Positions 1 to 64,000 of a DNA stretch of 64,000 nt are shown here, piece by piece. The stretch's first letter is position 1. Every line of letters starts with the position of its first letter. The position numbers and the translations under genes were made by a program. The stretch is from assembly GCA_018436725.1 (NCBI GenBank), contig JAHDKT010000022.1, positions 62,001-126,000 on the forward strand. Direction: 5' to 3'. The stretch comes from Synergistaceae bacterium (GTDB lineage Bacteria > Synergistota > Synergistia > Synergistales > Aminobacteriaceae). The notes below the pieces were generated by a model, which was given only the letters and a program-made list of their open reading frames with translations, did not search any database and was not told the origin of the DNA.

Positions 1-1533
1 CGACGACGTCGCCTCGTCGAGAATGAGAATCCGCGGATTCCGCACCACGGCGCGCGCTATGGCGATGCGCTGCCGCTGCCCGCCGCTCAGCGTGACGCCC
101 CGCTCGCCGACTTCGGTTTCGTACCCCGACGGGAGGGATTCTATGAAGGAGTGAATGCCCGCTATCTCGGCCGCCTTGACGATCTCCTCCCTGGCAAGGC
201 CGGGGAGGCCGTATGAAATGTTGAACGCTATGGAGCCGCGCAACAGCAGCGAGTCCTGATGCACCACGCCGATCTGCTTCCGGAGTTCTCTGAGGTCGAG
301 CGTGCGCACGTCCGCGCCGTCGATGGAGACCGTCCCGCTGTCCGGGTCGTAAAAACGGGGGATGAGATCCGCCAGAGTGGATTTTCCCGAGCCTGTCGGG
401 CCGACGACGGCGATCTTCTCTCCCGGACGAACGTCGAGATTGATACCCTTGAGTACCTCCTGCCCCTTGACGTAGGAGAAAGAGACATGGCGGAAAGAGA
501 CGCTCCCCCTGACCGCCCCGAGAGGCGCCGGGCTGTCCGGCGTGACGATGTCCTCCGGCGTGTCGAGCAGGCCGAAGATCCTGTCCGTCGCGGCCAGACC
601 TATCTGCATGGAGCCGACCACCGAGGTGAACACTCGTATCGGCTGCACGAGGAATCCTAGATACCCGAGGAAGGCGATCAGTTCGCCCGGCGTCAGATCT
701 CCGTTCACCACATCCTTTCCTCCGAGCCAGAGGATGAGCGCAAGCGCCGCGATGAGCACTACCTCGATGATCCCGGCGAGGGCTGACTGTACCTGAACTC
801 CGTGCATGACGGCGCGGAAGTTGTCCCGGTTGCTGCTCCTGAATCTTGCCAGTTCAAGGTCCTCCGTCGCGAAAGAACGGACGATCCGGATGGCCCCGAA
901 GGCTTCCTGTACGACTGCGGAGAGCGTCGCCAACTCGCTCTGTATTGCGTGCCCCACACCGCGGAGCTTTTTTGCCGCACGGTCGAGGATGACCACGGTG
1001 AGCGGGAGTATGGCGAAGGTGATGAGCGTGAGCTTCCAGTTGATGTAGAGCAGGAAACCGACCATTCCGGCGAAAGTGGCAGCCTGCACCACAAGGTTCA
1101 CCAGAACGGACGTGACGAGGTTCTGGAGTATGGTGACATCGTTGGTGATCCGCGACATCAGCTCCCCCAGTCGCTTGCCGTAGAGGTACTTCAGCGACAT
1201 CCGCTGGAGATGGTCGTAGAGGCGAAGCCGGAGGTCCATCACGACGTTCTGCCCCACCCAGTTCATCAGATACTGATGGCCGTACGATGCGATCCCCTTC
1301 CCGGCGAAGAGCGCCACGAGGACGAAGGGGAGCGCGTTGAGCATGGAGAGGTCCTTGTCGATGAGGACGTCGTCGACGACGTTCTTAAGCAGCCACGGCG
1401 GCACCACGTTGCACGCCGACGCGGCGATCATGCATCCGAGGGCGAGGAAGAATCGCCGCGAATACGGGCGGGCGTAGGCGAGCAGACGAAGATAGGGCGA
1501 CTTCTTCGATGGAGCCGTTCCTTGTGAAGTCAT
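1..1533 (-). CDS. msbA: MsbA-type lipid A/lipid ABC exporter, C-terminus outside window
   Basis: An ABC half-transporter with fused membrane and ATPase domains. It is expected to flip lipid A-core across the inner membrane using ATP. About 511 residues are visible. The N-terminal half (about residues 15-310) is a six-helix exporter domain. The nucleotide-binding domain follows with Walker A GPTGSGKST (about residue 376), signature LSGGQRQR (about 481) and Walker B ILILDEATSS, where the window ends. The start ATG (1531-1533) overlaps the stop of the preceding gene as ATGA, indicating translational coupling. The lipid A assignment rests on its place at the end of the lpx operon; the sequence alone would also fit a generic lipid or drug exporter. 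Confidence 0.85.
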   Translation of the reverse strand, partial: MTSQGTAPSKKSPYLRLLAYARPYSRRFFLALGCMIAASACNVVPPWLLKNVVDDVLIDKDLSMLNALPFVLVALFAGKGIASYGHQYLMNWVGQNVVMDLRLRLYDHLQRMSLKYLYGKRLGELMSRITNDVTILQNLVTSVLVNLVVQAATFAGMVGFLLYINWKLTLITFAILPLTVVILDRAAKKLRGVGHAIQSELATLSAVVQEAFGAIRIVRSFATEDLELARFRSSNRDNFRAVMHGVQVQSALAGIIEVVLIAALALILWLGGKDVVNGDLTPGELIAFLGYLGFLVQPIRVFTSVVGSMQIGLAATDRIFGLLDTPEDIVTPDSPAPLGAVRGSVSFRHVSFSYVKGQEVLKGINLDVRPGEKIAVVGPTGSGKSTLADLIPRFYDPDSGTVSIDGADVRTLDLRELRKQIGVVHQDSLLLRGSIAFNISYGLPGLAREEIVKAAEIAGIHSFIESLPSGYETEVGERGVTLSGGQRQRIAIARAVVRNPRILILDEATSS

Positions 1534-2732
1534 CGTTCAGAGAGCATCCTTTCAATATGGTCGGCCATGGCGGCCGCAGCGCCCAGCGGCGCCGAACCGG
1601 CTATCTCGGAGAGCGCCTTCCGCGTATCCGCAAGATACTTCTCGTCCAGAATGCGCTCGGCGACCCTCTCCGCGACATCATGTGCGGAGACCTCGCCGAT
1701 CATCTCGTCGACGACGGTTCGCCCGGCGAGTCTGTTCGGCCACGCCAGGAATCCGGTTCGTCGTCCTTTCGCCCTGAGCGCGGCCTCGCGCAGCACGGGG
1801 CCGAGCAGAGGGATGCGAGCAAGCACTCCGACCGCTCCCGGAAGCGGGATATGCCGAAGAGAGGAAAACGGCACCGCGACGAGAAAAGGGACGGAGCAGC
1901 GCATCAGTTCGAGCGTGTTTGTTCCGGGCTGCGTCACGGCGAAATCTACCCCGCGCAGCGCTTCTCCGTTTCCTCCGCGGACAGGAATCAGCCCCTCCTC
2001 TCGGAATCGTTCCGCCTCGCTCTCCGAGGCGAACGGAGAGATAACGACGAGCGCATCCAGCGAGGGAAAGCGTTTCCGTAATTCGGCCGCAGCCTCCCGT
2101 ATCAACGGAAGAGCGAATCTCCTGATATTCTCCCTGCTTCCGGGCAAGAAGGCGACTCGGGGCCAACGCCCCTCCTCTACGTCTTCGCGTATGGCGTCGG
2201 GAAAGCGCGCAAGGGAGTCCGCCACGAGGTCGCCCGCCACGTGGATTTTTCCCGCCTGTTCCAGCGCTCTCCCCTCGGCGGCGGAGGCGATGGATACCGC
2301 CATCTCGCGGTACGCGGTGAACATGGAGGCGCATCGCCCCATGCCTTTTTTCGGACCGTATGCGTAGCAGAAGAGCGGCGCACGGCACGAAGCGGAAAGC
2401 AGTCTCCCCCAGAGCAGGTCGCCGCCGAGCTGCACCAGAGCGTCGACTTGTGCGTTCGTCCCTTTTTTCCCGACGGCGCGAAGAGAAAGGGCCGTCCGGA
2501 GCGCGGATTCGGGCCCCGAAACGTCGGTAATTCCGAGAGAGCGGGCGACGCGTTCCTCCTCCCCCGAAGCGAACTGGCAGGGAAGAATGCGGAGCGAAAC
2601 ATCCCATCCGCGCCGCAACAGCTCCGCTGCGAACGGTCGTACCCATCCCCACAGCTCTCCCGGGCCGTTGGTCAGAAGGACAACCTTCCTGCACGGAGCT
2701 GCGATTTTTTCTTCACTCCGATTCGTCATCAT
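1530..2732 (-). CDS. LpxB-related glycosyltransferase (second copy-like gene)
   Basis: A 400-residue GT-B-fold protein related to lipid-A-disaccharide synthase but distinct from the lpxB just upstream. A GPGELWGW motif at residues 23-30 occupies the place of the LpxB glycine-rich donor loop. LPGSRE (about residue 190) and TQPGTNTLELM (about 265) match the LpxB/MurG-type nucleotide-sugar motifs LPGSR and SGT-LE. Its start ATGATG overlaps the lpxB stop, and its own stop overlaps the msbA start, so it is embedded in the lipid A operon. Which acceptor it glycosylates cannot be read from the sequence. A role in lipid A or lipid-linked sugar modification is inferred from context. Confidence 0.75.
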   Translation of the reverse strand: MMTNRSEEKIAAPCRKVVLLTNGPGELWGWVRPFAAELLRRGWDVSLRILPCQFASGEEERVARSLGITDVSGPESALRTALSLRAVGKKGTNAQVDALVQLGGDLLWGRLLSASCRAPLFCYAYGPKKGMGRCASMFTAYREMAVSIASAAEGRALEQAGKIHVAGDLVADSLARFPDAIREDVEEGRWPRVAFLPGSRENIRRFALPLIREAAAELRKRFPSLDALVVISPFASESEAERFREEGLIPVRGGNGEALRGVDFAVTQPGTNTLELMRCSVPFLVAVPFSSLRHIPLPGAVGVLARIPLLGPVLREAALRAKGRRTGFLAWPNRLAGRTVVDEMIGEVSAHDVAERVAERILDEKYLADTRKALSEIAGSAPLGAAAAMADHIERMLSER

Positions 2733-3871
2733 GCGGAAACACCTCTCTGCCGACCGGCATCCGGTTGGGTTCCGGAGCGGACGATCTCCGCCCAGAATTC
2801 GCGCGCGCCCGGCTCGCCCATTCGCTCTCTCGAGAGTGCGAGCCCTCGGTGGACGGCGTCTTGGTACTCCGGATTCCGGAGGTAGCGCAGAAGCGCCGAG
2901 AACGCATCGAGAGGAGTTGCCTTCCGTTGAAGAAGCTCGGGGTAGATCTCTCGGCCAGCGAGTATATTGGGCAGAGAGATTCGGTCCGTCTTCGACAGCA
3001 GCCTCCAGACCAACTCGGAGAGAAACCCCGTCCGATACAGAACCGCCATGAAGCGATCGAGCAGCATCGCCTCCACCGCGACGGTGCCGCTCGCCCCCGC
3101 AGCGGCGGCGCATCCTGCCAGCAGCTCTCTCCCTTCTCCTTCGAAGATCTCCATTCCGCGAAGCTCCTGTTTCATCCACTCTCTCAGGTCGTCCGAAATA
3201 CCGGGAGCGATGGAGAATATCGGAACGAAACCTTCATTGCGCAACAGAAGCGCGCACTCGCGCAGCACCGGGAGAAGGCGGCGGATTTCCGATCCTCGGC
3301 TTCCGGGAAGAAGGGCGACGCGGCGTTCATCCCCGGAGGGGCGTGAAGGAGGAACGGACGCGAACTCGTCGAGCAAAGGGTGCCCCCGCCATGCGGAAGC
3401 AACCCCTCGTTCCCGGAGGAAGTCATGTTCGAAGCGGAAGAGCGGGAGGCAAAGATCCACATCGCGGGCAAGAGCCCGTACACGGCCGGTTCGCCATGCC
3501 CAAACGGTCGGCGGAACCGCGTAGACGACGCGACCGCGCCACCCGGCGGAGCGGAGAGAGGCAATGAACGGAAGATGGAAATCCGGGCTGTCAATTACAA
3601 GAACAGTGGACGGGCCGCTGCGCAGCACGGCATCGACCATCTCCCGCCTGAGACGGAGCAGACGCGGTATCGCCGGAAGCACCTCGCCGACGCCCATCAG
3701 ATGGAGCGAGCGGGAATCCCGAAGGATTTCCATGCCTGCGGAGGCGCTCCTCTCTCCTGCCATACCGAAGATTCTTTCAGTATACCCACTTGCACGCAGT
3801 ATTCCGATGATCGCGGAAGCGTAGCCGTCGCCGGATATCTCTCCGCAGCTGACAAAGATCCCCCCGGGCAT
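2729..3871 (-). CDS. lpxB: Lipid-A-disaccharide synthase LpxB
   Basis: A 380-residue GT-B glycosyltransferase that joins UDP-2,3-diacylglucosamine to lipid X to give the disaccharide 1-phosphate of lipid A, at the inner face of the cytoplasmic membrane. The diagnostic N-terminal CGEISGD motif lies at residues 8-14. It is followed by the PPTVWAWR segment, an LPGSRGSEI nucleotide-sugar motif and a GASGTVAVEAML segment. Length matches the family. The ATG at 3871 was chosen because family homology begins there; the open frame runs much further upstream only because it is antisense-rich. It lies 11 bases after lpxI. Confidence 0.93.
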   Translation of the reverse strand: MPGGIFVSCGEISGDGYASAIIGILRASGYTERIFGMAGERSASAGMEILRDSRSLHLMGVGEVLPAIPRLLRLRREMVDAVLRSGPSTVLVIDSPDFHLPFIASLRSAGWRGRVVYAVPPTVWAWRTGRVRALARDVDLCLPLFRFEHDFLRERGVASAWRGHPLLDEFASVPPSRPSGDERRVALLPGSRGSEIRRLLPVLRECALLLRNEGFVPIFSIAPGISDDLREWMKQELRGMEIFEGEGRELLAGCAAAAGASGTVAVEAMLLDRFMAVLYRTGFLSELVWRLLSKTDRISLPNILAGREIYPELLQRKATPLDAFSALLRYLRNPEYQDAVHRGLALSRERMGEPGAREFWAEIVRSGTQPDAGRQRGVSA

Positions 3872-3882
3872 TGGCTCCGCGC

Positions 3883-4815
3883 TCAAGGGCGACGTCCTCC
3901 GGAGAGAGGAACGGAAGCCCCGTGGATTCCGAAAACGGCGATTCCGAGCATATCCGCCCGCTTCTTGAACGTCTCCGGGTCGAGGAGCAGCGTGCGTCCC
4001 GCCTCCACGGCAAGACAGGTCAAACCTGCGGAGCGCATCGCCTCGAGCGTCGGGACGCCGACCACCGGGACGTCGTAGCGCTCGTCCTGATCGGCGCGCA
4101 TCATCTTTACTACGACTCCGCCACAAACAGGTCGGGCGCCGGAGTCGACCTCGGCCCGCGCGCGCCCCAGGAGTTCGCCCGCCCTGCGGATCATGGCGTC
4201 GGTCCCCTCCATGGCCTCGATAGCGACCACGGCTCCCCGCGCCACCACGACGGACTGACCGAAAGACAGGGGGAGCGTCACGGAGAGGATACTCCTGCCG
4301 CATTCGATATCCGACGACTCTCCTTCGGACGGCGTTCTTCCGGCGATAGTTCCTTCCGGAGCGAGATTTTCAGCCAAAAACGACGTATACGGGAGCACGC
4401 GGAGCCCCGCGCTCTCGAAGGCGGCCACGATCCGGCCCAGAAGGCTGTGATCGTCGTTGTTTCCTTTTTCCAGAAGAGCGCGAAGCGACGGATCGAGCGA
4501 CGCTTCGTAGATACGCCGTTTGGGAACTGTTCCGGCAAGCGTAACGGCGCGTACGCCCCGACGGAGCATATCCTGTATCGTCGCCCGCAGGTCGATGCCC
4601 GAGCGGGGTGCTCCCTCCCTTCCGGAAGAGGGCAGAGAAACGGCCTCGACACCGCGCAAGCCGTCGAATACGGAGCGATCTCCCAAACAGTAGACCACCA
4701 AGGAAAAACCCGAACGGGAGGCATGAGCGGCGAGAAGAAGCGGTAACCCTCCCTCGCCCGCAATAAGCGCATCGAGAGGTCGCTTCGGCATGCAGGGCAA
4801 TTTATCCTGTATCAT
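3883..4815 (-). CDS. lpxI: UDP-2,3-diacylglucosamine diphosphatase LpxI
   Basis: A 310-residue member of the LpxI (DUF1009) family, which hydrolyses UDP-2,3-diacylglucosamine to lipid X and UMP. It takes the place of LpxH, which I do not see here. The N-terminal LIAGEGGLPLLLA segment is the LpxI signature. The C-terminal half carries the typical AIEAMEGTDAMIRRAG and VVVKMMRADQDERYDVPVVG stretches, which supply the catalytic Asp. I chose the ATG at 4815, preceded by an AAGGA-type site; an ATG at 4791 also fits. It sits directly before lpxB, as expected for consecutive pathway steps. Confidence 0.93.
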   Translation of the reverse strand: MIQDKLPCMPKRPLDALIAGEGGLPLLLAAHASRSGFSLVVYCLGDRSVFDGLRGVEAVSLPSSGREGAPRSGIDLRATIQDMLRRGVRAVTLAGTVPKRRIYEASLDPSLRALLEKGNNDDHSLLGRIVAAFESAGLRVLPYTSFLAENLAPEGTIAGRTPSEGESSDIECGRSILSVTLPLSFGQSVVVARGAVVAIEAMEGTDAMIRRAGELLGRARAEVDSGARPVCGGVVVKMMRADQDERYDVPVVGVPTLEAMRSAGLTCLAVEAGRTLLLDPETFKKRADMLGIAVFGIHGASVPLSGGRRP

Positions 4816-4898
4816 AGGTTCCAGTCCTTTCGCTCTATCATTCGTACCGTAGTGAACAGCCGGAGGCTCTGGGCGGTCCGCGGCCGGCGGGGAGCCAA

Positions 4899-6005
4899 TC
4901 AGCCGTTCGCTCTTCTGGCGAAGTACCCTCCGACGAGAAGGAACAGCCCATTTGGCAGCCATGCGGCGATGAACGCCGGGATATACCCCGCCTCCCCCAA
5001 CGCCCTGCTGAAGGACATGACCACATAATAGCCGAAAACGATGAGCACGCTCAGTCCGAAGCCGATTCCGGGGCCGGAGCGTGTAGAGCGAACGCCGAGC
5101 GAGGAACCGAGCACGGCGAGCACCACGCTGGCCCAGGGCAGCGCAAGCCGAAGATGGAACATCACCTTCAGCGGCGCCAAGTTCTGCCCCTGCTGCTCCA
5201 TAAGCGCGATCTGCGTCAGAAGTTCGACTGAACTCATCTCCGAAGGGCGTCTCGACGCCTGTTCTATCTGCACCGGGCTCAGGTTGAGGTGGAGCCGTTG
5301 ACGTTCGAAGCGGAAGAGCGACTGCACTTTCGCTGCGGGCGTTACCTCGAACACCTGACCGTTCTCGATCCACCATTCGCCTCCCGCCCAAACACCCTCG
5401 TCGGCCAGCGAGATTCTGTTCAACCGGCCGTTTTCGAACTCCTGAATAATGATGTCCTTCATAAATCCGTCCTGGGGCTTGAGTTCGCCGAGGTAGATCA
5501 CCCTCTTCAACATACCGTCCTGCTCTTCCCGGAGAAAGACCTTCTCCTTAAGGAGCGCGGGTTTCTCGCGGAGTATCTCGAATTTCATCAGGTTTTCCGC
5601 CGCCCTGTTCGCAAACGGAACGATCGTCTCCGCTCCGATCATGGCGGCGAGGCTGACGAGGATGGACGCCAGAAAGACCGGGCGGAGAATCCTGTGGAAG
5701 GGAATCCCGGCCGACTTCAGCGCGACCAGCTCGCTGTTGGCGCTGAGTCTGCTGAATGTAAGCAGGGACGAGAGCAGAGAGCCCATGGGGAGCGTCAGGA
5801 TCACCACCTCCGGAAGCCGGTAGATGAAGAGACGGGCGACGACGCCGAGCGACACCCCCTGTTCGATGATCAGGTTGGCGGCCTGGAAAAGGAGGTCTCC
5901 GGCCACGAAGACCATCGTGAAGGAGGTCACACCGAAAAGAAAGGAACCTGCTAGTTCCCTCAGGACAAACCTGTCAAGAATCCCGAATCCCGCATGTTTT
6001 CCCAT
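4899..6005 (-). CDS. LptF/LptG-family LPS export permease
   Basis: A 368-residue member of the YjgP/YjgQ permease family, the inner-membrane part of the Lpt machine that extracts LPS and passes it to the periplasmic bridge. Three membrane segments near the N-terminus (about 14-36, 57-80, 102-122) are followed by a roughly 140-residue periplasmic beta-jellyroll region and three C-terminal membrane segments, which is the family layout. Only one family member is present here, so LptF and LptG cannot be told apart; the partner and LptB/A/C must lie elsewhere. The ATG at 6005 shares one base with the kdsC stop (TGATG). Confidence 0.88.
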   Translation of the reverse strand: MGKHAGFGILDRFVLRELAGSFLFGVTSFTMVFVAGDLLFQAANLIIEQGVSLGVVARLFIYRLPEVVILTLPMGSLLSSLLTFSRLSANSELVALKSAGIPFHRILRPVFLASILVSLAAMIGAETIVPFANRAAENLMKFEILREKPALLKEKVFLREEQDGMLKRVIYLGELKPQDGFMKDIIIQEFENGRLNRISLADEGVWAGGEWWIENGQVFEVTPAAKVQSLFRFERQRLHLNLSPVQIEQASRRPSEMSSVELLTQIALMEQQGQNLAPLKVMFHLRLALPWASVVLAVLGSSLGVRSTRSGPGIGFGLSVLIVFGYYVVMSFSRALGEAGYIPAFIAAWLPNGLFLLVGGYFARRANG

Positions 6006-6523
6006 CACGGCCTCTTCGTCCCGGAGGGGTCCGAAACACCGACGACGACGCAGCGCATATTCAGCCGCAGGATATGGTCCGCGGCTTCACGAACGGCCCC
6101 CCGGCCCCCCGTGTTCAACGTCACGAAATCCGCCGACGCCTTCGCCTCCGAGACGGCGTCGGCGGGAGCGAAGGCGAGACCGGCGGCGTGAAGGCACTCT
6201 ACGTCGTTTACATCGTCTCCCATGTATGCTGCTTCTTCCGCCGCCAGCTCAAGGTCCGAAAGCAGTCCCATGAAGACCGGAAGTTTCTCCCCCGTTCCGT
6301 TAAAAAGGAGATCTACCCCGAGATCGCGGGCCCTCTGGGCCGTCGCGTCGGAACGTCGGCCGCTGAGAAAGGCCGTACGGACTCCGGCGCCGCGTAATCG
6401 GACAATCCCCATGCCGTCACGGATATCGAACCGTTTGAACTCCCCTCCGCGGCCGTCCATATACACTCCTCCGTCGGTGAGCGTGCCGTCGACATCCAGC
6501 ACGAGCAATTTAATCCTCTTCAT
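6005..6523 (-). CDS. kdsC: 3-deoxy-D-manno-octulosonate 8-phosphate phosphatase KdsC
   Basis: A 172-residue C0-type HAD phosphatase that removes phosphate from KDO 8-phosphate, giving KDO for the LPS inner core. The HAD motif I is DVDGTLTDGG at residues 10-19, with nucleophile Asp10 and acid/base Asp12. Motif II FLSGR and motif IV GDDVNDVE follow at the family positions. The length is typical for stand-alone KdsC. Its start lies inside the end of lpxA (14-base overlap) and its stop is coupled to the lptF-type gene. The closely related YrbI name would fit the same sequence. Confidence 0.9.
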   Translation of the reverse strand: MKRIKLLVLDVDGTLTDGGVYMDGRGGEFKRFDIRDGMGIVRLRGAGVRTAFLSGRRSDATAQRARDLGVDLLFNGTGEKLPVFMGLLSDLELAAEEAAYMGDDVNDVECLHAAGLAFAPADAVSEAKASADFVTLNTGGRGAVREAADHILRLNMRCVVVGVSDPSGTKRP

Positions 6524-7331
6524 CTTCCTTCCTCCGCAGGGCGTGCCCCTTCGTCCAGAGGGCGACCCCTCTTCTGGACTCCCCGCAGAAAGAGAGAATC
6601 TCTCCGGCGACGGGGTTCCCGCCCGCTTCGGAGGCGGAGAGACGCTCCACCGCCTGCCTGAAAGGAAGCCCTCCGCGGAAGAGTTCCTCGTACAGCGCAC
6701 GCACCGCGGCGCGTGCGGATGCATCGAAACCGGCTCGCCGCATCCCCACCTTGTTCAGACCGTAGATATCGGCAGGGTGCCCGTCCGCCATAAGATACGG
6801 GGGGATATCCTTCACAATCTTCGACAATCCGCCGATCATGCAGAGCGCGCCGACCCTGACGAACTGGTGGACGCCGGACATGCCGCCCATGACGGCGCCG
6901 TCGCCCACGGAGGAGAAGCCAGAAAGCCCCACTTTGTTCGCCATGGTGACCCTTTTACCCACGAAAGCGTTATGTCCGACGTGCACCCCTTCCATCAGCA
7001 ACGATTCGTCGCCGACGACTGTGCACGCCCCCTCGCCCGTGGCCCGGTGGACCGTCACGTTCTCTCTGAGCGTCACGGAGTCGCCGATCCGAACCCACGA
7101 CTCTTCCCCCTTGAAGCCGTGATCCTGAGGCTCGCCCCCCAGGACGACATGCTGTTCGAGGCGGCAGTTCGCTCCGATCTCGACGAAATCGAGCACCGTG
7201 ACGAACGCGGAAAGCACTGTTCCCGAGCCGATGCGCACCCTTTCATTCACTATGCAGTACGGACCGACGAACGTATCTTCCCCCAGCTCGGCCTTCGGGG
7301 AAACGATGGCCGTCGGATGAATGCGCGCCAT
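6510..7331 (-). CDS. lpxA: UDP-N-acetylglucosamine acyltransferase LpxA
   Basis: A 273-residue cytoplasmic acyltransferase that transfers a 3-hydroxyacyl chain from ACP to UDP-GlcNAc, the first step of lipid A synthesis. The N-terminal two thirds are hexapeptide repeats of the left-handed beta-helix. The substrate-binding GGEPQD segment (65-70) and the EGVHVGHN motif, with catalytic His120 (equivalent to His125 of E. coli), are present. A helical C-terminal domain follows. The ATG is immediately adjacent to the fabZ stop. The FabZ-LpxA order is the usual one. Confidence 0.95.
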   Translation of the reverse strand: MARIHPTAIVSPKAELGEDTFVGPYCIVNERVRIGSGTVLSAFVTVLDFVEIGANCRLEQHVVLGGEPQDHGFKGEESWVRIGDSVTLRENVTVHRATGEGACTVVGDESLLMEGVHVGHNAFVGKRVTMANKVGLSGFSSVGDGAVMGGMSGVHQFVRVGALCMIGGLSKIVKDIPPYLMADGHPADIYGLNKVGMRRAGFDASARAAVRALYEELFRGGLPFRQAVERLSASEAGGNPVAGEILSFCGESRRGVALWTKGHALRRKEDEED

Positions 7332-7814
7332 TTATCGCGCCGCCTCCTCCCCGCTTCGCGAGGACGCATCCTTGTTCTCGGGCGCGGCGAGCGTCTCCGC
7401 CGCGACGAAACTGAATTCGGCCTCCGCCGCGACAACCCCGTCGACGCGTCCGACGGTACGCACCTTCCCCATCTTTCCGCGCAGTTTGAGCATCTCCGCA
7501 GTCGTGACAAGCTGGTCCCCCGGTTTCACCGGTCTGCGGAACTTCGCCTTCTCCACTCCGGTGAGAAATGTTATGAGGTTTTCGCTTCCCGGGCGTGCGG
7601 AGAGCATCATCGCGGCGACCTGCCCCATCGCTTCGAGGACAAGAACTCCCGGCATGACCGGCTCCGTCGGGAAATGGCCCTGGAAAAAGGGCTCGTTGAT
7701 GGTGACGTTCTTGATGCCTACGGCATGCCCCTCGTCCATTTCGAGGATGCGGTCGACGAGAAGGAATGGATAACGGTGCGGCAAGCATTTCATTATTTTT
7801 TGGATGTCAAACAT
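7332..7814 (-). CDS. fabZ: 3-hydroxyacyl-ACP dehydratase FabZ
   Basis: A 160-residue hot-dog-fold dehydratase of type II fatty acid synthesis. It competes with LpxA/LpxD for 3-hydroxyacyl-ACP and is often encoded beside them. The N-terminal segment KCLPHRYPFLLVDR is diagnostic. The catalytic pair sits in GHFPTEPVMPGVLVLEA, with His47 and Glu61. About 15 extra residues at the C-terminus are polar and probably disordered. The start is the ATG at 7814, where homology begins. It lies 25 bases after lpxC. Confidence 0.95.
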   Translation of the reverse strand: MFDIQKIMKCLPHRYPFLLVDRILEMDEGHAVGIKNVTINEPFFQGHFPTEPVMPGVLVLEAMGQVAAMMLSARPGSENLITFLTGVEKAKFRRPVKPGDQLVTTAEMLKLRGKMGKVRTVGRVDGVVAAEAEFSFVAAETLAAPENKDASSRSGEEAAR

Positions 7815-7839
7815 AATTCGTCTCCTTTTTCGAAAATTT

Positions 7840-8715
7840 TCACCGTTTTCTGCTCCCGATCGCTCCGACGCCGCGCAGTCTTCGCAAACGTTCAACGAGC
7901 CGACAGTGCATCGCGTGCCCCGACTTGATCGCCGTAACGCGCGCATTCAGAGGAGATCCGAGCAGATAGAGATCGCCCAGCAGGTCGAGAAGCTTGTGCC
8001 GGACGAACTCGTCCTGGAAACGCAGGCCGTCGGAGGCTTGGACGCCCCGCTCTCCAACAACGACCGCATTGTCGAGGCTCCCGCCCCGGGCAAGCCCTGC
8101 GGTGCGAAGGCGTTCTACCTCGGATGCCAGAGCGAAGGTCCTCGCTCCGGCGATGCACGCGATAAAGTCGTCCTTCGCCGCGTCGAAAACGGCCATCTGG
8201 GTTCCAATGGGGCGCTCCGCGTACTGAATAACGTAGGAGAGCGCAAGATCGCCCTGCGGAAAGAGGGATATCTCCGCCTCTCTCGCGCCGTCTACTATTG
8301 TCACAGGAAACGCCGGAGAAAAGGCCTTCAGGCGGATTCCGGCGGCTTCTTCCGGAGTTGCGGGCGCGGAGGCATCGAAAAGGGTTTGGGCGAACAAGGC
8401 GCTGCATCCGTCTGCAGCGGGAATCTCGGGCCCTTTCAGCGATATTCGCACCGACCAGAGTCCGAGAGCCGCAAGCGCCGCGAACAGATGTTCCGTCGTC
8501 CGCGCGTTCAGCCGCGAATACGGGAGAAAGACCGTCGTCCCGCGACCTTCGCCCGAAATCGGACACAACTCCAAAGGAGCCGTATCGCCGTCGATCTCCA
8601 GTTCCGGTCGCGAGCCGGGCGGCAGCGGGGCGACGGCAACCTCGGCATCCTTTCCGGTATGAATTCCTCTTCCGGCGAAGCGCACCTGCCCCAGGAGTCT
8701 GCGAAATACGCCCAT
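7840..8715 (-). CDS. lpxC: UDP-3-O-acyl-N-acetylglucosamine deacetylase LpxC
   Basis: A 291-residue zinc amidase that carries out the committed deacetylation step of lipid A synthesis. The zinc ligands fit TTEHLFAAL (His76) and FVRHKLLDLLGDL (His240, Asp244), and the catalytic general acid lies in SGHAMH (His267). GIHTG near residue 17 is the family N-terminal motif. Its start overlaps the lpxD stop by one base, indicating coupled translation. Residues after 275 form a basic tail without special features. Confidence 0.95.
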   Translation of the reverse strand: MGVFRRLLGQVRFAGRGIHTGKDAEVAVAPLPPGSRPELEIDGDTAPLELCPISGEGRGTTVFLPYSRLNARTTEHLFAALAALGLWSVRISLKGPEIPAADGCSALFAQTLFDASAPATPEEAAGIRLKAFSPAFPVTIVDGAREAEISLFPQGDLALSYVIQYAERPIGTQMAVFDAAKDDFIACIAGARTFALASEVERLRTAGLARGGSLDNAVVVGERGVQASDGLRFQDEFVRHKLLDLLGDLYLLGSPLNARVTAIKSGHAMHCRLVERLRRLRGVGAIGSRKR

Positions 8716-9851
8716 CAGGCGGATTCTCCCCCTTCGTCCGACCGCCGGGGGGATCGGTCCGTTCTCCCATTTTGCGGCGGGGAGATGCTTTCAAGTCGTT
8801 TCTCCAGCTCTTTCACACGGGAGATCATTTCCGGAAGACGCTGCAGCGCCGCCTGCACACGGAAATTTTCCCTGTGCGGACGAGCCGGAAAGCCGGAGAC
8901 GACCTCGCCGGGAGGTACGTCCTTGATAGCGCCGCCCTTCGCCGCAACGGTGGCGCCCTTTCCAATACGGGTATGCTCCTTCACACCGCTTCCCGCCGCC
9001 ATAATAACGGCATCCTCAAGGACCGCGCTGCCCGCGATGCCGGTCATCGCGACGATGACGCAGTTCGCGCCGATTTGGACATTGTGCGCGATATGCACGT
9101 GATTGTCTATCTTCGTCCCGCTCCCCACCTCGGTGTCGTCAAGAGTCCCCCTGTCGATAGTAGTGCACGCTCCGACCTCCACGTCGTCTCCCAGCACGAC
9201 GCCGCCAAGCTGTGGGATCTTCCGCGGCGCGGTTCCATCAGTCGACGGGGCGACGCCGAAACCGTCGCAGCCGATAATCGCGTTGCTATGAATCAGGCAA
9301 CGACGGCCGATACGTACATTTTCGAACAGAACAACCCCAGGCTCCAGAACGCTTTCGGCGCCGACGGTACACCCTGCGCCGACGAAGGCCTTCCCGTACA
9401 AATAGGCGCCTTCTTCGACCACAGCCCCGGCTTCGACGATACATAAAGGCCCTATCCTGGCGGACGGGGCGATTACGGCTTCGCCGGAGACGACAGCGGA
9501 CGAATGGATACCTGATGTAGCGTACGTGCCGCGCGGAGTTCGTGCAAAAAGCGATAAGAGCAATGGGAAAACGTTTTTCGGATTCTCCACGGCGACTCCC
9601 ATCGCATCGGGGTGACGGGCAAAAAAATCGGGACTCGAAAGGAAGAACACGCCATCGCGCATCGTCCCCGTATCCGTCATGAGCGCTCCATTTCTCCGAG
9701 CGGAGGTTTCCCCGGCATCCCAAAGGCAGACGATCATGCCTTCGCGTCCTTTCGTCGGAGAAGCGACGCCGCGCACGCCATGCGCGCCGTCTCCGATATG
9801 CATCCCTCCGACTCTTTCGGCAAGAGTTCGGAGCGTCCAGCCTTCGTTCAT
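8715..9851 (-). CDS. lpxD: UDP-3-O-acylglucosamine N-acyltransferase LpxD
   Basis: A 378-residue acyltransferase that adds the second hydroxyacyl chain to UDP-3-O-acylglucosamine. An N-terminal uridine-binding domain (about 1-95) is followed by a long hexapeptide-repeat beta-helix (about 100-325). The IDNHVHIAHNVQIG segment holds the catalytic His. GCDGFG is the family lipid-binding motif. The C-terminus ends in a short coiled helix (about 330-355) and a charged tail of roughly 25 residues. It begins the Raetz-pathway part of the operon, 39 bases after the unrecognised barrel gene. Confidence 0.94.
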   Translation of the reverse strand: MNEGWTLRTLAERVGGMHIGDGAHGVRGVASPTKGREGMIVCLWDAGETSARRNGALMTDTGTMRDGVFFLSSPDFFARHPDAMGVAVENPKNVFPLLLSLFARTPRGTYATSGIHSSAVVSGEAVIAPSARIGPLCIVEAGAVVEEGAYLYGKAFVGAGCTVGAESVLEPGVVLFENVRIGRRCLIHSNAIIGCDGFGVAPSTDGTAPRKIPQLGGVVLGDDVEVGACTTIDRGTLDDTEVGSGTKIDNHVHIAHNVQIGANCVIVAMTGIAGSAVLEDAVIMAAGSGVKEHTRIGKGATVAAKGGAIKDVPPGEVVSGFPARPHRENFRVQAALQRLPEMISRVKELEKRLESISPPQNGRTDRSPRRSDEGGESA

Positions 9852-9890
9852 ACATTATCCTCCGTTCAAGGGGAAGTTCTGTACTGCGTA

Positions 9891-11201
9891 CTACAGGTCG
9901 CTGATCGCCTTCAGCGTCAGTTTATCATCGTCTCTCGCGTCGTAGTGCAGTTCGAGAGAGATTCGCTGATCAAGACGGTATCCCAGTCCGAGCATGGAGT
10001 CGCCGTCTTCGCTCAGCCGCCACCAGAAGTAGGGAGAACGGGCGCCTCCCGCGACCGAGAGCCGATACCAGAGAGTATTGCCGGGGAACGCTTTTTCCGC
10101 CCCTACCAGAATGTGTTTCCATGGACTCCACCGGAAGCCCCACCGGCTTTCGAGAGAGAAATCATTGGCTGCAAGCGTCCACTCGCCGTACAATTCCACA
10201 TCCCAGCCCGAAAACGGAAGGACGTTTCTTCCCAGGTGAAACCCGATTTCCGGGTACTTGCCATCCGCTCCGGCGTACGCGGCGATCCACGCGCGGATCG
10301 AATATCTCGGACTTTCCACCTCCGCCTCCACGGGGGAGAGCTGGTCCGGAGAAAAGGAGACATCCACGCGCGCGCGCGCGTTGGAAACCGTATTGGTATC
10401 AAGCAGCGCCTCGGCGGCGAGCGCCTCTATACGAAGCTTGTTTTTCGCCGCCCATTCGATCGGCAGACCGACCACCGGGGCAAGCGTCCGAAGAATTTTC
10501 TCCCTCAGGTCGGAGCGAAACGCCACGGGCAGCGTCTTCGAGGATATGGACGGCACAATGGCCAGCACCAAAGGCGGCTTGGGCGTAAAGGAAACTTGAA
10601 GAATCCGCTTTTCGTCCGCCGATCGACGAGCGCCCACGCTTCCTCCTTCAAGGCGCACAAGCAAAGAAGGGCTCCACCCGGGGAGAAGCGGCGCGCATGT
10701 ATCCTCTATCGCTTCCTTCAAAGCGACGTCCGCCCAGGAAAGCGCCTCCAGGGGAAGACGGGCGAGCATTCTACCGAACAGTACGGAAAGTTCGGAAGCG
10801 CTTTCGGCAAACCATTCACCGACAGGCGGCGAAAGGGAGGGAGGCATGATCTCCACATTCCAGGCGACCGGCGATTCAGGGGAGAGCGTGACGAGGATAC
10901 CGAATTCGGAGAGCGCGATCGAAGGCGAATATCCTATGAAGAGACGCCGCGCAACCATCGCGAGCAGCGCTCTGCGATCTTCTCCGGTGAGTTCGGAACG
11001 AGGAGACAGCTCGCTCCAGACCGAAAGCAGGCTCCGTTCTACACTTGGCCGGAGCCAGTAGGGCACTCCTTCGACACGGATGAGTTCCTGGCTCGACACG
11101 CGGGCTCCGCCGAGGAAAACAAGGGCTGCGGCGAGAAACAGCAGCGCGCAGCCCTTGGACACATCAGTAGAAACACACTTAAAAACGTCTGCTGAACGCA
11201 C
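9891..11201 (-). CDS. Predicted outer-membrane beta-barrel protein of unknown function
   Basis: I do not recognise this 436-residue protein. It starts with a short polar stretch and a hydrophobic signal segment (CALLFLAAALVFLGG) with a likely cleavage site after it and no lipobox. The final 140 residues alternate aromatic/hydrophobic and polar residues in short strands separated by turns, as in an outer-membrane barrel. The region before that has an alpha/beta look. The GTG at 11201 was preferred for its GGAG site; GTG at 11159 would give the same signal peptide. It sits between bamA and lpxD, where many diderms carry skp/ompH, but it does not resemble Skp. A role in envelope assembly is only inferred. 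Confidence 0.6.
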   Translation of the reverse strand: MRSADVFKCVSTDVSKGCALLFLAAALVFLGGARVSSQELIRVEGVPYWLRPSVERSLLSVWSELSPRSELTGEDRRALLAMVARRLFIGYSPSIALSEFGILVTLSPESPVAWNVEIMPPSLSPPVGEWFAESASELSVLFGRMLARLPLEALSWADVALKEAIEDTCAPLLPGWSPSLLVRLEGGSVGARRSADEKRILQVSFTPKPPLVLAIVPSISSKTLPVAFRSDLREKILRTLAPVVGLPIEWAAKNKLRIEALAAEALLDTNTVSNARARVDVSFSPDQLSPVEAEVESPRYSIRAWIAAYAGADGKYPEIGFHLGRNVLPFSGWDVELYGEWTLAANDFSLESRWGFRWSPWKHILVGAEKAFPGNTLWYRLSVAGGARSPYFWWRLSEDGDSMLGLGYRLDQRISLELHYDARDDDKLTLKAISDL

Positions 11202-11223
11202 GTCGACCGATTCTCCAAGTCCT

Positions 11224-12963
11224 TTAGAACATCTCTCCAAAACCGAAGTGCGTCCGTGACTCTCTCTCCCCCGTGGCGTGATCGAGACGGAAATTACCCA
11301 GCGGAGTTTTCACCCTGACGCCGAACCCCCAGGCATCGTGAAGATCGGACAAGTTCATGCTCTCCGTAAGCCACGCATTCCCCGCATCGTAAAAGACGAC
11401 AAAACCGAATGCCTTCTCTATGGGAACACGCAATTCGAAGTTCGCCAGGAACATCTCGGTCCCTTCGTACTCTCCGCCGTCGTATCCGCGGAGCGTGCTC
11501 GAACCGCCGAGCGAGTAGAGACTCGCCGTCGGCAACGTTCCGGAAGAGAAACCGACGCGCATCCGTGCGGCGAAGATCGCCGGATTGTCCGCGTCGCCGC
11601 CGATCTGACGGTTCAGCAAGTCCTCAAGCCCTCTGATAGGCGTGTAGTATCTTGCCTGCAGCCAATACTTCGTGTAGCTGTGCTCGCCGCCGAGAGCCTC
11701 TATCGCCTGCTCCACGTTCAGGTCGATGATATCTCCCTTGGGGAAACTCAGGTATGGGTCGGTGTTGTTTCGAGTGACGGTCCCCAAGACGGAGAATATC
11801 TTGCCTCGGGTCAGGTCATCCACTCCCGTCTGCTCACTGATATTGAAGGCGTCGACGTCTCGCCAGTCCAGAGTAAGGAACCAGCTGTACTTCTCGTCCT
11901 TACCGAATTTCCTTCCTGCGCCGACATAAAAGTTTTTCAATTCTTCGTCGTACTTAAGTTGTTTTACGCCACGTCTATAGTAGTAACGATCTTCCCATTT
12001 TCGGCGAGCAAAGCCGACCTTCCAAGCATAATTTTTCGAATCCATATAAGGTTCGGAATACGAAAACCAATACTGCTCGTTCTTCCCCGTCTCGAAGCCG
12101 ACCTCGCCGACGTGACCGAGTCCCTTCCAATTGGTGTCGGTATATGTCAGTCCTCCGGACCATCCACTTTCGGTTCCGTGACTAATGGATACTCCGACTT
12201 TGCCTGTTTTCTGCTCCATAACCGTGAGTATGATATCGGTTTCGTCCGGAGTTTCTCCCGGTTCGAAGCCGATGTTGATATCCTCGAAGTACCCCTTGCC
12301 CTGCAGCTTGTTGATAGAATGCCTCAGCACCGTAGCGTTGAAGGGGTCGCCTCGCTTCATCGTGATCTCGCGCGCGATCACGTGCGTTTTCGTTCTCCGA
12401 TTTCCCTGGATGACGATGTTGCCTACCTTCGGTTCCACGATCTGGACGTTGATCTTGCCGTCATTAATCTGAACGTCGGCGATCTTCACCATCACGTACC
12501 CGTCCTTATGATACTTCTCCTGTATACGGTCGAGATCATTTCGAAAGAAGACGCGGTTGAACACGTTGCCCGGCGCGGTAAAGACAAGTTTAAGAAGCTC
12601 CTCGTCCCTGTAGATGCTGTTTCCGGAGAACGATATGCTCTCGACGACCGGGTTCTCTCTCACGATGTAGGTGACGCCGACGCCTCCGGCGACGCTATGG
12701 AGATTGATATCGACGAAGGAGAAGAAGCCAAGGGCATAGATCGCTTCGACGTCGCTCTGAAGCTGTTCGCGGCTGAGAGGTTCGCCCGTTTTCGTGCGGA
12801 CAACGCCGAGGATGTGCTGCGAGACGACATGGTCGTTGCCCTCCACGTCAAGGGCCGCTACAAGAGGATCGGCAGCGGACGCCGGATACGCTCCGAACAA
12901 GACCGCAGCCAGAAAGCATACCATACCCGTTACGAGCCAGGATCTTCCAATTTTTTCTTTCAC
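11224..12963 (-). CDS. bamA: Outer-membrane protein assembly factor BamA (Omp85)
   Basis: A 579-residue Omp85 protein that inserts beta-barrels into the outer membrane. The GTG at 12963 has an AAGGAG site 9 bases upstream and gives a clean signal peptide ending in ASA. Three POTRA domains follow (about 33-100, 101-175, 176-250), each with a GN-loop such as FSGNSIYRDEEL and IQGNRRTKTHVI. A C-terminal 16-strand-type barrel contains the LRGYDGGEYEG segment that corresponds to the conserved (V/I)RG(F/Y) loop-6 motif. The protein ends in Phe, as usual for barrel proteins. It has three POTRAs rather than the five of proteobacterial BamA. Confidence 0.93.
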   Translation of the reverse strand: MKEKIGRSWLVTGMVCFLAAVLFGAYPASAADPLVAALDVEGNDHVVSQHILGVVRTKTGEPLSREQLQSDVEAIYALGFFSFVDINLHSVAGGVGVTYIVRENPVVESISFSGNSIYRDEELLKLVFTAPGNVFNRVFFRNDLDRIQEKYHKDGYVMVKIADVQINDGKINVQIVEPKVGNIVIQGNRRTKTHVIAREITMKRGDPFNATVLRHSINKLQGKGYFEDINIGFEPGETPDETDIILTVMEQKTGKVGVSISHGTESGWSGGLTYTDTNWKGLGHVGEVGFETGKNEQYWFSYSEPYMDSKNYAWKVGFARRKWEDRYYYRRGVKQLKYDEELKNFYVGAGRKFGKDEKYSWFLTLDWRDVDAFNISEQTGVDDLTRGKIFSVLGTVTRNNTDPYLSFPKGDIIDLNVEQAIEALGGEHSYTKYWLQARYYTPIRGLEDLLNRQIGGDADNPAIFAARMRVGFSSGTLPTASLYSLGGSSTLRGYDGGEYEGTEMFLANFELRVPIEKAFGFVVFYDAGNAWLTESMNLSDLHDAWGFGVRVKTPLGNFRLDHATGERESRTHFGFGEMF

Positions 12964-13069
12964 GCACGCTCTCTCCTTCCAAAAGACGAAGTGGACTCTC
13001 CCTGAACGGGACGAAAAATACGCTCTGCGGGAAAAACCGTTTTTTTGCATACCGTACCCGCTCCGAACT

Positions 13070-13798
13070 TTACGGATGCTGAAACCGTATCGGCGACTCT
13101 CTCTCCCTCAGGGCTTTCTGCCCTATCTGCACAAGAGCGAGGATCGAGTCCAGTTCGTTCGCCGGGGAAGACGGAAGAATTTCATTCTCTCCTCCCGGAA
13201 TCGCGCTTTTGCGCCCGGAAGAACGTGGTTCCGAAGCACTCGCGTCTTTGTGGCGAATCTCCCTTGATCTGCTTCCCAAGCCCGATTCCAAGGCTACTCG
13301 TCTGCCGGCGGTTTCATCACGAGGAACCGCGCCGAGAGCGGATTGCGCATCCTCCGCGCCGCCCCCCCTCCCCTCTTCGCGTCCGAGCGAGGCAACCCAC
13401 GCCAGATTCGCCTCGCTCAGGCTCTTTCTCAGAGCGGAGAGGACAGCCTGCTCGTCTCCGGTCACCCATTCGAGGGCGGGTTCCGCAGAACGAATAGATC
13501 CGGAATCGGAGGAACGGGCGGATCGGTTGTCCTGTACTGCGTTCTGCATTGCGAGCGGAGCGGCAAGAGCGAAGATCAAGACGACACTGAGAAAAGAGAC
13601 TCTCAAGAGAAGCGACCCGCGTCGTACAGGGCGCCTCGGAAGCGCCCCCTCGGCACGAGTCCATATCTCGCTTCTGACATCCTCCAGCTCCGCCTTCGCG
13701 CATTCCATATCAAGCAGCGCGCTGCTCCAAGACTCGGCGGAACATGCTTTGGCGCATCTTTCAAGCCATCTATAGATTCGAGCGATCTTCTTCTCCAT
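13070..13798 (-). CDS. Single-pass membrane protein, possible anti-sigma partner
   Basis: I do not recognise this 242-residue protein. A cytoplasmic-looking N-terminal domain of about 60 residues has a helical pattern with three cysteines (within RCAKACSA and MECAKAEL). One membrane segment follows (about 64-84), and then a roughly 155-residue low-complexity, Ser/Arg/Glu-rich exported region. The ATG at 13798 has a GGAGGA site. It lies 76 bases after a small sigma-70-family gene and before bamA. That layout (sigma factor, then a membrane protein with a short cytosolic head) is what anti-sigma factors show, but the cysteines do not match the standard zinc anti-sigma pattern, so the role is inference. 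Confidence 0.55.
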   Translation of the reverse strand: MEKKIARIYRWLERCAKACSAESWSSALLDMECAKAELEDVRSEIWTRAEGALPRRPVRRGSLLLRVSFLSVVLIFALAAPLAMQNAVQDNRSARSSDSGSIRSAEPALEWVTGDEQAVLSALRKSLSEANLAWVASLGREEGRGGGAEDAQSALGAVPRDETAGRRVALESGLGSRSREIRHKDASASEPRSSGRKSAIPGGENEILPSSPANELDSILALVQIGQKALRERESPIRFQHP

Positions 13799-13874
13799 AG
13801 AAAGTCCTCCCGGGCTCATGTTTCGCGCACGCGGAAAAACGTGCCTCGCGTCCACTGTATTCTCTTATCCCGTT

Positions 13875-14516
13875 TCAGACCTCGTTTGTGGTCTCGGCGC
13901 CGAGCCATTTCCGAAGTTTCGCCAGAGCGTTCCGTTTCAGACGATACACGTGGCTGATGTCGATCCCCCGCTCCTTCGCCACATCCTTCGCCTCTCTCCC
14001 TTCAAGCAGTAGGGCCTGCAGAACCTCTCCCTCTTTCGAAGGAAGGCGGCGAAGTTCGTCCGAGATCGCCAGCAGCGTTTCAAAGCTCTCCGGGACAAAA
14101 GGATCCTCCGGCATGAGGAACTCGTCGTCCACAGGGACGGGGGCTCTTTTCTCCGAACGCTGCAGAAAATTGATCATCTGCCCCTTAATTCTGTAGAAAG
14201 CGTACGTGGTGAACTTGAGATGCCGCTCCGGTTCGAACCTGTCCACCGCACGAATAAGCGCGATCATCCCTTCCTGAACGAGATCCTGGTACGAGGACGG
14301 CCGGACATGGAACTTCTTCGCAAACCAAAAGACGAGCGGACGATAGGAAACGATCAGCATATCCCGCGCTTCATCGTCATGCTCCTCCACCACGCGCCTC
14401 CACAGCTCCGCCTCCTCACGCCCGGCGAGAGACGGGCCGTCTCCTCCGGAAAGAGTTTCCCCGGCTGTCGGAGGGAAAGCCTCGTCTCTCTTTTCTGCAG
14501 ATTCTTTCCGGGTCAC
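13875..14516 (-). CDS. RNA polymerase sigma factor, sigma-70 family
   Basis: A 213-residue sigma factor with region 2 (about 55-125: LVQEGMIALIRAVDRFEP and KFTTYAFYRIKGQMINFLQR, the core-binding and -10-melting helices) and region 4 (about 160-205: LPSKEGEVLQALLLEGREAK then a helix-turn-helix). Region 3 is very short, so it resembles the small ECF/sporulation-like class, distinct from the FliA encoded at 21614-22366. GTG at 14516 was preferred because a GGGAG site lies 10 bases upstream. Its targets are unknown; position before bamA-lpx suggests envelope control. Confidence 0.85.
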   Translation of the reverse strand: MTRKESAEKRDEAFPPTAGETLSGGDGPSLAGREEAELWRRVVEEHDDEARDMLIVSYRPLVFWFAKKFHVRPSSYQDLVQEGMIALIRAVDRFEPERHLKFTTYAFYRIKGQMINFLQRSEKRAPVPVDDEFLMPEDPFVPESFETLLAISDELRRLPSKEGEVLQALLLEGREAKDVAKERGIDISHVYRLKRNALAKLRKWLGAETTNEV

Positions 14517-14576
14517 GGCATACACTCTCCCTTTTTTCGGATTCCAGTAGATTCTACCAGCAAGAGGGCCGCTTGT

Positions 14577-15224
14577 CTAAGCAGGAAAGGGGATATTCGG
14601 TAAAATTTCCGCAGGTAGCAGCGTATGGATTTCATCGTTGAGGAAGACGAGGGAGTTTCCTCTTCTTCCTGTCTCGACGCCTGTCACCGAGCAGTTCGAG
14701 AGCTTCATCCTCCATACGGACTCCGTGCTCAGTTCAAGAAGGAGAGAAAGGGCGGCCCGGATTATACCTCCATGGCTCACCAGAAGCAAGCGCTCCGACT
14801 CGGAGGCGAGCGCTTCATCAAGAACCTCGGAAAGTCGGACGCGAATATCGGGAAACAGCTCTCCGCCGGGAGGAGTGCACTCGAAAGGATTGCGCTTCCA
14901 CTCACGGAACTTCTGGGGGTCGGTAGCTTCCGCCTCGAAAATGGAAAGCCCTTCCCAAGCTCCGAAACCCATTTCGGCGAGTCCGGCGCGCGGCTCGACC
15001 GTGCCGCTACAGGACGCCGCGAGTATTTCGGCAGTCGTGAAGGCACGGGAGAGAGTACTCGACAAGATTCGCGCATCTTTCCACCCGCCGATTCGCAGCG
15101 CAAGCTTTTTTGCCTGCGCACACCCCTCGTCGTTAAGAGGAATGTCGCTCTTCCCCTGGAAGCGGTACTGCCCGTTCCATTCCGTTTTCCCATGCCGTAC
15201 GAAGTAAAGATGTTTTTTTGTCAC
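14577..15224 (-). CDS. Histidine phosphatase family protein (phosphoglycerate mutase-like)
   Basis: A 215-residue member of the histidine phosphatase superfamily (PhoE/CobC/GpmB type). The RHG motif with the phospho-accepting His is in YFVRHGKTEWN near the N-terminus. The second catalytic His is in LLLVSHGGIIRAAL (about residue 150). The E-x-x-F/W segment EMGFGAWEGL is present. The GTG at 15224 is favoured by a perfect GGAGG site 8 bases upstream. Substrate cannot be predicted: cobalamin-precursor phosphatases and general sugar phosphatases share these motifs, and no cobalamin genes are nearby. It lies after the tRNA terminator, so it needs its own promoter. Confidence 0.82.
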   Translation of the reverse strand: MTKKHLYFVRHGKTEWNGQYRFQGKSDIPLNDEGCAQAKKLALRIGGWKDARILSSTLSRAFTTAEILAASCSGTVEPRAGLAEMGFGAWEGLSIFEAEATDPQKFREWKRNPFECTPPGGELFPDIRVRLSEVLDEALASESERLLLVSHGGIIRAALSLLLELSTESVWRMKLSNCSVTGVETGRRGNSLVFLNDEIHTLLPAEILPNIPFPA

Positions 15225-15290
15225 GGAGTAGTCCTCCATACTCTTGGGCATTTTTCGAGAAAATGATACCACATCGAACGCGGAGTGCAT

Positions 15291-15321
15291 AAAAAAGAGG
15301 TTCCGCCTGCGGCGAAACCTC
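15291..15321 (-). terminator. Intrinsic terminator of the tRNA unit
   Basis: On the minus strand an 11-bp stem (GAGGTTTCGCC pairing with GGCGGAACCTC, one G-T wobble) with loop GCA is followed directly by six T. It begins 10 bases after the tRNA-Thr CCA end and is a textbook rho-independent terminator. Confidence 0.88.
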
Positions 15322-15330
15322 CGTTTTTCC

Positions 15331-15406
15331 TGGAGCCGGTGTGCGGACTTGAACCGCAGACCTGCGCATTACGAGTGCGCTGCTCTACCAACTGAGCTAC
15401 ACCGGC
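15331..15406 (-). tRNA. tRNA-Thr (anticodon CGT)
   Basis: A 76-base cloverleaf including encoded CCA. The acceptor stem GCCGGTG pairs with CACCGGC, the D-arm has AGCTCAGTTGGTAGAGC, and the anticodon loop is CTCGTAA. The T-arm contains GGTTCAAGTCC. Third of three tRNAs in one transcript. Confidence 0.95.
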
Positions 15407-15413
15407 GAAATAA

Positions 15414-15489
15414 TGGCGGTCCCAACGGGATTCGAACCCGTGTCACAGCCTTGAAAGGGCTGTGTCCTAGGCCACTGGACGATGGGACC
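15414..15489 (-). tRNA. tRNA-Glu (anticodon TTC)
   Basis: A 76-base cloverleaf including encoded CCA. The acceptor stem GGTCCCA pairs with TGGGACC with discriminator G, and the anticodon loop CTTTCAA sits on a CAGCC/GGCTG stem. It has the long GGCCTAGGAC D-loop typical of tRNA-Glu. Confidence 0.95.
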
Positions 15490-15506
15490 GCGTTCATGCT
15501 TGAAAG

Positions 15507-15582
15507 TGGTGAGCCGTGTGGGAGTCGAACCCACGACACCCGGATTAAAAGTCCGGTGCTCTGCCATCTGAGCTAACGGCTC
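15507..15582 (-). tRNA. tRNA-Lys (anticodon TTT)
   Basis: A 76-base cloverleaf including encoded CCA. The acceptor stem GAGCCGT pairs with ACGGCTC, and the anticodon loop CTTTTAA sits on a CCGGA/TCCGG stem. It is the first gene of the three-tRNA unit, 27 bases below the -10 box of a strong promoter. Confidence 0.95.
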
Positions 15583-15608
15583 GACTCTTCCTGCGTGCGC
15601 AAGTGATT

Positions 15609-15636
15609 ATTTTACACAAAAAATCGAGCACGTCAA
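15609..15636 (-). promoter_or_regulatory. Housekeeping-type promoter of the tRNA unit
   Basis: On the minus strand TTGACG (15631-15636) and TAAAAT (15609-15614) are separated by 16 bases, close to sigma-70 consensus, and point at tRNA-Lys. An AT-rich spacer lies between the boxes. Confidence 0.8.
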
Positions 15637-15705
15637 GCGCTGATCGTTCTTTTTTCGGGCCTTTTTATTTCATCTTTTTCTTAAGGGCGACGGTTCGCGG
15701 AAAAA

Positions 15706-17127
15706 TCAGCGCCTCGAAGGGGCGTCCACAGTCCGCCTGTACCCCGATCTTCTCTCTTGAAGCCCTCGGAGAAGGGCTTCTCCGCGGGCTATCTGTTCGG
15801 ACACTCTCTCGGGAGACGTCCCGCCGTATGTCCTCCGTCTTTCGACGGCCATTTCCAGAGAGAGCATGGGGAAGAGATCCTCGCCCGCCTCCGGCAGAAG
15901 GTCCTTCCACTCCTCCCGAGAAAGTTCGAAAAGCCCCTTCCCTCTGGCAAGGCACTCTTTTACGAGACGCCCCGTCATGGAGTGGGCATCGCGGAAAGGA
16001 ACGCCCTTCGAGACGAGGTGTTCGGCGACGTCGGTCGCCAGAGCAAACCCGTCCTCCATCCCTTCCACTGCGCGTTTCGTATCGACGTCTACCGTGGAGA
16101 GCAGGGGCGGAAGGACGGCGAGAATCTGGTCGACCGTATCGAGAGAAGCGTGAAGACCGCGCTTGTCCTCCTGAAGATCGCGGTCGTACGTCATCGGCAG
16201 CGCTTTCAGGGTGATCAGGAGGTCGAGAAGGTGTCCGATCGTCTGTCCGGCTTTTCCGCGGATCAGCTCGAGCACATCCGGGTTTTTTTTCTGAGGCATC
16301 ATGCTTGATCCCGTGCAGAACGCGTCGGGGAGCAAAAGCCAGCCGAACTCCCTGGAGGAGTAGATCACGAAATCCTCCGCGAGCCTGCTGCAATGGACGG
16401 CGAAGAGGGCAGCGAACGAATGGTAGTCCACCATATAGTCTCTTTGAGAAACCGTGTCGAGGCTGTTGCAGGTGGGCTCCGGAAAACCGAGCAACGAGGA
16501 CGTGAAGAAGCGGTCGAGCGGGAGAGTCGACCCCGCCAACGCTCCTGCGCCGAGCGGACATTCGTTCAGAGAATCCAGCGCGAAGAAGAGGCGCGAAACG
16601 TCGCGGGAAAAGACTGTGAAATGCGCCATCCAGTAGTGCCCCATGGATATGGGCTGAGCCTGTTGGAGGTGCGTATACCCGGCGATCGTCGTCCTCCGGT
16701 GCTTCTCGGCGAGGCGGAGCAGTCCGTCGAGCAGGCGCTCCATTCCTTCGGCGATGCCGAGGAGACGATCTCTGAGAAACAGCCGCATCGTCGTCGCGAC
16801 CTGGTCGTTTCGGCTTCTTCCGGTATGGAGCTTCGCGCCGGCAGGTCCGAGAAGTTCGATCAGACGGCTCTCAATGTTCATGTGTACATCTTCGAGTTCC
16901 AGAGTCGGCACCAGAATACCCTCGGAAATTTCGGTCCGTATGCGTTGCAGCCCGTCTTCGATCTTTCCGACCTCCGATGGGGTGAGAATACCTATGGTCC
17001 CCAGCATTCTGGCGTGGGCGATACTACCGGCGATATCCCACGGCGCCAGAACCCAATCCAGATCAAGCGACTGTGTAAAATCACGCACAACAGCCGCAGT
17101 CGATTCCGTAAAACGCCCTTTCCACAT
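15706..17127 (-). CDS. argH: Argininosuccinate lyase
   Basis: A 473-residue enzyme of the fumarase/aspartase superfamily that splits argininosuccinate into arginine and fumarate. The superfamily signature GSSMMPQKKNPD, with the catalytic Ser loop, lies near residue 280. The GRSRNDQVATTMRL and GYTHLQQAQPISMGH segments carry substrate-binding and catalytic His residues. The ATG at 17127 has an AAGGAG site 8 bases upstream and matches where homology begins. No other arginine gene is in the window, so it is isolated from its pathway; it follows the DUF501 gene by 25 bases. Confidence 0.95.
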   Translation of the reverse strand: MWKGRFTESTAAVVRDFTQSLDLDWVLAPWDIAGSIAHARMLGTIGILTPSEVGKIEDGLQRIRTEISEGILVPTLELEDVHMNIESRLIELLGPAGAKLHTGRSRNDQVATTMRLFLRDRLLGIAEGMERLLDGLLRLAEKHRRTTIAGYTHLQQAQPISMGHYWMAHFTVFSRDVSRLFFALDSLNECPLGAGALAGSTLPLDRFFTSSLLGFPEPTCNSLDTVSQRDYMVDYHSFAALFAVHCSRLAEDFVIYSSREFGWLLLPDAFCTGSSMMPQKKNPDVLELIRGKAGQTIGHLLDLLITLKALPMTYDRDLQEDKRGLHASLDTVDQILAVLPPLLSTVDVDTKRAVEGMEDGFALATDVAEHLVSKGVPFRDAHSMTGRLVKECLARGKGLFELSREEWKDLLPEAGEDLFPMLSLEMAVERRRTYGGTSPERVSEQIARGEALLRGLQERRSGYRRTVDAPSRR

Positions 17128-17152
17128 GGGCACAACTCCTTTCGGAAAAATT

Positions 17153-17764
17153 TCAGGATGAATAGACGCAACCTCTTCGCGAGGAAGCACCGCACTCGAG
17201 AGGAGAGAGCAAACGCTCCAGAATCTCCCCGGCCGGATGGGCGCCAAGCGCAAGCCACGAAGCGACCTGCAGGTGAAGACACTTCACTCCTCCCCCTCCG
17301 CACCGCAGATATTCTATACCTCCGACACCTCCGTGCGCGAGGGAACGCCATGTTCGAGGCCGGTAACGACGAAGAAATCGCCTCTGCGCGGCGGGGAGAG
17401 AGAGAATGCGCAAGCGCGCGGCGTGGCAGTGGAACTCAGTCCAGGAAGAGCGATCCCGCTTCAGAGCTTCTTCAAGGAGGCCGATCGCTCCTTCCGATTC
17501 GCGTTTTCCGCAGAGTCGAACCAGCCAGGGGCATGTGAGCCAGAAAGAAGTCGGAAACGGCGTGGCGCCCTTGAGGGGAGTGCACTGAATCACAGCGGGA
17601 AAACCTTTCGAACAGCGCCGGGCGATTGCCGAAACCAGGGAGGGGTCGAAAACACGTCCTTTCATCTGTTTCAGTAGAAGCGCGTCGTCCGCTCCCGAGA
17701 GCGGCTCTGCAAAAAGAAGGGGGCGAATACGCCCCCGGGAGAAAAGCACTGTATTCTTCTTCAC
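17153..17764 (-). CDS. DUF501 family protein
   Basis: A 203-residue protein of the DUF501 family, whose biochemical function is not known. The family hallmarks are present: a PAVIQCTP then ATPFPTSFWLTCPWLV segment (about residues 54-80) and a C-terminal GGGGVKCLHLQVASWLAL segment with conserved Cys and His that could bind metal. The GTG start overlaps the S1-domain gene stop as GTGA, so the two are translationally coupled. In Actinobacteria DUF501 genes lie near eno and ftsB; here the partner is an S1-domain protein, also a typical neighbour of divIC/ftsB genes. Confidence 0.75.
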   Translation of the reverse strand: MKKNTVLFSRGRIRPLLFAEPLSGADDALLLKQMKGRVFDPSLVSAIARRCSKGFPAVIQCTPLKGATPFPTSFWLTCPWLVRLCGKRESEGAIGLLEEALKRDRSSWTEFHCHAARLRILSLPAAQRRFLRRYRPRTWRSLAHGGVGGIEYLRCGGGGVKCLHLQVASWLALGAHPAGEILERLLSPLECGASSRRGCVYSS

Positions 17765-18204
17765 TTCGCAGGCTTGCTCCGTTTCTTGGAAGCTTTGGCA
17801 TTGTTGAGCTTGCTGTTGAGATCCGCGATCTTTGCCTCGCTGGCCTTGAGGTAGTTAGAAAGCTTCTTCTCGAAAGAGTCCCGGGGGTCTTCGGGTGCGT
17901 TTGCTGCTCCCCGCGGATTGAAAGAAGAAGGAGTCGGGCGGGGAGCTTCCATTTTCTTGAGAGAAAGATCGATTCGCCCCTTTTCGTCGATCTTTATAAC
18001 GCGTGCCTGTACCTCTTGGCCAAGCGCAAGAATGTCCTCGACTTTTTTGACGAAGCCGTGGGACAGTTCAGAGATATGTATCATCGCCCTCTGTCCGTTT
18101 TTAATGCGCACAAAGGCGCCGTAGGGCATGATCTGTTCTACGACGCACGCAACCACTTCACCCGGTGCAAGGGGAGTGATTTCTCCCTTTTTTTCATCTG
18201 CCAT
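17761..18204 (-). CDS. S1 RNA-binding domain protein (YabR-like)
   Basis: A 147-residue protein with one S1 OB-fold domain at about 12-85 (PGEVVACVVEQIMPYGAFVRI, then AMIHISELSHGFVKKVEDIL and KGRIDLSLKKME), the pattern of the YabR/general stress protein 13 group. A Pro/Ala-rich linker and a Lys-rich C-terminal helix (about 110-147) follow. It probably binds structured RNA or ribosomes; the exact role is not known. Its stop overlaps the DUF501 start, so the two are co-translated. Confidence 0.85.
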   Translation of the reverse strand: MADEKKGEITPLAPGEVVACVVEQIMPYGAFVRIKNGQRAMIHISELSHGFVKKVEDILALGQEVQARVIKIDEKGRIDLSLKKMEAPRPTPSSFNPRGAANAPEDPRDSFEKKLSNYLKASEAKIADLNSKLNNAKASKKRSKPAK

Positions 18205-18319
18205 GCGGTTGTCTACCCTCCACGATTTTTTGATGAATCATTAGCCGCTTCATTCTCGTTCCAAACTGTACCGCTGTTCGTTTCCGGTGGAAACCACCTC
18301 CGCAGGCTGCGACTGAGCG

Positions 18320-18952
18320 CTATTGGACATCGATCCATCTCCATTCAAGTCCGCTCCCGGGGGAAAAATTTCTGACGAGCAACAAGCCCCGGGCTTTCCA
18401 CGCCCTCCGAGGATTATACCAAACAAGAAGCGTTCCTCTCTCCTTGTTCAGAACACTTTTCAGCAATCCGTCTTCAAGCACCGGACAGTACAGCGCCAGA
18501 AGAGACTCTCCCGTCTTGAGGAAGCTCGTTCGTCCGCGAAACCACGGAAGACGGTTCCGCACATCGAGCGGCAGAGGCGATATTCTGCCGAGGCCCTTCA
18601 GGCAACGCACGGAAAATCCGCTTACGGAGTGGGAAGAGATTTTTTTATCGCGAATCACCCTCCGTCCTTTCACGGAGAGATCTTTTTCGAAGGAGAACAC
18701 GCCGCCACGCACACGTTCCCGCAACTCTCCGGCGACGCCTTTCGGCATGCGGAAACCTTTGGCCGAAACGTCCATCCCGGTTCCGTACAGCGCGGAACCG
18801 AGCACTCGCTCGGGAGAGCGCAACGGACGTGTTGCAACGACCCTGGCTACGGTATGGAGCACGACATCCCGCCCTTCCGGACGAAGGGAACGCACACGTG
18901 CCTTTCCGAGAAAAATACGGGCAAGATAAGTGCGGATATCGTCACGGTTCAC
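18320..18952 (-). CDS. Conserved-looking hypothetical protein
   Basis: I do not recognise this 210-residue protein. It is basic, lacks a signal peptide or membrane segment, and has a mixed alpha/beta pattern with a Cys-containing core (SVRCLKGLGRISPLPLDV and LYCPVLEDGLLKSVL). The GTG start at 18952 has a GAGG site inside the end of the preceding gene and overlaps it by 11 bases, so both are likely co-translated. It ends the run of genes that begins with the flagellar operon. A link to motility is only positional. Confidence 0.6.
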   Translation of the reverse strand: MNRDDIRTYLARIFLGKARVRSLRPEGRDVVLHTVARVVATRPLRSPERVLGSALYGTGMDVSAKGFRMPKGVAGELRERVRGGVFSFEKDLSVKGRRVIRDKKISSHSVSGFSVRCLKGLGRISPLPLDVRNRLPWFRGRTSFLKTGESLLALYCPVLEDGLLKSVLNKERGTLLVWYNPRRAWKARGLLLVRNFSPGSGLEWRWIDVQ

Positions 18953-19520
18953 CGTGTTCCTCGCCTAGAGCCGCAAGGGCTTTCACCATACGCGAGAAGG
19001 GTTCCAACAGATCCATCGTAGCCGCAGCCTCCACAAGGATTGCGGAGACGACCTTCGCTTCCTCCTCTTTGGCTTTTGGCAGGGGGAGGGACAGTCTGAG
19101 CGGTGCGCTGACCGAATCCGCCTGGACAAGATAGGATCCCGGATCGTTCTGTTTTTCCATGTCGCCGGTCGCATCGAGCGGAGAACGGCTGGTAGGCGCC
19201 AGAAGCGCCGTTTTTGCCTTTGCAATTCGCGACAGCGGTTCGAGGAGATCGGTATCCCTGCAGACCCATAGAAGTGGCTGTACTTCCACAGCCCCCACGA
19301 TGCTCTCAAGGATCAGTTCCTCTTTGAGGTAGACGTCCAATGCGCTGCCGTAGAGAATTTTCTCTATTCGTGAAGGCCTGATGGGATCGGTATACCGAAA
19401 ATCGGAGGGAATTCCCCGGAAGTCCGTTACCAGAACCGCTCCGCGAAAAACACCTTCAGTACCGTCCACGAGGACATATCCTAGATTTTTCGTTCCCGAA
19501 TGCGATGCCAACGCGGTCAT
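18942..19520 (-). CDS. Hypothetical protein with a VTDFRGIPSDFRYTDPI motif
   Basis: A 192-residue cytosolic-looking protein that I cannot assign. The N-terminal half carries a striking low-degeneracy stretch, GAVLVTDFRGIPSDFRYTDP (about 28-47), and then RIEKILYGSALDVYLKEEL. The C-terminal half has a helix-rich tail. The ATG at 19520 has a GGAG site; it follows the small charged protein by 12 bases and overlaps the next gene, suggesting one translational unit of three unknown proteins after fapA. The motif density suggests a conserved family rather than a spurious frame. Confidence 0.65.
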   Translation of the reverse strand: MTALASHSGTKNLGYVLVDGTEGVFRGAVLVTDFRGIPSDFRYTDPIRPSRIEKILYGSALDVYLKEELILESIVGAVEVQPLLWVCRDTDLLEPLSRIAKAKTALLAPTSRSPLDATGDMEKQNDPGSYLVQADSVSAPLRLSLPLPKAKEEEAKVVSAILVEAAATMDLLEPFSRMVKALAALGEEHGEP

Positions 19521-19532
19521 GCTCCTCTCCGA

Positions 19533-19865
19533 TCAGGCGTACAAATCGAATTTCCCGGTTCCGAGGAAAGAAGGACGAGGCCGGCTCTCCTCGGCATCTT
19601 CTTCTTTTTCCCTGTTTCCTGCTTTACGCCCTTTTCCTCGGTTTCCGCCTTCTTTTTCTCGTTCCTCTCGGCGCTTCTTTCTTCCGAGCCGTTCTTCTTC
19701 AGCTGACGATTCGGTAGGCTGTACCGACGCATCACGGTGCTCGGCGGCGGCAAGACCTTCTCCCTGCCGCGCCGCCTGTCCGGCTACTGCGGCGGGATCG
19801 CGAGTCTGCTGCGCCGTATGCTCCAGGTTCCAGTGCGCCAACTGCAAGTTTACCGGCGTTACCAC
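19533..19865 (-). CDS. Small charged protein after fapA
   Basis: A 110-residue protein. The first 15 residues (TPVNLQLAHWNLEHTA) are followed by a Gln/Ala-rich part, a long Arg/Lys/Glu-rich helical or disordered stretch (about 50-95) and a short C-terminus GTGKFDLYA. The GTG start has a strong AAGGAGG site. From memory, Clostridia fla/che operons carry small proteins of similar design after fliA or fapA-type genes, with a T-P-x-x-L-Q start and a G-x-x-D-(L/I) end. I cannot confirm homology here. It may be a scaffold or disordered partner; function unknown. Confidence 0.6.
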   Translation of the reverse strand: MVTPVNLQLAHWNLEHTAQQTRDPAAVAGQAARQGEGLAAAEHRDASVQPTESSAEEERLGRKKRREEREKEGGNRGKGRKAGNREKEEDAEESRPRPSFLGTGKFDLYA

Positions 19866-19902
19866 AAGCCTCCCCTCCTTTCGCTAAGGTCCCTGCCTCG
19901 AA

Positions 19903-21498
19903 TCAGTAGTCGTATGGTTTGACTTTGATCTCTCCTTCGTCGTAAACAAAGGAGCAGAACTGCTGTTTCTCCCGAACAATATATGTCATTCCACGGATGG
20001 ATACCGTAACGCCGGGGTAGCAGCTCCCTTTGACGCGGACGCAGCCTCTCGTCTTGCTGTTCTCCATCTGCTCTTCGATGATTTTCAGCTCGTCGCGTGC
20101 CGTCTTGAGCTGGTTCTGCATCTGAAATTTGGCTTTGGTGAGGCTGATCATGAGCGCACGTTTATTCTCGTCGAGCTGCTCGACCTCCTCCGCCTTCTTG
20201 AGGAAGCCGAGATTCGCTTCCACCTTGGTCGCCTTTTCTTCCGTCTCCGCAAGCAGCGAGAGGATCGCTTTCTTTCGCTCCGTGATCTCCGGTAGAACAC
20301 CGACGATTACTTCCGTTTTGGTTCCCATTTCACTTCCGAGAGTAAGGCAGACGACTTCGAGCCCGGCTTGAATCTTTCCCCCGGCGATCTGCGCCTTGTT
20401 GCCGCCCATCACATTGATCCTTCCGTGAGCGGCGATGTCGCTGTGAAGCACTGCGTTTGTTACGGAGATGTCCTTTCCGCTCCGGATCTTCGCCTGGTCG
20501 ATAAATCCGGCGGTTATATCTCCGGAGGCTTCCAGGAGCGCCTTGTTCATCCCTCGGACTCCGCCGCTGATCATGATATTGCCTTTGCTCGAAAGGCGGG
20601 CGCCTTCCACGACTCCGCGGATTTCTATATTGCCGGATGTAGAGATCTCAAAACCTTCCCGTACCGCTCCGTTCACAAGCACGGCGCCGATGAAGTTGAT
20701 GTTGCCCACGCTGTAGTCCACATCTCCGTCTACTTGAAAGACCGGGACAACGTTCAGTTTGTTTCCCTTCAGCACGAGGTTGCCGTCGATCATGGAAAGG
20801 AGGGATAGTCCGTCCTCGCTGACATACGTCCCCGCCCCGGCGGGAAGCATACGGTCCTTGCCGTTTTTCGCCTTCAAGGGAACCCCCTTGACCGTGACGC
20901 CCGGGCTCCCTTCGGTCGGAGGAACTTTGCTCGCAAGCAGCTGGTCTTTCAGAATGACGGTCACCGAACTCAGATTCTTCAGATCCACCTTCTCCTGCTC
21001 GTCGACTTCTTTCGGTTTCGCACTACCGAACTCGACTTTGTACTCTATTTCGGCATCCTCGCCGTCGACAGGGGAAACACCGTGCGCGACGGGGACCCAC
21101 ATCCTTCCGTTCTTCTCCGAGAGCATCGAGGCGACAATACCAGAATCCACCCCTTCCACGACGCCGTTCTCCTTCAAAAAAAGCAACGCCTGATCCAGCG
21201 TCGGCCAGAGTCTGTCCGCGAACGGCGGTTCGATCCAGAGTTCGGCGATCAGTCCGTCCGAACTGATCCGTACTTCCATCTCCGCATCCTTTTCCTTCGA
21301 AGGATCCCTTTCGGCGACCTTCACCGGACCGGATAACTGTTCATGTGCGAAGGCGCTGACGGCCGCCGCATCGCAGTTCTCGACTCCCTTGGATTTCAGA
21401 AAGCCGACGATAGCGGGCACCGAGAATTCCGCGTCCTCCTGCGCCGTGAGATAGATTCCGTCCTCGCGAACCTCCATTCGATACTTGTCGACTATCAT
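19903..21498 (-). CDS. fapA: FapA-type (DUF342) flagellar assembly protein A
   Basis: A 531-residue DUF342 protein of the FapA group, found in fla/che operons and thought to affect flagellar assembly or polar-cell-division-related localisation. The N-terminal region is alpha/beta. The middle (about 170-380) is a right-handed beta-helix built of short repeats such as GNIEIRGVVEGARLSSKGNI and SGDITAGFIDQAKIRSGKDI. A coiled coil (about 395-470) and a short beta-rich end (VRVKGSCYPGVTVSIRG) follow. The ATG at 21498 has a GAGGAGG site. It is directly downstream of fliA. Confidence 0.85.
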   Translation of the reverse strand: MIVDKYRMEVREDGIYLTAQEDAEFSVPAIVGFLKSKGVENCDAAAVSAFAHEQLSGPVKVAERDPSKEKDAEMEVRISSDGLIAELWIEPPFADRLWPTLDQALLFLKENGVVEGVDSGIVASMLSEKNGRMWVPVAHGVSPVDGEDAEIEYKVEFGSAKPKEVDEQEKVDLKNLSSVTVILKDQLLASKVPPTEGSPGVTVKGVPLKAKNGKDRMLPAGAGTYVSEDGLSLLSMIDGNLVLKGNKLNVVPVFQVDGDVDYSVGNINFIGAVLVNGAVREGFEISTSGNIEIRGVVEGARLSSKGNIMISGGVRGMNKALLEASGDITAGFIDQAKIRSGKDISVTNAVLHSDIAAHGRINVMGGNKAQIAGGKIQAGLEVVCLTLGSEMGTKTEVIVGVLPEITERKKAILSLLAETEEKATKVEANLGFLKKAEEVEQLDENKRALMISLTKAKFQMQNQLKTARDELKIIEEQMENSKTRGCVRVKGSCYPGVTVSIRGMTYIVREKQQFCSFVYDEGEIKVKPYDY

Positions 21499-21613
21499 GA
21501 ACGTTCCTCCTCGGCGCGTCGGTATATTGTTCACCCGCGCTGTCGCGGAAGCAGCGCTCTCCGCGAGAGTATGCTCCAGAAAAAGAAGGATCTTCCGTCC
21601 CTCCGCAGGCCGT

Positions 21614-22366
21614 CTATGCTCGAACTGCAAGCAAAGCGCGGAGGGAACCCAGCGCCTTGCCGTGAATCTGCGATACTCTGGATTCGGTCACCCCGAGGAT
21701 CTTGCCTATCTCCTTCAGGGTAAGCCCTTCATAGTAATAAAGCGAGATGACCTGCATCTCTCTCTCCGGGAGGGATTTGAGCGCCGCTGCAACACGCAAT
21801 ACTTCGTCCTCTTCCTCGAGGAGTTCTCCGGCCCCGGTTCCCTCGTCCGGAACGATTCCTTCGCGGCTTACATCCCCGTCTTCGAGAGCAAGCACTTCGT
21901 CGAGAGAAACTATATAACTCCGACTCGACAGTTCCAAAGCCTCGCGGTATTCCCTCTCGTCCATGCCCATGGCCTCCATGAGAGCGCTGTCGGAAAGGCT
22001 CCCCTTCTCCTGCAGAACCGTCTCCATCGCCCTCCCGAGCCTCTGAAGCTTCTCTCTTCCGGTCCTGGAGATCCAATCGTACTTCCGCAGTTCATCCAGG
22101 ATAGCCCCCCGAATCCGAGGTACGGCGAATGTCTGGAAGGAAAATCCCTTCGAGATGTCGAAACGGTCGATCGCATCCAAAAGACCGAAGACGCCGAAGC
22201 TGAGAAGATCGTCGTAATCCAGCCCCGATGGAGGTGAAACAGCCATTCTTGCAACGACGTATTTCACCAAAGGAAGGTAACGTTTGACGATGTTTTCCCT
22301 GCTTCTCTCGTCTCCGGAACGGAGAAACTCTATCCATAACTCGGCATCGGAGGATTTGAGAACCAA
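21614..22366 (-). CDS. fliA: Flagellar RNA polymerase sigma factor FliA (sigma-28)
   Basis: A 250-residue FliA/WhiG-type sigma factor for late flagellar genes. Region 2 (about 20-100) has DDLLSFGVFGLLDAIDRFD and FQTFAVPRIRGAILDELRK. Region 3 (about 105-165) and region 4 (about 185-245, with the helix-turn-helix LTLKEIGKILGVTESRVSQI) are complete. Translation probably starts at TTG 22366, which has GGGGAGG 7 bases upstream. It stands at the same place as sigD in the Bacillus fla/che operon. No anti-sigma flgM is in the window. Confidence 0.93.
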   Translation of the reverse strand: MVLKSSDAELWIEFLRSGDERSRENIVKRYLPLVKYVVARMAVSPPSGLDYDDLLSFGVFGLLDAIDRFDISKGFSFQTFAVPRIRGAILDELRKYDWISRTGREKLQRLGRAMETVLQEKGSLSDSALMEAMGMDEREYREALELSSRSYIVSLDEVLALEDGDVSREGIVPDEGTGAGELLEEEDEVLRVAAALKSLPEREMQVISLYYYEGLTLKEIGKILGVTESRVSQIHGKALGSLRALLAVRA

Positions 22367-22379
22367 CAGAACGCCTCCC

Positions 22380-23480
22380 CTAGCTTCGAAATATCCAATA
22401 CAATAGCACGATACCTCCGAGAAGGAAAAGGAGTCCCATGAAGGTCTTTTTTACGACGCGGGAAATATCGCCGCCTGCGCCCAAGGAAAACATGGGGGCC
22501 GTCTTCAGACGGAGATCGGCGCTTATCTTCGCGACGCCCTCGATCCCTTTGCTGACGGAGAGTTTGATAAGCGACTGCCCGCTAGGCAGTTTTTCTACAG
22601 AGATCACGGGAAATACCGGACGCTCCCCCGCCCTCTCCAGAATTTTATTGATGATGCTCGAAAGCCCCCCGGATTTTTCAATTTCCACAACAATATAGTC
22701 GCCAGGGATGATTTCCGAAACCGGCTTCCCCTTCACAGGATCGAGCAGAGGCTTGCAGTGAATCTGTACCGTAGCGATGGAAGTAGAAAGCGGAACCTCG
22801 GGCGTTTTCTCGACAGCCGGAGGTTCGCTCTGTTCTCCAAGCCCGGCCATGTCGAGACGCGCCTTGTTGAACGTTTCGGTCGCTATTTCGAAGACAAGCT
22901 CGTTGTGATAAAGCGAAGAAAAGGATTTTTCAAGGGTGGCGACGAGCTTTTCCTTGTTTTTCGGCGAAGTGTGCAGCACATTGACGGCGGTTGGCGAAAA
23001 GACGTCCCTGAGAAGTTTGAGCACCTTGGGAAAAAGGTTTCTGTCGGGGTTGTTCCCCATTTTTTGAATGCTGTTCCTGACCGCTTCCCAATCGGCGAGT
23101 ATGTCGAAAGTTTCGGGCAGCGCCCGGGAACTGATCCACAAGGTCTGGTCAAGGATCTCCCCGGAACTCCCTTTGGCGACGATACACGCAGCCCCCCCCA
23201 ACTCGCCCCGCTTTCGCGTTTCAAAACGTATCTTGATCGCGATAAACGCGGGAGAAAGGGTCTGGACAAGGGAGAGAATATGCGCAGGATCGCCGGAGGT
23301 GGAGGCGAGAATTACTCCGAGAGCTTCGCGAGTACAGCCGAAAAGGGTGCACAGCTCCTCCACCGAATCGGGAGGAAGAGTGTCCACGAGAGAACGCTTC
23401 TCCGCGCCTTCCTGCTCAGGGGACAAGGAAGGCGCGCCACCGTCTTCCATGCCGGCAAGAGTTTCATGCTCCTGGTCCAT
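22380..23480 (-). CDS. Unrecognised tail-anchored protein between cheD and fliA
   Basis: A 366-residue protein I cannot assign. It has an acidic N-terminus, a small helical segment (VEELCTLFGCTREALGVILA, about 40-60) that resembles a UBA-like three-helix bundle, an alpha/beta region, and a second domain (about 230-335) with a KPLLDPVKGKPVSEIIPGDY strand-turn pattern. One C-terminal membrane segment (about 344-364, GLLFLLGGIVLLYWIF) has almost nothing after it, so the bulk should sit in the cytoplasm. The ATG at 23480 has a GGGAG site. Bacillus has no equivalent gene at this position. A role in motility or signalling is inferred only from being inside the operon. Confidence 0.65.
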   Translation of the reverse strand: MDQEHETLAGMEDGGAPSLSPEQEGAEKRSLVDTLPPDSVEELCTLFGCTREALGVILASTSGDPAHILSLVQTLSPAFIAIKIRFETRKRGELGGAACIVAKGSSGEILDQTLWISSRALPETFDILADWEAVRNSIQKMGNNPDRNLFPKVLKLLRDVFSPTAVNVLHTSPKNKEKLVATLEKSFSSLYHNELVFEIATETFNKARLDMAGLGEQSEPPAVEKTPEVPLSTSIATVQIHCKPLLDPVKGKPVSEIIPGDYIVVEIEKSGGLSSIINKILERAGERPVFPVISVEKLPSGQSLIKLSVSKGIEGVAKISADLRLKTAPMFSLGAGGDISRVVKKTFMGLLFLLGGIVLLYWIFRS

Positions 23481-23506
23481 TTGCACCTCTCCCTTCGGCG
23501 TCTCCG

Positions 23507-24001
23507 TCAAATCTCGATCTTCCCCTTCCCAAGAACCTTTACGGTGAGCATCCAGGTCATTGTGGAGAACTCAACAGTACGCCCCTTGTTTCCTCCTACA
23601 TCGGAATTCACGAGGGGGATGCCCGTCTTTTTCAACAGCTCGGTCGTCTCCTTGGCGTTCCTGCTCCCGACGGCGAGAAAGTCCGTCTCGGCTCCGGGGA
23701 GAGCGAACATCTGCGATCCTCCGGCAAGCTTCGCCTTCAAACGGGAACGAAGGGCTCCCTTCGCGCAGACCTCGTTGATCAGCGCGGGCACCGCCGTATC
23801 CGCGAACTTTCCGGGCTTTTCCAAAGCCTTCTCTCCGGCGCCGCGGCTGTCGGGCAGCATGATATGCACCATGCCGGCAACTTTCGCCGTCTGATCGTAG
23901 AGCACAAGACCGATGCACGAACCCAGTCCCAGCGTCATCAACATTTCGGGAGCGGACACGACGATGAGGTCCGCCATCCCCACATGATGTGCCTTTTCCA
24001 T
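23507..24001 (-). CDS. cheD: Chemoreceptor glutamine deamidase CheD
   Basis: A 164-residue receptor deamidase that converts specific Gln residues of chemoreceptors to Glu and binds CheC to couple adaptation to CheY-P level. The catalytic Cys29 lies in GLGSCIG and His46 in VHIMLP, the family motifs. The C-terminus is Lys-rich. It starts 3 bases after the cheC stop. The open frame overlaps the far end of the next gene's upstream region but not its ATG. Confidence 0.93.
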   Translation of the reverse strand: MEKAHHVGMADLIVVSAPEMLMTLGLGSCIGLVLYDQTAKVAGMVHIMLPDSRGAGEKALEKPGKFADTAVPALINEVCAKGALRSRLKAKLAGGSQMFALPGAETDFLAVGSRNAKETTELLKKTGIPLVNSDVGGNKGRTVEFSTMTWMLTVKVLGKGKIEI

Positions 24002-24004
24002 GGT

Positions 24005-24631
24005 TCAGAGCACCTGCAGCTTTCTAAAGAGGATGTCGAACGATCCCGGGTCGGGAAGCATAACGACTTTTCCGGAGACATTCTTCTCCATGTCGCCGAC
24101 CTTGAGCGTCGTATCGACGATAAGGGCATACTCGCCGGTCTGCCCGAAGATCGATGCGATCACCTGAAGGATGGATCCCATCATGTCGTGGGCAACCCCC
24201 GGAACGGAGATGCTGTGCGTCCCTCCCATGAGCACGTTGATCGCGTTCAAAAAGGAACTCAGGATGATGTTTCCCACTTCAGTGAGCGCGCTGTCCCGCA
24301 TCTCGGCGGGGATATCCTCCAGCGTCATCCCGCCCATCTGGTGGCTGATCAGGAGATCCACGAGGCTCTGCGCATCCGCTTCATCCTGAAAGAAGATAAG
24401 GCTGCACGTGAACTCCCCTTCGGAACGGACGAAAACTGCGGAGATCTCTTTGAGAGGATCGCCGTAATACTCCGCAAGTTCGTAGATGGAAACAAGCTCC
24501 GCTTTCGGCACATCCATGTCCACTGTGCGGGAGAGCATGACTGAAAGTGCGGTCGCGGCGTTTCCCGCACCGATGTTGCCGACTTCGCGCATGGCATCCA
24601 GCTGCATGTTGCTGAAATTTTCAATATCCAT
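24005..24631 (-). CDS. cheC: CheY-P phosphatase CheC
   Basis: A 208-residue CheC. It dephosphorylates CheY-P and is activated by CheD. Two copies of the phosphatase helix motif are present: EVGNIGAGN (about residues 16-24) and LTEVGNIILSS (about 115-125), each with the required Glu and Asn. The order cheA-cheC-cheD is that of Bacillus except that no cheW lies between cheA and cheC. The gap to cheA is 29 bases. Confidence 0.94.
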   Translation of the reverse strand: MDIENFSNMQLDAMREVGNIGAGNAATALSVMLSRTVDMDVPKAELVSIYELAEYYGDPLKEISAVFVRSEGEFTCSLIFFQDEADAQSLVDLLISHQMGGMTLEDIPAEMRDSALTEVGNIILSSFLNAINVLMGGTHSISVPGVAHDMMGSILQVIASIFGQTGEYALIVDTTLKVGDMEKNVSGKVVMLPDPGSFDILFRKLQVL

Positions 24632-24660
24632 GAGGTATGCCGCGTCCTTCCTTACCGAAT

Positions 24661-26742
24661 TTATCTGCCGTGCAGCCCCGCCACGTCGAGAATGAGCGCC
24701 ACGTTGCCGTCTCCGAGAATGGTTGCGCCGGCTATCCCCTTGATCTTGGAGAGAAAACGCCCGAGCGACTTGATGACGATGTCCTGCTGGCCGATCAGTT
24801 CGTCGACGATGAAACCGATCCTCGTTTTGCCCGTCTTGACGACAACGACCGGGTACTCGTCGCTCTCTTCCGCGGAAGCTCGCGGCGTGTGGAGCATCTT
24901 CGAAAGATCGCAGAGGGTGAGCACTTCTCCGCGAAGCAGGGTGGCAGGTGTGCCGTGCACTGTCTTGACGTTTTCCTTCTTCACCAGGATGGTTTCCTCG
25001 ACGTTCTCCAAAGGGAGGGCGTATGTCTCGTCCCCGACCTTGATCAGAAGCGCAAGGACGATCGCAAGCGTGAGGGGCAGTCTGACGAAGACACGGGTGC
25101 CGACTCCCAGTTCGGTGGAGATGTCGAACTGACCGCCGAGCGATTCCACTTTCGTCTTGACGGCATCCATCCCCACTCCTCTGCCGGAGACGTCGGTGAT
25201 CTTTTCCGCCATGCTGAAGCCGGGGAGGAAGATGAGGTGGATGATCTCCTCGTCGCTCATGGCGGCCGACTCTTCCTCGGTGATCACTCCGTTGGAGAGC
25301 GCCTTGGCGCGGACCTTCGCGGCGTCGATCCCCTTGCCGTCGTCGGTGACCTCGATGATGACGCCGCTCCCCTCCTGATAAGCCGAGATCTTGATGATTC
25401 CCTTGGAGGGTTTACCCGCTTTCTTCCGGTCCTCGGTCTTTTCGATGCCGTGATCTATGGAGTTTCTGATGATATGTACCATCGGCTCGCCGATCTCGTC
25501 GATGACCGTTCGGTCGAGTTCGGTCTCCTGCCCTTCCATGACCAATTCGATCTCCTTGCCGAGCGTCTTGGAAAGATCGCGCACAAGGCGGGGGAAACGC
25601 TCGAAGATGAACGAGACGGGGACCATCCGCAGCTTGGTTACAAGTTCCTGTATATCGCCGGAAATACGGCCGAGCTGCGAGAGCGGATCGTCGAACTCCC
25701 GCAGGTGCGCCTCCTGGACGAGGCGTTCTATACGGGCGCGACCGATGACCAGCTCGCCGACGAGGTTCATGAGCTTGTCGAGACGCCCGATATCGACGCG
25801 AACCGTTTGGCTCTGCTTCTTGGCCGTTTCCGATTTCCGCTGGGAGGGCGCCGCCGACTGGGTTGGGGAAGAGGGGTGTTTTTCTTCATGAGCCGCCGGG
25901 GCGGATTTCACCTTGGGCTCCGTTGGTCGGGAAACCTCGGCGGGTTCGCCCGCTCCGGCTTCAAGTACATCCTCCGCCGCAGGAGCGGTTCCGTCCGGAG
26001 AAGCCGACAGCTCTCTAATTCCGACCGAGGCAACCTCGCTCACTCTATTGACGGCGTCCTTCAGCGCGTCCGCCTTGTGATGGGTAGAGACGTATACGAG
26101 GAAATCGTGCGCGAATTCCTCGTTCTCCAAAGCTTCCACGGGAGGAACGGTCTTGATGATATCTCCCATCTCGTCGAGTCTGCTGACGACCATATAGGCG
26201 CGGGCGGCTTTCAAGAGACAATCCGAAGAGAGGGTGACCGACGCCTCGAAAACGCCGAACCCGAGAGCTGCCGCTTCGGAAACCCACTTTTTTTCCTGGC
26301 CGGAGAGTTCTTCATCCAACGTACTCTTTGCAACCGATGACTCCGCTCCGCGATTGGTCGTCGAGCCTCTGATGGCCTGAACGAGTTCCGCGGTATCCAC
26401 GGAAGCGTCGCTTCCGACGGTCCGGATGGCGTCGACCATCGACTGGAGGGTGTCGAGGGCTCGGAAGAGTAGATCGATATCCCCGGCGTTCAGTGAATAC
26501 TCACCTTTTCGGACGGCGTCGAGCATGTCCTCCATGGCGTGGGTGAGCGAAGCCATCCTGTCGAAACCCATTGTAGCCGACATCCCTTTGAGAGTGTGGG
26601 CCGACCTGAAGATCTCGGCGATCGCCTCCGAATTTCCCGGATCTTTTTCGATCACGAGCGTAAGATCGTCGAGGTGCTTGAGGTTGTCCCCCGCTTCATC
26701 GAGGAAAGCCCCCATATACTGGCTCATATCCATATTCGTCAT
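24661..26742 (-). CDS. cheA: Chemotaxis histidine kinase CheA
   Basis: A 693-residue kinase that phosphorylates CheY and CheB in response to receptors. Domains in order are: HPt domain P1 with phospho-His49 in AHTLKGMSA; a second domain (about 160-245) in the place of P2; a Pro/Ser-rich linker; dimerisation P3 (about 310-380, RLDKLMNLVGELVIG); the HATPase domain P4 (about 385-550, with HIIRNSIDHGIE and DDGKGID); and the CheW-like P5 (about 555-690). All catalytic boxes look intact. It lies 39 bases after cheB. Confidence 0.95.
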   Translation of the reverse strand: MTNMDMSQYMGAFLDEAGDNLKHLDDLTLVIEKDPGNSEAIAEIFRSAHTLKGMSATMGFDRMASLTHAMEDMLDAVRKGEYSLNAGDIDLLFRALDTLQSMVDAIRTVGSDASVDTAELVQAIRGSTTNRGAESSVAKSTLDEELSGQEKKWVSEAAALGFGVFEASVTLSSDCLLKAARAYMVVSRLDEMGDIIKTVPPVEALENEEFAHDFLVYVSTHHKADALKDAVNRVSEVASVGIRELSASPDGTAPAAEDVLEAGAGEPAEVSRPTEPKVKSAPAAHEEKHPSSPTQSAAPSQRKSETAKKQSQTVRVDIGRLDKLMNLVGELVIGRARIERLVQEAHLREFDDPLSQLGRISGDIQELVTKLRMVPVSFIFERFPRLVRDLSKTLGKEIELVMEGQETELDRTVIDEIGEPMVHIIRNSIDHGIEKTEDRKKAGKPSKGIIKISAYQEGSGVIIEVTDDGKGIDAAKVRAKALSNGVITEEESAAMSDEEIIHLIFLPGFSMAEKITDVSGRGVGMDAVKTKVESLGGQFDISTELGVGTRVFVRLPLTLAIVLALLIKVGDETYALPLENVEETILVKKENVKTVHGTPATLLRGEVLTLCDLSKMLHTPRASAEESDEYPVVVVKTGKTRIGFIVDELIGQQDIVIKSLGRFLSKIKGIAGATILGDGNVALILDVAGLHGR

Positions 26743-26781
26743 GGCAGATCATCTCCAGCCTTGTAAAGTCGTGTCATGTCT

Positions 26782-27864
26782 CTATTCTCTCACGCTTCGG
26801 ACCATAGCCTCGGGGATGGAATAGAGCGGAAGCAACTCGTCCACCACACCCTGTTCGACGGCGGCCTTCGGCATTCCGTACACCACGCACGTCTCCTGAG
26901 ATTCGGCGATAATGCGCGCCCCTTTCGACTTGAGCGCGGAAGCCCCGTCGGCGCCGTCGCGACCCATTCCCGTAAGGATGACGCCTACAGTGTTGCCCCC
27001 GACCTCGTCCGCTACGCTCAGGAAAAGGATGTTCGCGGACGGCTTCACGGAGAGAAGCGGCGGAGCATCCGAAAGAGCGCAGACAAGCTTGCCCGGCGAC
27101 CGTTTTCTCACAACCATATGATACCCTCCCGGAGCGACTACGGCTAGCCCCGGACGCAATTCCGTACCTTCCGCCCCTTCCACGACATCCAGTTCCGAGA
27201 GAGAGTCGAGGCGTTTCGCGAAGGAGAGCGTAAAATCCTTCGGCATATGCTGCACGATGACGATCGGCACAGGGAAATCTCCGGGTATCTGTGAAAGCAG
27301 CTGCTGCAACGCTCTGGGACCTCCCGTCGAAGAGGCTACGGCGACTATTTCCGGCCGCCCCTTTCTCCACCGCGCGGAGAACTGCTCCACGGGACGCTGA
27401 AGAGGCGGCGGTAGAGACTGCGAGCGAAGCTCGCGCCGCTCTCGGGCAACCGCAATACGCGCCGTGCTCGCCGCCAAGACCTTTGCAATGAGATCGGAGG
27501 AGACGTCCCGCATATTAAGCGAAACATGCCCCGAAGGTTTGGCAACGAAATCGACCGCTCCTGCCGAGAGAGCCCGTAACGTAATCTGGGCGCCCTCCTG
27601 CGTGAGACTGCTCACCATGATCACAGGGAGAGGGCGACGCTTCATGATCTCTTCAAGAGTTGCCAGACCGTCCTTTTTAGGCATCTCGACATCGAGCGTA
27701 ATCACAGTCGGAGAAAGCTCTTCGATCTTTCGAAGGGCATCCTCGCCGTCCCGCGCGGTTCCGACGACCTCCATCCTCGGATCCGCTCCCAGTATATCGC
27801 TGAGCACCTTCCTCATGAAAGACGAATCATCAACTACAAGCACTCGAATTTTCGACTCTGCCAT
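26782..27864 (-). CDS. cheB: Chemotaxis response regulator methylesterase CheB
   Basis: A 360-residue two-domain protein that removes methyl groups from chemoreceptors. The receiver domain (1-125) has the acidic pair Asp12/Asp13 and phospho-acceptor Asp58. The esterase domain (about 170-360) has catalytic Ser179 in ASSTGG, His206 in QHMP and Asp in GMGRDGADG. cheR is not in the window. It lies 18 bases after the PilZ gene. Confidence 0.95.
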   Translation of the reverse strand: MAESKIRVLVVDDSSFMRKVLSDILGADPRMEVVGTARDGEDALRKIEELSPTVITLDVEMPKKDGLATLEEIMKRRPLPVIMVSSLTQEGAQITLRALSAGAVDFVAKPSGHVSLNMRDVSSDLIAKVLAASTARIAVARERRELRSQSLPPPLQRPVEQFSARWRKGRPEIVAVASSTGGPRALQQLLSQIPGDFPVPIVIVQHMPKDFTLSFAKRLDSLSELDVVEGAEGTELRPGLAVVAPGGYHMVVRKRSPGKLVCALSDAPPLLSVKPSANILFLSVADEVGGNTVGVILTGMGRDGADGASALKSKGARIIAESQETCVVYGMPKAAVEQGVVDELLPLYSIPEAMVRSVRE

Positions 27865-27882
27865 GACTATTCCCTTCGCTCT

Positions 27883-28554
27883 CTATAATTGACGTCCCGC
27901 AAGTTCCTGCTGACGAATGTATCCTCCAAGCGGCTTTTCTATAAAAGCGGGCATCCCTTCAAAGGCAACTCCCAACTCCCATACATTGTTTTTCGGAAAC
28001 TTCCGGACCAGCTTGCCCACCAGCAGATGCTTTTTCTCCTGAAGCGGAATCTCGACCAAATAGCGCGCCCCCTCGGGAAACAGGCGCTCCTTCTCGGGGA
28101 GCACGACAAAGCCAATGCCGCCCAAGCTGATATCCTTCGCGTTGACAAACGCCCACTCTTCTTTTTCGGGTCTGTACTCCTCGCCCTCAAGGCGGAAAAA
28201 ACCGACTTTCAAGAGACACGGCACGCGAACAAAAAAACGCCGCTGTATCTTGCGAGCCTCTCCGACGGGGATCACCCAGAGAAGAGGAAGAGCATCGCGG
28301 ACCAATCCCTTCGATATGGAAACCACCGAGAAAAACAGGGCGCCTCCCGTCTCCACGCTCATCTTGAGCTGCACGTTACGATGCACGGGGAGAAGCGCTC
28401 CCCCCATCATCGGGTGGGCAAGCCCCACGGCCTCGGTATCGACATCCTCCAACCTTGAGGGGTAAGTACCTTTATAGAGCCCCGCGTCGATTATAAGCGA
28501 CACCTTGCTTCCGATACAGCCGGCCAGCATCGCGAGAAATTCGCCGGATTCCAT
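27883..28554 (-). CDS. PilZ-domain flagellar brake protein (YcgR-like)
   Basis: A 223-residue protein with an N-terminal YcgR-type beta domain (about 1-100) and a C-terminal PilZ domain (about 105-220). The c-di-GMP-binding motifs are present: RRFFVRV (the RxxxR box) and KDISLGGIGF (the D-x-S-x-x-G box). Such proteins slow motors or reduce reversals when c-di-GMP is high. I chose the second ATG, 28554, because GGGAGG is 6 bases upstream; the first ATG is too close. It overlaps nothing but is 2 bases after the flhG stop, which indicates coupling. Confidence 0.87.
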   Translation of the reverse strand: MESGEFLAMLAGCIGSKVSLIIDAGLYKGTYPSRLEDVDTEAVGLAHPMMGGALLPVHRNVQLKMSVETGGALFFSVVSISKGLVRDALPLLWVIPVGEARKIQRRFFVRVPCLLKVGFFRLEGEEYRPEKEEWAFVNAKDISLGGIGFVVLPEKERLFPEGARYLVEIPLQEKKHLLVGKLVRKFPKNNVWELGVAFEGMPAFIEKPLGGYIRQQELAGRQL

Positions 28555-28556
28555 GA

Positions 28557-29477
28557 TCATCCTCCCAGTCCCAAGCTTCTGGCGAGACGAAAGAAGAATG
28601 ATTTCACACCTCTTCCCGCCGGGGGCTCCACCTCGTCGTCGATTCTCGCAAGTTCGGCGGCTAGGGCGGCGATATCTCTGCTCGCCTGGCACGTCGGGTT
28701 CGCCAGAAAAAACGGAATACGCATCCGTACTGCCTTTCCGACATTCTCATCCAGAAGTATCGCCCCGCCGTAGGCCACCGAAAGACTGAGAAATTGGTTC
28801 GCGGCCATCTGAATTCTCTCGGCGACTTCGCTTCCCTCCGAACGGGAAGTCGCCATATTGACAACAAGAGTAATCTCGATCTTGCTTCCGGTATTGATGG
28901 CCAGCGTTTTGAGTACGCCGTACGCATCCCGTATCGAGGTGGGCTCCGGTGTTGTGATCAAGATCGTCAAATCCGCAGCCACGCCGAACGAAAGGGTGTT
29001 CCTATGGATTCCGGCCCCGGTATCGATCAGCAGTATGTCGGCGACGCCCTCCAAAGCGGCCAGCTTGTCAATAAGAAGCGACTGCGCGTCATCTCCGAGT
29101 TCAGCAAGCTCCTGAACTCCCGGTCCACCCGGGAGCAGCAGCACACCGTTGTCCAAAGCGACAAGTACCTCGTCCACGCTTCGCTGGCCTTTCACAAGAT
29201 GAGCCAGTGTATATTTCGGCGAGATGCCGCAGAGCAAATCCACATTCGCCATCCCGAGATCGGCGTCGAGAATCACAACGCGCTTCCCGGTCTTGGAGAG
29301 CGCCATTGCGAGGTTGACGGCAAGGTTGCTCTTTCCCACGCCGCCTTTTCCGCTGAGTACGGCTATCGAGCGTAGGCCGGAAAGACCGCGAACGCCCCTT
29401 CGGCGACTTTCAACGATTCGCCGAAGCTCTCCCGCCTGATCATGGTGCGGCGCTACGCGCTCACGCACCGCCGCCAT
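28557..29477 (-). CDS. flhG: MinD-type ATPase FlhG (FleN/YlxH)
   Basis: A 306-residue P-loop ATPase controlling flagellar number with FlhF. The N-terminal DQAGELRR motif (residues 13-20) is the FlhF-activating helix of FlhG. The deviant Walker A is GKGGVGKSNLA (about 43-53), with LDADLGMANVDLL and IDTGAG downstream. A membrane-targeting amphipathic segment is plausible at the C-terminus (KSFFFRLARSLGL). It overlaps the end of flhF by 17 bases. Confidence 0.92.
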   Translation of the reverse strand: MAAVRERVAPHHDQAGELRRIVESRRRGVRGLSGLRSIAVLSGKGGVGKSNLAVNLAMALSKTGKRVVILDADLGMANVDLLCGISPKYTLAHLVKGQRSVDEVLVALDNGVLLLPGGPGVQELAELGDDAQSLLIDKLAALEGVADILLIDTGAGIHRNTLSFGVAADLTILITTPEPTSIRDAYGVLKTLAINTGSKIEITLVVNMATSRSEGSEVAERIQMAANQFLSLSVAYGGAILLDENVGKAVRMRIPFFLANPTCQASRDIAALAAELARIDDEVEPPAGRGVKSFFFRLARSLGLGG

Positions 29478-30852
29478 CCCCCTTCTTCTTAAGAAGCAGT
29501 TCGGCCAGCCGGGATCCCTTGGCGACTTCGATATCGTTCGGAACGTTCTGCCCGGTCGTAAAAAAGGAGACTGGTTTATCGAAATCGAGCAGAATATTCA
29601 GCAACGCGCCGTATGTCGTGGTCTCGTCGAGTTTTGAAAACAGCACGTGGGTAAGGGGGATGACCCCCATTCGCTTGATGACGTCGAGCATATCCCGGTA
29701 CTTCATATTCGCCGGAAGCACAAGATGCACCGCATCGGGACGGAACGCTTCGTAAAGCACCCGGATCTCCTCCACTCGGCGGCTGTCCTTTTGCGAACGC
29801 CCGGCCGTATCGAGAAGGAGAAGATCCGCCTTCCTATAGCGGTCCACGATGTCCGGAATCTCGTTGGCGTCGTAGACGACATCGATAGGCACGCAGAGAA
29901 TCTTCGCGTAGGTCCTCAGCTGCTCGGGAGCGGCGATACGGTACGTATCGGCCGTAAGAAAAACGACATTTTTCTTCTCCCAGAGAGAGTGTATCGCCGC
30001 CAGCTTGGCAATCGTGGTTGTTTTTCCCACTCCGGTAGGACCTATGAGCATAACCCGTCCGCCGCCGAGAGCATCCCAGGTATTATCGGCGGCGACAGGA
30101 ATTCTTCCTGCAAGCCACTCCGAAAAATTTGAACTCGGGGTTGCCGATTCGTATTCTCGCACGAGTTTCCGCGCATGTTCTTCGCTTACATCCTCCGCAG
30201 TCAGGTGGAAAAGAAGTTCCTCCATTTGCGGAAGCCGCCGCCCGCCGTCTTGGAAGGAGATTTCGGACAACCGGGGGATCACGGGAAGCGGCGAAGTTGC
30301 TTCCTTCTCCGATTCCAGTCTTTTAAGTACTCTGTCGAGACGATCCGAAAGTTCGCCGACCTCGCGTTCAAGTTTCGTCCTGTACTCCAGCTCCGAAACG
30401 GTTTTTTTTTCGGTGGCAAGCTCGCGGCCGCGTGCGGAAATTTCCGCCCTGTCGGGATCGGCGGCCGGCCGCGGAAACATATTCGGCGGCGTTTTCGCCA
30501 CAGGCGAATACACTCCTGCACCCGCAGGAGCGCTTCGCCCGGAGAGCAGGCCTGCCTCGGTCGACGTGACCCCCTCTTCGGAGGCCGCCATGGCCTGTTT
30601 GAACTCGAGCAATTTCTGAAAGGCAGCCAGCCGCTCTTTCTTCTCGCTGTCCGTTTCGCTTCTTTTCTCCTCGGTTTCAAGGATCCCCGCAGTCACCTGA
30701 AGCACAGTCCGGCGAAAGAACCCGAGGAATCCTCCGGTTTTTACAAGGCGCTGGGAGAGGATGGCAGCATCGGGTCCGAGACGGTCGCGCGCCGTCCGGA
30801 ACGCCTCCGCTTCGTCGTTTGCTTCGAAGGTAATCTGAGATCGCACACGCAT
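29461..30852 (-). CDS. flhF: SRP-type GTPase FlhF
   Basis: A 463-residue SRP-like GTPase that sets the location of flagella. An N-terminal basic domain B (about 1-200, variable and low-complexity between 75 and 150) is followed by the N and G domains. G1 is [10 protein letters not shown] (about residue 267), with TADTYRIAAPEQL, LLLDTAGRS and FSKLDETTTYG after it. The ATG at 30852 was preferred to 30858 for its GGAG spacing (9 bases). It follows flhA almost without a gap. Confidence 0.93.
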   Translation of the reverse strand: MRVRSQITFEANDEAEAFRTARDRLGPDAAILSQRLVKTGGFLGFFRRTVLQVTAGILETEEKRSETDSEKKERLAAFQKLLEFKQAMAASEEGVTSTEAGLLSGRSAPAGAGVYSPVAKTPPNMFPRPAADPDRAEISARGRELATEKKTVSELEYRTKLEREVGELSDRLDRVLKRLESEKEATSPLPVIPRLSEISFQDGGRRLPQMEELLFHLTAEDVSEEHARKLVREYESATPSSNFSEWLAGRIPVAADNTWDALGGGRVMLIGPTGVGKTTTIAKLAAIHSLWEKKNVVFLTADTYRIAAPEQLRTYAKILCVPIDVVYDANEIPDIVDRYRKADLLLLDTAGRSQKDSRRVEEIRVLYEAFRPDAVHLVLPANMKYRDMLDVIKRMGVIPLTHVLFSKLDETTTYGALLNILLDFDKPVSFFTTGQNVPNDIEVAKGSRLAELLLKKKGDGGGA

Positions 30853-30858
30853 AGCCAT

Positions 30859-32994
30859 TTACTCCACCATCCCGATCGATTTGAGCTGTACGCCCTGAGA
30901 TATTTCATTATAGGATATCACGAACAACGTTGGCAACGACCCTTCAAGAATTCGGCGCACAATAAGACGGACATCGGGGTGTACCAGAAGCACGGGAACA
31001 AAACCCTTCATGGACATCTCCTCCACCGCCCGCGCCACGACCGCCATCATCTTCTGCACCTCGCGGGGATCCATATTGAACTGCCAGCCCCGCATCAGAT
31101 CGCCGTCAACGGCCTCCTTCACCTTCTGCTCCCAGTTGGGGGAAAGAGTGGCGACGGTGACGACGCCGGACTCGTCCTGAATCTTGAGCGTAATCAGCCG
31201 GGCGAGCGACTCGCGCACCCGCTCGGTGAGGAAATCGACGCTCCGTGAAACCTTTCCGTAGTCCGCCAGAGATTCGAAGATGCTTACGAGGTCCCGCACA
31301 GGAACCTGCTCCCTGACGAGATTCTGCAGAACTTTCTGGATCTCCCCGAGCGAGAGGGCGGACGTCATCTCGTCGACCACCGCGGGCGCGGCTTCCTTCA
31401 CCATGTCCGTGAGCTTCTGCACCTCCTGCCGCGTCAGCAGGTCGGCTCCGTACCGTTTTATGGTCTCGGAAAGGTGCGTCGCCAGTACCGACGGCGCGTC
31501 GACAACCGTGTACCCCATGGACTCGGCCTTGTCGCGCATCTCCGGGGGAATCCAGACGGCGGGCAGCCCGAAGGCCGGCTCGGTTGTGGGAATCCCGACG
31601 AGATCCTCTTCCGCGCCCCCGGTATTCATGGCGAGATAGTGATCCGGGAGCAGCTCTCCCCTGCCTGTCTCGGCTCCCTTGACACGGAGAATGTACTCCG
31701 TCGGCTTGATCTGAATGTTGTCGCGGATTCGTATCGGCGGGACGACGATTCCAAGCTCCATCGCCATCTGCTTTCGGATCGTTCCGATACGGTCGAGCAT
31801 GTCTCCCCCCTGAGACGGGTCCACAAGCGGGATGAGGGCGTATCCTATCTCCGCCTCCATCGGATCGACCGTCAACAGGCGCATCACATCCTCCGGAGAA
31901 GCGGGAGCGGGTTTCGGCGCTTCGCCTGCGGGAGCGCCGGGGGCGCCTTCCTTGCGCCCCTCCCTCTTCTTGCCGCCGACCTCCTCCTGGATTTTTCCCT
32001 CACGGTATACCCAGTACCCCATCAGGCAGAGAAAAGCTCCTAGAAGCAGGAAAGGAATCTTGGGAAGACCAGGCACCAATGCAAGAGCGAAAAGAAGCAC
32101 GGATCCGATGAAAAGGGGCCTCGGATACGCGGTAAGCGAGGAGAAGATATCCTTGCCGAGGTCCGTCTGCCCGGCGGCGCGGGTCACGATGACGCCTGTC
32201 GCCGTCGAGAAGAGCAGCGCGGGAATCTGAGAGACCAGACCGTCGCCCACGGTCAGAAGGCTGTAGGTCGAAAGCGCTCTCTCCAGGGGAAAGCCCCGTT
32301 GCAGGACGCCGATGGCAAGACCGCCCACGATGTTGATGATCGTGATGATCAGGCCGGCGATAGCGTCGCCCTTGACGAACTTGGAGGCGCCGTCCATCGC
32401 TCCGTAGAAGTCCGCTTCCCTTTGAATGGTAAGACGCCGATCCTTGGCTCCCGCGTCGTCGATCAAACCCGCGTTCAGATCCGCGTCGATGGCCATCTGT
32501 TTGCCCGGCATCGCGTCGAGCGTAAAGCGCGCGGCAACCTCCGCAACGCGCTCGGCGCCCTTGGTGATGACGATGAACTGGATGATGACGAGTATCAGGA
32601 AGACTACCGCGCCCACGACGTAGTTTCCTCCGACGACGAACGTACCGAATGCGTTGATGACGTCGCCCGCGTCGGCCTGCAACAGAATGAGCCTCGTCGT
32701 GGAGACGTTCAGCGCGAGGCGGAAGAGCGTGACGATGAGCAGCAGCGTCGGAAAGGCGGCAAGGTCGAGCGCGCGCTGCGCGTAGAAGGTCGCCAGCAGC
32801 ACGACCACGCCGATGGTGATGTTCGCCGAGAGCAGCACGTCGAGAAGCCATGTAGGCAGGGGGATGACCATCATCACGACGATGAGGATCACCAGGAAGG
32901 CCATACCTATATCCGAATAATGGAGCATTTTTTTGAATGGAGACATTCCTGCGGTGGTTTCCTGCACTTTTCCCATCCTTCCGTTCTCGTTCAT
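30859..32994 (-). CDS. flhA: Flagellar export gate protein FlhA
   Basis: A 711-residue core component of the flagellar type III export gate. Eight membrane segments occupy about residues 28-345, including the FHIPEP-region LVSQIPALLFSTATGVIVTRA and the RALDLAAFPTLLLIVTLFRLALN stretch. A charged Gly/Ala/Pro-rich linker (about 345-375) precedes the cytoplasmic domain (about 380-711), which docks chaperone-substrate complexes and ends in IGMVE. Length is normal. The ATG at 32994 starts 12 bases after flhB. Confidence 0.96.
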   Translation of the reverse strand: MNENGRMGKVQETTAGMSPFKKMLHYSDIGMAFLVILIVVMMVIPLPTWLLDVLLSANITIGVVVLLATFYAQRALDLAAFPTLLLIVTLFRLALNVSTTRLILLQADAGDVINAFGTFVVGGNYVVGAVVFLILVIIQFIVITKGAERVAEVAARFTLDAMPGKQMAIDADLNAGLIDDAGAKDRRLTIQREADFYGAMDGASKFVKGDAIAGLIITIINIVGGLAIGVLQRGFPLERALSTYSLLTVGDGLVSQIPALLFSTATGVIVTRAAGQTDLGKDIFSSLTAYPRPLFIGSVLLFALALVPGLPKIPFLLLGAFLCLMGYWVYREGKIQEEVGGKKREGRKEGAPGAPAGEAPKPAPASPEDVMRLLTVDPMEAEIGYALIPLVDPSQGGDMLDRIGTIRKQMAMELGIVVPPIRIRDNIQIKPTEYILRVKGAETGRGELLPDHYLAMNTGGAEEDLVGIPTTEPAFGLPAVWIPPEMRDKAESMGYTVVDAPSVLATHLSETIKRYGADLLTRQEVQKLTDMVKEAAPAVVDEMTSALSLGEIQKVLQNLVREQVPVRDLVSIFESLADYGKVSRSVDFLTERVRESLARLITLKIQDESGVVTVATLSPNWEQKVKEAVDGDLMRGWQFNMDPREVQKMMAVVARAVEEMSMKGFVPVLLVHPDVRLIVRRILEGSLPTLFVISYNEISQGVQLKSIGMVE

Positions 32995-33006
32995 ATCCGT
33001 CCTATT

Positions 33007-34161
33007 TTACATGAAAACAGCCGATCGGCGGGGATCTTCGGAAGAGGAAACGCCGGATCGGGGCGAAGCTCCGCCTTTCTTTTTCGACCCCTTCAGCTTG
33101 TAGATGAAAGCGAGCACCTCGGCCATAGCCTTGTACAGATGCTCCGGGATCTCATCCCCTATCTCCATGGTTTCGAAAATAGCCCTCGCAAGCGGTTTGT
33201 TCTCCACCACGGGGACTCCGTGCTCTTCAGCAAGTTCACGAATCTTGGCCGCGACGAAGCCGCTCCCCTTGGCAACCAAAACAGGAGCCTCCATAATCTC
33301 GCGGTCGTATTCGAGGGCGACGGCAAGGTGCGTCGGGTTTGTGATCACCACATCGGCCTTGGGAACGGAGGACATCATTCTGCTGCGCGCCAGCTCGCGC
33401 TGCTTCTGACGGATTTTGCTCTTTATCTGGGGGTCGCCCTCCATCTGCTTGTACTCTTCTTTCAACTCCTGCTTGCTCATCTTGATCGAGCGTTCGAACT
33501 CCCACTTCTGATAGCCGTAGTCGAAAACGGCGATGACAAGCAGCAGAAAGGCAAGGCGGAAACTGAGACTGAGCAGCTTGGAAAAGAGCTGCGACACCCC
33601 GATCTCAAGGGGAAATCGGATCGCCGCGACTAGTTCGGGGGTATCTTTCTGCATCGCGAAATAGATCACCATCGCGAAAAGAGCCGCCTTGAGCAGCCCC
33701 TTGAAAAGCTCCACGAGGGAACGGAGGGAGATGACTTTTTTCAACCCCGAAATCGGGTTGAACCGATCCATTTTCGGAATCAGCGGCTTCGGTGTCAGCT
33801 CGATACCCACCTGGGCCACCGTCACAATGAGCGCGCCTATCGAGACGATCAGTCCGAGCGGGAGCCACGGCAGAATCGCGGCGGGGATCGCCTCGCGGGA
33901 GAGCACGCCGAACCACCCCGGTTCGCGTATGGTGTTTCCACCCATGAAGGCGATCATCTCGACCAGCAGGGTCTTCATAAAGGAGTACATGAATCGGCCG
34001 AAGACGACCAACGCGAAAAGGCCGGTAAGGATGACCACTGCGGCGCCGAGATCCTGACTTTTGGCCACCCGCCCCTCTTCCCGCTCCTTTCTCCGTTTTC
34101 TCGGGGTTGCAGGTTCGGTTCGTTCCTGTGCGAAGAACTGGAGATCGAATCTCAGCGCCAC
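33007..34161 (-). CDS. flhB: Flagellar export switch protein FlhB
   Basis: A 384-residue export gate protein that switches substrate specificity from rod/hook to filament. The GTG at 34161 gives the family start ALRFDLQFFAQE; it overlaps the end of fliR by 10 bases. Four membrane segments (about 30-215) are followed by the cytoplasmic domain with the self-cleavage site N-P-T-H in VITNPTHLAVALEYD (about residue 270). The C-terminal tail is Lys/Ser-rich. The much longer open frame upstream is fliR read in another frame. Confidence 0.94.
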   Translation of the reverse strand: MALRFDLQFFAQERTEPATPRKRRKEREEGRVAKSQDLGAAVVILTGLFALVVFGRFMYSFMKTLLVEMIAFMGGNTIREPGWFGVLSREAIPAAILPWLPLGLIVSIGALIVTVAQVGIELTPKPLIPKMDRFNPISGLKKVISLRSLVELFKGLLKAALFAMVIYFAMQKDTPELVAAIRFPLEIGVSQLFSKLLSLSFRLAFLLLVIAVFDYGYQKWEFERSIKMSKQELKEEYKQMEGDPQIKSKIRQKQRELARSRMMSSVPKADVVITNPTHLAVALEYDREIMEAPVLVAKGSGFVAAKIRELAEEHGVPVVENKPLARAIFETMEIGDEIPEHLYKAMAEVLAFIYKLKGSKKKGGASPRSGVSSSEDPRRSAVFM

Positions 34162-34937
34162 GCCGTGACACCCATGAGCGCGAACTCGATGAACTTCTCT
34201 ATGTTCTCCGCCATCAGCTCCACGATCACAGGAAACACCACCATGAGGACGAAAAACCCGAGCGCGACCTTCAGAGGCAGGCCGAGGACGAAGATGTTCA
34301 TCTGGGGCACCGTCCTGGCCAAAAAACCGAGACCGATATCCGCCAACAGAATCGCCCCGTAAAACGGGAGCACGAAACGGAGACTGAGCACGAAGGCTTG
34401 ATTCAGCCAGCTTCCAAGACCGAGATCCCATGAAATCGAGAGGGCGAGCTTGCCGGGAGGAACGAGTTTCAGACTCTCCACGACTGCCTGCGTCATCAGA
34501 AGATGCCCGTTCCATCGGAAGTAGAACCACATCCCGACCAGGAACTGCAACTGACCGATGATCGAAACTTGAACCTGACTCAGCGGATCCATCACGCTCA
34601 ACATGGAAAGCCCCATGCTGATGCCGATGAGTTCTCCCGAGATCTGGAGGACATACAAGGGGAGAGCGGCGAGAAAGCCCAGAAGAGAACCTATCAGCAG
34701 TTCTCGTGTTCCGAGGAGCACGAGAGCTGTCCAGTCTTCGAAGAGCACAAGGGGTACATCGGTCTGCAGCGTGCCAGCCGCGGCAAGCGTGAAGAGGAAC
34801 GCAGTCCAGAAGCGAAGAGGAAGAGGGAGCGCGGAGGCGTAGAAGACAGGCGCCGTGAACATCATACCGATGAAACGGATACCCGTCAGCAGGTAGAAAA
34901 CGAGCACCGGAACGAACGCGGTCTGTTCCGCAGTCAT
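34152..34937 (-). CDS. fliR: Flagellar export protein FliR
   Basis: A 261-residue six-helix membrane protein of the FliPQR export pore. Hydrophobic segments run through the protein, and the IGMMFTAPVFYASALPLPLR and LGFLAALPLYVLQISGELIG stretches match the family. The start ATG at 34937 overlaps the fliQ stop as ATGA. It ends inside the flhB start region. Confidence 0.93.
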   Translation of the reverse strand: MTAEQTAFVPVLVFYLLTGIRFIGMMFTAPVFYASALPLPLRFWTAFLFTLAAAGTLQTDVPLVLFEDWTALVLLGTRELLIGSLLGFLAALPLYVLQISGELIGISMGLSMLSVMDPLSQVQVSIIGQLQFLVGMWFYFRWNGHLLMTQAVVESLKLVPPGKLALSISWDLGLGSWLNQAFVLSLRFVLPFYGAILLADIGLGFLARTVPQMNIFVLGLPLKVALGFFVLMVVFPVIVELMAENIEKFIEFALMGVTAWR

Positions 34938-35203
34938 TTGATGAAGCGGTCGAGCTGACCGAAAACGAGCCGTGCGAAGTCGCCGATCTGGGCGAACATC
35001 CAGGGACCGAAGGCCACAAGCGCTATCATGACCGCCAGGATCTTCGGGATGAAGATGAGCGTCTGCTCCTGAATGGAGGTGGCCGTCTGGAGGATGCCTA
35101 TAACCAGACCGACCAGCATCGCCACCAGAAGCAACGGCATCACGGCCGTCATAGAGAGCCAGATGGCGGTGCTGAGCACATCGTTCATATTCACGGGGAA
35201 CAT
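34934..35203 (-). CDS. fliQ: Flagellar export protein FliQ
   Basis: An 89-residue two-helix protein of the FliPQR pore. The hydrophobic hairpin (about 12-40 and 52-76) contains the typical GLVIGILQTATSIQEQTLIFIPK segment. The ATG at 35203 has an AAGGAGG site 7 bases upstream. Size and order are standard. Confidence 0.94.
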   Translation of the reverse strand: MFPVNMNDVLSTAIWLSMTAVMPLLLVAMLVGLVIGILQTATSIQEQTLIFIPKILAVMIALVAFGPWMFAQIGDFARLVFGQLDRFIK

Positions 35204-35218
35204 GCGCGCTCCTCCTTT

Positions 35219-35995
35219 CTACGAAAAACTCCGGAGCAAACTCGTCACCACGAGATTCCACCCGTCCGCCATGACGAAAAGAAGGATTTTAAAAGGGAGC
35301 GAGATCATCATGGGCGGAAGCATCATCATGCCCATTGCGAGGAGGACGCTTGCAACGATCATGTCCACGATGATGAAGGGGATGAAGATCACCACCCCCA
35401 TCTGAAAAGCGGTCTTCAGCTCGCTCAGAACGAACGCCGGAAGAAGAGTCCGTGTAGGAACATCGTCCATGTTTCTGGGCTGTTCCATCTTCGACATGGT
35501 AATCATCAGCGAAAGCTCCTCCTGGCGGGTGAACTTGAAAAGGAACTCACGGATGGGATTGATTGTCCCTTCCCATGCCTGCGCGGAGCTGACCGTTCCC
35601 GCCAAATATGGAGAAAGAGCGTTGTCGTAGATTTTATTCCATGTCGGCGCCATGATGAACAGCGTCAGAAAAAGAGCGAGGCTGACGATCACCTGGCTCG
35701 GGGGCGTCTGCTGCAAGCCGATGGCCCGCTGGACGAACCCCAGAACGATCAGGATTCGGGTGAAACATGTCATCATGAGGATAATGCCCGGAGCTACGCT
35801 CAGTACCGTCAAAAGAGCGAGGATTTGAAGCGTGGTCGCCACATCGCGGGGAGATTCCGCCACCCCCAGACCGAACTGGAGGACGGGGATGGGGATGAAC
35901 GGAGCGACGTCCTGTGCGTACGCCGCCATCGAGCCGAGAAAAACCATCAGCGAGGAGAAAAAAACCGCCGATCCGCTAGGCATCCGGAGTTTCAT
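35219..35995 (-). CDS. fliP: Flagellar export protein FliP
   Basis: A 258-residue export pore protein with a cleavable signal peptide (about 1-28). The family motif FTRILIVLGFVQRAIGLQQTPPSQVI (about 80-105, in two parts here) and the C-terminal helices with MMMLPPMMISLPFKILLFV are present. Several starts are possible; the ATG at 35995 gives a normal signal peptide, and 35983 is the alternative. It overlaps the end of fliO by 20 bases. Neighbours fliO-P-Q-R-flhB-flhA are in the usual order. Confidence 0.94.
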   Translation of the reverse strand: MKLRMPSGSAVFFSSLMVFLGSMAAYAQDVAPFIPIPVLQFGLGVAESPRDVATTLQILALLTVLSVAPGIILMMTCFTRILIVLGFVQRAIGLQQTPPSQVIVSLALFLTLFIMAPTWNKIYDNALSPYLAGTVSSAQAWEGTINPIREFLFKFTRQEELSLMITMSKMEQPRNMDDVPTRTLLPAFVLSELKTAFQMGVVIFIPFIIVDMIVASVLLAMGMMMLPPMMISLPFKILLFVMADGWNLVVTSLLRSFS

Positions 35996-36329
35996 TCCAA
36001 CCGGCCATCCACTCTTCATAACGCCACCTGCCTATCACGCGCGCCCCGTTCTTTCCGGAAAGGAGCGCGAGCACATCCGGTCCGCAGCGGACAATAAAAA
36101 GAACATCCCTGCCGAGCGACAAGGATGCCAAAAGGCCGAGCGTTCCCTTCGGCCGGAAAGACGCTCGTCTACCGGAAAAAAAAACCATCGAATACCCGGC
36201 GAGCGCCAAAAGGGCTATGCTCAACCCCACCTTCACCAGATAGCTCGTGAGAGAGGGAGCTTCCCCCGACGAAGCAAAGGCTGCGGCGGGAACGAAGAGA
36301 AGCAGCCCCGCAGCACCCCGAAAGACCAT
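35976..36329 (-). CDS. fliO: FliO-like flagellar export protein
   Basis: A 117-residue protein with an N-terminal hydrophobic segment that may be a signal peptide, a second membrane segment (about 29-51), and a small basic domain with the FliO pattern (LASLSLGRDVLFIVRCG and LLSGKNGARVIGRW). FliO helps FliP pore assembly. It is poorly conserved across species, so the call leans on position before fliP. ATG at 36329. Confidence 0.8.
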   Translation of the reverse strand: MVFRGAAGLLLFVPAAAFASSGEAPSLTSYLVKVGLSIALLALAGYSMVFFSGRRASFRPKGTLGLLASLSLGRDVLFIVRCGPDVLALLSGKNGARVIGRWRYEEWMAGWNETPDA

Positions 36330-36346
36330 GGGAAGCGTCCGTACTT

Positions 36347-36709
36347 CTAGCCGAGAGCCTTGTTGAGGGCCTCGACCACCCTGTCGGGCTGGAAGGGCTT
36401 GACGATGAAATCGACTGCTCCGGCCTGTATCGCCTCGATGACCATCGGCTGCTGTCCCATCGCGCTCACCATGACGACCTTGGCCGCCGGGTCCAGGGTC
36501 TTGATCGCCTTCACCGCGTCGATTCCGTTCATTTCCGGCATGGTGATATCCATTGTGACGATGTCCGGCTGTATCTTCTGATAGGAGGCGACGGCTACCT
36601 TGCCGTTCTCGGCCTCGCCAACAACTTCAAAATCGTTCTTGGTCAGAATGTCCTTCAGCATCATCCTCATGAAGGCGGCATCATCAACGATCAATACTTT
36701 TCTGCCCAT
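36347..36709 (-). CDS. cheY: Chemotaxis response regulator CheY
   Basis: A 120-residue single receiver domain that binds the flagellar switch when phosphorylated. The acidic pair is Asp9/Asp10, the phospho-acceptor Asp54 (TMDITMP), and Lys104 lies in FIVKP. It sits between fliY and fliO exactly as in the Bacillus and Thermotoga operons. Confidence 0.95.
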   Translation of the reverse strand: MGRKVLIVDDAAFMRMMLKDILTKNDFEVVGEAENGKVAVASYQKIQPDIVTMDITMPEMNGIDAVKAIKTLDPAAKVVMVSAMGQQPMVIEAIQAGAVDFIVKPFQPDRVVEALNKALG

Positions 36710-36760
36710 ACTTCCACATCCCTCTCTCGGTAATAACTGAAAAGTTCATCGGCCACTACA

Positions 36761-37927
36761 CTACAGCGAATGGACGCGACCGGCGGAGGTCACAATCTCC
36801 GTGATACGGACGCCGAAATTCTCGTCGATGACGACAACCTCGCCCTTGGCGATCAGTTTGCTGTTCACGAGAACATCTACCGGCTCGCCCGCCATCTTAT
36901 CCAATTCTATCACGGAACCGGGCGTCATGTTCAATATGTCGGCGATATTTTTTCGAGTTCTTCCCAACTCTACAGTTACACGGACCGGGATGTCCGCAAC
37001 GAGATCGATCTTCCCTCCGAATCCGGAAACACTCTTCTGCGTGAGCGGGACGAACTCGGCCGGGCGAACATCCACCGAGGCCTGATCATAGACGTTCCCG
37101 AAGGACGGCATGGGCTCGGTCATCCCCCCGAACGGCTGCTGTGCCGGAGTTCCGGCGTACGAAGGCGAGGGCGCCTGTCTTGCTTGCTGCTGCTGTTGCG
37201 GCGCCTGGACATGCTGCGTCTGCGAAGACTGCTCCTTCGCCTGTTTGCTTACAACAACGGCATGCACTTCGTCCGCGATTTTTTTGGCCACATCAAGAGG
37301 AAAAAGAATATCGAGCGGAAAACTGCCCAACCCTTCCATGACAAGAGATGTCGATATTCTCCAGAGGGAATCGGCAGCGTCCAAGGAGGGGAAGGGGAGC
37401 CACTCCGCTGTTTCGAGAGACGAAGAAACATTCTCCGGCATAAGGCGTTTCCCGCCCAAGAGGCTGCTCATGCTGGTGAACGCCGCACCCACAACCTGGC
37501 TCAAACCTTCTTGCGCCGCGTTGAGGTACAACTCGCTGGCTTCGTCCGGAAGATCCCTTCCCTCGCCTCCCATCATGAGATCGGCAAGGGTCAACGCTCC
37601 CCTTTTGGTTACGAGCATCGTTATCGGCGCGTTGTTCAGCCCGCCGGCGAACACCCTGAACGCAAAAGGCTCTTCCTCGGTCTCCGCCGCCATCTCCTCC
37701 TGAGAGATCGAAACAGCCTTCTTGATGCCAGCCGTGACCTCCTTCCCCGCCAACATGCCGAAAACGCTTGCGGCGGAGGAAGAAAAAAGATTGGCGACAT
37801 CGTCCAGGACTTGTTGCTGTTCATGTGTCAAACCTCCGGAAGCTCCACCGCCGGAAGCCTCTCCCCCGAAAGAGCCTCCGGAAAGAAGCGCGTTAATTTC
37901 ATCCTGGCTAAGAAGTTCATCAATCAT
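36761..37927 (-). CDS. fliY: Flagellar switch protein FliY (CheC-like/FliN fusion)
   Basis: A 388-residue switch protein. The N-terminal LLSQDEINALLSG is the CheY-P-binding motif. A CheC-like domain (about 40-215) follows; its phosphatase helices look degenerate. A Gln/Pro-rich linker (about 225-270) joins it to a FliN/SpoA domain (about 300-388: IPVRVTVELGRTRKNIADIL, then GEVVVIDENFGVRITEI). The FliN domain builds the C-ring. Start overlaps the end of fliM by 8 bases. The fliY rather than a plain fliN is the Firmicutes-type arrangement. Confidence 0.92.
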   Translation of the reverse strand: MIDELLSQDEINALLSGGSFGGEASGGGASGGLTHEQQQVLDDVANLFSSSAASVFGMLAGKEVTAGIKKAVSISQEEMAAETEEEPFAFRVFAGGLNNAPITMLVTKRGALTLADLMMGGEGRDLPDEASELYLNAAQEGLSQVVGAAFTSMSSLLGGKRLMPENVSSSLETAEWLPFPSLDAADSLWRISTSLVMEGLGSFPLDILFPLDVAKKIADEVHAVVVSKQAKEQSSQTQHVQAPQQQQQARQAPSPSYAGTPAQQPFGGMTEPMPSFGNVYDQASVDVRPAEFVPLTQKSVSGFGGKIDLVADIPVRVTVELGRTRKNIADILNMTPGSVIELDKMAGEPVDVLVNSKLIAKGEVVVIDENFGVRITEIVTSAGRVHSL

Positions 37928-38951
37928 CGACGGTCACTCCTTCTCTATCGGGAAGACCGCTCTCTTCATCCTCCTGAGGGATGATCTCGCTGATCTCCGC
38001 CGCAAAATTGCCGTTCGAAGTTCCGGGAACGGCTCTGAACTTCACTATGTTGCCGATACGGACATCCAGAGGATCGCCGAGGACCTCGTCCAGTTTGATC
38101 ACGTCGCCTACCGACAGCTGAAGCACGTCCGCGACGCTGAGCACCGTATGCCCCAACTCCAGGGCGACGGGAACCCGCACCTTCCCCAGATTCTTCCGTA
38201 TGAACTCCCCTGCTCGCTCGTCGCTCTTTCTTCCTGTGGAGGCGAACCACTGCTGCGAACTGAGCTTGTCCATGATAGGCTCCATGAGGAAATAAGGGAT
38301 GCAGATGCTCACCATCCCTTCGACTTCGCCCACCTTCAGCTTGAGTATCACCAACAACACCATATCCGTTCCGGGGCAGATCTGGACAAAGAAAGGGTTG
38401 CTCTCCAGATTCTCGTACCGAAAACGGACGTCCACTACAGTGCTCCACGCCTCTTCGAGGAGTTCGAGCATCCGCATGAGCATACGTTCGACCACGGTCC
38501 GTTCTATATCGGTCAGCTCTCTGATCTTTCCGGAAAACTCGCCCCTGCCTCCCAACATCCGGTCGATGATCGCGAAAACGAGATTCGGGTTGATCTCGAT
38601 AAGCGCGTTTCCGCTGAAAGGATACATTTCGAGAATACCGATCACCGTGGGCTGCACCAGAGAGCGGATAAATTCGTCGTAGGCGAGCTGATCCACCGAA
38701 GCGATCTCCGCGGAGACCATCGACCGCACCATCGTCGACATTGTCGTGGTCAACTGACGGGTGAAGGACTCATGGATCATCTGAATAGCCCGCAACTGGT
38801 CTTTGCTGAATTTGTCGGGGCGGCGGAAGTCGTAGCTCTTGATCTTCTTCTCGTCCGAAGCGCGAGTTATGGAGTCGACATCCACGCTCCCCGTGGACAG
38901 CGCTTCCAGTAACGAGTCGATCTCGCTTTGCGACATCACATCAGGTGTCAC
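37920..38951 (-). CDS. fliM: Flagellar switch protein FliM
   Basis: A 343-residue C-ring protein. The N-terminal SQSEIDSLLEAL motif binds CheY-P. The middle CheC-like domain (about 45-235) includes the GGRG segment that contacts FliG. The C-terminal SpoA domain (about 250-325: VPVALELGHTVLSVADVLQL) interacts with FliN/FliY. GTG at 38951 has GGAGG 9 bases upstream; an ATG at 38936 would also give the motif. Good length for the family. Confidence 0.95.
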   Translation of the reverse strand: MTPDVMSQSEIDSLLEALSTGSVDVDSITRASDEKKIKSYDFRRPDKFSKDQLRAIQMIHESFTRQLTTTMSTMVRSMVSAEIASVDQLAYDEFIRSLVQPTVIGILEMYPFSGNALIEINPNLVFAIIDRMLGGRGEFSGKIRELTDIERTVVERMLMRMLELLEEAWSTVVDVRFRYENLESNPFFVQICPGTDMVLLVILKLKVGEVEGMVSICIPYFLMEPIMDKLSSQQWFASTGRKSDERAGEFIRKNLGKVRVPVALELGHTVLSVADVLQLSVGDVIKLDEVLGDPLDVRIGNIVKFRAVPGTSNGNFAAEISEIIPQEDEESGLPDREGVTVDD

Positions 38952-38993
38952 GATACCCCGCCTCCTTCCCGAGTTTTCATGACCGAGAACATC

Positions 38994-39437
38994 TCACTGA
39001 AGAATGAAACCTTCGAAAAGCACCCTGACTACGGGGGCTTTATCACGCACGGAGGGCATCATCGCGTTCACGGTTCTTTTTATGTCCTCGGCGAGCTTCA
39101 TGATTCCCTCGGCGGTCGTCAGGTCGTCGAACACCCTGTCTTTGACGAGCAGGATAACCTCGTTGCGTACACGCGCAATCCAACTTGGAGAGGAAACCAT
39201 CTCCAAGGCTCTGGCGCTGCTGGTCTCGAGCGAGAGTTTGAAGTTCGCCACGTGATTTCCCGCACCGGAAAGATTCGCGATGAAATCACCTACGAAATAT
39301 ACTGGCCCGGGCTCCTCGATTTTGACGGACGTGGCGCCCTCAGGGTTCAGCCATGTCCTCCCGACCATTATACCGCCTCCGAAACCGACGGAGAACAGAA
39401 GGATCGCCATAATCAAAAAGATAACAATTCGCTTCAT
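38994..39437 (-). CDS. fliL: Flagellar stator-associated protein FliL
   Basis: A 147-residue inner-membrane protein with one N-terminal membrane segment (about 4-26) and a periplasmic domain of stomatin-like fold. The end of the domain (DIKRTVNAMMPSVRDKAPVVRVLFEGFILQ, split in two short stretches) matches FliL. It supports the stator complex and sits after motB here. Confidence 0.9.
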   Translation of the reverse strand: MKRIVIFLIMAILLFSVGFGGGIMVGRTWLNPEGATSVKIEEPGPVYFVGDFIANLSGAGNHVANFKLSLETSSARALEMVSSPSWIARVRNEVILLVKDRVFDDLTTAEGIMKLAEDIKRTVNAMMPSVRDKAPVVRVLFEGFILQ

Positions 39438-39449
39438 CGTCTTCTCCTC

Positions 39450-40178
39450 CTACTGTTTCGGATACTGCGAAAGAAACACAAGATCGACCCTGCGATTCAA
39501 TGCCCGGTGCTCGGGCGTGTCGTTCGGAACAAGCGGACGATTGGGGCCGTACCCCACCGCCTGAAGCTTCAACGGATCGAAACCCGCTCTCTCCTGCAAA
39601 TACGATGCGACCGCAGCCGCACGGGCGGACGAGAGACCCCAGTTATCCCGATAGATTCCACCGCGCAGAGGAACGGCATCCGTATGCCCCTCGACTGCCA
39701 CGGCAGGGACCGAGTCCTTGATGAACTCGGCGATCTTGAAAAGGACACGCATCCCCTCCGGCTTGATCTCAGCCCGCCCCGACTCGAAAAGAAACTGATC
39801 CGAAAGAGACACCGTCACTCCGCGCTGGTCGATACGGACGACGATCTCCTTGTCGAGCCCCTCGGTACGCAGATAGTTGCGAAGGTTGCGCGCTATCTGC
39901 TGGATCTCGGGGGTAACCCTGGGCGACTCTCCCGCATGCTGCGCGGGCTGCCCCCCGAAGATAGCCGAATCCTCCTGCACGGCTTTGCCTCCCGGCATGA
40001 AGCCGATCGCGCCTTTGAAAGAGAGGATCATCAGCTCGAACTTTTGCACATCGATGGACGACATGGAAAACAGCAGCACGAAAAACGTAAGCACCAGCGT
40101 GACCATATCGCCGTAGGTGACAAGCCACAAAGGTGCTCCGGGAGAAGTATCCTCCTTTTTTTTCCTGCTGCGGGCCAT
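39450..40178 (-). CDS. motB: Flagellar motor stator protein MotB
   Basis: A 242-residue stator subunit. One membrane helix (about 17-40, TYGDMVTLVLTFFVLLFSM) has the ion-accepting Asp24. The periplasmic OmpA-type peptidoglycan-binding domain (about 105-235) includes the VEGHTDAVPLRG and NWGLSSARAAAVASYL segments. It follows motA directly. The ion used (proton or sodium) cannot be decided from these features alone. Confidence 0.95.
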   Translation of the reverse strand: MARSRKKKEDTSPGAPLWLVTYGDMVTLVLTFFVLLFSMSSIDVQKFELMILSFKGAIGFMPGGKAVQEDSAIFGGQPAQHAGESPRVTPEIQQIARNLRNYLRTEGLDKEIVVRIDQRGVTVSLSDQFLFESGRAEIKPEGMRVLFKIAEFIKDSVPAVAVEGHTDAVPLRGGIYRDNWGLSSARAAAVASYLQERAGFDPLKLQAVGYGPNRPLVPNDTPEHRALNRRVDLVFLSQYPKQ

Positions 40179-40973
40179 TTACGCCCCTCCTTCCTTCGCC
40201 GCCTTCGCCTTCTCCTCGAGCGCCCTGCGGAGAGCGGGGGCAAGAAAGACCTTGAGCTTCTCCTCGACGATGCGCGGATTTTCACCCGCCTGGATGGAGA
40301 GCACGCCCTCCACCATAAGCTCCATCGAGAGAACTTCCTCGGAAGAGCGGACCGCAAGCTTCTTCGCGATCGGGATAGCAAATCCGTTGGCGAGCAGCGA
40401 ACCATAAAAAGTAGTGACAAGAGCGACCGCCATACCGGGGCCGAGCGCGTTGGGATCCTGCAGGTTGCCGAGCATGGTGATAAGGCCGATGAGCGTTCCG
40501 AGCATGCCGAAAGCAGGCGCAAGCTCAGCCATCGAGTCGAAGAACGCTTTATTCGACGAGTGACGAGATTCCAGAATGCCGATCTCCGTATCGAGAATCG
40601 CCTTTACAAGCTCCGGGTCCGTGCCGTCCACTACGAGCTGGATGGACTTCCTTAAAAACTCGTTGTCAAGCTCCGCAGCATCCGCCTCCAAAGCCAATAG
40701 TCCTTCACGGCGTGCCTTCTCCGCGAAGCTGACGATGGTCTGCACCAACGACACCGTATCCGGAGAACCGCCGGTGAAGGCCATCTTGAGAACCTTCATA
40801 AAGCCCTTCAGTTTCTCCGGGGGATTCGCCGTAACGAGCGCACCGACTGTACCCCCTCCGACGATCAGTATGGACTGGAAGTCTATGAAGGCGATTCCTT
40901 GGCCTCCCGCCATGACTCCTCCTATAACCAGGATGTAACAGACGACAAGACCGATGACAGTAGTAAGATCCAC
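40179..40973 (-). CDS. motA: Flagellar motor stator protein MotA
   Basis: A 264-residue stator subunit with four membrane segments. GTG at 40973 gives the family start DLTTVIGLVVCYILV; a GTG 18 bases further upstream is possible but lacks a good site. The cytoplasmic loop (about 60-150) includes the charged residues that face FliG, and GMLGTLIGLITMLGNL (about 155-170) is the family signature. Adjacent to motB with no gap. Confidence 0.95.
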   Translation of the reverse strand: MDLTTVIGLVVCYILVIGGVMAGGQGIAFIDFQSILIVGGGTVGALVTANPPEKLKGFMKVLKMAFTGGSPDTVSLVQTIVSFAEKARREGLLALEADAAELDNEFLRKSIQLVVDGTDPELVKAILDTEIGILESRHSSNKAFFDSMAELAPAFGMLGTLIGLITMLGNLQDPNALGPGMAVALVTTFYGSLLANGFAIPIAKKLAVRSSEEVLSMELMVEGVLSIQAGENPRIVEEKLKVFLAPALRRALEEKAKAAKEGGA

Positions 40974-41027
40974 AAATATCCCGCCCCTCACAAGTACGGC
41001 GTCGGTCGTCGAAACTCGACGCTTTTC

Positions 41028-41258
41028 TTATTCCTCCTCTTCTTCTTTCCGGACGAGGGTCTTTCCCGAGAAGAAGGAGAGGAAAACCTGCCGCCTGTAC
41101 TGTACCACCAAATCCACGATTTCGTCCATAGGCTCGGCGACGACATACCGATGTCCGTTGACGAGGCGGATCACCGTGTCCGGCGTCGACTCCACCGTCT
41201 CGATAAGATCGGCGTTGATAGTGAACCGTTCGCCGTTGATCCGCCTCAATGTGATCAT
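41028..41258 (-). CDS. flbD: FlbD family protein
   Basis: A 76-residue protein of the FlbD/SwrD family. The pattern ITLRRINGERFTINADLIE followed by ESTPDTVIRLVNGHRYVVAE is diagnostic. In Bacillus the homologue SwrD lies between flgE and fliL and increases stator power. The C-terminus ends in KEEEEE. It lies between flgE1 and motA as expected. Confidence 0.92.
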   Translation of the reverse strand: MITLRRINGERFTINADLIETVESTPDTVIRLVNGHRYVVAEPMDEIVDLVVQYRRQVFLSFFSGKTLVRKEEEEE

Positions 41259-41277
41259 CGTTCAATCGGCCCTTGGT

Positions 41278-44259
41278 TTATCGCTTGAGGTTGATCAGCT
41301 CTTCAAGCACCTGGTCGCTGGTGGTGATCATGCGCGCGTTCGCTTGGAAGCCTCTCTGGGAGGTGATCAGCTTGGTGAACTCCTCGGTGAGGTCGACGTT
41401 CGACATTTCAAGCGAGGAACCGACGATCGACCCCGCGCCGCCCTCCTGGGGCGAACCTATCTGCGCTATCCCCGAGTTGTTGCTTTGCGTAAAAGCCGAG
41501 TTGCCTATCTTCACAAGGCCGGCTGGGTTGGAGAAGAGCGCCAGCGCAACGCGGTACAGCGGGATGTTCTGTCCGTTGCTGTAGATACCGTTGACCGTTC
41601 CGTCCTTAGCCACAGCGAAGTCCGTCAGCACGCCCATCGAGTAACCGTCCTGGTAGTAGCCCTTCGTCGTGAACTCGGAACCGTACTGCGTTACTCCGTC
41701 GAGCAGCTCTTTCTGGAAACTCTGGCCGGAGAAATCGAGCTTGATTGTCGATTCGCGGGCACCGACCTCGTCGAACTGGACAGTGATCTCCGGAGTCGGA
41801 TTGTACATACCGGTGTCGCTTGTATCCAGTTTACCATCCGGGCCGAAGCGAAGCAGACCTGTATTTTCGGATAAAGACGCCTCGCCGTTGGGAAGCCACG
41901 CTCTCCAGCGCCAAACGCCGTTGTCCAGCTTCTCCCACGAGACTTCCAGGGTATACGGATTCCCGAGCGAGTCGTATACATCAACCTTCGCGTTGTGAAC
42001 GTTGGCGATCCGCTGGTTCACTGTCGCGAGCGCCTGTTCGTTGCCCTTGGTGACAGGGACGGAGAAGGTATTCGTGGTGGTAACAGCGGCTGTCGGGTCC
42101 CATATTTTCATAGTAAATGCACTGCTTCCGGCCTCGTCGTAGTCCACCACATAGCTGGTTCCGTTACTGTCTGTTACTGTTTGGAAGTTGACGTACTTCC
42201 CGACTTCGTATGTAAAGGTTTCAGCGGCAGTACCATTATTGAACGTCAAGATCCCCGTCGCAGGATCATACGAAATATGGGCGGCATTATACGTCTCGCC
42301 GCTGGGCAGAGTGAGCACAGGATCGCCCCCCACCGGCACCAGCTGAAGTCTTCCGGAGGCATCAAGACCGTTCATGCTGAAATTTACGGTCGCAGGAACT
42401 CCTGTACCGGAAAATGTCAGCGTCATGAAGTTATTCGCCGCTGTCCCTTCAGTGGGAGTCACCGCATAGTTAGTACCATTCACGATAACCTCGGAACTCG
42501 CCGGTACTATCCCCATGTACTTTCGGAAGTTATAGGTCTGGATTTCCAGAAAATCATCGTTACCCGCTACTCCGGGAGTTCTGTCTCCCAAGATTGTCAT
42601 CCTGTAATCTCCGCTTCCCAGCGAATCGAATTCCGTCCTCACCGAGCCTCCTCCCGCTGGAACCAGATTGCCGGCCAACGGGGATGCTGCGGCAACAGCC
42701 TCCGTTCCCATCTTAATCCGAGATCCTAGCGCATATGTCCATGCATTGGGAGCAGGAGTGGTTAAATCGTTGAGGACAAGGCTACCATCCGCATCGGTAG
42801 CTCCGGGAGTATACACTCCCTGATACGTTTTTCCATCCAGGACGAAGGTTGAAGCAGGCACCAACACTACCGATCCCGTTCCATTCAGTCCGGCGTAGTT
42901 CAACTGGAGAGTTCCAGTGTTATTCGGGTCGTTGCGGTCGACGAACTTGAGCGTGGCGTAACCGCTGTTCGGGTTACCTTCGGTGATCGTGACGTCGTAC
43001 GCTTTTCCGCCGATTCCGACGTTCTGCACGATCGTTGGCTGGATACCCACTCTGTCTGTAACTTGCGAAGAATCGACGATCTCCACGGTGCTGGTAAGCT
43101 GGACTCCCTGGTTCCCTGTAGCGTTGCTGATGGTAACGAAGGCGCCGCCGGCGAACCCTCCAAGGCGGGTGATTCCGTCGACCGCTGTATCGGGAATGGC
43201 GAACGTCCCGTCGTCGTTCATCTGCACCGTGTATTCGAACATCGCCATGTCGCCCTTGTAGTCCTCGCCCCAGAGACGAAGTGTTCTATACCCTTCCTGC
43301 CCGGCGGTGGTGATATCCGTAAATTCCGCTAGGTACGAAAAGCTATTCGTTCCGTCCTTGATGGTGAGCGTCTGATAGTCCATTTGTTTCTCGAGGTTGA
43401 GAGTCCACTCGTCGGGGTTCGTGGGGTCTATGTTGGTCAGCGTGAGGACGCCCGTAGCGGAGTCGAAGGCTACTGTGTATACGCTTCCGTCGATTTCAAA
43501 GGGTGTTTCGGATGCAAGCATCGGGCGCCCGTTGGACTGATCCACTCCCGTCAGTTTCAGGGTCAACGTCTGTCCTCCGATATTCATCGTCATGAAGGCG
43601 TCGGCGCTCATCCCTTCCTGCATGGTCACATCGTACTTCTGATTGTTCAGAGTCGCCGCGGTGGAGAAGTTGTTCGCCGTAAGCCCCATCGGAAGATAGG
43701 TCGCGGCCCGGCCGTCGAGGTTGCAGCGATATCCGACCACCGTGGTCTGGCGGGCTTCCATCTTCTGGCCGGTGGGTATATTGATGTCGGTCAGCGAAGA
43801 ACCTTGGTTGAACTGTAGAGGATCGATCGGATCGCGGACTATCTGGTAGCCCTGGAGCTTGTACCCCGTTCCGGCCTGCGCGAGGTTGCTGTCTCCATCC
43901 AGGGTAAAATTCCCGGCTCTTGTAAAGAGACGGTTGTTCCCGTCCATGACGACGAAATAGCCGTCGCCCTGGATCGCGAAGTCGGTGCGGCTTCCTGTAT
44001 ACTGTGTAGTCCCCTGAGTATGCAGAACCTCTATTGCGGAGACTTGCATGCCGAGTCCGACCTGCTTCGCGTTGACGCCTCCGCGTTGATCGTTCGGCGC
44101 CATCGTACCGCTGGTGTTCTGATAGAGCAGATCCTGGAAGGTAATGTTGGATCGTTTATACCCTGCTGTATTGACGTTGGCTATGTTGTTGCCGACAACG
44201 TCGAGAGAAACCTGATGTCCTCTCACGCCCGACACGCCCGACATAAGGGATCGTAGCAT
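41278..44259 (-). CDS. flgE: Giant flagellar hook protein FlgE (first of two)
   Basis: A 993-residue hook protein, more than twice the usual length. Normal D0/D1 parts lie at both ends: residues 1-180 (MLRSLMSGVSGVRGHQVSLD, NNIANVNTAGYKRSN, MEARQTTVVGYRCNLD) and 755-993 (KVDVYDSLGNPYTLEVSWE to the SQRGFQANARMITTSDQVLE C-terminal coiled coil). The region 182-752 is an insertion in the outer-domain position, made of three diverged repeats. The ATG at 44259 has AAGGAGG upstream. It shares about the whole conserved part with the next gene, flgE2. Surface-exposed extra domains are expected to decorate the hook; no key D0/D1 element is missing. Confidence 0.93.
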   Translation of the reverse strand: MLRSLMSGVSGVRGHQVSLDVVGNNIANVNTAGYKRSNITFQDLLYQNTSGTMAPNDQRGGVNAKQVGLGMQVSAIEVLHTQGTTQYTGSRTDFAIQGDGYFVVMDGNNRLFTRAGNFTLDGDSNLAQAGTGYKLQGYQIVRDPIDPLQFNQGSSLTDINIPTGQKMEARQTTVVGYRCNLDGRAATYLPMGLTANNFSTAATLNNQKYDVTMQEGMSADAFMTMNIGGQTLTLKLTGVDQSNGRPMLASETPFEIDGSVYTVAFDSATGVLTLTNIDPTNPDEWTLNLEKQMDYQTLTIKDGTNSFSYLAEFTDITTAGQEGYRTLRLWGEDYKGDMAMFEYTVQMNDDGTFAIPDTAVDGITRLGGFAGGAFVTISNATGNQGVQLTSTVEIVDSSQVTDRVGIQPTIVQNVGIGGKAYDVTITEGNPNSGYATLKFVDRNDPNNTGTLQLNYAGLNGTGSVVLVPASTFVLDGKTYQGVYTPGATDADGSLVLNDLTTPAPNAWTYALGSRIKMGTEAVAAASPLAGNLVPAGGGSVRTEFDSLGSGDYRMTILGDRTPGVAGNDDFLEIQTYNFRKYMGIVPASSEVIVNGTNYAVTPTEGTAANNFMTLTFSGTGVPATVNFSMNGLDASGRLQLVPVGGDPVLTLPSGETYNAAHISYDPATGILTFNNGTAAETFTYEVGKYVNFQTVTDSNGTSYVVDYDEAGSSAFTMKIWDPTAAVTTTNTFSVPVTKGNEQALATVNQRIANVHNAKVDVYDSLGNPYTLEVSWEKLDNGVWRWRAWLPNGEASLSENTGLLRFGPDGKLDTSDTGMYNPTPEITVQFDEVGARESTIKLDFSGQSFQKELLDGVTQYGSEFTTKGYYQDGYSMGVLTDFAVAKDGTVNGIYSNGQNIPLYRVALALFSNPAGLVKIGNSAFTQSNNSGIAQIGSPQEGGAGSIVGSSLEMSNVDLTEEFTKLITSQRGFQANARMITTSDQVLEELINLKR
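42003..43650 (-). repeat. Three diverged tandem repeats in giant FlgE
   Basis: Protein-level repeats inside the insertion. Copy 1 (about 43010-43650) begins YDVTMQEG and has IDGSVYTV then DSATGVLTLTN and EWTLNL. Copy 2 (about 42485-43020) begins YDVTITEG with LDGKTYQG, ADGSLVLND, AWTYAL. Copy 3 (about 42003-42490) begins YAVTPTEG with SGETYNA, DPATGILTFNN, FTYEV. Each first half is followed by a related second half such as YRTLRLWGEDYKG, YRMTILGDRTPG and FTMKIWDPTAAV. Length is about 160-215 residues per copy. Confidence 0.75.
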
Positions 44260-44351
44260 AGCGTATTCCTCCTTAAGCTTTCGTCGAAGATGGCGCAATC
44301 CCTTGCGCGGATCCTTCTGCCCGTCCGTCCGTGGGGGCGTTTGAGTCTTTT
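44260..44351 (-). promoter_or_regulatory. 5' leader of giant flgE with hairpins and ANGGA motifs
   Basis: The leader aligns with the flgE2 leader over about 90 bases. Transcript order: a GCCC/GGGC stem enclosing CCACGGACGGAC; then an outer GAAG(G)AU/AUCUUC helix carrying a GCGCAA/UUGCGC hairpin with GGGA loop; then the AAGGAGG ribosome site. It contains about five A-N-GGA motifs, including one in the ribosome site, the pattern bound by CsrA. Confidence 0.5.
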
Positions 44352-44458
44352 TATTCTTCGGCAGTTCCGCCGCCTTTCTGAAGCCTTTTGAAAGAGTTCG
44401 GGAAAAAAAGGAAAAGAGTACACGGAAATGCCGGAAAAAGCGCGAGAGCATCTATTTT

Positions 44459-44489
44459 AAAAAAGCCCGCGGAAAGGAAAACCGCGGGC
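44459..44489 (-). terminator. Intrinsic terminator between flgE2 and flgE1
   Basis: On the minus strand a perfect 8-bp stem GCCCGCGG/CCGCGGGC with a 9-base loop is followed by six T and then AAAAT. It starts 20 bases after the flgE2 stop. The 249-base spacer up to the flgE1 ATG holds this terminator and the flgE1 leader. I see no convincing promoter between them; a TAAAAT at 44454-44459 lacks a good -35 box. Confidence 0.88.
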
Positions 44490-44508
44490 GAAGGCGAACT
44501 TTTCTTTT

Positions 44509-45867
44509 TTACCGTTTGATGTTGATCTGCTCCTCCAGAACCTGGTCGCTCGTATTGATGACGCGCGCATTCGCCTGGAATCCTCTCTGGGCCAGGATAA
44601 GCTGCGTGAATTCTTCGGTGAGGTCGATATTCGACATCTCAAGAGCCCCCCCGATCAACGCTCCCGCGCCATCCTCCATCGGGACGCCGATCCTGGCCAA
44701 ACCGGAGTTGGAACTCTCCTTGAAGACGGTGTCTCCCACCTTGGTCAGACCGGATGGGTTGACGAACGTCGCCAACGACATTCGGTACATGGGAACGTTC
44801 TGTCCGTTGTCGTAGGTCGCCATGACCGTCCCGTTGTTGGTGACCATGAAGCTCTCCATGACGCCCATAGCGCATCCATCCTGATAGTACCCTTTCGTGG
44901 TGAAGGGAGAAGCGTACTGTGTCACGCCTTCGATCGGCGGCTTGTCGAAGGACTCCCCGGCGAAATCGAGCGTGATATCCGAAGATTCCGCGCCGACGGA
45001 GGTAAAGTCGATGGTGATCCCGGGGCTGACATCCGCTCCGGCGGCAGGTTTCCCATCGGGACCGAAGGTGAGCACTCCCCTCTGGACGAACTGCGGCGAC
45101 CCCGCATCGGGCAGGTAGGCCACCCAGCTCCATTCATTATCCTCCTGTTGACCAGTCCTTACCCACAGCACTTCGAGCGTATGCCCTTTTCCAAGCGAGT
45201 CGAAAATCTCTATCTGCGACTTGTGCGAACTCGCAGTAGGGGGAGTCTCCATCGGAGGATCGGCGTACGGATCCCACGCAGCGGGATCCCATGTCGCAGG
45301 ATCGACCACCGGCGCCTTGCTGTCGAGATTGCATCGGAAGCCGACCTTCGTCGTGGTCCGCGCCTCCATCTTCGAACCGATGGGGATGCTGATGTCGCTC
45401 AGCGATGAGCTTCGATTGAACTTGGTGGGATCGTTGGGGTCGGCGACCATCTGGTACCCCTGCACCCTGTAGCCCGTTCCCGATTGCACGATCTTGTTCT
45501 CCGAGTCGAGGGTGAAGTTGCCGCCTCTGGTGAAGAGACGGTTGTTTCCGTCCGTCACGACGTAGTACCCCTCTCCCTGTATGGCGACATTCGTATCGCC
45601 GCCTACGTAATTGATATTCCCCTGGGTGTGAATCGTTTCGATCGCGGCGACACGCACTCCAAGTCCAACCTGAAGGGAATTGACTCCTCCTCTTCCTTCC
45701 ACGGGAGGCATCGCGCCTCGGTGGGTCTGGTAGAGCAAATCCTGAAAGGTGACGTTCGATTTCTTAAACCCCACTGTATTGATGTTGGCGATGTTATTTC
45801 CGACGACGTCGAGAAAGGTCTGATGCCCCCTCGCGCCCGACACGCCCGACATAAGGGATCGAAGCAT
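44509..45867 (-). CDS. flgE: Flagellar hook protein FlgE (second, normal length)
   Basis: A 452-residue hook protein of ordinary size. The N-terminal D0/D1 (MLRSLMSGVSGARGHQTFLD, NNIANINTVGFKKSN, then VAIQGEGYYVV) and C-terminal D0 (LDLTEEFTQLILAQRGFQANAR, DQVLEEQINIKR) are complete. A short linker (about 180-205: Pro/Asp-rich WDPAAWDPYADPP) stands where flgE1 has its insertion. I chose the ATG at 45867, 7 bases after GGAGG, over 45873. It follows flgD and its own leader, and is closed by a terminator. Confidence 0.93.
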   Translation of the reverse strand: MLRSLMSGVSGARGHQTFLDVVGNNIANINTVGFKKSNVTFQDLLYQTHRGAMPPVEGRGGVNSLQVGLGVRVAAIETIHTQGNINYVGGDTNVAIQGEGYYVVTDGNNRLFTRGGNFTLDSENKIVQSGTGYRVQGYQMVADPNDPTKFNRSSSLSDISIPIGSKMEARTTTKVGFRCNLDSKAPVVDPATWDPAAWDPYADPPMETPPTASSHKSQIEIFDSLGKGHTLEVLWVRTGQQEDNEWSWVAYLPDAGSPQFVQRGVLTFGPDGKPAAGADVSPGITIDFTSVGAESSDITLDFAGESFDKPPIEGVTQYASPFTTKGYYQDGCAMGVMESFMVTNNGTVMATYDNGQNVPMYRMSLATFVNPSGLTKVGDTVFKESSNSGLARIGVPMEDGAGALIGGALEMSNIDLTEEFTQLILAQRGFQANARVINTSDQVLEEQINIKR

Positions 45868-45958
45868 GCTCATTCCTCCTTGCTGTTTTCTCGAAGACGG
45901 TGCAGTCCGTTGCTCCGATCGCTTCAGGGGCGTCCATCCATGGAGCCGCTTTGTCTTT
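45868..45958 (-). promoter_or_regulatory. 5' leader of flgE2, homologous to the flgE1 leader
   Basis: Transcript order: GGC/GCC stem enclosing UCCAUGGAUGGAC; outer GAAG/CUUC helix with an inner GG(A)GCA/UGC(A)CC hairpin whose loop contains ACGGAC; then AAGGAGG. Four A-N-GGA motifs are present (two overlapping AUGGA, one ACGGA in a loop, one in the ribosome site). Stems are kept while bases differ from the flgE1 copy. Confidence 0.5.
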
Positions 45959-45975
45959 CCTGACTTCTCCGCTTT

Positions 45976-46392
45976 TTACGCCACTGAGACTACTTTTTCG
46001 AGGGGCACGTCTCCGTCCGTTGTATTCAGAATGATCTTCCCCTCTTCAAAACGAACGTAGCCAACAGTGGAGTACGCAGGAAGTCCCTCGTCGTCAGTGT
46101 ACTCGATCACCCTGCCGATGTAGCTCACAGCGGACGCCTTGTTCATGGCGGCCATCTGTTCGATCGTCTTGTTCATGTTGGTCATCTGCTCAAGGGTGCT
46201 GAACTGCGCCATCTGGGCTATGAAATCCTTGTCCTTCAACGGATCCAGAGGATCCTGATTGCTCAGCTGAGTGATCAGAATTTTCAGGAAGGCATCCTTT
46301 CCGAGGTCGTTGTTCGCCTTCTGTACGGCGTCTGTGACCGCAGTGCTGTTTCTATTCGAGGAGCTGCTGTTCGCTACGTTCTGTATCGCCAT
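45976..46392 (-). CDS. flgD: Flagellar hook capping protein FlgD
   Basis: A 138-residue hook cap/scaffold. The family core KDAFLKILITQLSNQDPLDPL followed by FIAQMAQFSTLEQM is present (about 32-70). The C-terminal part is short and lacks the full Ig/tudor domains, as in Firmicutes-type FlgD. ATG at 46392 has AGGAGG 8 bases upstream and was preferred to GTG 46401. It lies 12 bases after fliK. Confidence 0.92.
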   Translation of the reverse strand: MAIQNVANSSSSNRNSTAVTDAVQKANNDLGKDAFLKILITQLSNQDPLDPLKDKDFIAQMAQFSTLEQMTNMNKTIEQMAAMNKASAVSYIGRVIEYTDDEGLPAYSTVGYVRFEEGKIILNTTDGDVPLEKVVSVA

Positions 46393-46404
46393 TACGCCCA
46401 CCTC

Positions 46405-48429
46405 CTAGGCTACCCAGGAGAGTAGCCCGTGCTCGAGATCCACTCCGAACGTTGGAATCTCTTCTTCGATGCCATCGGCCTCCGTAACGGAAAAACCTCT
46501 TCGGCGGGAGTTCCCGTTCTCAGCGAATGCGCCTCGCCCGGAATTCCCTTTGCTGTTGTCGCGAAGGTCCACGACGAATTCGCCGAGGTGAACCCCTTGC
46601 TGTTCCAAGTGATTCCGGAGGACTGTAATATGATCCTGAACAAGTTGTCGGACCTGTTCGCTGCTTACTTTAATCGATGCTTCCACGCCTTTCGCAATGG
46701 TGACGAGTTCGATCTCTATCCGTCCGAGCGCTGGAGGATCGACGATGATGCTGGCGGCCTGACGCCCTTCGGTCCGTAAGAAACGGACAACATGCTGCAT
46801 GCCGTCCTCAAGGGCGGCGGCGCCTCTCCCCTGCAACGGGATCTCTCCGGAGAGTAGACTGGAAAAGGATATACCCGACGAAGCGGCTATCTGCGAGGAG
46901 CGCGAAGCAACGGAAGACGCAGCTGCTTCCAGCGTCTCCTTGCCTGTATTCCTTCCGAGATCGCTCTCTTTCGAGGTGTCTTTGAGGATGGAAAACTGCC
47001 TGCTCAATGGCTGTTGCTGGACGGCAGCCGGCTGAGATGCGCTCTTGCCCCCGGCCGGCTCGCCGAAGAGGTCGCGGGCAGCCGGAAAGATGCTTTGTTC
47101 TTGCTCCCGTCCCTCGGTAAGTCGATTCGTCGAGAGTTCCGATTCGGCTGCGGCTTTGAGCGCTCGTTCGGAGACGGTTGCCGATGTGAGGTCGGTGACT
47201 GTTTTTCCGTCGGATGAAGCTTCTCCCGTCTGAGAAGTCGCTACGGAGAGAAGTTGCGTGCGCAGTATCGGAGATTCTCCGCGGAGAGTTCGCGACACAT
47301 CGCCCGCAGAGGCGTCATCGCTTGAACTCCCTCTCAAGTCGGGGATCGGGAACGCTCTTCTCGGGCGAACGTTGTCCATCATGGACATCGAAAAAGGCGC
47401 TGAACTTCCGGCTTGTTCCGCGGAGGAAGCCGCAGACTCGGAAAGTACGGAGGCCGTATCTGTCCGATCGGATGCAGCATCGTTCAACGGGAGCGCACTC
47501 GAAGTCCGCACAGCAGAAGAGGCGAGAGCTGCCGGAGCCTGACTCCACCGCACAGCGGCGACATTTCCCTGCTCGGGTATCTCTAGTGCTCTCCGCTGCT
47601 CTCCGTCTCTCGAAACCACGCCCTCATCGGAGGCTGGAATCTGCCGCGCATCAAGAACGGCGGCGGCTCCCGATGATCGGGGAGCGGAAAGAGAATGACC
47701 CTGAATCTGTCCGCTGTCGGAGACACCTTTGGCAGCGAACTCTGGATTTGACTCCTCAGATAACTGAAGACGAGAAAACATTTCCTGAATCTTCGGATCA
47801 GATCCCGCAGCCGATTCAAAGAGATCCGAAAGGGCAAAAGCTCGTCCCGTCGGGGCTCCATGCGGCCCTCCTGCTTCGGACATCGCATCGTCCACTTCCG
47901 TAAAAGGCTGGAGCACGGTCTCGAAACGCCGCGTCGCGGCAAGAGAATCCTCAGGGACGCCGCGATCGAACAGACCTCCATCAGTATTCAATTCACTCGC
48001 TTCGAGCTGCGAGGCCTCCTGATCAACGCTCTCCGCCGGAACTCCGGAGGAAAGCCGCGCCTGCACCATGTTCGCACATCCATCCGCAAGAGCCGGAGCG
48101 AGCATGCTCATCAGCAGATCGTCGCACGCGGAAGAACCGTGCGGAATCTCCTCATCCACAGTCTGGATGGCAACACCTTCGCCCTTCTTTTCGAAAAGAG
48201 AGGACGCAAGGAGCGCCAAGGAACGCACCCCTATCGCAGGAACGGGCATCTCTCCGACGGAACGCACTGCTTTTCCTCCGTCGGGTTCATTCTCCAACGA
48301 CACGAAGAGCAGTCTGGCGAACTGCTCCTTTTTTTCACCGTCGCCTCCACGTTTTTCCGCTCCCGCCGTTTCAGCGGCGGCGGCATCGCTCAAAGCGTCT
48401 CTAGGCACTGGAAACAAGGCTGGAAACAT
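46405..48429 (-). CDS. fliK: Flagellar hook-length control protein FliK
   Basis: A 674-residue secreted ruler protein. The C-terminal FliK domain (about 555-640) has VDPPALGRIEIELV and then SSEQVRQLVQDHITVLRNHL and GVHLGEFVVDL. The first 540 residues are low-complexity, Ser/Ala/Glu-rich, as expected of an unfolded ruler. Length exceeds the usual 400-500. The extra length is notable because one of the two hooks is built of an enlarged subunit, though hook length is counted in nanometres and not in residues per subunit. ATG 48429 has GGGAGG upstream. Confidence 0.88.
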   Translation of the reverse strand: MFPALFPVPRDALSDAAAAETAGAEKRGGDGEKKEQFARLLFVSLENEPDGGKAVRSVGEMPVPAIGVRSLALLASSLFEKKGEGVAIQTVDEEIPHGSSACDDLLMSMLAPALADGCANMVQARLSSGVPAESVDQEASQLEASELNTDGGLFDRGVPEDSLAATRRFETVLQPFTEVDDAMSEAGGPHGAPTGRAFALSDLFESAAGSDPKIQEMFSRLQLSEESNPEFAAKGVSDSGQIQGHSLSAPRSSGAAAVLDARQIPASDEGVVSRDGEQRRALEIPEQGNVAAVRWSQAPAALASSAVRTSSALPLNDAASDRTDTASVLSESAASSAEQAGSSAPFSMSMMDNVRPRRAFPIPDLRGSSSDDASAGDVSRTLRGESPILRTQLLSVATSQTGEASSDGKTVTDLTSATVSERALKAAAESELSTNRLTEGREQEQSIFPAARDLFGEPAGGKSASQPAAVQQQPLSRQFSILKDTSKESDLGRNTGKETLEAAASSVASRSSQIAASSGISFSSLLSGEIPLQGRGAAALEDGMQHVVRFLRTEGRQAASIIVDPPALGRIEIELVTIAKGVEASIKVSSEQVRQLVQDHITVLRNHLEQQGVHLGEFVVDLRDNSKGNSGRGAFAENGNSRRRGFSVTEADGIEEEIPTFGVDLEHGLLSWVA

Positions 48430-48450
48430 GAAGCCGCACCTCCCGAATCG

Positions 48451-49107
48451 TTATCGCGACCCTCCGGTCGCCAGCCGCTCCGTCAGCCTTGCCGCTCTGG
48501 CCGCCTCCATGCGGCCCAATATGGACGCCCTCGCGTCCTGAGGCATTGCGGCGAGCATCTTCACTGCCAGATCTTCCCGCAGCTGCTCGATGATCAGCGC
48601 CGCCCGCCTCGGCGATATCTCCTGGTATGTTTTCATCAGCATATCGACATACGCCTTCTCTTCCGCGGGACTTTCCGGAAGCTTGTTCGCTTTGACGGCG
48701 AAGTCCGCTTCCTTCTTTTCGAGCGCAAGACTCCGCGCGTCGAGTTCCGAGGAGAGGGCGGCCAATTCCGCTTCTTTTTCCTTCAGGGCCCGCTCCCTTT
48801 CGTCGAGGCGTTTGTTCCATCGCTCCAGTTCAAGGCGTCTCCGCTGCTCGACGGTGAGCGAATACTCTTCGGGAATGCCTGCGAGCTTTGCGATCTCCTT
48901 GCCAACAAACGGAATTCTCGGAACGTTCGCGTACAGAAGAGGTCGAGCATCCCACGCTCCGGCTATGTGCAAGCCCGCGCCCACACCGGCGCTCATAAGC
49001 GACAAAAGAAGGAGCCAGGCAAGTTTGCTCGTTTTCTTTTTTTTCTTCCGGGGAGAAGATGGGACCTCCTCCTCTTCCCGGTCACGGTCGACCCGTTCTT
49101 CGGGCAT
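48451..49107 (-). CDS. motE: MotE/YlxF-type flagellar protein
   Basis: A 218-residue membrane-anchored protein. A charged cytoplasmic head (1-27), one membrane segment (about 28-50), a coiled coil (about 88-145, LERWNKRLDERERALKEKEA) and a C-terminal MgtE-N-like helical domain (about 150-215: YQEISPRRAALIIEQL, then MLAAMPQDARASILGRM) match the MotE/YlxF group, which chaperones MotC or acts beside FliK. Start shares one base with the stop of the transglycosylase. Confidence 0.82.
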   Translation of the reverse strand: MPEERVDRDREEEEVPSSPRKKKKKTSKLAWLLLLSLMSAGVGAGLHIAGAWDARPLLYANVPRIPFVGKEIAKLAGIPEEYSLTVEQRRRLELERWNKRLDERERALKEKEAELAALSSELDARSLALEKKEADFAVKANKLPESPAEEKAYVDMLMKTYQEISPRRAALIIEQLREDLAVKMLAAMPQDARASILGRMEAARAARLTERLATGGSR

Positions 49108-49691
49108 CAGTTCTCTCCTTCCGCAGCGCGTTCATAGAGAGCGAGGATGTTCCGCACGTACTTCTGCGTCTCGGCGAAGGGAGGAATCCCGCCGTAGGCA
49201 TCCACTCTTCCCGGCCCGGCGTTGTATGCCGCAAGCGCCTTCGTCAAGTCCCCATCGTATTTATCGGCCAGCTGCGAGAGGTATTTAATGCCGCCCTCCA
49301 GGTTCTGCACCGGATCGAACGGATCGTCTACACCGAGCATCTTCGCCGTTCCGGGCATAAGCTGCATAAGCCCCATCGCTCCCTTGTGCGATACGGCGTC
49401 CGTTCTTCCGCCCGATTCCATACGGATGACGGCCCGGACAAGCGCTTCGTCGACGCCGTATTCCCCCGCAAGACGGGAAATATGGTCTTCCCATCCTTCG
49501 GAAGATTCCGGTATTCGTACGCCTCCCCCCTTACCGTCGTGAGCGGGAGGCTTCGCCTCTTCACGGGCGAGAACATCGACGAACCGCTCCTGTTTTTCAG
49601 GCTTCGGCTCGTCCTGTTTCGGACGGATTCTTCGTTCGATCTCCTCGATCCGCCCCTGAACACGCACTATACCCGAGAGATTCGGTCTCAT
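49107..49691 (-). CDS. Flagellar-operon lytic transglycosylase (SLT domain)
   Basis: A 194-residue Slt70-type lytic transglycosylase. An N-terminal basic/Glu-rich segment (about 1-70) precedes the SLT domain (about 75-190). Catalytic Glu is in AVIRMESGG; SHKGAMGLMQLMPGTAKMLG, GIKYLSQLADKY and ALAAYNAGPGRVD are the family motifs. No signal peptide is visible, so export probably goes through the flagellar type III gate or another route. It presumably opens peptidoglycan for the rod, replacing FlgJ. ATG at 49691 overlaps the fliJ stop. Confidence 0.88.
   Translation of the reverse strand: MRPNLSGIVRVQGRIEEIERRIRPKQDEPKPEKQERFVDVLAREEAKPPAHDGKGGGVRIPESSEGWEDHISRLAGEYGVDEALVRAVIRMESGGRTDAVSHKGAMGLMQLMPGTAKMLGVDDPFDPVQNLEGGIKYLSQLADKYDGDLTKALAAYNAGPGRVDAYGGIPPFAETQKYVRNILALYERAAEGEN
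49261..49287 (-). promoter_or_regulatory. Possible internal sigma-28 (FliA) promoter
   Basis: On the minus strand TAAATACC (49280-49287), 11 bases, then GCCGATAA (49261-49268). This equals the TAAA-N15-GCCGATAA consensus of FliA. It lies in the coding part of the transglycosylase, over a conserved protein motif (KYLSQLADKY), so coincidence is possible. It would drive motE-fliK-flgD-flgE2. Confidence 0.4.
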
Positions 49692-50143
49692 AGAAATTTC
49701 CTCCCTCGCGAGCCGTGACGAATCCCGGCCATATCGTCCATCTCGTTCTGTTCGTTCTTCTGCAGGTTCGTACGCCACTCCTCCACTATCGAGGTTATGT
49801 ACTTCTCCATGATCTGCACCTCTCGGTGCTTTTCCACAAGGCGAACCTCCGTGGCTTCTATGGCCTGACGAACATCGCAAAGGGAGGTGTCGCCGTCGCA
49901 GATATGCTTTTCTATGACGTCGATCGATTTTCGCTGGAACCACATCTCCTGGGGGGTGCAGAGCATGCCCTGCTGCATGCCGAACGAAACGAGCGCCCGC
50001 TCCTTTTCGGAACGAAGAGTGTCGAGGTGCGAAAGAAGCTGCTCCTCTTCGTTTTTTTGGTCGGCAAGAAGGATTTGCTCCTCCTCGCGGCCTTTGACCC
50101 GCGTCTTCAGTATCCTTTCGAATCTGTCCACTTTTTCCTTCAT
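49688..50143 (-). CDS. fliJ: Flagellar FliJ-like protein
   Basis: A 151-residue, almost wholly helical coiled-coil protein. The start KEKVDRFERILKTRVKGREE matches the FliJ N-terminus. FliJ acts as chaperone and as the stalk that links the FliI ATPase to FlhA. ATG 50143 with a GGAGG site was preferred to the ATG at 50188. It lies between fliI and the transglycosylase, and its C-terminus is basic. Confidence 0.85.
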   Translation of the reverse strand: MKEKVDRFERILKTRVKGREEEQILLADQKNEEEQLLSHLDTLRSEKERALVSFGMQQGMLCTPQEMWFQRKSIDVIEKHICDGDTSLCDVRQAIEATEVRLVEKHREVQIMEKYITSIVEEWRTNLQKNEQNEMDDMAGIRHGSRGRKFL

Positions 50144-50217
50144 GGCGCCCTCCGGGAAACTATCATATCTCTTAAAGTGTTTCGGCATTCAACGCGGTGC
50201 ACTTGATTCCTCCGGCA

Positions 50218-51546
50218 TTACGGCACGAGGTTCTTCAGCTCCTGTTCCATGACGTCGAACGCGACATGCTCCCCTACGGGCTGCCGAAGAAAGCTCCTGG
50301 CCTTCTGGAGATGCGCTATCGCCCAGTCCACTCTGGGATTGCTGCCGCTTTTGTAGGCGCCGATGCTGATCAGGTCTTCCGCTTCGGCGTACACCGCCAG
50401 CAGCTCGCGGACGCGCCCCGCGGCCATGAGATGCTCCTCGTCGACGATGGAGGGCATGACGCGGCTGACGCTTTCCAAGACGTCCACCGAGGGGTAGAAG
50501 TTTCGCGCCGCTATCTTCCTCGAGAGGACGACGTGTCCGTCGAGAACACCGCGGACCGTGTCGGCCACCGGTTCGTTCATGTCGTCCCCTTCGACGAGCA
50601 CGGTGTAGACCCCGGTGATGCTTCCCTTCTCACCAGCGCCCGCTCTTTCGAGAAGACGCGGGAGAAGCTCGAATACTGAAGGGGTGTACCCCCGCGTCGT
50701 GGGAGGCTCTCCCACCGCAAGTCCGACCTCGCGCTGCGCCCGCGCCACGCGGGTGACGGAGTCCATCATCAGGAGGACGTTCTTCCCGCAGTCGCGGAAA
50801 TACTCGGCGATCGCCGTTGCGGTGAGGGCTGCTTTCAGACGAATGAGCGGAGGTTGGTCGGATGTGGCGATGACGAGCACCGAGCGCTTCCGTCCTTCTT
50901 CTCCGAGGTCCCGGTCGAGAAACTCGCGCACCTCCCGCCCTCGTTCGCCGACGAGTGCGATTACGTTGATATCGGCTTCGGTATAGCGCGCCATCATCGC
51001 GAGGAGCGTGCTCTTGCCCACTCCGGAGCCCGCGAAGATGCCGATGCGCTGCCCCGTTCCCAGCGTGAGCATGCCGTCGATAACCTTGACCCCTACCGGG
51101 AGCGGCGAGGAGATCATTTTCCGGCGCAACGGGTGAGGAGGATCGGCGTAGAGCGGGTAGAAGTCGGAGGCCGCGATCGGTCCCTTGTCGTCGAGAGGGT
51201 TGCCGAGACCGTCGAGCACGCGCCCTAAAAGCGCTTGCCCGACGCGGACGCCGAGCGGCCGTTCCATGGAGAGCACGTCGCACCCCGGCCCGACCTCCTT
51301 GAGATTGCCGAGAGGCATCAGGAGTACCCTGTCCCCCCTGAAACCCACGACTTCGGCGGAAAGCGACGAATCGTTGTTCCTATATCGTATGGAGCAGAGA
51401 TCGCCCACCCGGACGTCGGGCCCTTGAGATTCGGCCACAAGGCCTACGACTTGGACGATGCGCCCGTTGATTCGGGTGAGTTGAACGCCCTCCAGCCGGT
51501 GTTCGAGTATCCGGAGCAGTTCGTCGTCAGCCGTTATCGTCGTCAT
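50218..51546 (-). CDS. fliI: Flagellar export ATPase FliI
   Basis: A 442-residue F1-beta-like hexameric ATPase of the flagellar export apparatus. Walker A is GSGVGKST (about 169-176), with VALVGERGREVREFLDRDLG and LLMMDSVTRVARAQREVGLA (Walker B) downstream. N-terminal beta-barrel domain and C-terminal helical domain are complete. ATG 51546 lies within the 3' end of fliH. Confidence 0.96.
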   Translation of the reverse strand: MTTITADDELLRILEHRLEGVQLTRINGRIVQVVGLVAESQGPDVRVGDLCSIRYRNNDSSLSAEVVGFRGDRVLLMPLGNLKEVGPGCDVLSMERPLGVRVGQALLGRVLDGLGNPLDDKGPIAASDFYPLYADPPHPLRRKMISSPLPVGVKVIDGMLTLGTGQRIGIFAGSGVGKSTLLAMMARYTEADINVIALVGERGREVREFLDRDLGEEGRKRSVLVIATSDQPPLIRLKAALTATAIAEYFRDCGKNVLLMMDSVTRVARAQREVGLAVGEPPTTRGYTPSVFELLPRLLERAGAGEKGSITGVYTVLVEGDDMNEPVADTVRGVLDGHVVLSRKIAARNFYPSVDVLESVSRVMPSIVDEEHLMAAGRVRELLAVYAEAEDLISIGAYKSGSNPRVDWAIAHLQKARSFLRQPVGEHVAFDVMEQELKNLVP

Positions 51547-52417
51547 TTTTCCGCCCTTCGATGAAGAGATGCTCTATCTCCGTGTGGATCTGCTCGAGCT
51601 GCGTCCTCCATCTGGCGTCGTAGATGCCGAGGTTCGTCTCGACGATGCAGCTCCCCTTCTCCACATTGGCGTCGGAGATGAACTCGAGGTGCTTGACTCC
51701 TCGAAGCAGATCGCCGAAGACGTCTCTCCGCTCGGCGGTCCGTTCGACGTCCTCGGGGTTCAAGTAGACGAGAATGCGGTCCCGGTCGCTGAGACGTTCA
51801 AGAAGGCTGCGCAGAACCGGGAGGACCGCGCCTTCGGAGATCTCGGCCTCGCGATGGAGCATTCGGGAGAGCATCAGCTCCCAGAGCCGGATAAGGCGAG
51901 GCATGGCAAGGGCGGCAAGCTCGTCGGTCCTCGATGCGAGAGAAGCGTGGACATGTTCGAGCAGGGATACCAGCGAGGCGACGTTCTTTTCGTATTCCTG
52001 GGCGATTTCACGCCGCGCCTCCTCCAGACCCTCGGAGTACCCGGCTTCTCTTCCCTCCGCCGCGCCTTCGGCCGCCGCCTTCGCGCGCAGAGATTCATAC
52101 TCGGCCTTCTGCATCGCCTGCATCTCCTGACGTTCGGCTGCAAGGCGATCCTTTTCTTTCGCGAGTTCCTTCTCGGACAGCGCGGCACGGGCCGCAAGAT
52201 CCCGATTTTCCCGGCGAACATCCTCGAGAGAGGCTGAAAGGCGCTCTATCTCGTCTTGAAGCTCCCGGAGTTCGTTCGACTCCCTCGAGGAGGAGGGGAC
52301 AGATGGAACGCGTTCCTCCCGTTCTTCCTCCTCGGCGGAAGGAGCGGTCCCCACCCTCACGACTTCGGGAAGGAGGCGAACCGCACGAATAACGTTCGTC
52401 CTGGGGAACTTAGACAA
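51527..52417 (-). CDS. fliH: Flagellar export regulator FliH
   Basis: A 296-residue protein that binds and regulates FliI, like the peripheral stalk of ATP synthases. A long Glu/Arg-rich coiled coil (about 45-155), with a GAAEGREAGYSEGLEEA stretch resembling the GxxxG-type repeats of FliH, precedes a globular C-terminal domain (about 170-290: LNPEDVER, IETNLGIYDARWRTQL type). It starts at TTG 52417 with an AGGA site. Overlaps fliG by 8 bases. Confidence 0.9.
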   Translation of the reverse strand: MSKFPRTNVIRAVRLLPEVVRVGTAPSAEEEEREERVPSVPSSSRESNELRELQDEIERLSASLEDVRRENRDLAARAALSEKELAKEKDRLAAERQEMQAMQKAEYESLRAKAAAEGAAEGREAGYSEGLEEARREIAQEYEKNVASLVSLLEHVHASLASRTDELAALAMPRLIRLWELMLSRMLHREAEISEGAVLPVLRSLLERLSDRDRILVYLNPEDVERTAERRDVFGDLLRGVKHLEFISDANVEKGSCIVETNLGIYDARWRTQLEQIHTEIEHLFIEGRKNDDDNG

Positions 52418-53426
52418 CCAGATCTTCCTCTCCGCCGCGGGAGATCACGATCTCGCCGACATCCTCAAGGGCGCGAATGACGTTGACGACCTTCTGCTGC
52501 GACTCTTCGACGTCCTTGACGCGTACCGGTCCCATGTAGTCCATGTCCTCTTTGAGCATCTCGGATGCGCGTTTGGACATGTTTTTGAAGAACTTGGCGC
52601 GAAGCTCCTCCGTGGCCCCCTTGAGGGCGAGGGAGAGTTCCTTCATTTCTACCTCGCGGAGGACGCGCTGGAGCGAACGGTCGTCGAGCTTGATGATGTC
52701 CTCGAAGACGAAGAGCCGCCGCTTGATCTCCTCCGCCAGTTCCGGGTCGTTCTCTTCCAGGTGCTCCATGATGTTCCGTTCCGTGGCGCGGTCGGCGTTG
52801 TTGATGATGTTGACGATGGCGTCGATGCCTCCGGCGAGCGTGAAGTCCTGCCCCATGACCGTGCTGAGCTTTCTTTCGAGCACTCTTTCCACCTCCCGAA
52901 GCACCTCCGGAGTGATTCTGTCCATCCGGGCGATGCGTTTGGCCACCTCCGCCTGCATCGTGGCGGGAAGGCCGCCGATGATCGAGGCCGCCTGGGCGGG
53001 TTCAAGATAGGACATGATGAGCGCGATCGTCTGCGGGTGTTCTCCTTGAATGAAGCCGAGCACCTGCTGTGCGTCCGTGTGGCGCATGAAGTCGAACGGG
53101 CGGACCTGAAGGCTTGCCGTGATCCGCGTAAGCAGGTTGTGCGCCCGTTCCGGGCCGAGAGCGCGCTCCAGGATGTCTCTGGCGTAATCCACGCCGCCGC
53201 GCGCCATGTACTCTCTGGCGAGAAGCACTTCCTGAGCGTCCTTCAGCACGGCGAGGCGCATCTCGGGCGTCACCTTCCGCAGATTCGCGATTTCCAGGGT
53301 GACGATTTCGATCGTCGTATCGTCCATCTTCTTGTAGACTTCCGCTGCGATCTCGTTCCCCAGGGCAACCATGAGAATGGCGATCTTCTCCTTGCCCGAC
53401 ATCCCCTTGCTTCCGGCTTTTGCCAT
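52410..53426 (-). CDS. fliG: Flagellar motor switch protein FliG
   Basis: A 338-residue rotor protein. The N-terminal domain binds FliF; the middle domain (about 110-190) has the EHPQTIAL motif that binds FliM; the C-terminal domain (about 200-335) carries the charged torque helix (DDRSLQRVLREVEMKELSLALKG, in parts) facing MotA. ATG 53426 has a GGGGGAG site. Nothing unusual. Confidence 0.96.
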   Translation of the reverse strand: MAKAGSKGMSGKEKIAILMVALGNEIAAEVYKKMDDTTIEIVTLEIANLRKVTPEMRLAVLKDAQEVLLAREYMARGGVDYARDILERALGPERAHNLLTRITASLQVRPFDFMRHTDAQQVLGFIQGEHPQTIALIMSYLEPAQAASIIGGLPATMQAEVAKRIARMDRITPEVLREVERVLERKLSTVMGQDFTLAGGIDAIVNIINNADRATERNIMEHLEENDPELAEEIKRRLFVFEDIIKLDDRSLQRVLREVEMKELSLALKGATEELRAKFFKNMSKRASEMLKEDMDYMGPVRVKDVEESQQKVVNVIRALEDVGEIVISRGGEEDLVV

Positions 53427-53447
53427 GGTCTCGTCTCCCCCCCGTCT

Positions 53448-55013
53448 CTACTCTTCCGAGAGCCAATCCTGAACCAGGTTGGCTATCTCTTCGGGCTTGC
53501 TTCTCGCATATGCGCGAAGTTGCTCTTCCAGAACGGCAAGCTCGCCTTGCGCCTCAAGAAGTTCAGGAGATGAAAGAAGTTCCTGGATGGAAGGGATCCG
53601 TTTCTGTTCCTGGGAGGGGAGCGCAGCCTGGCGGAGCTTCCGTCGTCGCATCCAGACGACGCCCGCAAGCGCCGCGGCAACCAGAAGAATCGCTCCGGCG
53701 ACAAGGGCGATGATGAGCTGCAAGCGCCGCTCCGCCGCAAGTTGATCGGCGAGCGTATCCGCAAATGTCGTGGAGAAACGCATCGCGTTGATCACAAGCT
53801 GGTCCCCTCGGGCCTCGCTCAGTCCGATCGCGGGAGCGACGAGCGCCCGCAGCTCCCCGATTCGCTCCGGCTCCAACTCCCCGTCCACGAGTACCGACGC
53901 GGAGAGTCGCTGAATGGCGCCCGGAGTGACGACCTGTTGCGTTTCCCGCGTTGTAATTTCGTAGTTGTTCGTGGTCTCGGTCTTGGCGTACTCCGTATCG
54001 CCGGCCTGCTGCTGGGCGAGGGCGTACCCCGGAATGTTGGTGGTGGTTCCCGGCGCGCCGCCGATCGGGCCGCCCGTTCCGGTGTAGGTCTCCTCCATCT
54101 GCTGCTGGCTTCGGATGACGCCCCTGCCCGTCTCTCCCGGTATGTACTCCTTCGTCGCGCTGGTTCGCCGGTCGAAATCGAGGTCGACCTTCACCCGGAC
54201 AACGACTTTCCCCGGGCCGAAAACGCGTTCGAGCATTATGCGGACCTTGTTCTCCAGCTCCCGTTCCTGCTGGCGCTCAAGCTCCCTCTGAACGGAGGAC
54301 ACCGTGCGACCGTCGCCGGAGCCGGAGTAGATGAACAGCTCCTGGTCCAGCAGGTCGGAGAGAACCTTGCCGCTTGTATCCACAACGGTGATGTTCTCGG
54401 GAAGAAGTCCCTGCACCGCGTGGGAGACCAAATGGACGATCGACTTCACATGATCGGGGCCGATCTGCATCCCGGTGCGCAGACGTATAAGGACGGATGC
54501 GGTAGAGGGCTGCTGCTGTTCGAGGAAGAGACGCTGCTCCGGGATGACGATATTCACCTTGGCGAAATCGACCGCGTCGATCTGGCGGATAGTGCGTTCA
54601 AGCTCCCCTTCGAGCGCTCTGATATAGGTGATCTTCTGCTGAAATTCGCTCAACCCCATCTTCGCCGTGTCGAAGATCTCGTACCCGACGCTTCCGCCCT
54701 TTGGAAGCCCTCCCTGGGCGAGACTCAGGCGAGTCTCGTAGACCTGGTCGCGCGGGACGAGGATGGCATTTGCGGCGGGATCCAGGCGGTAATCGACCTT
54801 GTTCTCGCGAAGCCAGGCGACGATGGCCGACTGATCTTCGACCTCGAGGGCCGAAAAGAGCGGTTCGTAGGCGGGACGTCCGGCCCAGTAGGCTCCGAGA
54901 ATCAAAGCAAGCATGACAAGCGCCGACGCTCCCGCTATGGAGAATCTCTGCCACGGTTTAAGGGACGACCAGAAGAGGCCGCCCCGTGAAAGCGCTTGTC
55001 GCAACCAGTTCAT
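53448..55013 (-). CDS. fliF: Flagellar MS-ring protein FliF
   Basis: A 521-residue MS-ring protein with two membrane segments (about 25-47 and 430-452). Ring-building domains occupy the periplasmic part, with YRALEGELERTIRQID-like and VNIVIPEQRLFL segments. The C-terminal cytoplasmic tail (about 490-521: LEEQLRAYARSKPEEIANLVQDWLSEE, in parts) binds FliG. ATG 55013. Confidence 0.96.
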   Translation of the reverse strand: MNWLRQALSRGGLFWSSLKPWQRFSIAGASALVMLALILGAYWAGRPAYEPLFSALEVEDQSAIVAWLRENKVDYRLDPAANAILVPRDQVYETRLSLAQGGLPKGGSVGYEIFDTAKMGLSEFQQKITYIRALEGELERTIRQIDAVDFAKVNIVIPEQRLFLEQQQPSTASVLIRLRTGMQIGPDHVKSIVHLVSHAVQGLLPENITVVDTSGKVLSDLLDQELFIYSGSGDGRTVSSVQRELERQQERELENKVRIMLERVFGPGKVVVRVKVDLDFDRRTSATKEYIPGETGRGVIRSQQQMEETYTGTGGPIGGAPGTTTNIPGYALAQQQAGDTEYAKTETTNNYEITTRETQQVVTPGAIQRLSASVLVDGELEPERIGELRALVAPAIGLSEARGDQLVINAMRFSTTFADTLADQLAAERRLQLIIALVAGAILLVAAALAGVVWMRRRKLRQAALPSQEQKRIPSIQELLSSPELLEAQGELAVLEEQLRAYARSKPEEIANLVQDWLSEE

Positions 55014-55023
55014 CGGCTAGTTC

Positions 55024-55344
55024 CTAGACCGACATGCGTCCAAGCTGCTGGTATGCGTCGACGAGCTTGTTCCGAACCTCGGTGATCAGGCGCAGGGCGA
55101 ACTCGGCCCGTTGCGCGGAGAGGACGACCTCGGAGATATCCTCGACGTCGCCCGTGGCCAGCTTGTTGACCATTTTGTCCGAATCCTGTTGAAGGTCGTT
55201 CACTCTTTTCATGGAACTCTCCAGCAGGTCTTCAAACGAGAGTCCCGTACCGCGGGGCACGTCCGCCTTTTCCGAGACGGAGGGCGCTGCCTGACGGTAT
55301 TGGGTCTGCGCCATCTTCATTAAATCGAGCTTCAAGCTGTCCAC
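55024..55344 (-). CDS. fliE: Flagellar hook-basal body adaptor FliE
   Basis: A 106-residue protein joining the MS ring to the rod. The C-terminal two thirds carry the family pattern SFEDLLESSMKRVNDLQQDSD and then LATGDVEDISEVVLSAQRAE, ending with VDAYQQLGRMSV. GTG 55344 has GGAGG 8 bases upstream. It is the first gene after an intrinsic terminator and a predicted promoter. Confidence 0.92.
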   Translation of the reverse strand: MDSLKLDLMKMAQTQYRQAAPSVSEKADVPRGTGLSFEDLLESSMKRVNDLQQDSDKMVNKLATGDVEDISEVVLSAQRAEFALRLITEVRNKLVDAYQQLGRMSV

Positions 55345-55385
55345 TTGAATCTCCTCCTCTTCGTCGTGAGAGTGACTTAGCAAGT

Positions 55386-55415
55386 ATTTTATCACAACGC
55401 GCAAGTTTATAACAA
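55386..55415 (-). promoter_or_regulatory. Predicted promoter of fliE and following genes
   Basis: On the minus strand TTGTTA (55410-55415) and TAAAAT (55386-55391) are 18 bases apart, and the -10 box is preceded by TGA, giving an extended -10 (TGnTAAAAT). The -35 box overlaps the T tract of the terminator just upstream. It points to fliE 42 bases downstream. Confidence 0.55.
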
Positions 55416-55443
55416 AAAAGGGAGGCCAATGAGTGCGCCTCCC
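55411..55443 (-). terminator. Intrinsic terminator after flgC
   Basis: On the minus strand GGGAGGC and GCCTCCC form a 7-bp stem with a 10-base loop, followed by TTTTTTGTT. It lies 78 bases after the flgC stop and separates flgBC from fliE. Confidence 0.8.
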
Positions 55444-55520
55444 GCTTCCTTCTCTATGAGACCTGGGACCCATTCAAAAAGGGGATATGGATTCCTCTCC
55501 GAGGGTTTGAACAAAAAACA

Positions 55521-55946
55521 TCAACCACGCATGATTTCGAGGGCGCCCGACCACATATTCCTCGCCGCATCAGCCACCGCAAGGTTGGCCTCGTAGGCCC
55601 TGCTGGCGACGAGCATATCGGTCATCTCCCGGACGACGTTCACATTCGGGAAGGCGACGTAGCCATCCACGTCGGCGTCGGGATGCTCCGGCTGATAGGC
55701 CAACCGCGGGGGCGTATCGTCGTGCGCGATCTCGGTCACCCGCACGCCGCCTATATCCTCGTATCCTCCGATCGTCTTGTCGAGCATCTCCGCGAAGACC
55801 GGAACCCGTCGTTTATAGGGACCTCCCTCGGGAGTCCTGGTAGTATTGACGTTGGCGAGGTTCGACGAGATGGCGTCCATCCATAGCCGATGCGCTGTGA
55901 GCGCGCTTCCGGAAACATCGATGGAACGGAACATTCTCATGGTCAT
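55521..55946 (-). CDS. flgC: Flagellar basal-body rod protein FlgC
   Basis: A 141-residue proximal rod protein. The N-terminal SIDVSGSALTAHRLWMDAISSNLANVNT segment (in parts) and the C-terminal NVVREMTDMLVASRAYEANL helix are family motifs. Its ATG overlaps the flgB stop (ATGA). Length is standard. Confidence 0.95.
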   Translation of the reverse strand: MTMRMFRSIDVSGSALTAHRLWMDAISSNLANVNTTRTPEGGPYKRRVPVFAEMLDKTIGGYEDIGGVRVTEIAHDDTPPRLAYQPEHPDADVDGYVAFPNVNVVREMTDMLVASRAYEANLAVADAARNMWSGALEIMRG

Positions 55947-56344
55947 CGACCTCCTATGACAAGACGGTAGAGCGAACTCTTCTTCGCGACGAAGCGGGAC
56001 ATGGCGTTGTAGGCCATTCGGGTCTGCGAGAGCACAGCCATCTCCCGTTCAGGGTCGACGTTGTTGCCGTCGAGGCGGAATTTCTCATCGAAAATCTTCA
56101 TTTCCTGCGGTACGACGCCGCTGACGGCCATAGGCCCCGAAGGGATGTGCCCCTCGTCGGTCACCTTCATCGGAAGGCGGCGAGGACCGTCGACGAGATC
56201 GCGGAGCTGGTCTTCGAAGGAGACGTTGCGTCTGGCGTACTCGGGGGTGCTGGCGTTGGCGACGTTGCGCGAAGTTGCTTCGAATCGCTTCGACAGCCCC
56301 TCCATCGTCTTTTCCATTACCTTCCAATTGAAATCTCCCATCAT
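55943..56344 (-). CDS. flgB: Flagellar basal-body rod protein FlgB
   Basis: A 133-residue proximal rod protein, the first gene of the fla/che cluster after codY. The ATSRNVANASTPEYARRNVSFE segment (in parts) and the C-terminal coiled helix (REMAVLSQTRMAYNAMSRFV) are family motifs. Two consecutive ATG codons start it; 56344 is given. Confidence 0.94.
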   Translation of the reverse strand: MMGDFNWKVMEKTMEGLSKRFEATSRNVANASTPEYARRNVSFEDQLRDLVDGPRRLPMKVTDEGHIPSGPMAVSGVVPQEMKIFDEKFRLDGNNVDPEREMAVLSQTRMAYNAMSRFVAKKSSLYRLVIGGR

Positions 56345-56381
56345 GGCCGTGCGTACCCCCTCGAAAGATTCTCTTTTCAGT

Positions 56382-56402
56382 TTCGGCGCTGCGGACGCCG
56401 AA
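56382..56402 (-). other. 7-bp hairpin in the codY-flgB spacer
   Basis: TTCGGCG/CGCCGAA stem with loop of 7 bases in the leader of flgB. No T tract follows, so it is not a classical terminator. Confidence 0.5.
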
Positions 56403-56409
56403 CTTGAGC

Positions 56410-56439
56410 GGAAGCCGGCGACTTATGCCGCCGGCTTCC
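56410..56439 (-). other. 11-bp perfect hairpin in the codY-flgB spacer
   Basis: GGAAGCCGGCG and CGCCGGCTTCC form an 11-bp stem with an 8-base loop, 32 bases after the codY stop. There is no T tract. It may stabilise the codY mRNA 3' end or be a processing site. Confidence 0.6.
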
Positions 56440-56470
56440 GGGCGCTTCGCAAACGTACGCTGTTTCTCGG

Positions 56471-57331
56471 TTATTCGCCCTGGAGAACGCCGAGTTCCTC
56501 GACGAAGAGAGGGCTGAGCACCTTGATGAAGGTACCCTTCATTCCGAGGCTGCGGCTTTCGATGATCCCGGCGCTTTCAAGCTTGCGGAGCGCGTTGACG
56601 ATGACGCTGCGGGTGACGCCCACGCGATCTGCGACTTTGCTCGCGATGACGACGCCCTCGAAGGAGCCGAGTTCGGTGATGATGTGCTTCACGGACTCGA
56701 CCTCGGAGTAGGAGAGCGCGCGCATGGCCATCTGGACGATAAGGCGCTCCCGGGCGCGTTCTTCGATGTTCTTCGTCCTCTCATGGAGAATTTCGATGCC
56801 CACGAGCGTGGCGAGATATTCGGCAAGAACGAGGTCGCGCATGGAGAACTCGTCGAAGAAACGGACGAGGAGCAACGTGCCCAAACGCTCGGCGGCGCCG
56901 TATATAGGGATGTAGAGCATGTGCTTCTCGGGAGCGTTGCCGTTTTCATCGTCGAAAAGATAGCCGTCGGTCTCGCTGAGGATTGTCTCGCGGTGCTGGT
57001 TCATCTTCTCGACGAAGACCTCCGGCATAAATCCCTTCTCGAGGAAATTGGACACCTCTTCGGAGTGATACTCGGAAACCCAGGAGTGCCCGAGGATCTT
57101 GCCTTCCCGGTTGATGAGATAGACATTGGCGGTCGAGAACTCGCACAGCAGTTTCGCGAGCTTGTTGTAGTCGGGGCGGGTGCCCTCGCGGCGGCTCTGA
57201 AGCGCCCTGCCGACCTGGCGCGTCTTGTCGAGCAGATCCTTCAGTCCCGGCTCGTTGTCGATAACATGGGGGAGAGTCTCCGCTGCGTTCTGCTCACTTG
57301 CGATTTTGGTGTTTTTCTTTGCTGTAGCCAC
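56471..57331 (-). CDS. codY: Global transcription regulator CodY
   Basis: A 286-residue GTP/branched-chain amino acid-sensing repressor. The GAF domain (about 25-185) is followed by a winged helix-turn-helix (about 215-275) with the nearly invariant ASKVADRVGVTRSVIVNALR and SAGIIESRSLGMKGTFIKVL. The GTG at 57331 has AGGAGGG upstream. It has about 25 extra polar residues at the N-terminus compared with Bacillus CodY. Located between hslU and flgB as in Bacillus. It probably represses motility genes when amino acids are abundant. Confidence 0.95.
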   Translation of the reverse strand: MATAKKNTKIASEQNAAETLPHVIDNEPGLKDLLDKTRQVGRALQSRREGTRPDYNKLAKLLCEFSTANVYLINREGKILGHSWVSEYHSEEVSNFLEKGFMPEVFVEKMNQHRETILSETDGYLFDDENGNAPEKHMLYIPIYGAAERLGTLLLVRFFDEFSMRDLVLAEYLATLVGIEILHERTKNIEERARERLIVQMAMRALSYSEVESVKHIITELGSFEGVVIASKVADRVGVTRSVIVNALRKLESAGIIESRSLGMKGTFIKVLSPLFVEELGVLQGE

Positions 57332-57401
57332 TGTAAATCCCTCCTGATAGTGCATCCGCCGCTGCGGATGGTCGTTCTTCTCTATGTAGTGTTCGTGAAA
57401 A

Positions 57402-58817
57402 TCACAGAAGATATCTTCTGATATCGCTGTCGGAAATAAGAGGCGCCAAACGCTCCCGGACGAACTCCGCTCCGATGGGGCAGCTGCGCGCGCCGCTCTC
57501 GGGGGCTTCGAAGCTGATTTCCTCGAGGAGCTGCTCGATCATCGTATGCAGCCTGCGCGCGCCTATGTTCTCCATCTCGCCGTTCATCCGCTCCGCAAGG
57601 AGCGCGATCTCCTGAACGGCGCCGTCGTCGAAGGCAAGCTCCACTCCCTCGGTTCCCAGGAGGGCCGTGTACTGCCGGAGAAGGCTGTTTTCGGGTTCGA
57701 CGAGTATTCTCGCCAAATCCTCGCGCTTCAACGGTTGGAGTTCGACCCGTATCGGAAATCGCCCCTGGAGTTCCGGGACAAGGTCGGACGGCTTCACGCT
57801 CGAAAAGGCCCCGGCGGTGATGAAGAGGACGTGGTCGGTGTTGAGCGTGCCGTATTTCGTCGGAACAGGGGAACCTTCCACTATAGGAAGCAGATCTCTC
57901 TGCACTCCCTCCCGGCTGACGTCCGGGCCGCCGCCGCTCCCTCCCCGCGCCGCCACCTTGTCGATCTCGTCGATGAAGACGATTCCTTCCTCGGCCGCCT
58001 TTTCAAGGGCTTCGCGAACAACGGCGTCCATGTCGACGAGCTTCTCCGCCTCCTCGGCCCGAAGCAGACGCCGGGCCTCGAAAACCTTCATTCTGCGCCG
58101 CTTCGTCCTCTTCGGAAGCAGGCCGCCGAGCATGTCGTTGATGTTTATCCCCATGGAGTCCATTCCGGCGCCGCCGAGAAGCGGTATGCCGACCGACTGG
58201 TTCTCCGTAACATCGATCTCGACCTCGCGGTCGTCGAGCTTTCCCTCTTCAAGCAGCGTCAGCAACTTTTTGCGGGTGGAATCCCTCATGCGCTCCTCCT
58301 CGGGAGCGGGCCGAGGAGCCTCTTCCTGCTCCCGGCCTCCGCCGAAGATCTTCATGAAGTCGGGCATGGAGGGTTTTTTCTCCGATCCGGGGAGCAGCGC
58401 GTCGGCGAGCCGCTGCTCCGCCCGCTCCGCCGCCGGGGTCTGCACTTCTTCGATCTTGCGTTTCTTCACCATCGCAACCGCTGTCTCCGCGAGATCCCTG
58501 ATGATGGACTCGACGTCGCGGCCAACGTACCCAACTTCCGTGAACTTCGTCGCCTCAACCTTGACGAACGGCGCCTTCACAAGCTCCGCAAGTCTTCGGG
58601 CTATCTCGGTCTTGCCGACGCCGGTCGGCCCCACCATCAGAATATTCTTCGGGGCGACCTCCTTCGCCATCTCCGGAGGCAGATTTCTCCTCCGGATACG
58701 GTTACGGAGCGCGATGGCAACCGATTTTTTCGCTTTCTCCTGCCCGACGATGTACCGGTCGAGGTACTCGACGATACGGCGCGGGGTGAGGTCCATTTCC
58801 GATACGGTGCTGTTCAT
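57402..58817 (-). CDS. hslU: ATP-dependent protease ATPase subunit HslU
   Basis: A 471-residue AAA+ unfoldase that feeds HslV. Walker [10 protein letters not shown] (about 63-71), Walker [10 protein letters not shown] and the pore motif GYVG are present. The I-domain (about 120-240) is intact. The C-terminus IRRYLL, which docks into HslV, is conserved. Its start overlaps the hslV stop (ATGA). Confidence 0.96.
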
Positions 58818-59347
58818 TCTCCAATTGCCTCCACTGTAACGATGCTGTCCGTGTAGATGCAGATCTCGGACGCGATCTCTATGGATCGCTTCGCTATTTT
58901 CGACGGCGGCCAGTCCGAAGTTTCGAGCAACGCCATTCCGGCGGCCTGCGCGAACCCCGATCCGGATCCGATCGCGGCGATGTTGTTCTCAGGTTCGAGG
59001 ATATCGCCGGCTCCGGAAAGAAGCAGCGAGAGCTTCGCATCCGCGACGATCATCATCGCTTCCAACCTCCGGAGCGCCCTGTCCGTGCGCCACTCCTTGA
59101 CCATCGCCACGGCGGAGCGCATCAGGTCGCCCGAGTTCTCCTCCAGACGGCTTTCAAATCGCTCCAGCAGCGTCATGGCGTCGGCGGTGCTCCCTGCGAA
59201 CCCTGCGAGAACGCTCCCCTTGTAGAGTCTACGGACCTTTCGCGCTCCCGCTTTAATTATCTGGTTCCCCAAAGTGACCTGGCCGTCCCCGGCCATCGCC
59301 ACCTGCTCTCCTCGTCGAACACAAATCACGGTCGTTCCCTTAAACAT
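58814..59347 (-). CDS. hslV: ATP-dependent protease catalytic subunit HslV
   Basis: A 177-residue threonine protease of the proteasome-beta type. The mature N-terminal Thr should be the first Thr of MFKGTT, after a four-residue propeptide. GDGQVTLGN and [23 protein letters not shown] (in parts) are family motifs. The ATG at 59347 overlaps xerC by 8 bases. Confidence 0.95.
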
Positions 59348-60239
59348 GCCCGTCCTCTCCTTTCGCGCGGGGGTGGGCAACCCTGTAGCTCTCACGAAGA
59401 TGCTCCGCGTTGATGGCCAGGTAGCGCTGCGTGGTGAGCAGGCTCTCGTGCCCTAGAAGGTCCTTTACAACAGCAAGCGAGGCGCCTCCTTCAAGGAGGT
59501 GGGTTGCAAAGCTGTGCCGCAGCGTGTGCGGCGTCACCCCGCTCAGGCCGACTCGCGCGGATGCGCGAAGCACGACCCTGTGCACCGTCCTGACCGTAAC
59601 GGCTCCGCCCTTCAAGCCGGGGAAGAGAAACGGCGCATCGATCGGAACGAACGGTCGCCACTCTCGAAGGGCCGCGAGAGCGAACTGTCCGAAGGGGACG
59701 ATCCGCTCCTTCTCCCCTTTTCCGGCAACGCGGAGCATTCGCTCCTCGACCGGTTCCAGAGCCTCCCAGCGAAGCGCAACAAGTTCCGAGACGCGGAGGC
59801 CGCATCCGTAGAGCAATTCCAGAATCGCCCTGTCTCGTATTCGGTCGTCGCCATCCGGCCCCTCCTCGATCAAGCGCTTCGCATGCTCGCGGGAAAGCGC
59901 CCTGGGGAGGATTGCAGGCAGCTTCGGGCCTTGTACTCCCTTGGCAGGGTCCGTCGGCAGCGCGCCGCGCTCCTTCAGAAAGGCGGACCAGCTTCGTACG
60001 GCGGAGAGCTTCCTGGAGACGGAAGTCTTGGAGTAACCGAACCCCATGATCTCCCGAAGGAAGAAGCGGATCATACGGGAATCCAAACTCTCCGGGCGGG
60101 CGACTCCCTGGTGATCCAGGAACTCCGCAAACTGGGCCAGGTCCGCGGCATAGTTCGTCACCGTGTGCGGCGAGGCTTCCTTTTCAAATCGCAGATGATC
60201 GAGAAAAAGATCTATGGTTGACCAGACGTTTTCCAACAT
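59340..60239 (-). CDS. xerC: Tyrosine recombinase XerC (CodV-like)
   Basis: A 299-residue tyrosine recombinase resolving chromosome dimers. A SAM-like N-terminal domain (1-95) precedes the catalytic domain, with Arg in [10 protein letters not shown], Lys in [10 protein letters not shown], HxxR in [11 protein letters not shown], His in LLGHES and nucleophile Tyr in TTQRYL. The ATG at 60239 has no clear ribosome site; see the upstream region. First gene of the xerC-hslVU-codY set. Confidence 0.93.
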
Positions 60240-60402
60240 AAAGACATTTTACCACGTTTTCTAGATTCTCGCTATTTTTCAAAAGAATCAATTAAGGCAT
60301 GGTGTCTTCAACGCAAAACCGCATGAACAGCGCATTTGACGCTGAAAAGCATGAAAAACAGGCATTTTCACTGAAAGAGATTTAAGAGAAAAAATAACCT
60401 CG
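60240..60402 (-). promoter_or_regulatory. AT-rich spacer with a possible xerC promoter
   Basis: A TGGTAAAAT (extended -10) at 60246-60254 on the minus strand lies only 6 bases before the xerC ATG, with no good -35 box. If it is real, the xerC mRNA would be nearly leaderless. The rest of this spacer holds nothing I can identify. Confidence 0.35.
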
Positions 60403-61761
60403 TCACTTCGAATCCGGCGCCTCGCACGTCCGCGGAGTCGAGCCCGTACTCCTCGTCAAAGCTTCGAGAAAGGCGTCGAAGGCCTCCGAAGCCTTCGCGG
60501 CGACATGTTCGCACCGGAGGGCCTTGTTCCGAATCTTTCCCTCCGGTTTCGGCATGATACCGAGGTTCATGTTCATCGGCTGGAAGTGTTTCGGCTCGGC
60601 GTCTTCCAGGTAGTGCAGCAACGAACCGATAGCGGTCCCCCTCGGCCACTCCGGAAACGGAACGCCGTCGACGAGAGCCGCCGCGTTAAGCGCCGCAACG
60701 CACCCCATCGCGGTGCTCTCCATGTACCCCTCGACTCCTGTGATCTGCCCCGCGAGGAAGAGATCCGTTCGGCCTTCGCGGAAACGCAGACGGCTGTCGA
60801 GCGCTGCGGGGGCATTGACGTAGATGTTCCTGTGCATGACGCCCAAGCGTGCGAATTCGGCGTTTTCAAGCCCGGGGATCATCCTGAAGACGCGCTCCTG
60901 CTCCCCCCACCGAAGACTGGTCTGAAAGCCGACGAGGTTGTAGAGCGTTCCTTCCCGGTTGTCCTGGCGAAGCTGGACGACGGCCCACGCCTCTTCTCCC
61001 GTGCCGGGCAGAGGAAGCCCGACCGGGCGCAACGGACCAAAGCGGAGAGTATCGATGCCTCTCGACGCCATCACCTCGACGGGGAGGCATCCTTCGAACC
61101 ACGAGGGAGAATCCTCGAAGTCGTGAGGAAGCGCCCGCTCCGCAGCGACGAGGGCGTTCCAGAACGCCTCGTACCGCTCGCGCGTAAAGGGGCAGTTGAT
61201 GTAGTCCTCCTCCTGCCCCCAGCGCCCGCGCCGAAAGGCGACGGACATGTCGATGGAGTCCGCGACGACAACGGGCGCGACGGCGTCGAAGAAGGAGAGG
61301 TACTCCGTCCCCGCCTGCTGCTGAAGCAGCGAAGAGAGCGCCGGAGAGGTCAGCGGTCCCGTAGCGACGATCGTCGGCCCTTCGGGCAGGGAGACGCACT
61401 CCTCCCTGCGAATCGAGACCTGCGGAAGCGACTCGAGCCGTTCCGTAACTTTTCGAGAAAAAATATCCCTGTCCACAGCGAGCGCCTTGCCCGCCGGAAC
61501 TCGCGATTCGTCGGCGCAGGAGAGGATAAGGCTGTCCAATCGGCGCAACTCGTTCTTGAGGATTCCGGCCGGGCTTGCAGGACCGTCCGCGCCGAAGGAG
61601 TTGCTGCAGACGACCTCGGCGAGCATCTCCGTCGAGTGCGCCGGGGTTGTCCGCAAGGGGCGCATTTCCAGAAGCAGCACATCGATACCCCGCCGCGCGA
61701 GCTGCCACGCGGCCTCGGAACCGGCGAGCCCTCCGCCGACGACGGTGACGCGCCTATTCAT
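60403..61761 (-). CDS. trmFO: Methylenetetrahydrofolate--tRNA-(uracil-5-)-methyltransferase TrmFO
   Basis: A 452-residue FAD- and folate-dependent enzyme making ribothymidine at position 54 of tRNA. The FAD-binding motif GGGLAGSEAA is at residues 9-18. Conserved Cys residues are found in EVVCSNSFG and INCPFTRERY. C-terminal GYMESTAMG and LHYLEDAEPKHFQPMN segments are diagnostic. The ATG at 61761 overlaps the end of topA by 8 bases. Confidence 0.95.
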   Translation of the reverse strand: MNRRVTVVGGGLAGSEAAWQLARRGIDVLLLEMRPLRTTPAHSTEMLAEVVCSNSFGADGPASPAGILKNELRRLDSLILSCADESRVPAGKALAVDRDIFSRKVTERLESLPQVSIRREECVSLPEGPTIVATGPLTSPALSSLLQQQAGTEYLSFFDAVAPVVVADSIDMSVAFRRGRWGQEEDYINCPFTRERYEAFWNALVAAERALPHDFEDSPSWFEGCLPVEVMASRGIDTLRFGPLRPVGLPLPGTGEEAWAVVQLRQDNREGTLYNLVGFQTSLRWGEQERVFRMIPGLENAEFARLGVMHRNIYVNAPAALDSRLRFREGRTDLFLAGQITGVEGYMESTAMGCVAALNAAALVDGVPFPEWPRGTAIGSLLHYLEDAEPKHFQPMNMNLGIMPKPEGKIRNKALRCEHVAAKASEAFDAFLEALTRSTGSTPRTCEAPDSK

Positions 61762-64000
61762 CGGATGCAGGCTCCCGTACTCGCGAGAAACCGCACTTGA
61801 CGCACTCCTCCGCCCCCTTGGTCCCCTTTGTGAAAAGATCCGCGCCGCACTGCGGGCACTTCTCCCCGGAGGGGGGATTCCACGAGACGAAGTCGCACGC
61901 CGGGTAGCGCGAACAGCCGTAGAAGGGTTTCCCCTTGCGGCTCTTGCGCTTGACGACATCCCCCTCGCCGCATTTCGGACAGACCGCTCCCGTCTTTACA
62001 AGAACCGGCTTGGTGAACTTACACTCGGGGTACCCGCTGCATGCGATGAAGTCGCCGAAACGGCCGTTCTTCAGCACAAGCGGTTTGCCGCACTCGGGGC
62101 AGTCCTCGCCCGTAGGTTCCGGGGGCGGAAGCTTTTCGGCCGGAGCCTTCTCCGCGTCCTGCATCGTGCGGGTGAACGATTCCCAGAATTCCTTGAGGAC
62201 GGAGAGCCAGGAGACCTTGCTCTCCTCGACGTTGTCCAGGTTCTCCTCCATCCGGGCCGTAAAGCCCGTGTCGACGATCGCCGAGAGACTTTCGGCGTCG
62301 AAGTATTTCCGGAGGAAGGAGTCCACCGTCTTCCCAAGCTCCGATGGCTGCAAGCGGCGTTCCTCGTTGCGGGCGACGTATCCTCTGTCGTAGAGCGTCT
62401 CCACGATGGAAGCATAGGTGGAGGGGCGCCCGACGCCTTCGTCCTCGAGCACCTTGATCAGGCTGGCTTCGGAGTAGCGTGCGGGAGGACGGGTGAACTT
62501 CTGCTCGCGCTCCGTCTTCTCGACGCGGAGCGTCTCGCCGGCGCGAGCGGGCGCGAGACTCTCCCCCTTGAGGTCGAGAGGCCAGACGGCGCTCCACCCC
62601 GGGAAGACGAGCGTCTCGCCGAGCTGGCGCAAACCGACCTTCCCGGCGGTTGCGGCGAGCGTCGCGTTGGCTACCTTCGCCTTGGTCATCTGCGATGCCA
62701 CGTATCGGCTCCAGATGAGCGAGTAGAGCTTCATCTGGTCGTTCGTGAGGATGCCTTCGAGACTCTTCGGCACAATGGTCACGTCGGTCGGTCGGATAGC
62801 CTCGTGCGCGTCTTGCGAACGCCCCTTCGCGGCGTACTCGTTCGCCTTCTCCGGAAGGTATTCGGGATCGAAAGCGGAGGCTATGTACTGCCTGCACCTC
62901 TCGACGGCCTCCGGAGCGATTCTGAGGCTGTCGGTGCGCATGTAGGTGATGAGACCGGTCGGCCCTCTTTCCGGCAGGGAGACGCCCTCGAAAAGCTCCT
63001 GGGCGACGCTCATGGTCCTGCGCGGCGACATGCTGTTCCGGCGGGCCGACTCCTGCTGGAGAGTGCTTGTCTTGAAAGGCGCCGGAGCCGCCCGGAGGCT
63101 TTCGCGCACCTTGAAGTCCGCGACGGAGAGAGGCGATTTCAGAATCTCGGCGACGAGAACGTCGACGAAGTCTTCCGAATCGATAAGAAGGGATTTACCC
63201 TCTTTCCAGAGGTTCTTTCCATCGTAGCCGTCCACCTTGAGCGAATAAACCCGTCCGTCCTCCGCAACGGCGAGAACGGTGACGATCCAGTACTCTTTCG
63301 GGACGAACCCCTCTATCTCCCGCTCCCGCTCGCAGATAAGAGCGAGCGCCACGGACTGGACTCTGCCGGCGGAGAGCCCCCTGCGTATCTTCTTCCAGAG
63401 GAGCGGGCTCAGCGTATACCCCACCAGTCGGTCGAGTATGCGCCGCGCCTGCTGCGCCTCCACCTTGTTCATATTGACGCGCTCGGGGTGCGCAAGCGCC
63501 TCTTTCACCGCAGAAGGGGTGATCTCGTAGAAACGGACGCGGCATTCGGAGTCCGGAGGAATGTCGAGCAGCTCCGCGAGGTGCCACGCGATCGCCTCGC
63601 CTTCGCGGTCCGGGTCGGAGGCGAGGAGTACTCTGGGAGCCTGCTTCGCCGAAGCGACCAGCTCGTTCTTCAGCTTCGCCTTTCCCTTGACGAGGATATA
63701 CTCGGGAGCGAAGTCGTTCTCGACATCGATGGCCAGTCTGCTCTTCGGCAGATCGCGAATGTGGCCGACGCTCGACTTCACCACGTACTTCGAGCCGAGG
63801 ATCTTCGTGAGCGTCTTCGCCTTCGTGGGCGACTCGACGATCACCAGCGTTTTATCGGAAAATCCTGCGGCAGCGGGAAGCGCGCTCGTCGTTTTTGCTC
63901 GGGATGACGCGCTCTTTTTCAGCCCGACTTTCGCCTTTGGAGCGGACTTCGTCCCCGACCGGGCTACGATTTTCGTTGTTTTTCCCGAAACGGCCTTGGA
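61754..64000 (-). CDS. topA: DNA topoisomerase I TopA, 5' end outside window
   Basis: Type IA topoisomerase that relaxes negative supercoils. The Toprim domain starts TLVIVESPTKAKTL and includes ASDPDREGEAIAWHL. The active-site Tyr is in GLITYMRTDSLRI. Three C-terminal four-Cys zinc ribbons begin CPECGKP, CPKCGEG and CPQCGAD. The frame stays open to the window edge: 52 residues upstream of the Toprim domain are Lys/Ala/Ser/Thr-rich, an unusual basic extension. A GTG at 63844 is the only in-frame start I see but would cut into the first strand. Confidence 0.94.
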   Translation of the reverse strand, partial: SKAVSGKTTKIVARSGTKSAPKAKVGLKKSASSRAKTTSALPAAAGFSDKTLVIVESPTKAKTLTKILGSKYVVKSSVGHIRDLPKSRLAIDVENDFAPEYILVKGKAKLKNELVASAKQAPRVLLASDPDREGEAIAWHLAELLDIPPDSECRVRFYEITPSAVKEALAHPERVNMNKVEAQQARRILDRLVGYTLSPLLWKKIRRGLSAGRVQSVALALICEREREIEGFVPKEYWIVTVLAVAEDGRVYSLKVDGYDGKNLWKEGKSLLIDSEDFVDVLVAEILKSPLSVADFKVRESLRAAPAPFKTSTLQQESARRNSMSPRRTMSVAQELFEGVSLPERGPTGLITYMRTDSLRIAPEAVERCRQYIASAFDPEYLPEKANEYAAKGRSQDAHEAIRPTDVTIVPKSLEGILTNDQMKLYSLIWSRYVASQMTKAKVANATLAATAGKVGLRQLGETLVFPGWSAVWPLDLKGESLAPARAGETLRVEKTEREQKFTRPPARYSEASLIKVLEDEGVGRPSTYASIVETLYDRGYVARNEERRLQPSELGKTVDSFLRKYFDAESLSAIVDTGFTARMEENLDNVEESKVSWLSVLKEFWESFTRTMQDAEKAPAEKLPPPEPTGEDCPECGKPLVLKNGRFGDFIACSGYPECKFTKPVLVKTGAVCPKCGEGDVVKRKSRKGKPFYGCSRYPACDFVSWNPPSGEKCPQCGADLFTKGTKGAEECVKCGFSRVREPASDE

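Follow-up and report, generated by a model that had tools for sequence, protein, structure and literature searches.

A giant flagellar hook protein of Synergistota with three outer beta domains in a probably modular insert

Introduction

The flagellar hook is usually viewed as a conserved universal joint with an occasional extra domain. Hyper-variable insertions in the hook protein FlgE are established, and the FlgE of Campylobacter jejuni (Cj1729c, 865 aa; PDB 5jxl, 5az4) was termed one of the longest in 2016 (PMC5069557). Its domains D3 and D4 form outer rings, which make the hook 280 Å wide instead of 180 Å, and their removal results in broken flagella (PMC5097172); Salmonella FlgE accepts both as grafts and still supports motility (PMC5069557). 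Caulobacter FlgE, with a half-barrel D3 of 145 aa, and Helicobacter pylori FlgE2 (5npy) likewise carry an insertion at the D2 position. A related phenomenon is known from the filament: giant flagellins bear repeated outer extensions, form thick filaments, and have arisen convergently in many phyla including Synergistetes (PMC6248924).

Here we describe a hook protein gene, flgE-long, from a 64 kb stretch of the genome of an uncultured Synergistaceae bacterium; this whole stretch of 64,000 nucleotides is referred to as the window. The encoded protein is likewise long, and C. jejuni FlgE is its best full-chain match in both sequence and fold, but the latter has two extra domains (D3 and D4), whereas flgE-long has three related units and some of its relatives have more. 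It also differs from the Caulobacter and H. pylori proteins, which have single unrelated inserted domain(s) with no repeat array reported. Like the giant flagellins (PMC6248924), it is an enlarged axial protein whose D0/D1 ends are conserved and whose outer extensions are repeated, although the flagellins belong to the filament rather than to the hook, and to different families. A further counterpart is the FlgE insert of other Synergistota, which is homologous to the units described here but present in one copy instead of three, and is undescribed in Pfam. In the literature searched, a scope outside which most subscription journals fall, no report was found of hook proteins with arrays of repeats or with exchanged domains. 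It hence appears that neither the array of repeats nor its range of copy numbers nor its exchange has been described, as judged from a survey confined to Synergistota.

Results

The flgE-long gene and its insert

The gene flgE-long lies on the minus strand at 44259..41278. Its product has 993 aa and starts at an ATG at 44259 behind AAGGAGG; the span 41278-44259 given by the first-pass annotation is correct. The surrounding order fliK, flgD, flgE-short, flgE-long, motA, motB, fliL, fliM is that of a usual hook operon. Residues 1-182 (43714..44259, minus strand) constitute the conserved N-terminal part with the Pfam Flg_bb_rod and D1 domains and are 66% identical to flgE-short. Residues 753-993 together with the stop codon (41278..42003, minus strand) constitute D2 and the C-terminal part of D1/D0 (Pfam FlgE_D2 at 755-873, Flg_bbr_C at 949-991). 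The annotation had equated both ends with those of the 452-aa neighbour, which agrees with identities of 66% over residues 1-190 and 53% over 752-993. Its block of about 570 residues at the D2/D3 position measures 570 residues (183-752) and sits within D2, with the frame of D0, D1 and D2 intact.

Membership in FlgE was judged by domains and not by the NCBIfam equivalog score. The D0 rod motifs are present (PF00460, E 2.6e-7; PF06429, E 5.3e-16), as are the D1 domain of FlgE/F/G (PF22692, E 1e-11) and the FlgE-specific D2 domain (PF07559, E 3.6e-14), and TIGR03506 scores 260 bits against a cut-off of 70. The NCBIfam FlgE equivalog cut-offs are missed (best NF004241, 411 bits versus 469), the match being split by the insert. 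Since flgE-short is also below the NF004241 cut-off (419 versus 469), this threshold is ill-suited to the phylum. Between residues 168 and 755 of flgE-long no Pfam family was found.

In the alignment to C. jejuni FlgE (5jxl), the N-terminal block ends at query residue 183, corresponding to chain residue 180, and the C-terminal block restarts at query residue 730, corresponding to chain residue 586. The insertion point is therefore that of C. jejuni D3/D4, and the proposed placement of a repeated surface domain at the D2/D3 position holds. The units have no sequence similarity to D3/D4 in searches of PDB sequences up to E 10, nor similarity of fold at E 0.001.

Three related units

The insert is divided into three units, all on the minus strand: R1 (residues 183-399, 43063..43713), R2 (residues 400-586, 42502..43062) and R3 (residues 587-752, 42004..42501). 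A BLASTP comparison of the insert with itself gave only the diagonal, and therefore Smith-Waterman scores against shuffled sequences and HH profile comparisons were used. The former yield z values of 9-16, with p 5e-10 for R1-R3 and about 5e-6 for the other pairs. Profile-profile alignment (hhalign) gives 92% for R1-R2, 97.7% for R1-R3 and 97.8% for R2-R3, with reversed controls below 2%; the R2 and R3 profiles are built on few sequences. The earlier reading of three diverged repeats is thus borne out by repeat scores that are significant by both methods. All three units are homologous to the insert of related hooks that have a single copy: R1 aligns with it over its whole length and is orthologous in position (one-copy-insert HMM 168 bits; hhalign 100%), while R2 and R3 match the one-copy unit with hhalign probabilities of 97.5% and 99.3%. 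The possibility that the insertion is simply a common domain of related hooks is accordingly true for one copy and untrue for three.

AlphaFold2 (AF2) models of the whole protein, based on 34 sequences, have pLDDT values mostly of 80-92 across the insert, at a pTM of 0.53 that leaves the domain arrangement uncertain. The same order of about 13 beta strands is modelled in each of R1, R2 and R3, and R1 alone (33 sequences) reaches a pLDDT of 87.9 and a pTM of 0.84. The predicted unit is a confidently modelled all-beta domain for which no solved counterpart was found: its profile matched no Pfam family above chance and no PDB sequence even at E 10, and its model matched neither PDB folds nor viral structures at E 0.001. 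Matches of the whole model to the DDB1 propeller had TM-scores of 0.06-0.08 and were discarded. Two candidate origins were likewise rejected, namely a duplicated FlgE_D2 (hhalign 2.5%; 4% for the second half of the unit) and a composition of two similar halves, which the comparison of halves did not support. No significant homologue of the unit was found in FlgK, FlgL or flagellin of the same genome. These axial proteins are themselves sizeable, and all are encoded on contig C89: FlgK has 839 aa (L130 11745-14264), a FlgL-like protein has 1012 aa, which is very large for FlgL (L130 14286-17324), and the flagellin has 796 aa (L131 1538-3928).

Copy number across Synergistota

The survey comprised 188 Synergistota genomes, in 123 of which a FlgE C-terminus was detected at E 1e-25; about 100 FlgE frames were read. 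Their lengths range from 434 to 1488 aa. Inserts fall into short forms of 6-117 aa, a class of 201-292 aa corresponding to one unit, and larger inserts of 309-464, 545-570, 918 and 1071 aa. Because most inserts fall at 201-292 aa (typically a single insert of about 215 aa), one unit is the normal state in the order, and copy number varies from none to about six units among relatives. Besides the window genome, two further species in the genus have the three-unit form, at 70-75% identity, whereas two others, G002 and G004, have one unit. A single contig scan retrieved near relatives only.

Clear tandem arrays occur in three genera, g1 (the genus of the window), g24 and g30. In f1g16 and f1g9, FlgE has grown via insertions within the unit and not by clear tandem copies. 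The protein of the window is not the extreme of the phylum: G123 and G121 encode FlgE proteins of 1335 aa (L089 2144-6148) and 1488 aa (L088 1131-5594), respectively. Between the first and the last unit these have repeats of about 140 aa, three in G123 and four in G121; their cores are 95% identical. Hhalign values for the middle repeats are 32-39% against R3, the last units or the first half of the unit, 11% against a whole unit and 0.2% for reversed sequences, which is suggestive of shortened units. An unrelated type of insert occupies the same position of FlgE in f4 genera g45-48 (L093 of G159 and relatives); it comprises 309-545 aa with recurring G..Y...G..W motifs and has no Pfam match.

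Different histories of core and insert

In the tree built from the conserved ends, the branching mostly agrees with families and genera, and each of the giants (g1, g24 and g30) lies next to sisters with one unit. The transition between one unit and a larger insert requires at least seven changes on this core tree, and holding the giants of g24 and g30 together on it is rejected (p 4e-5). The insert tree is different. In it, g24 and g30 have their first units in one clade (support 100/100), and the last units of these two genera, which belong to other families, join R2 and R3 of g1 (92/91). The inserts of one-unit sisters fall outside the units of the giants, and the AU test rejects an insert that follows the core (p 2e-3 to 3e-15).

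Pairwise identities point the same way. The window genome (G000) and G004 are 74% identical in the core and 37% in the insert, whereas G004 and G040, a member of another family, are 65% and 51% identical, respectively. G049 and G040, of the same genus, share 72% of the core and 33% of the insert; for G049 and G055, of another family, the values are 63% and 46-48%. Between G001 and G003 the proportion of synonymous sites that differ is about 0.4 over residues 1-400, rises to 0.53-0.87 over 401-735 and then falls again; expressed as dS, R2 is saturated and R3 stands at 1.26, versus 0.4-0.6 in R1 and the core. An unguided scan for synonymous blocks, restricted to codons for identical residues in twelve pairs, detected residues 379-670 in G001/G003 and, in G121/G123, residues 585-1019, at a permutation p of 5e-4, the lowest value attainable. 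Some other pairs have weaker blocks, partly outside the insert, and 5 of the 12 have none. The main caveat is that paralogous units may have been misaligned: diverged units are hard to align, and alignment error, or the comparison of paralogous units, could inflate the tree conflict. Identity figures and synonymous blocks nevertheless agree with that conflict. The ratio dN/dS is 0.06-0.3 wherever dS is unsaturated, including R1 and R3; this is purifying selection, which maintains the units as folded proteins.

The first-pass annotation had proposed stepwise duplication of a surface domain, that is, a vertical growth from one to two to three units by tandem duplication within the lineage and without exchange. 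The homology of R1, R2 and R3 is what such a history would produce, and a single clade of all nine units of the genus is acceptable (p-AU 0.16). Even so, we consider it improbable: a placement of the insert of the sister species G002/G004 among the units of the genus is rejected (p 0.002), R2 and R3 cluster with the last units of other families, and the elevated dS of R2 and R3 in G001/G003 is confined to these units relative to R1 and the core. The conflict between insert and core phylogenies, together with the recombination-like R2-R3 block between close relatives, argues against the proposal and indicates that module exchange built the array at least in part. The tree conflict and the synonymous blocks are most simply read as an exchange of modules, and the insert appears to behave as an exchangeable cassette.

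The short paralogue

Directly upstream lies flgE-short (44509..45867, minus strand), which encodes 452 aa with an insert of only 30 aa and is a tandem paralogue found in each of the five genomes of the genus. This arrangement raises the alternative that the short protein builds the hook and that the giant FlgE is a specialised paralogue, such as an adhesin or a secreted FlgE-like protein. An insert-free short FlgE adjoins the long one also in G033, G121 and G123. In most relatives, however, an insert-bearing FlgE is the sole FlgE found, and in G049 and G057, both single-contig and near-complete, the only FlgE found is a three-unit protein of 983 aa; the two genes are identical, and hence amount to one observation in effect. 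It follows that a FlgE of giant size can serve as the hook protein. The core-tree branch of the giant is also short (0.17-0.19) compared with that of the short paralogue (0.36), and the giant is better conserved in its D0/D1 ends than elsewhere. We thus regard a specialised paralogue as very unlikely. Short insert-free and long FlgE genes occur in tandem in at least three genera (g1, g2 and g30; L064, L088, L089, L040 and the window), and the two-hook-protein arrangement is read from the tree as having arisen repeatedly, since the short FlgE branches separately in each genus.

Leader and intergenic hairpins

Both genes are preceded by a leader with two hairpins. For flgE-long (44295..44334, minus strand) each hairpin has GGA in a hexaloop (CC-ACGGAC-GG and GCA-AGGGAT-TGC) and the pair, which is conserved across the order, stands before the Shine-Dalgarno sequence; the leader of flgE-short (45902..45943, minus strand) has the same form. 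The motif GCAANGGANTGC occurs only twice in the window, at these two leaders, against an expectation of 0.14. In most loci of the order, flgE is preceded by this two-hairpin leader, whose stems change and which has no match in Rfam. GGA hairpins of this kind are the pattern of CsrA translational control, and the leaders are candidate CsrA-type sites on the hook gene. The genes csrA and fliW are located together on another contig. The flagellin leader (L131 1528-1543) contains GGCAAGGATGCC, a CsrA-like GGA hairpin directly before the Shine-Dalgarno sequence.

Between flgE-short and flgE-long, at 44459..44488 on the minus strand, a terminator-like GC-rich hairpin with a loop of 9 is followed by six T. 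It was read directly from the sequence, the hairpin scan being limited to loops smaller than 9. G004 has a similar hairpin. Because of this hairpin and its counterpart, the two genes may be transcribed separately.

Discussion

The best explanation, in which we have good confidence, is a hook protein FlgE with three chained outer beta domains in D2, whose insert is a modular, recombining cassette across the order. D0, D1 and D2 would form the ordinary hook tube. The three all-beta copies inside D2 would follow head to tail and extend outward, forming additional rings D3-D4-D5 around the hook. Homologous recombination, acting in the conserved flanks or at points between units, would replace single units or whole blocks of them. 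Radial projection and a thicker hook are suggested by analogy with C. jejuni, and the large external decorations foreseen by the first-pass annotation are likely, given the insertion point common to D3/D4. The outer layer would probably add contacts between subunits, as D3/D4 do in C. jejuni, and by the same analogy the units may affect force or stiffness. The exposed face, in turn, is presumably under pressure to vary, through recognition by phage, predators or a host.

For the benefit of the added domains, two readings are rated about equal, and each is possible without being probable. The domains may be mainly mechanical, stiffening or strengthening the hook for viscous surroundings, with variation as neutral drift of a tolerant surface. 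The breakage of C. jejuni flagella upon deletion of D3/D4, as well as the acceptance of D3/D4 grafts by the Salmonella hook, is consistent with this (PMC5097172, PMC5069557), but copy-number change within a genus and the exchange of a single middle unit between close relatives exceed mechanical need. Alternatively, the domains may mainly serve to vary the exposed surface towards phage, predators or hosts, like the hypervariable middle of flagellins. The recombination-like blocks in the insert would fit, and flagellins are likewise split into shared and diverse regions (PMC7018530); against it, no dN/dS above 1 was seen in the measured pairs.

Extending the modular cassette reading, we tentatively propose, at somewhat less than even confidence, that the hook exterior of Synergistota is a recombinational system of surface variation, in which in-frame beta modules are gained, lost and swapped, such that the bulk of the hook differs between sister species while the tube is unchanged. 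Within a single phylum the number of units runs from none to about six, a natural series that includes two three-unit members with single-contig, near-complete genomes. The role of hook decorations in stiffness, breakage and recognition by phage or predators is therefore directly testable among relatives whose main difference is the number of units. The exterior of the flagellar universal joint appears to be modular and fast-changing.

Follow-up and report, generated by a model that had tools for sequence, protein, structure and literature searches.

Flagellin is the textbook target of the FliW-CsrA system. In Bacillus, the hag leader carries a hairpin with an ANGGA loop together with a site in the ribosome-binding region, and flagellin is, to our knowledge, the sole flagellar target of CsrA in this organism. 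Published reports describe a Hag-FliW-CsrA switch in Bacillus subtilis (PMC6529632) and give the binding sites of CsrA and RsmE as ANGGA motifs in hairpin loops, with the hexaloop CANGGANG (PMC4894983, PMC6692469). In Campylobacter jejuni, the flaA leader contains two adjacent stem-loops with ANGGA hexaloops and compensatory changes, and co-immunoprecipitation with CsrA enriched the flgE mRNA 68.2-fold and 7.1-fold in two strains (PMC4894983).

Here, we describe leaders with CsrA-type signals that precede two hook genes in a member of the Synergistota (G000). The window, i.e. the whole stretch of DNA that was analysed, comprises 64,000 nucleotides and contains, in minus-strand order, fliK (a name given by position alone), flgD, flgE_A, and flgE_B; three tRNA genes lie in a row at 15334-15582, also on the minus strand. 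The features relevant to the argument are the following:

45976-46401, minus strand: flgD, upstream of leader A (Pfam FlgD)
45868-45958, minus strand: leader RNA of flgE_A (leader A) with two ANGGAN hairpins and a ribosome site; covariance model match 45865-45959, 64.9 bits, E 2.6e-19 in the window; member of the training set
45929-45947, minus strand: hairpin 1 of leader A, GGCTCCATGGATGGACGCC, loop AUGGAU (hairpin scan)
45898-45917, minus strand: hairpin 2 of leader A, CGGAGCAACGGACTGCACCG, loop ACGGAC (hairpin scan)
45874-45881, minus strand: ribosome site AAGGAGGA of flgE_A, the third GGA site (sequence)
44509-45867, minus strand: flgE_A, hook protein of 452 aa, proposed regulated gene (Pfam FlgE_D2, Flg_bbr_C, Flg_bb_rod)
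44459-44489, minus strand: terminator-like hairpin between flgE_A and leader B; 8-bp GC stem, 9-nt loop, six T, fold of -18.1 kcal/mol
44260-44351, minus strand: leader RNA of flgE_B (leader B); covariance model match 44257-44350, 77.5 bits, E 1.8e-23 in the window; member of the training set
44319-44338, minus strand: hairpin 1 of leader B, GCCCCCACGGACGGACGGGC, loop ACGGAC (hairpin scan)
44293-44308, minus strand: hairpin 2 of leader B, GCGCAAGGGATTGCGC, loop AGGGAU (sequence and hairpin scan)
44267-44274, minus strand: ribosome site AAGGAGGA of flgE_B, the third GGA site (sequence)
41278-44259, minus strand: flgE_B, long hook protein paralogue of 993 aa, proposed regulated gene (same Pfam domains as flgE_A)

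Leader A fills the gap between flgD and the flgE_A start codon at 45867. Upstream of flgE_B, the frame is free of stops to 44451; despite this, we set the start codon at 44259 because of the leader homology and the ribosome site, and in this reading leader B would be untranslated. The two genes are separated by a strong terminator-like hairpin, which escaped the automatic scan because of its loop limit of 8, and flgE_B may therefore have its own promoter; the promoter and terminator scan of 44200-46100 returned no promoter-like site. Between the end of its D1 match at residue 168 and the start of its D2 match at residue 755, the flgE_B product has a long insert that is absent from flgE_A.

The preliminary description of this DNA had proposed that the two leaders align through about 90 bases, that their stems are preserved while bases change, and that ANGGA motifs occupy loops and the ribosome site. 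All three points are borne out. Upstream from the ribosome site, 59 of 88 aligned columns are identical over ~90 bases and, judged by this alignment, leaders A and B are homologous. Each hairpin pairs with different bases in the two copies: leader B has the stems GCCC-CC-ACGGAC-GG-ac-GGGC and GCGCA-AGGGAT-TGCGC, leader A has GGC-TCC-ATGGAT-GGA-c-GCC and GCA-ACGGAC-TGC, the latter within a longer stem. All four hairpins carry an ANGGAN hexaloop and AAGGAGGA recurs in both leaders. Hairpin 1 is closed by a C-G pair and hairpin 2 by A-U followed by C-G, so that the closing pair of hairpin 2 deviates from strict CANGGANG. Single-sequence folding of leader B forms both hairpins, with a tighter loop in hairpin 2, while folds of other leaders do not always recover them. 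Across both strands of the window, just 11 ANGGAN hexaloop hairpins have at least 6 pairs, and three of these lie in leaders A and B.

Compared with the known systems, the hook leaders resemble CsrA/RsmE-type leaders in their ANGGAN hexaloops and in having at least two sites, one of which overlaps the ribosome site. Bacillus hag shares with this genome the proximity of csrA, fliW and flagellin, as well as an ANGGA hairpin combined with a site in the ribosome region; the present case differs in having the hook gene as its target and a leader of two hairpins plus the ribosome site. C. jejuni flaA offers the same two adjacent ANGGA hexaloop stem-loops, but its target is flagellin, the ribosome site is covered by the second loop, and its GGA motifs are spaced by 21 nt. 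In the hook leaders, the ribosome site is a third GGA downstream of two hexaloops spaced by ~23-31 nt. The transcript bound by CsrA in the C. jejuni co-immunoprecipitation is that of the hook gene, as proposed here; however, the enrichment lies in the reading frame, and the consulted part of that source gives no value for the 5' UTR and describes no leader structure.

Hairpins of this type recur before flgE in a large part of the phylum. We found flgE in 119 of 185 genomes at 142 places, and analysed 138 upstream regions from these 119 genomes, leaving out three places at contig edges (G070:C314, G002:C198, G143:C56) and one that was not fetched (G002:C4). At least one strict hairpin (ANGGAN hexaloop with at least 4 pairs) is present in 84 of the 138 leaders, compared to a mean of 3.27 and a maximum of 8 in 100 dinucleotide shuffles, and at least two are present in 22 (shuffle mean 0.03); at the same loci, 1.6% of 3257 control windows contain one. 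The strict definition was preferred because a relaxed one, while capturing 107 of 138 leaders, gave a shuffle mean of 23.9. A test blind to pairing took every ANGGAN between -105 and -28, which yielded 235 sites, spread over 123 of 138 leaders; at 41.7% of them, vs 1.3% of 1951 control sites, the first three pairs on the flanks were all Watson-Crick. The ANGGA motif itself is twofold enriched in flgE leaders (229 vs 113). In other phyla, the signature was found in 6 of 67 leaders vs 1.92 in shuffles, and we make no case for its occurrence outside the phylum, as the six cases have no common position or form.

A covariance model (R1) was built on 24 flgE leaders, selected from 27 with both hairpins, and run over the 185 whole genomes. 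It gave 44 matches at E ≤ 2.7e-4, every one of which ends on an flgE start codon; 20 of these lie outside the training set, with G048, G118, and G042 being near copies of training members. The first match not at flgE appears at E 3.5e-4. We inspected 15 weaker matches, with E values between 3.5e-4 and 0.0062. One of them, in G144, lies on the start of a flagellin gene, another, in G092, immediately upstream of a flagellin match, and a third, in G067, looks similar; the others, which fall within or ahead of short frames and unrelated genes, were treated as chance. In the window, R1 scores leaders A and B alone, with the next match at E 0.25. To judge by these matches, the two-hairpin unit is specific to flgE within the phylum. 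Searches of Rfam assigned the leaders to no family at gathering score and, at E up to 5, returned three unrelated matches far under their cut-offs.

The preliminary description had named covariation in relatives, and csrA-fliW in the genome, as checks on its hypothesis, and both were found. Without any structure being given, RNAalifold predicts exactly the two hexaloop hairpins from the 24-sequence alignment; it reports no covarying pair there, the inner pairs hardly varying, and the invariance of ANGGA in this alignment follows from the selection of the training set for both hairpins. Across 55 matches placed on the model, both partners change at 8 of 10 pairs (58 such cells vs 21 in shuffles) and the covariation score reaches 0.247 vs 0.094, with 0 of 500 shuffles as high, in an alignment that is fitted to the model and hence biased towards it. 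With the partner shifted by 1-3 columns, the score drops and does not exceed 0.10. Covariation is seen at outer pairs of the stems.

The csrA and fliW genes of G000 are adjacent and lie on another contig than the window; csrA was identified by PF02599 (E 5.4e-21). A flgL-type flagellin-family gene ends just before this pair and flagellin begins ~3 kb further on. The best solved relative of the CsrA protein, chain D of 5dmb, is a homologue of the carbon storage regulator, in what we take to be a FliW-CsrA complex. The protein retains L4, R6, R7, V40, V42, and R44, the first five of which are presumably RNA-binding residues. R44 is given as an RNA-binding residue, and V51 and N55, which are likewise retained, as needed for FliW binding in C. 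jejuni, in the literature (PMC7829508). Phylum-wide, csrA was detected in 116 and fliW in 115 of 185 genomes, with csrA being present in 103 of 119 genomes that carry flgE vs 13 of 66 that lack it. Flagellin leaders served as a positive control: of 30 loci, 26 were used, the remaining four having no start recognised by the search pattern, and an ANGGAN hairpin occurs in 16 of the 26 (shuffle mean 0.89). It typically lies 30-45 bases before the start and is followed by a ribosome site, in many cases ACAAGGAGG; in G000, it reads GCGGC-AAGGAT-GCCG. As side observations, four genomes (G014, G101, G109, G126) have two fliW copies each, one of which in G014 directly precedes a flagellin gene on a contig with no csrA match, and G007 (rated 98% complete) gave no match for csrA or fliW but carries flgE and several flagellins.

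Several observations run against a simple picture. An ANGGAN hexaloop hairpin is missing from 37 of 138 flgE leaders even at 3 pairs, and genus g15 has csrA, yet no strict hairpin. Strict hairpins occur in 69 of 103 csrA-positive and in 9 of 16 csrA-undetected flgE genomes; hairpin presence does not track csrA detection in these data. Missing csrA may in part be due to incomplete bins: flagellin-family matches are absent from three of these 16 genomes and single and weak in three more, and we therefore consider these six bins probably incomplete, an explanation that does not account for the other ten. In many genera of the same family, the hairpin found instead has a GGA loop that differs slightly and a GCGATAA/TTATCGC stem beside the ribosome site. 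In several genera (L015, L016, L021, L025, and others), this stem has the flgE ribosome site at its foot and GCGGA opposite, a second leader architecture that may represent another CsrA arrangement. For C. jejuni, it is reported that weaker flagellar targets are bound by CsrA in vitro, while their protein levels were not substantially changed in a csrA mutant (PMC4894983).

On the strength of the loop type, the match to the flagellin leader, and the presence of csrA and fliW, the CsrA-type control of hook synthesis put forward in the preliminary description stands in its outline, whereas binding and the direction of control are predicted from sequence. We regard binding of the leaders by CsrA as very likely, repression of flgE translation by CsrA as likely, and a link of FliW to the hook leaders, drawn by analogy, as somewhat favoured. 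Each leader would thus act as a CsrA landing platform controlling translation of the hook protein: one CsrA dimer would bind a hairpin and bridge to either the other hairpin or the ribosome site, thereby shutting ribosomes out. As in Bacillus and Campylobacter, FliW would keep CsrA inactive until unexported flagellin binds FliW, and the freed CsrA would repress flagellin and, here, the hook protein. Flagellin backing up in the cytoplasm could in this way throttle hook and filament subunits together. Taken as a whole, this scheme, in which CsrA represses hook translation and is set free through FliW and flagellin, appears probable to us.

The likeness of the two leaders might stem from gene duplication alone, with functionless hairpins. 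The genes flgE_A and flgE_B are paralogues that each make up a single group in genus g1, and duplication explains the alike leaders; however, the stems covary, single-copy flgE genes of other families have the hairpins as well while the leader around them has largely changed, and the phylum-wide data already contradict this account, which we consider scarcely credible. Use of the loops by another RNA-binding protein or a small RNA is also very improbable, as the loops with their closing pairs, the overlap with the ribosome site, and the flagellin leader of like build are all as expected for CsrA, and no Rfam family matches.

If CsrA is indeed the binder, the sign of its effect could differ. 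CsrA might activate hook expression, e.g. by shielding the mRNA against degradation or by melting a fold that inhibits it, and E. coli CsrA is reported to activate motility via flhDC mRNA (PMC11187230). With a GGA in the ribosome site, as in C. jejuni flaA, where CsrA is reported to repress (PMC4894983), we judge activation to be quite unlikely. Alternatively, the hook leaders could mainly soak up CsrA, freeing flagellin and other targets when hook mRNA is abundant. Two high-quality hexaloops and three GGA sites per leader, as well as two leader copies in this genus, would suit such a role, and the C. jejuni flaA and Salmonella fim leaders are reported to titrate CsrA (PMC4894983). The third GGA in the ribosome site makes repression of flgE itself the simpler reading, so that titration as the main function seems unlikely to us, though the two are compatible rather than mutually exclusive. 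A tentative and rather doubtful extension combines them: the FliW-CsrA circuit of the Synergistota would have two structural targets, with the hook mRNA being both repressed target and timer. Hook and flagellin leaders, sharing sites, would compete for CsrA: the hook mRNA would soak it up while the hook is being built and let it go when transcription of the hook genes declines, so that the output of hook and filament would be coupled translationally.

The two hairpins before both hook genes, and the similar leaders before hook genes elsewhere in the phylum, suggest that the known flagellin brake also controls the hook in these bacteria. The presence of fliW and csrA and the conserved FliW contact N55 are shared with the flagellin-FliW-CsrA switch; the leaders described here precede flgE, whereas flagellin leaders have their own hairpin. 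We therefore propose the hook leaders as an added branch of this switch, not as a canonical member. In the accessible parts of the literature, searches for CsrA or FliW with hook genes or Synergistetes turned up neither a comparable hook leader nor any work on CsrA in Synergistota. The hook leader would thus be a new form of CsrA-type leader, with the C. jejuni flgE co-immunoprecipitation as its nearest known relative. Its flagellin-leader signature is spread across much of the phylum and, if the reading is true, post-transcriptional control extends back from the filament to the hook. Given the absence of a matching family, the leader could join Rfam as one of its own.

The history of the two copies can be followed within the genus. 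A tree built from the first 189 residues places the flgE_A and the flgE_B copies of g1 in a single group each (100/99), and both therefore predate the species of the genus; the same tree gives no decision on whether they are sisters. The flgE_A leader of G001 has no strict hairpin, and one copy can therefore decay. Directly before hairpin 1, a CCGAAGAATAA-like stretch is common to most relatives in the genus.
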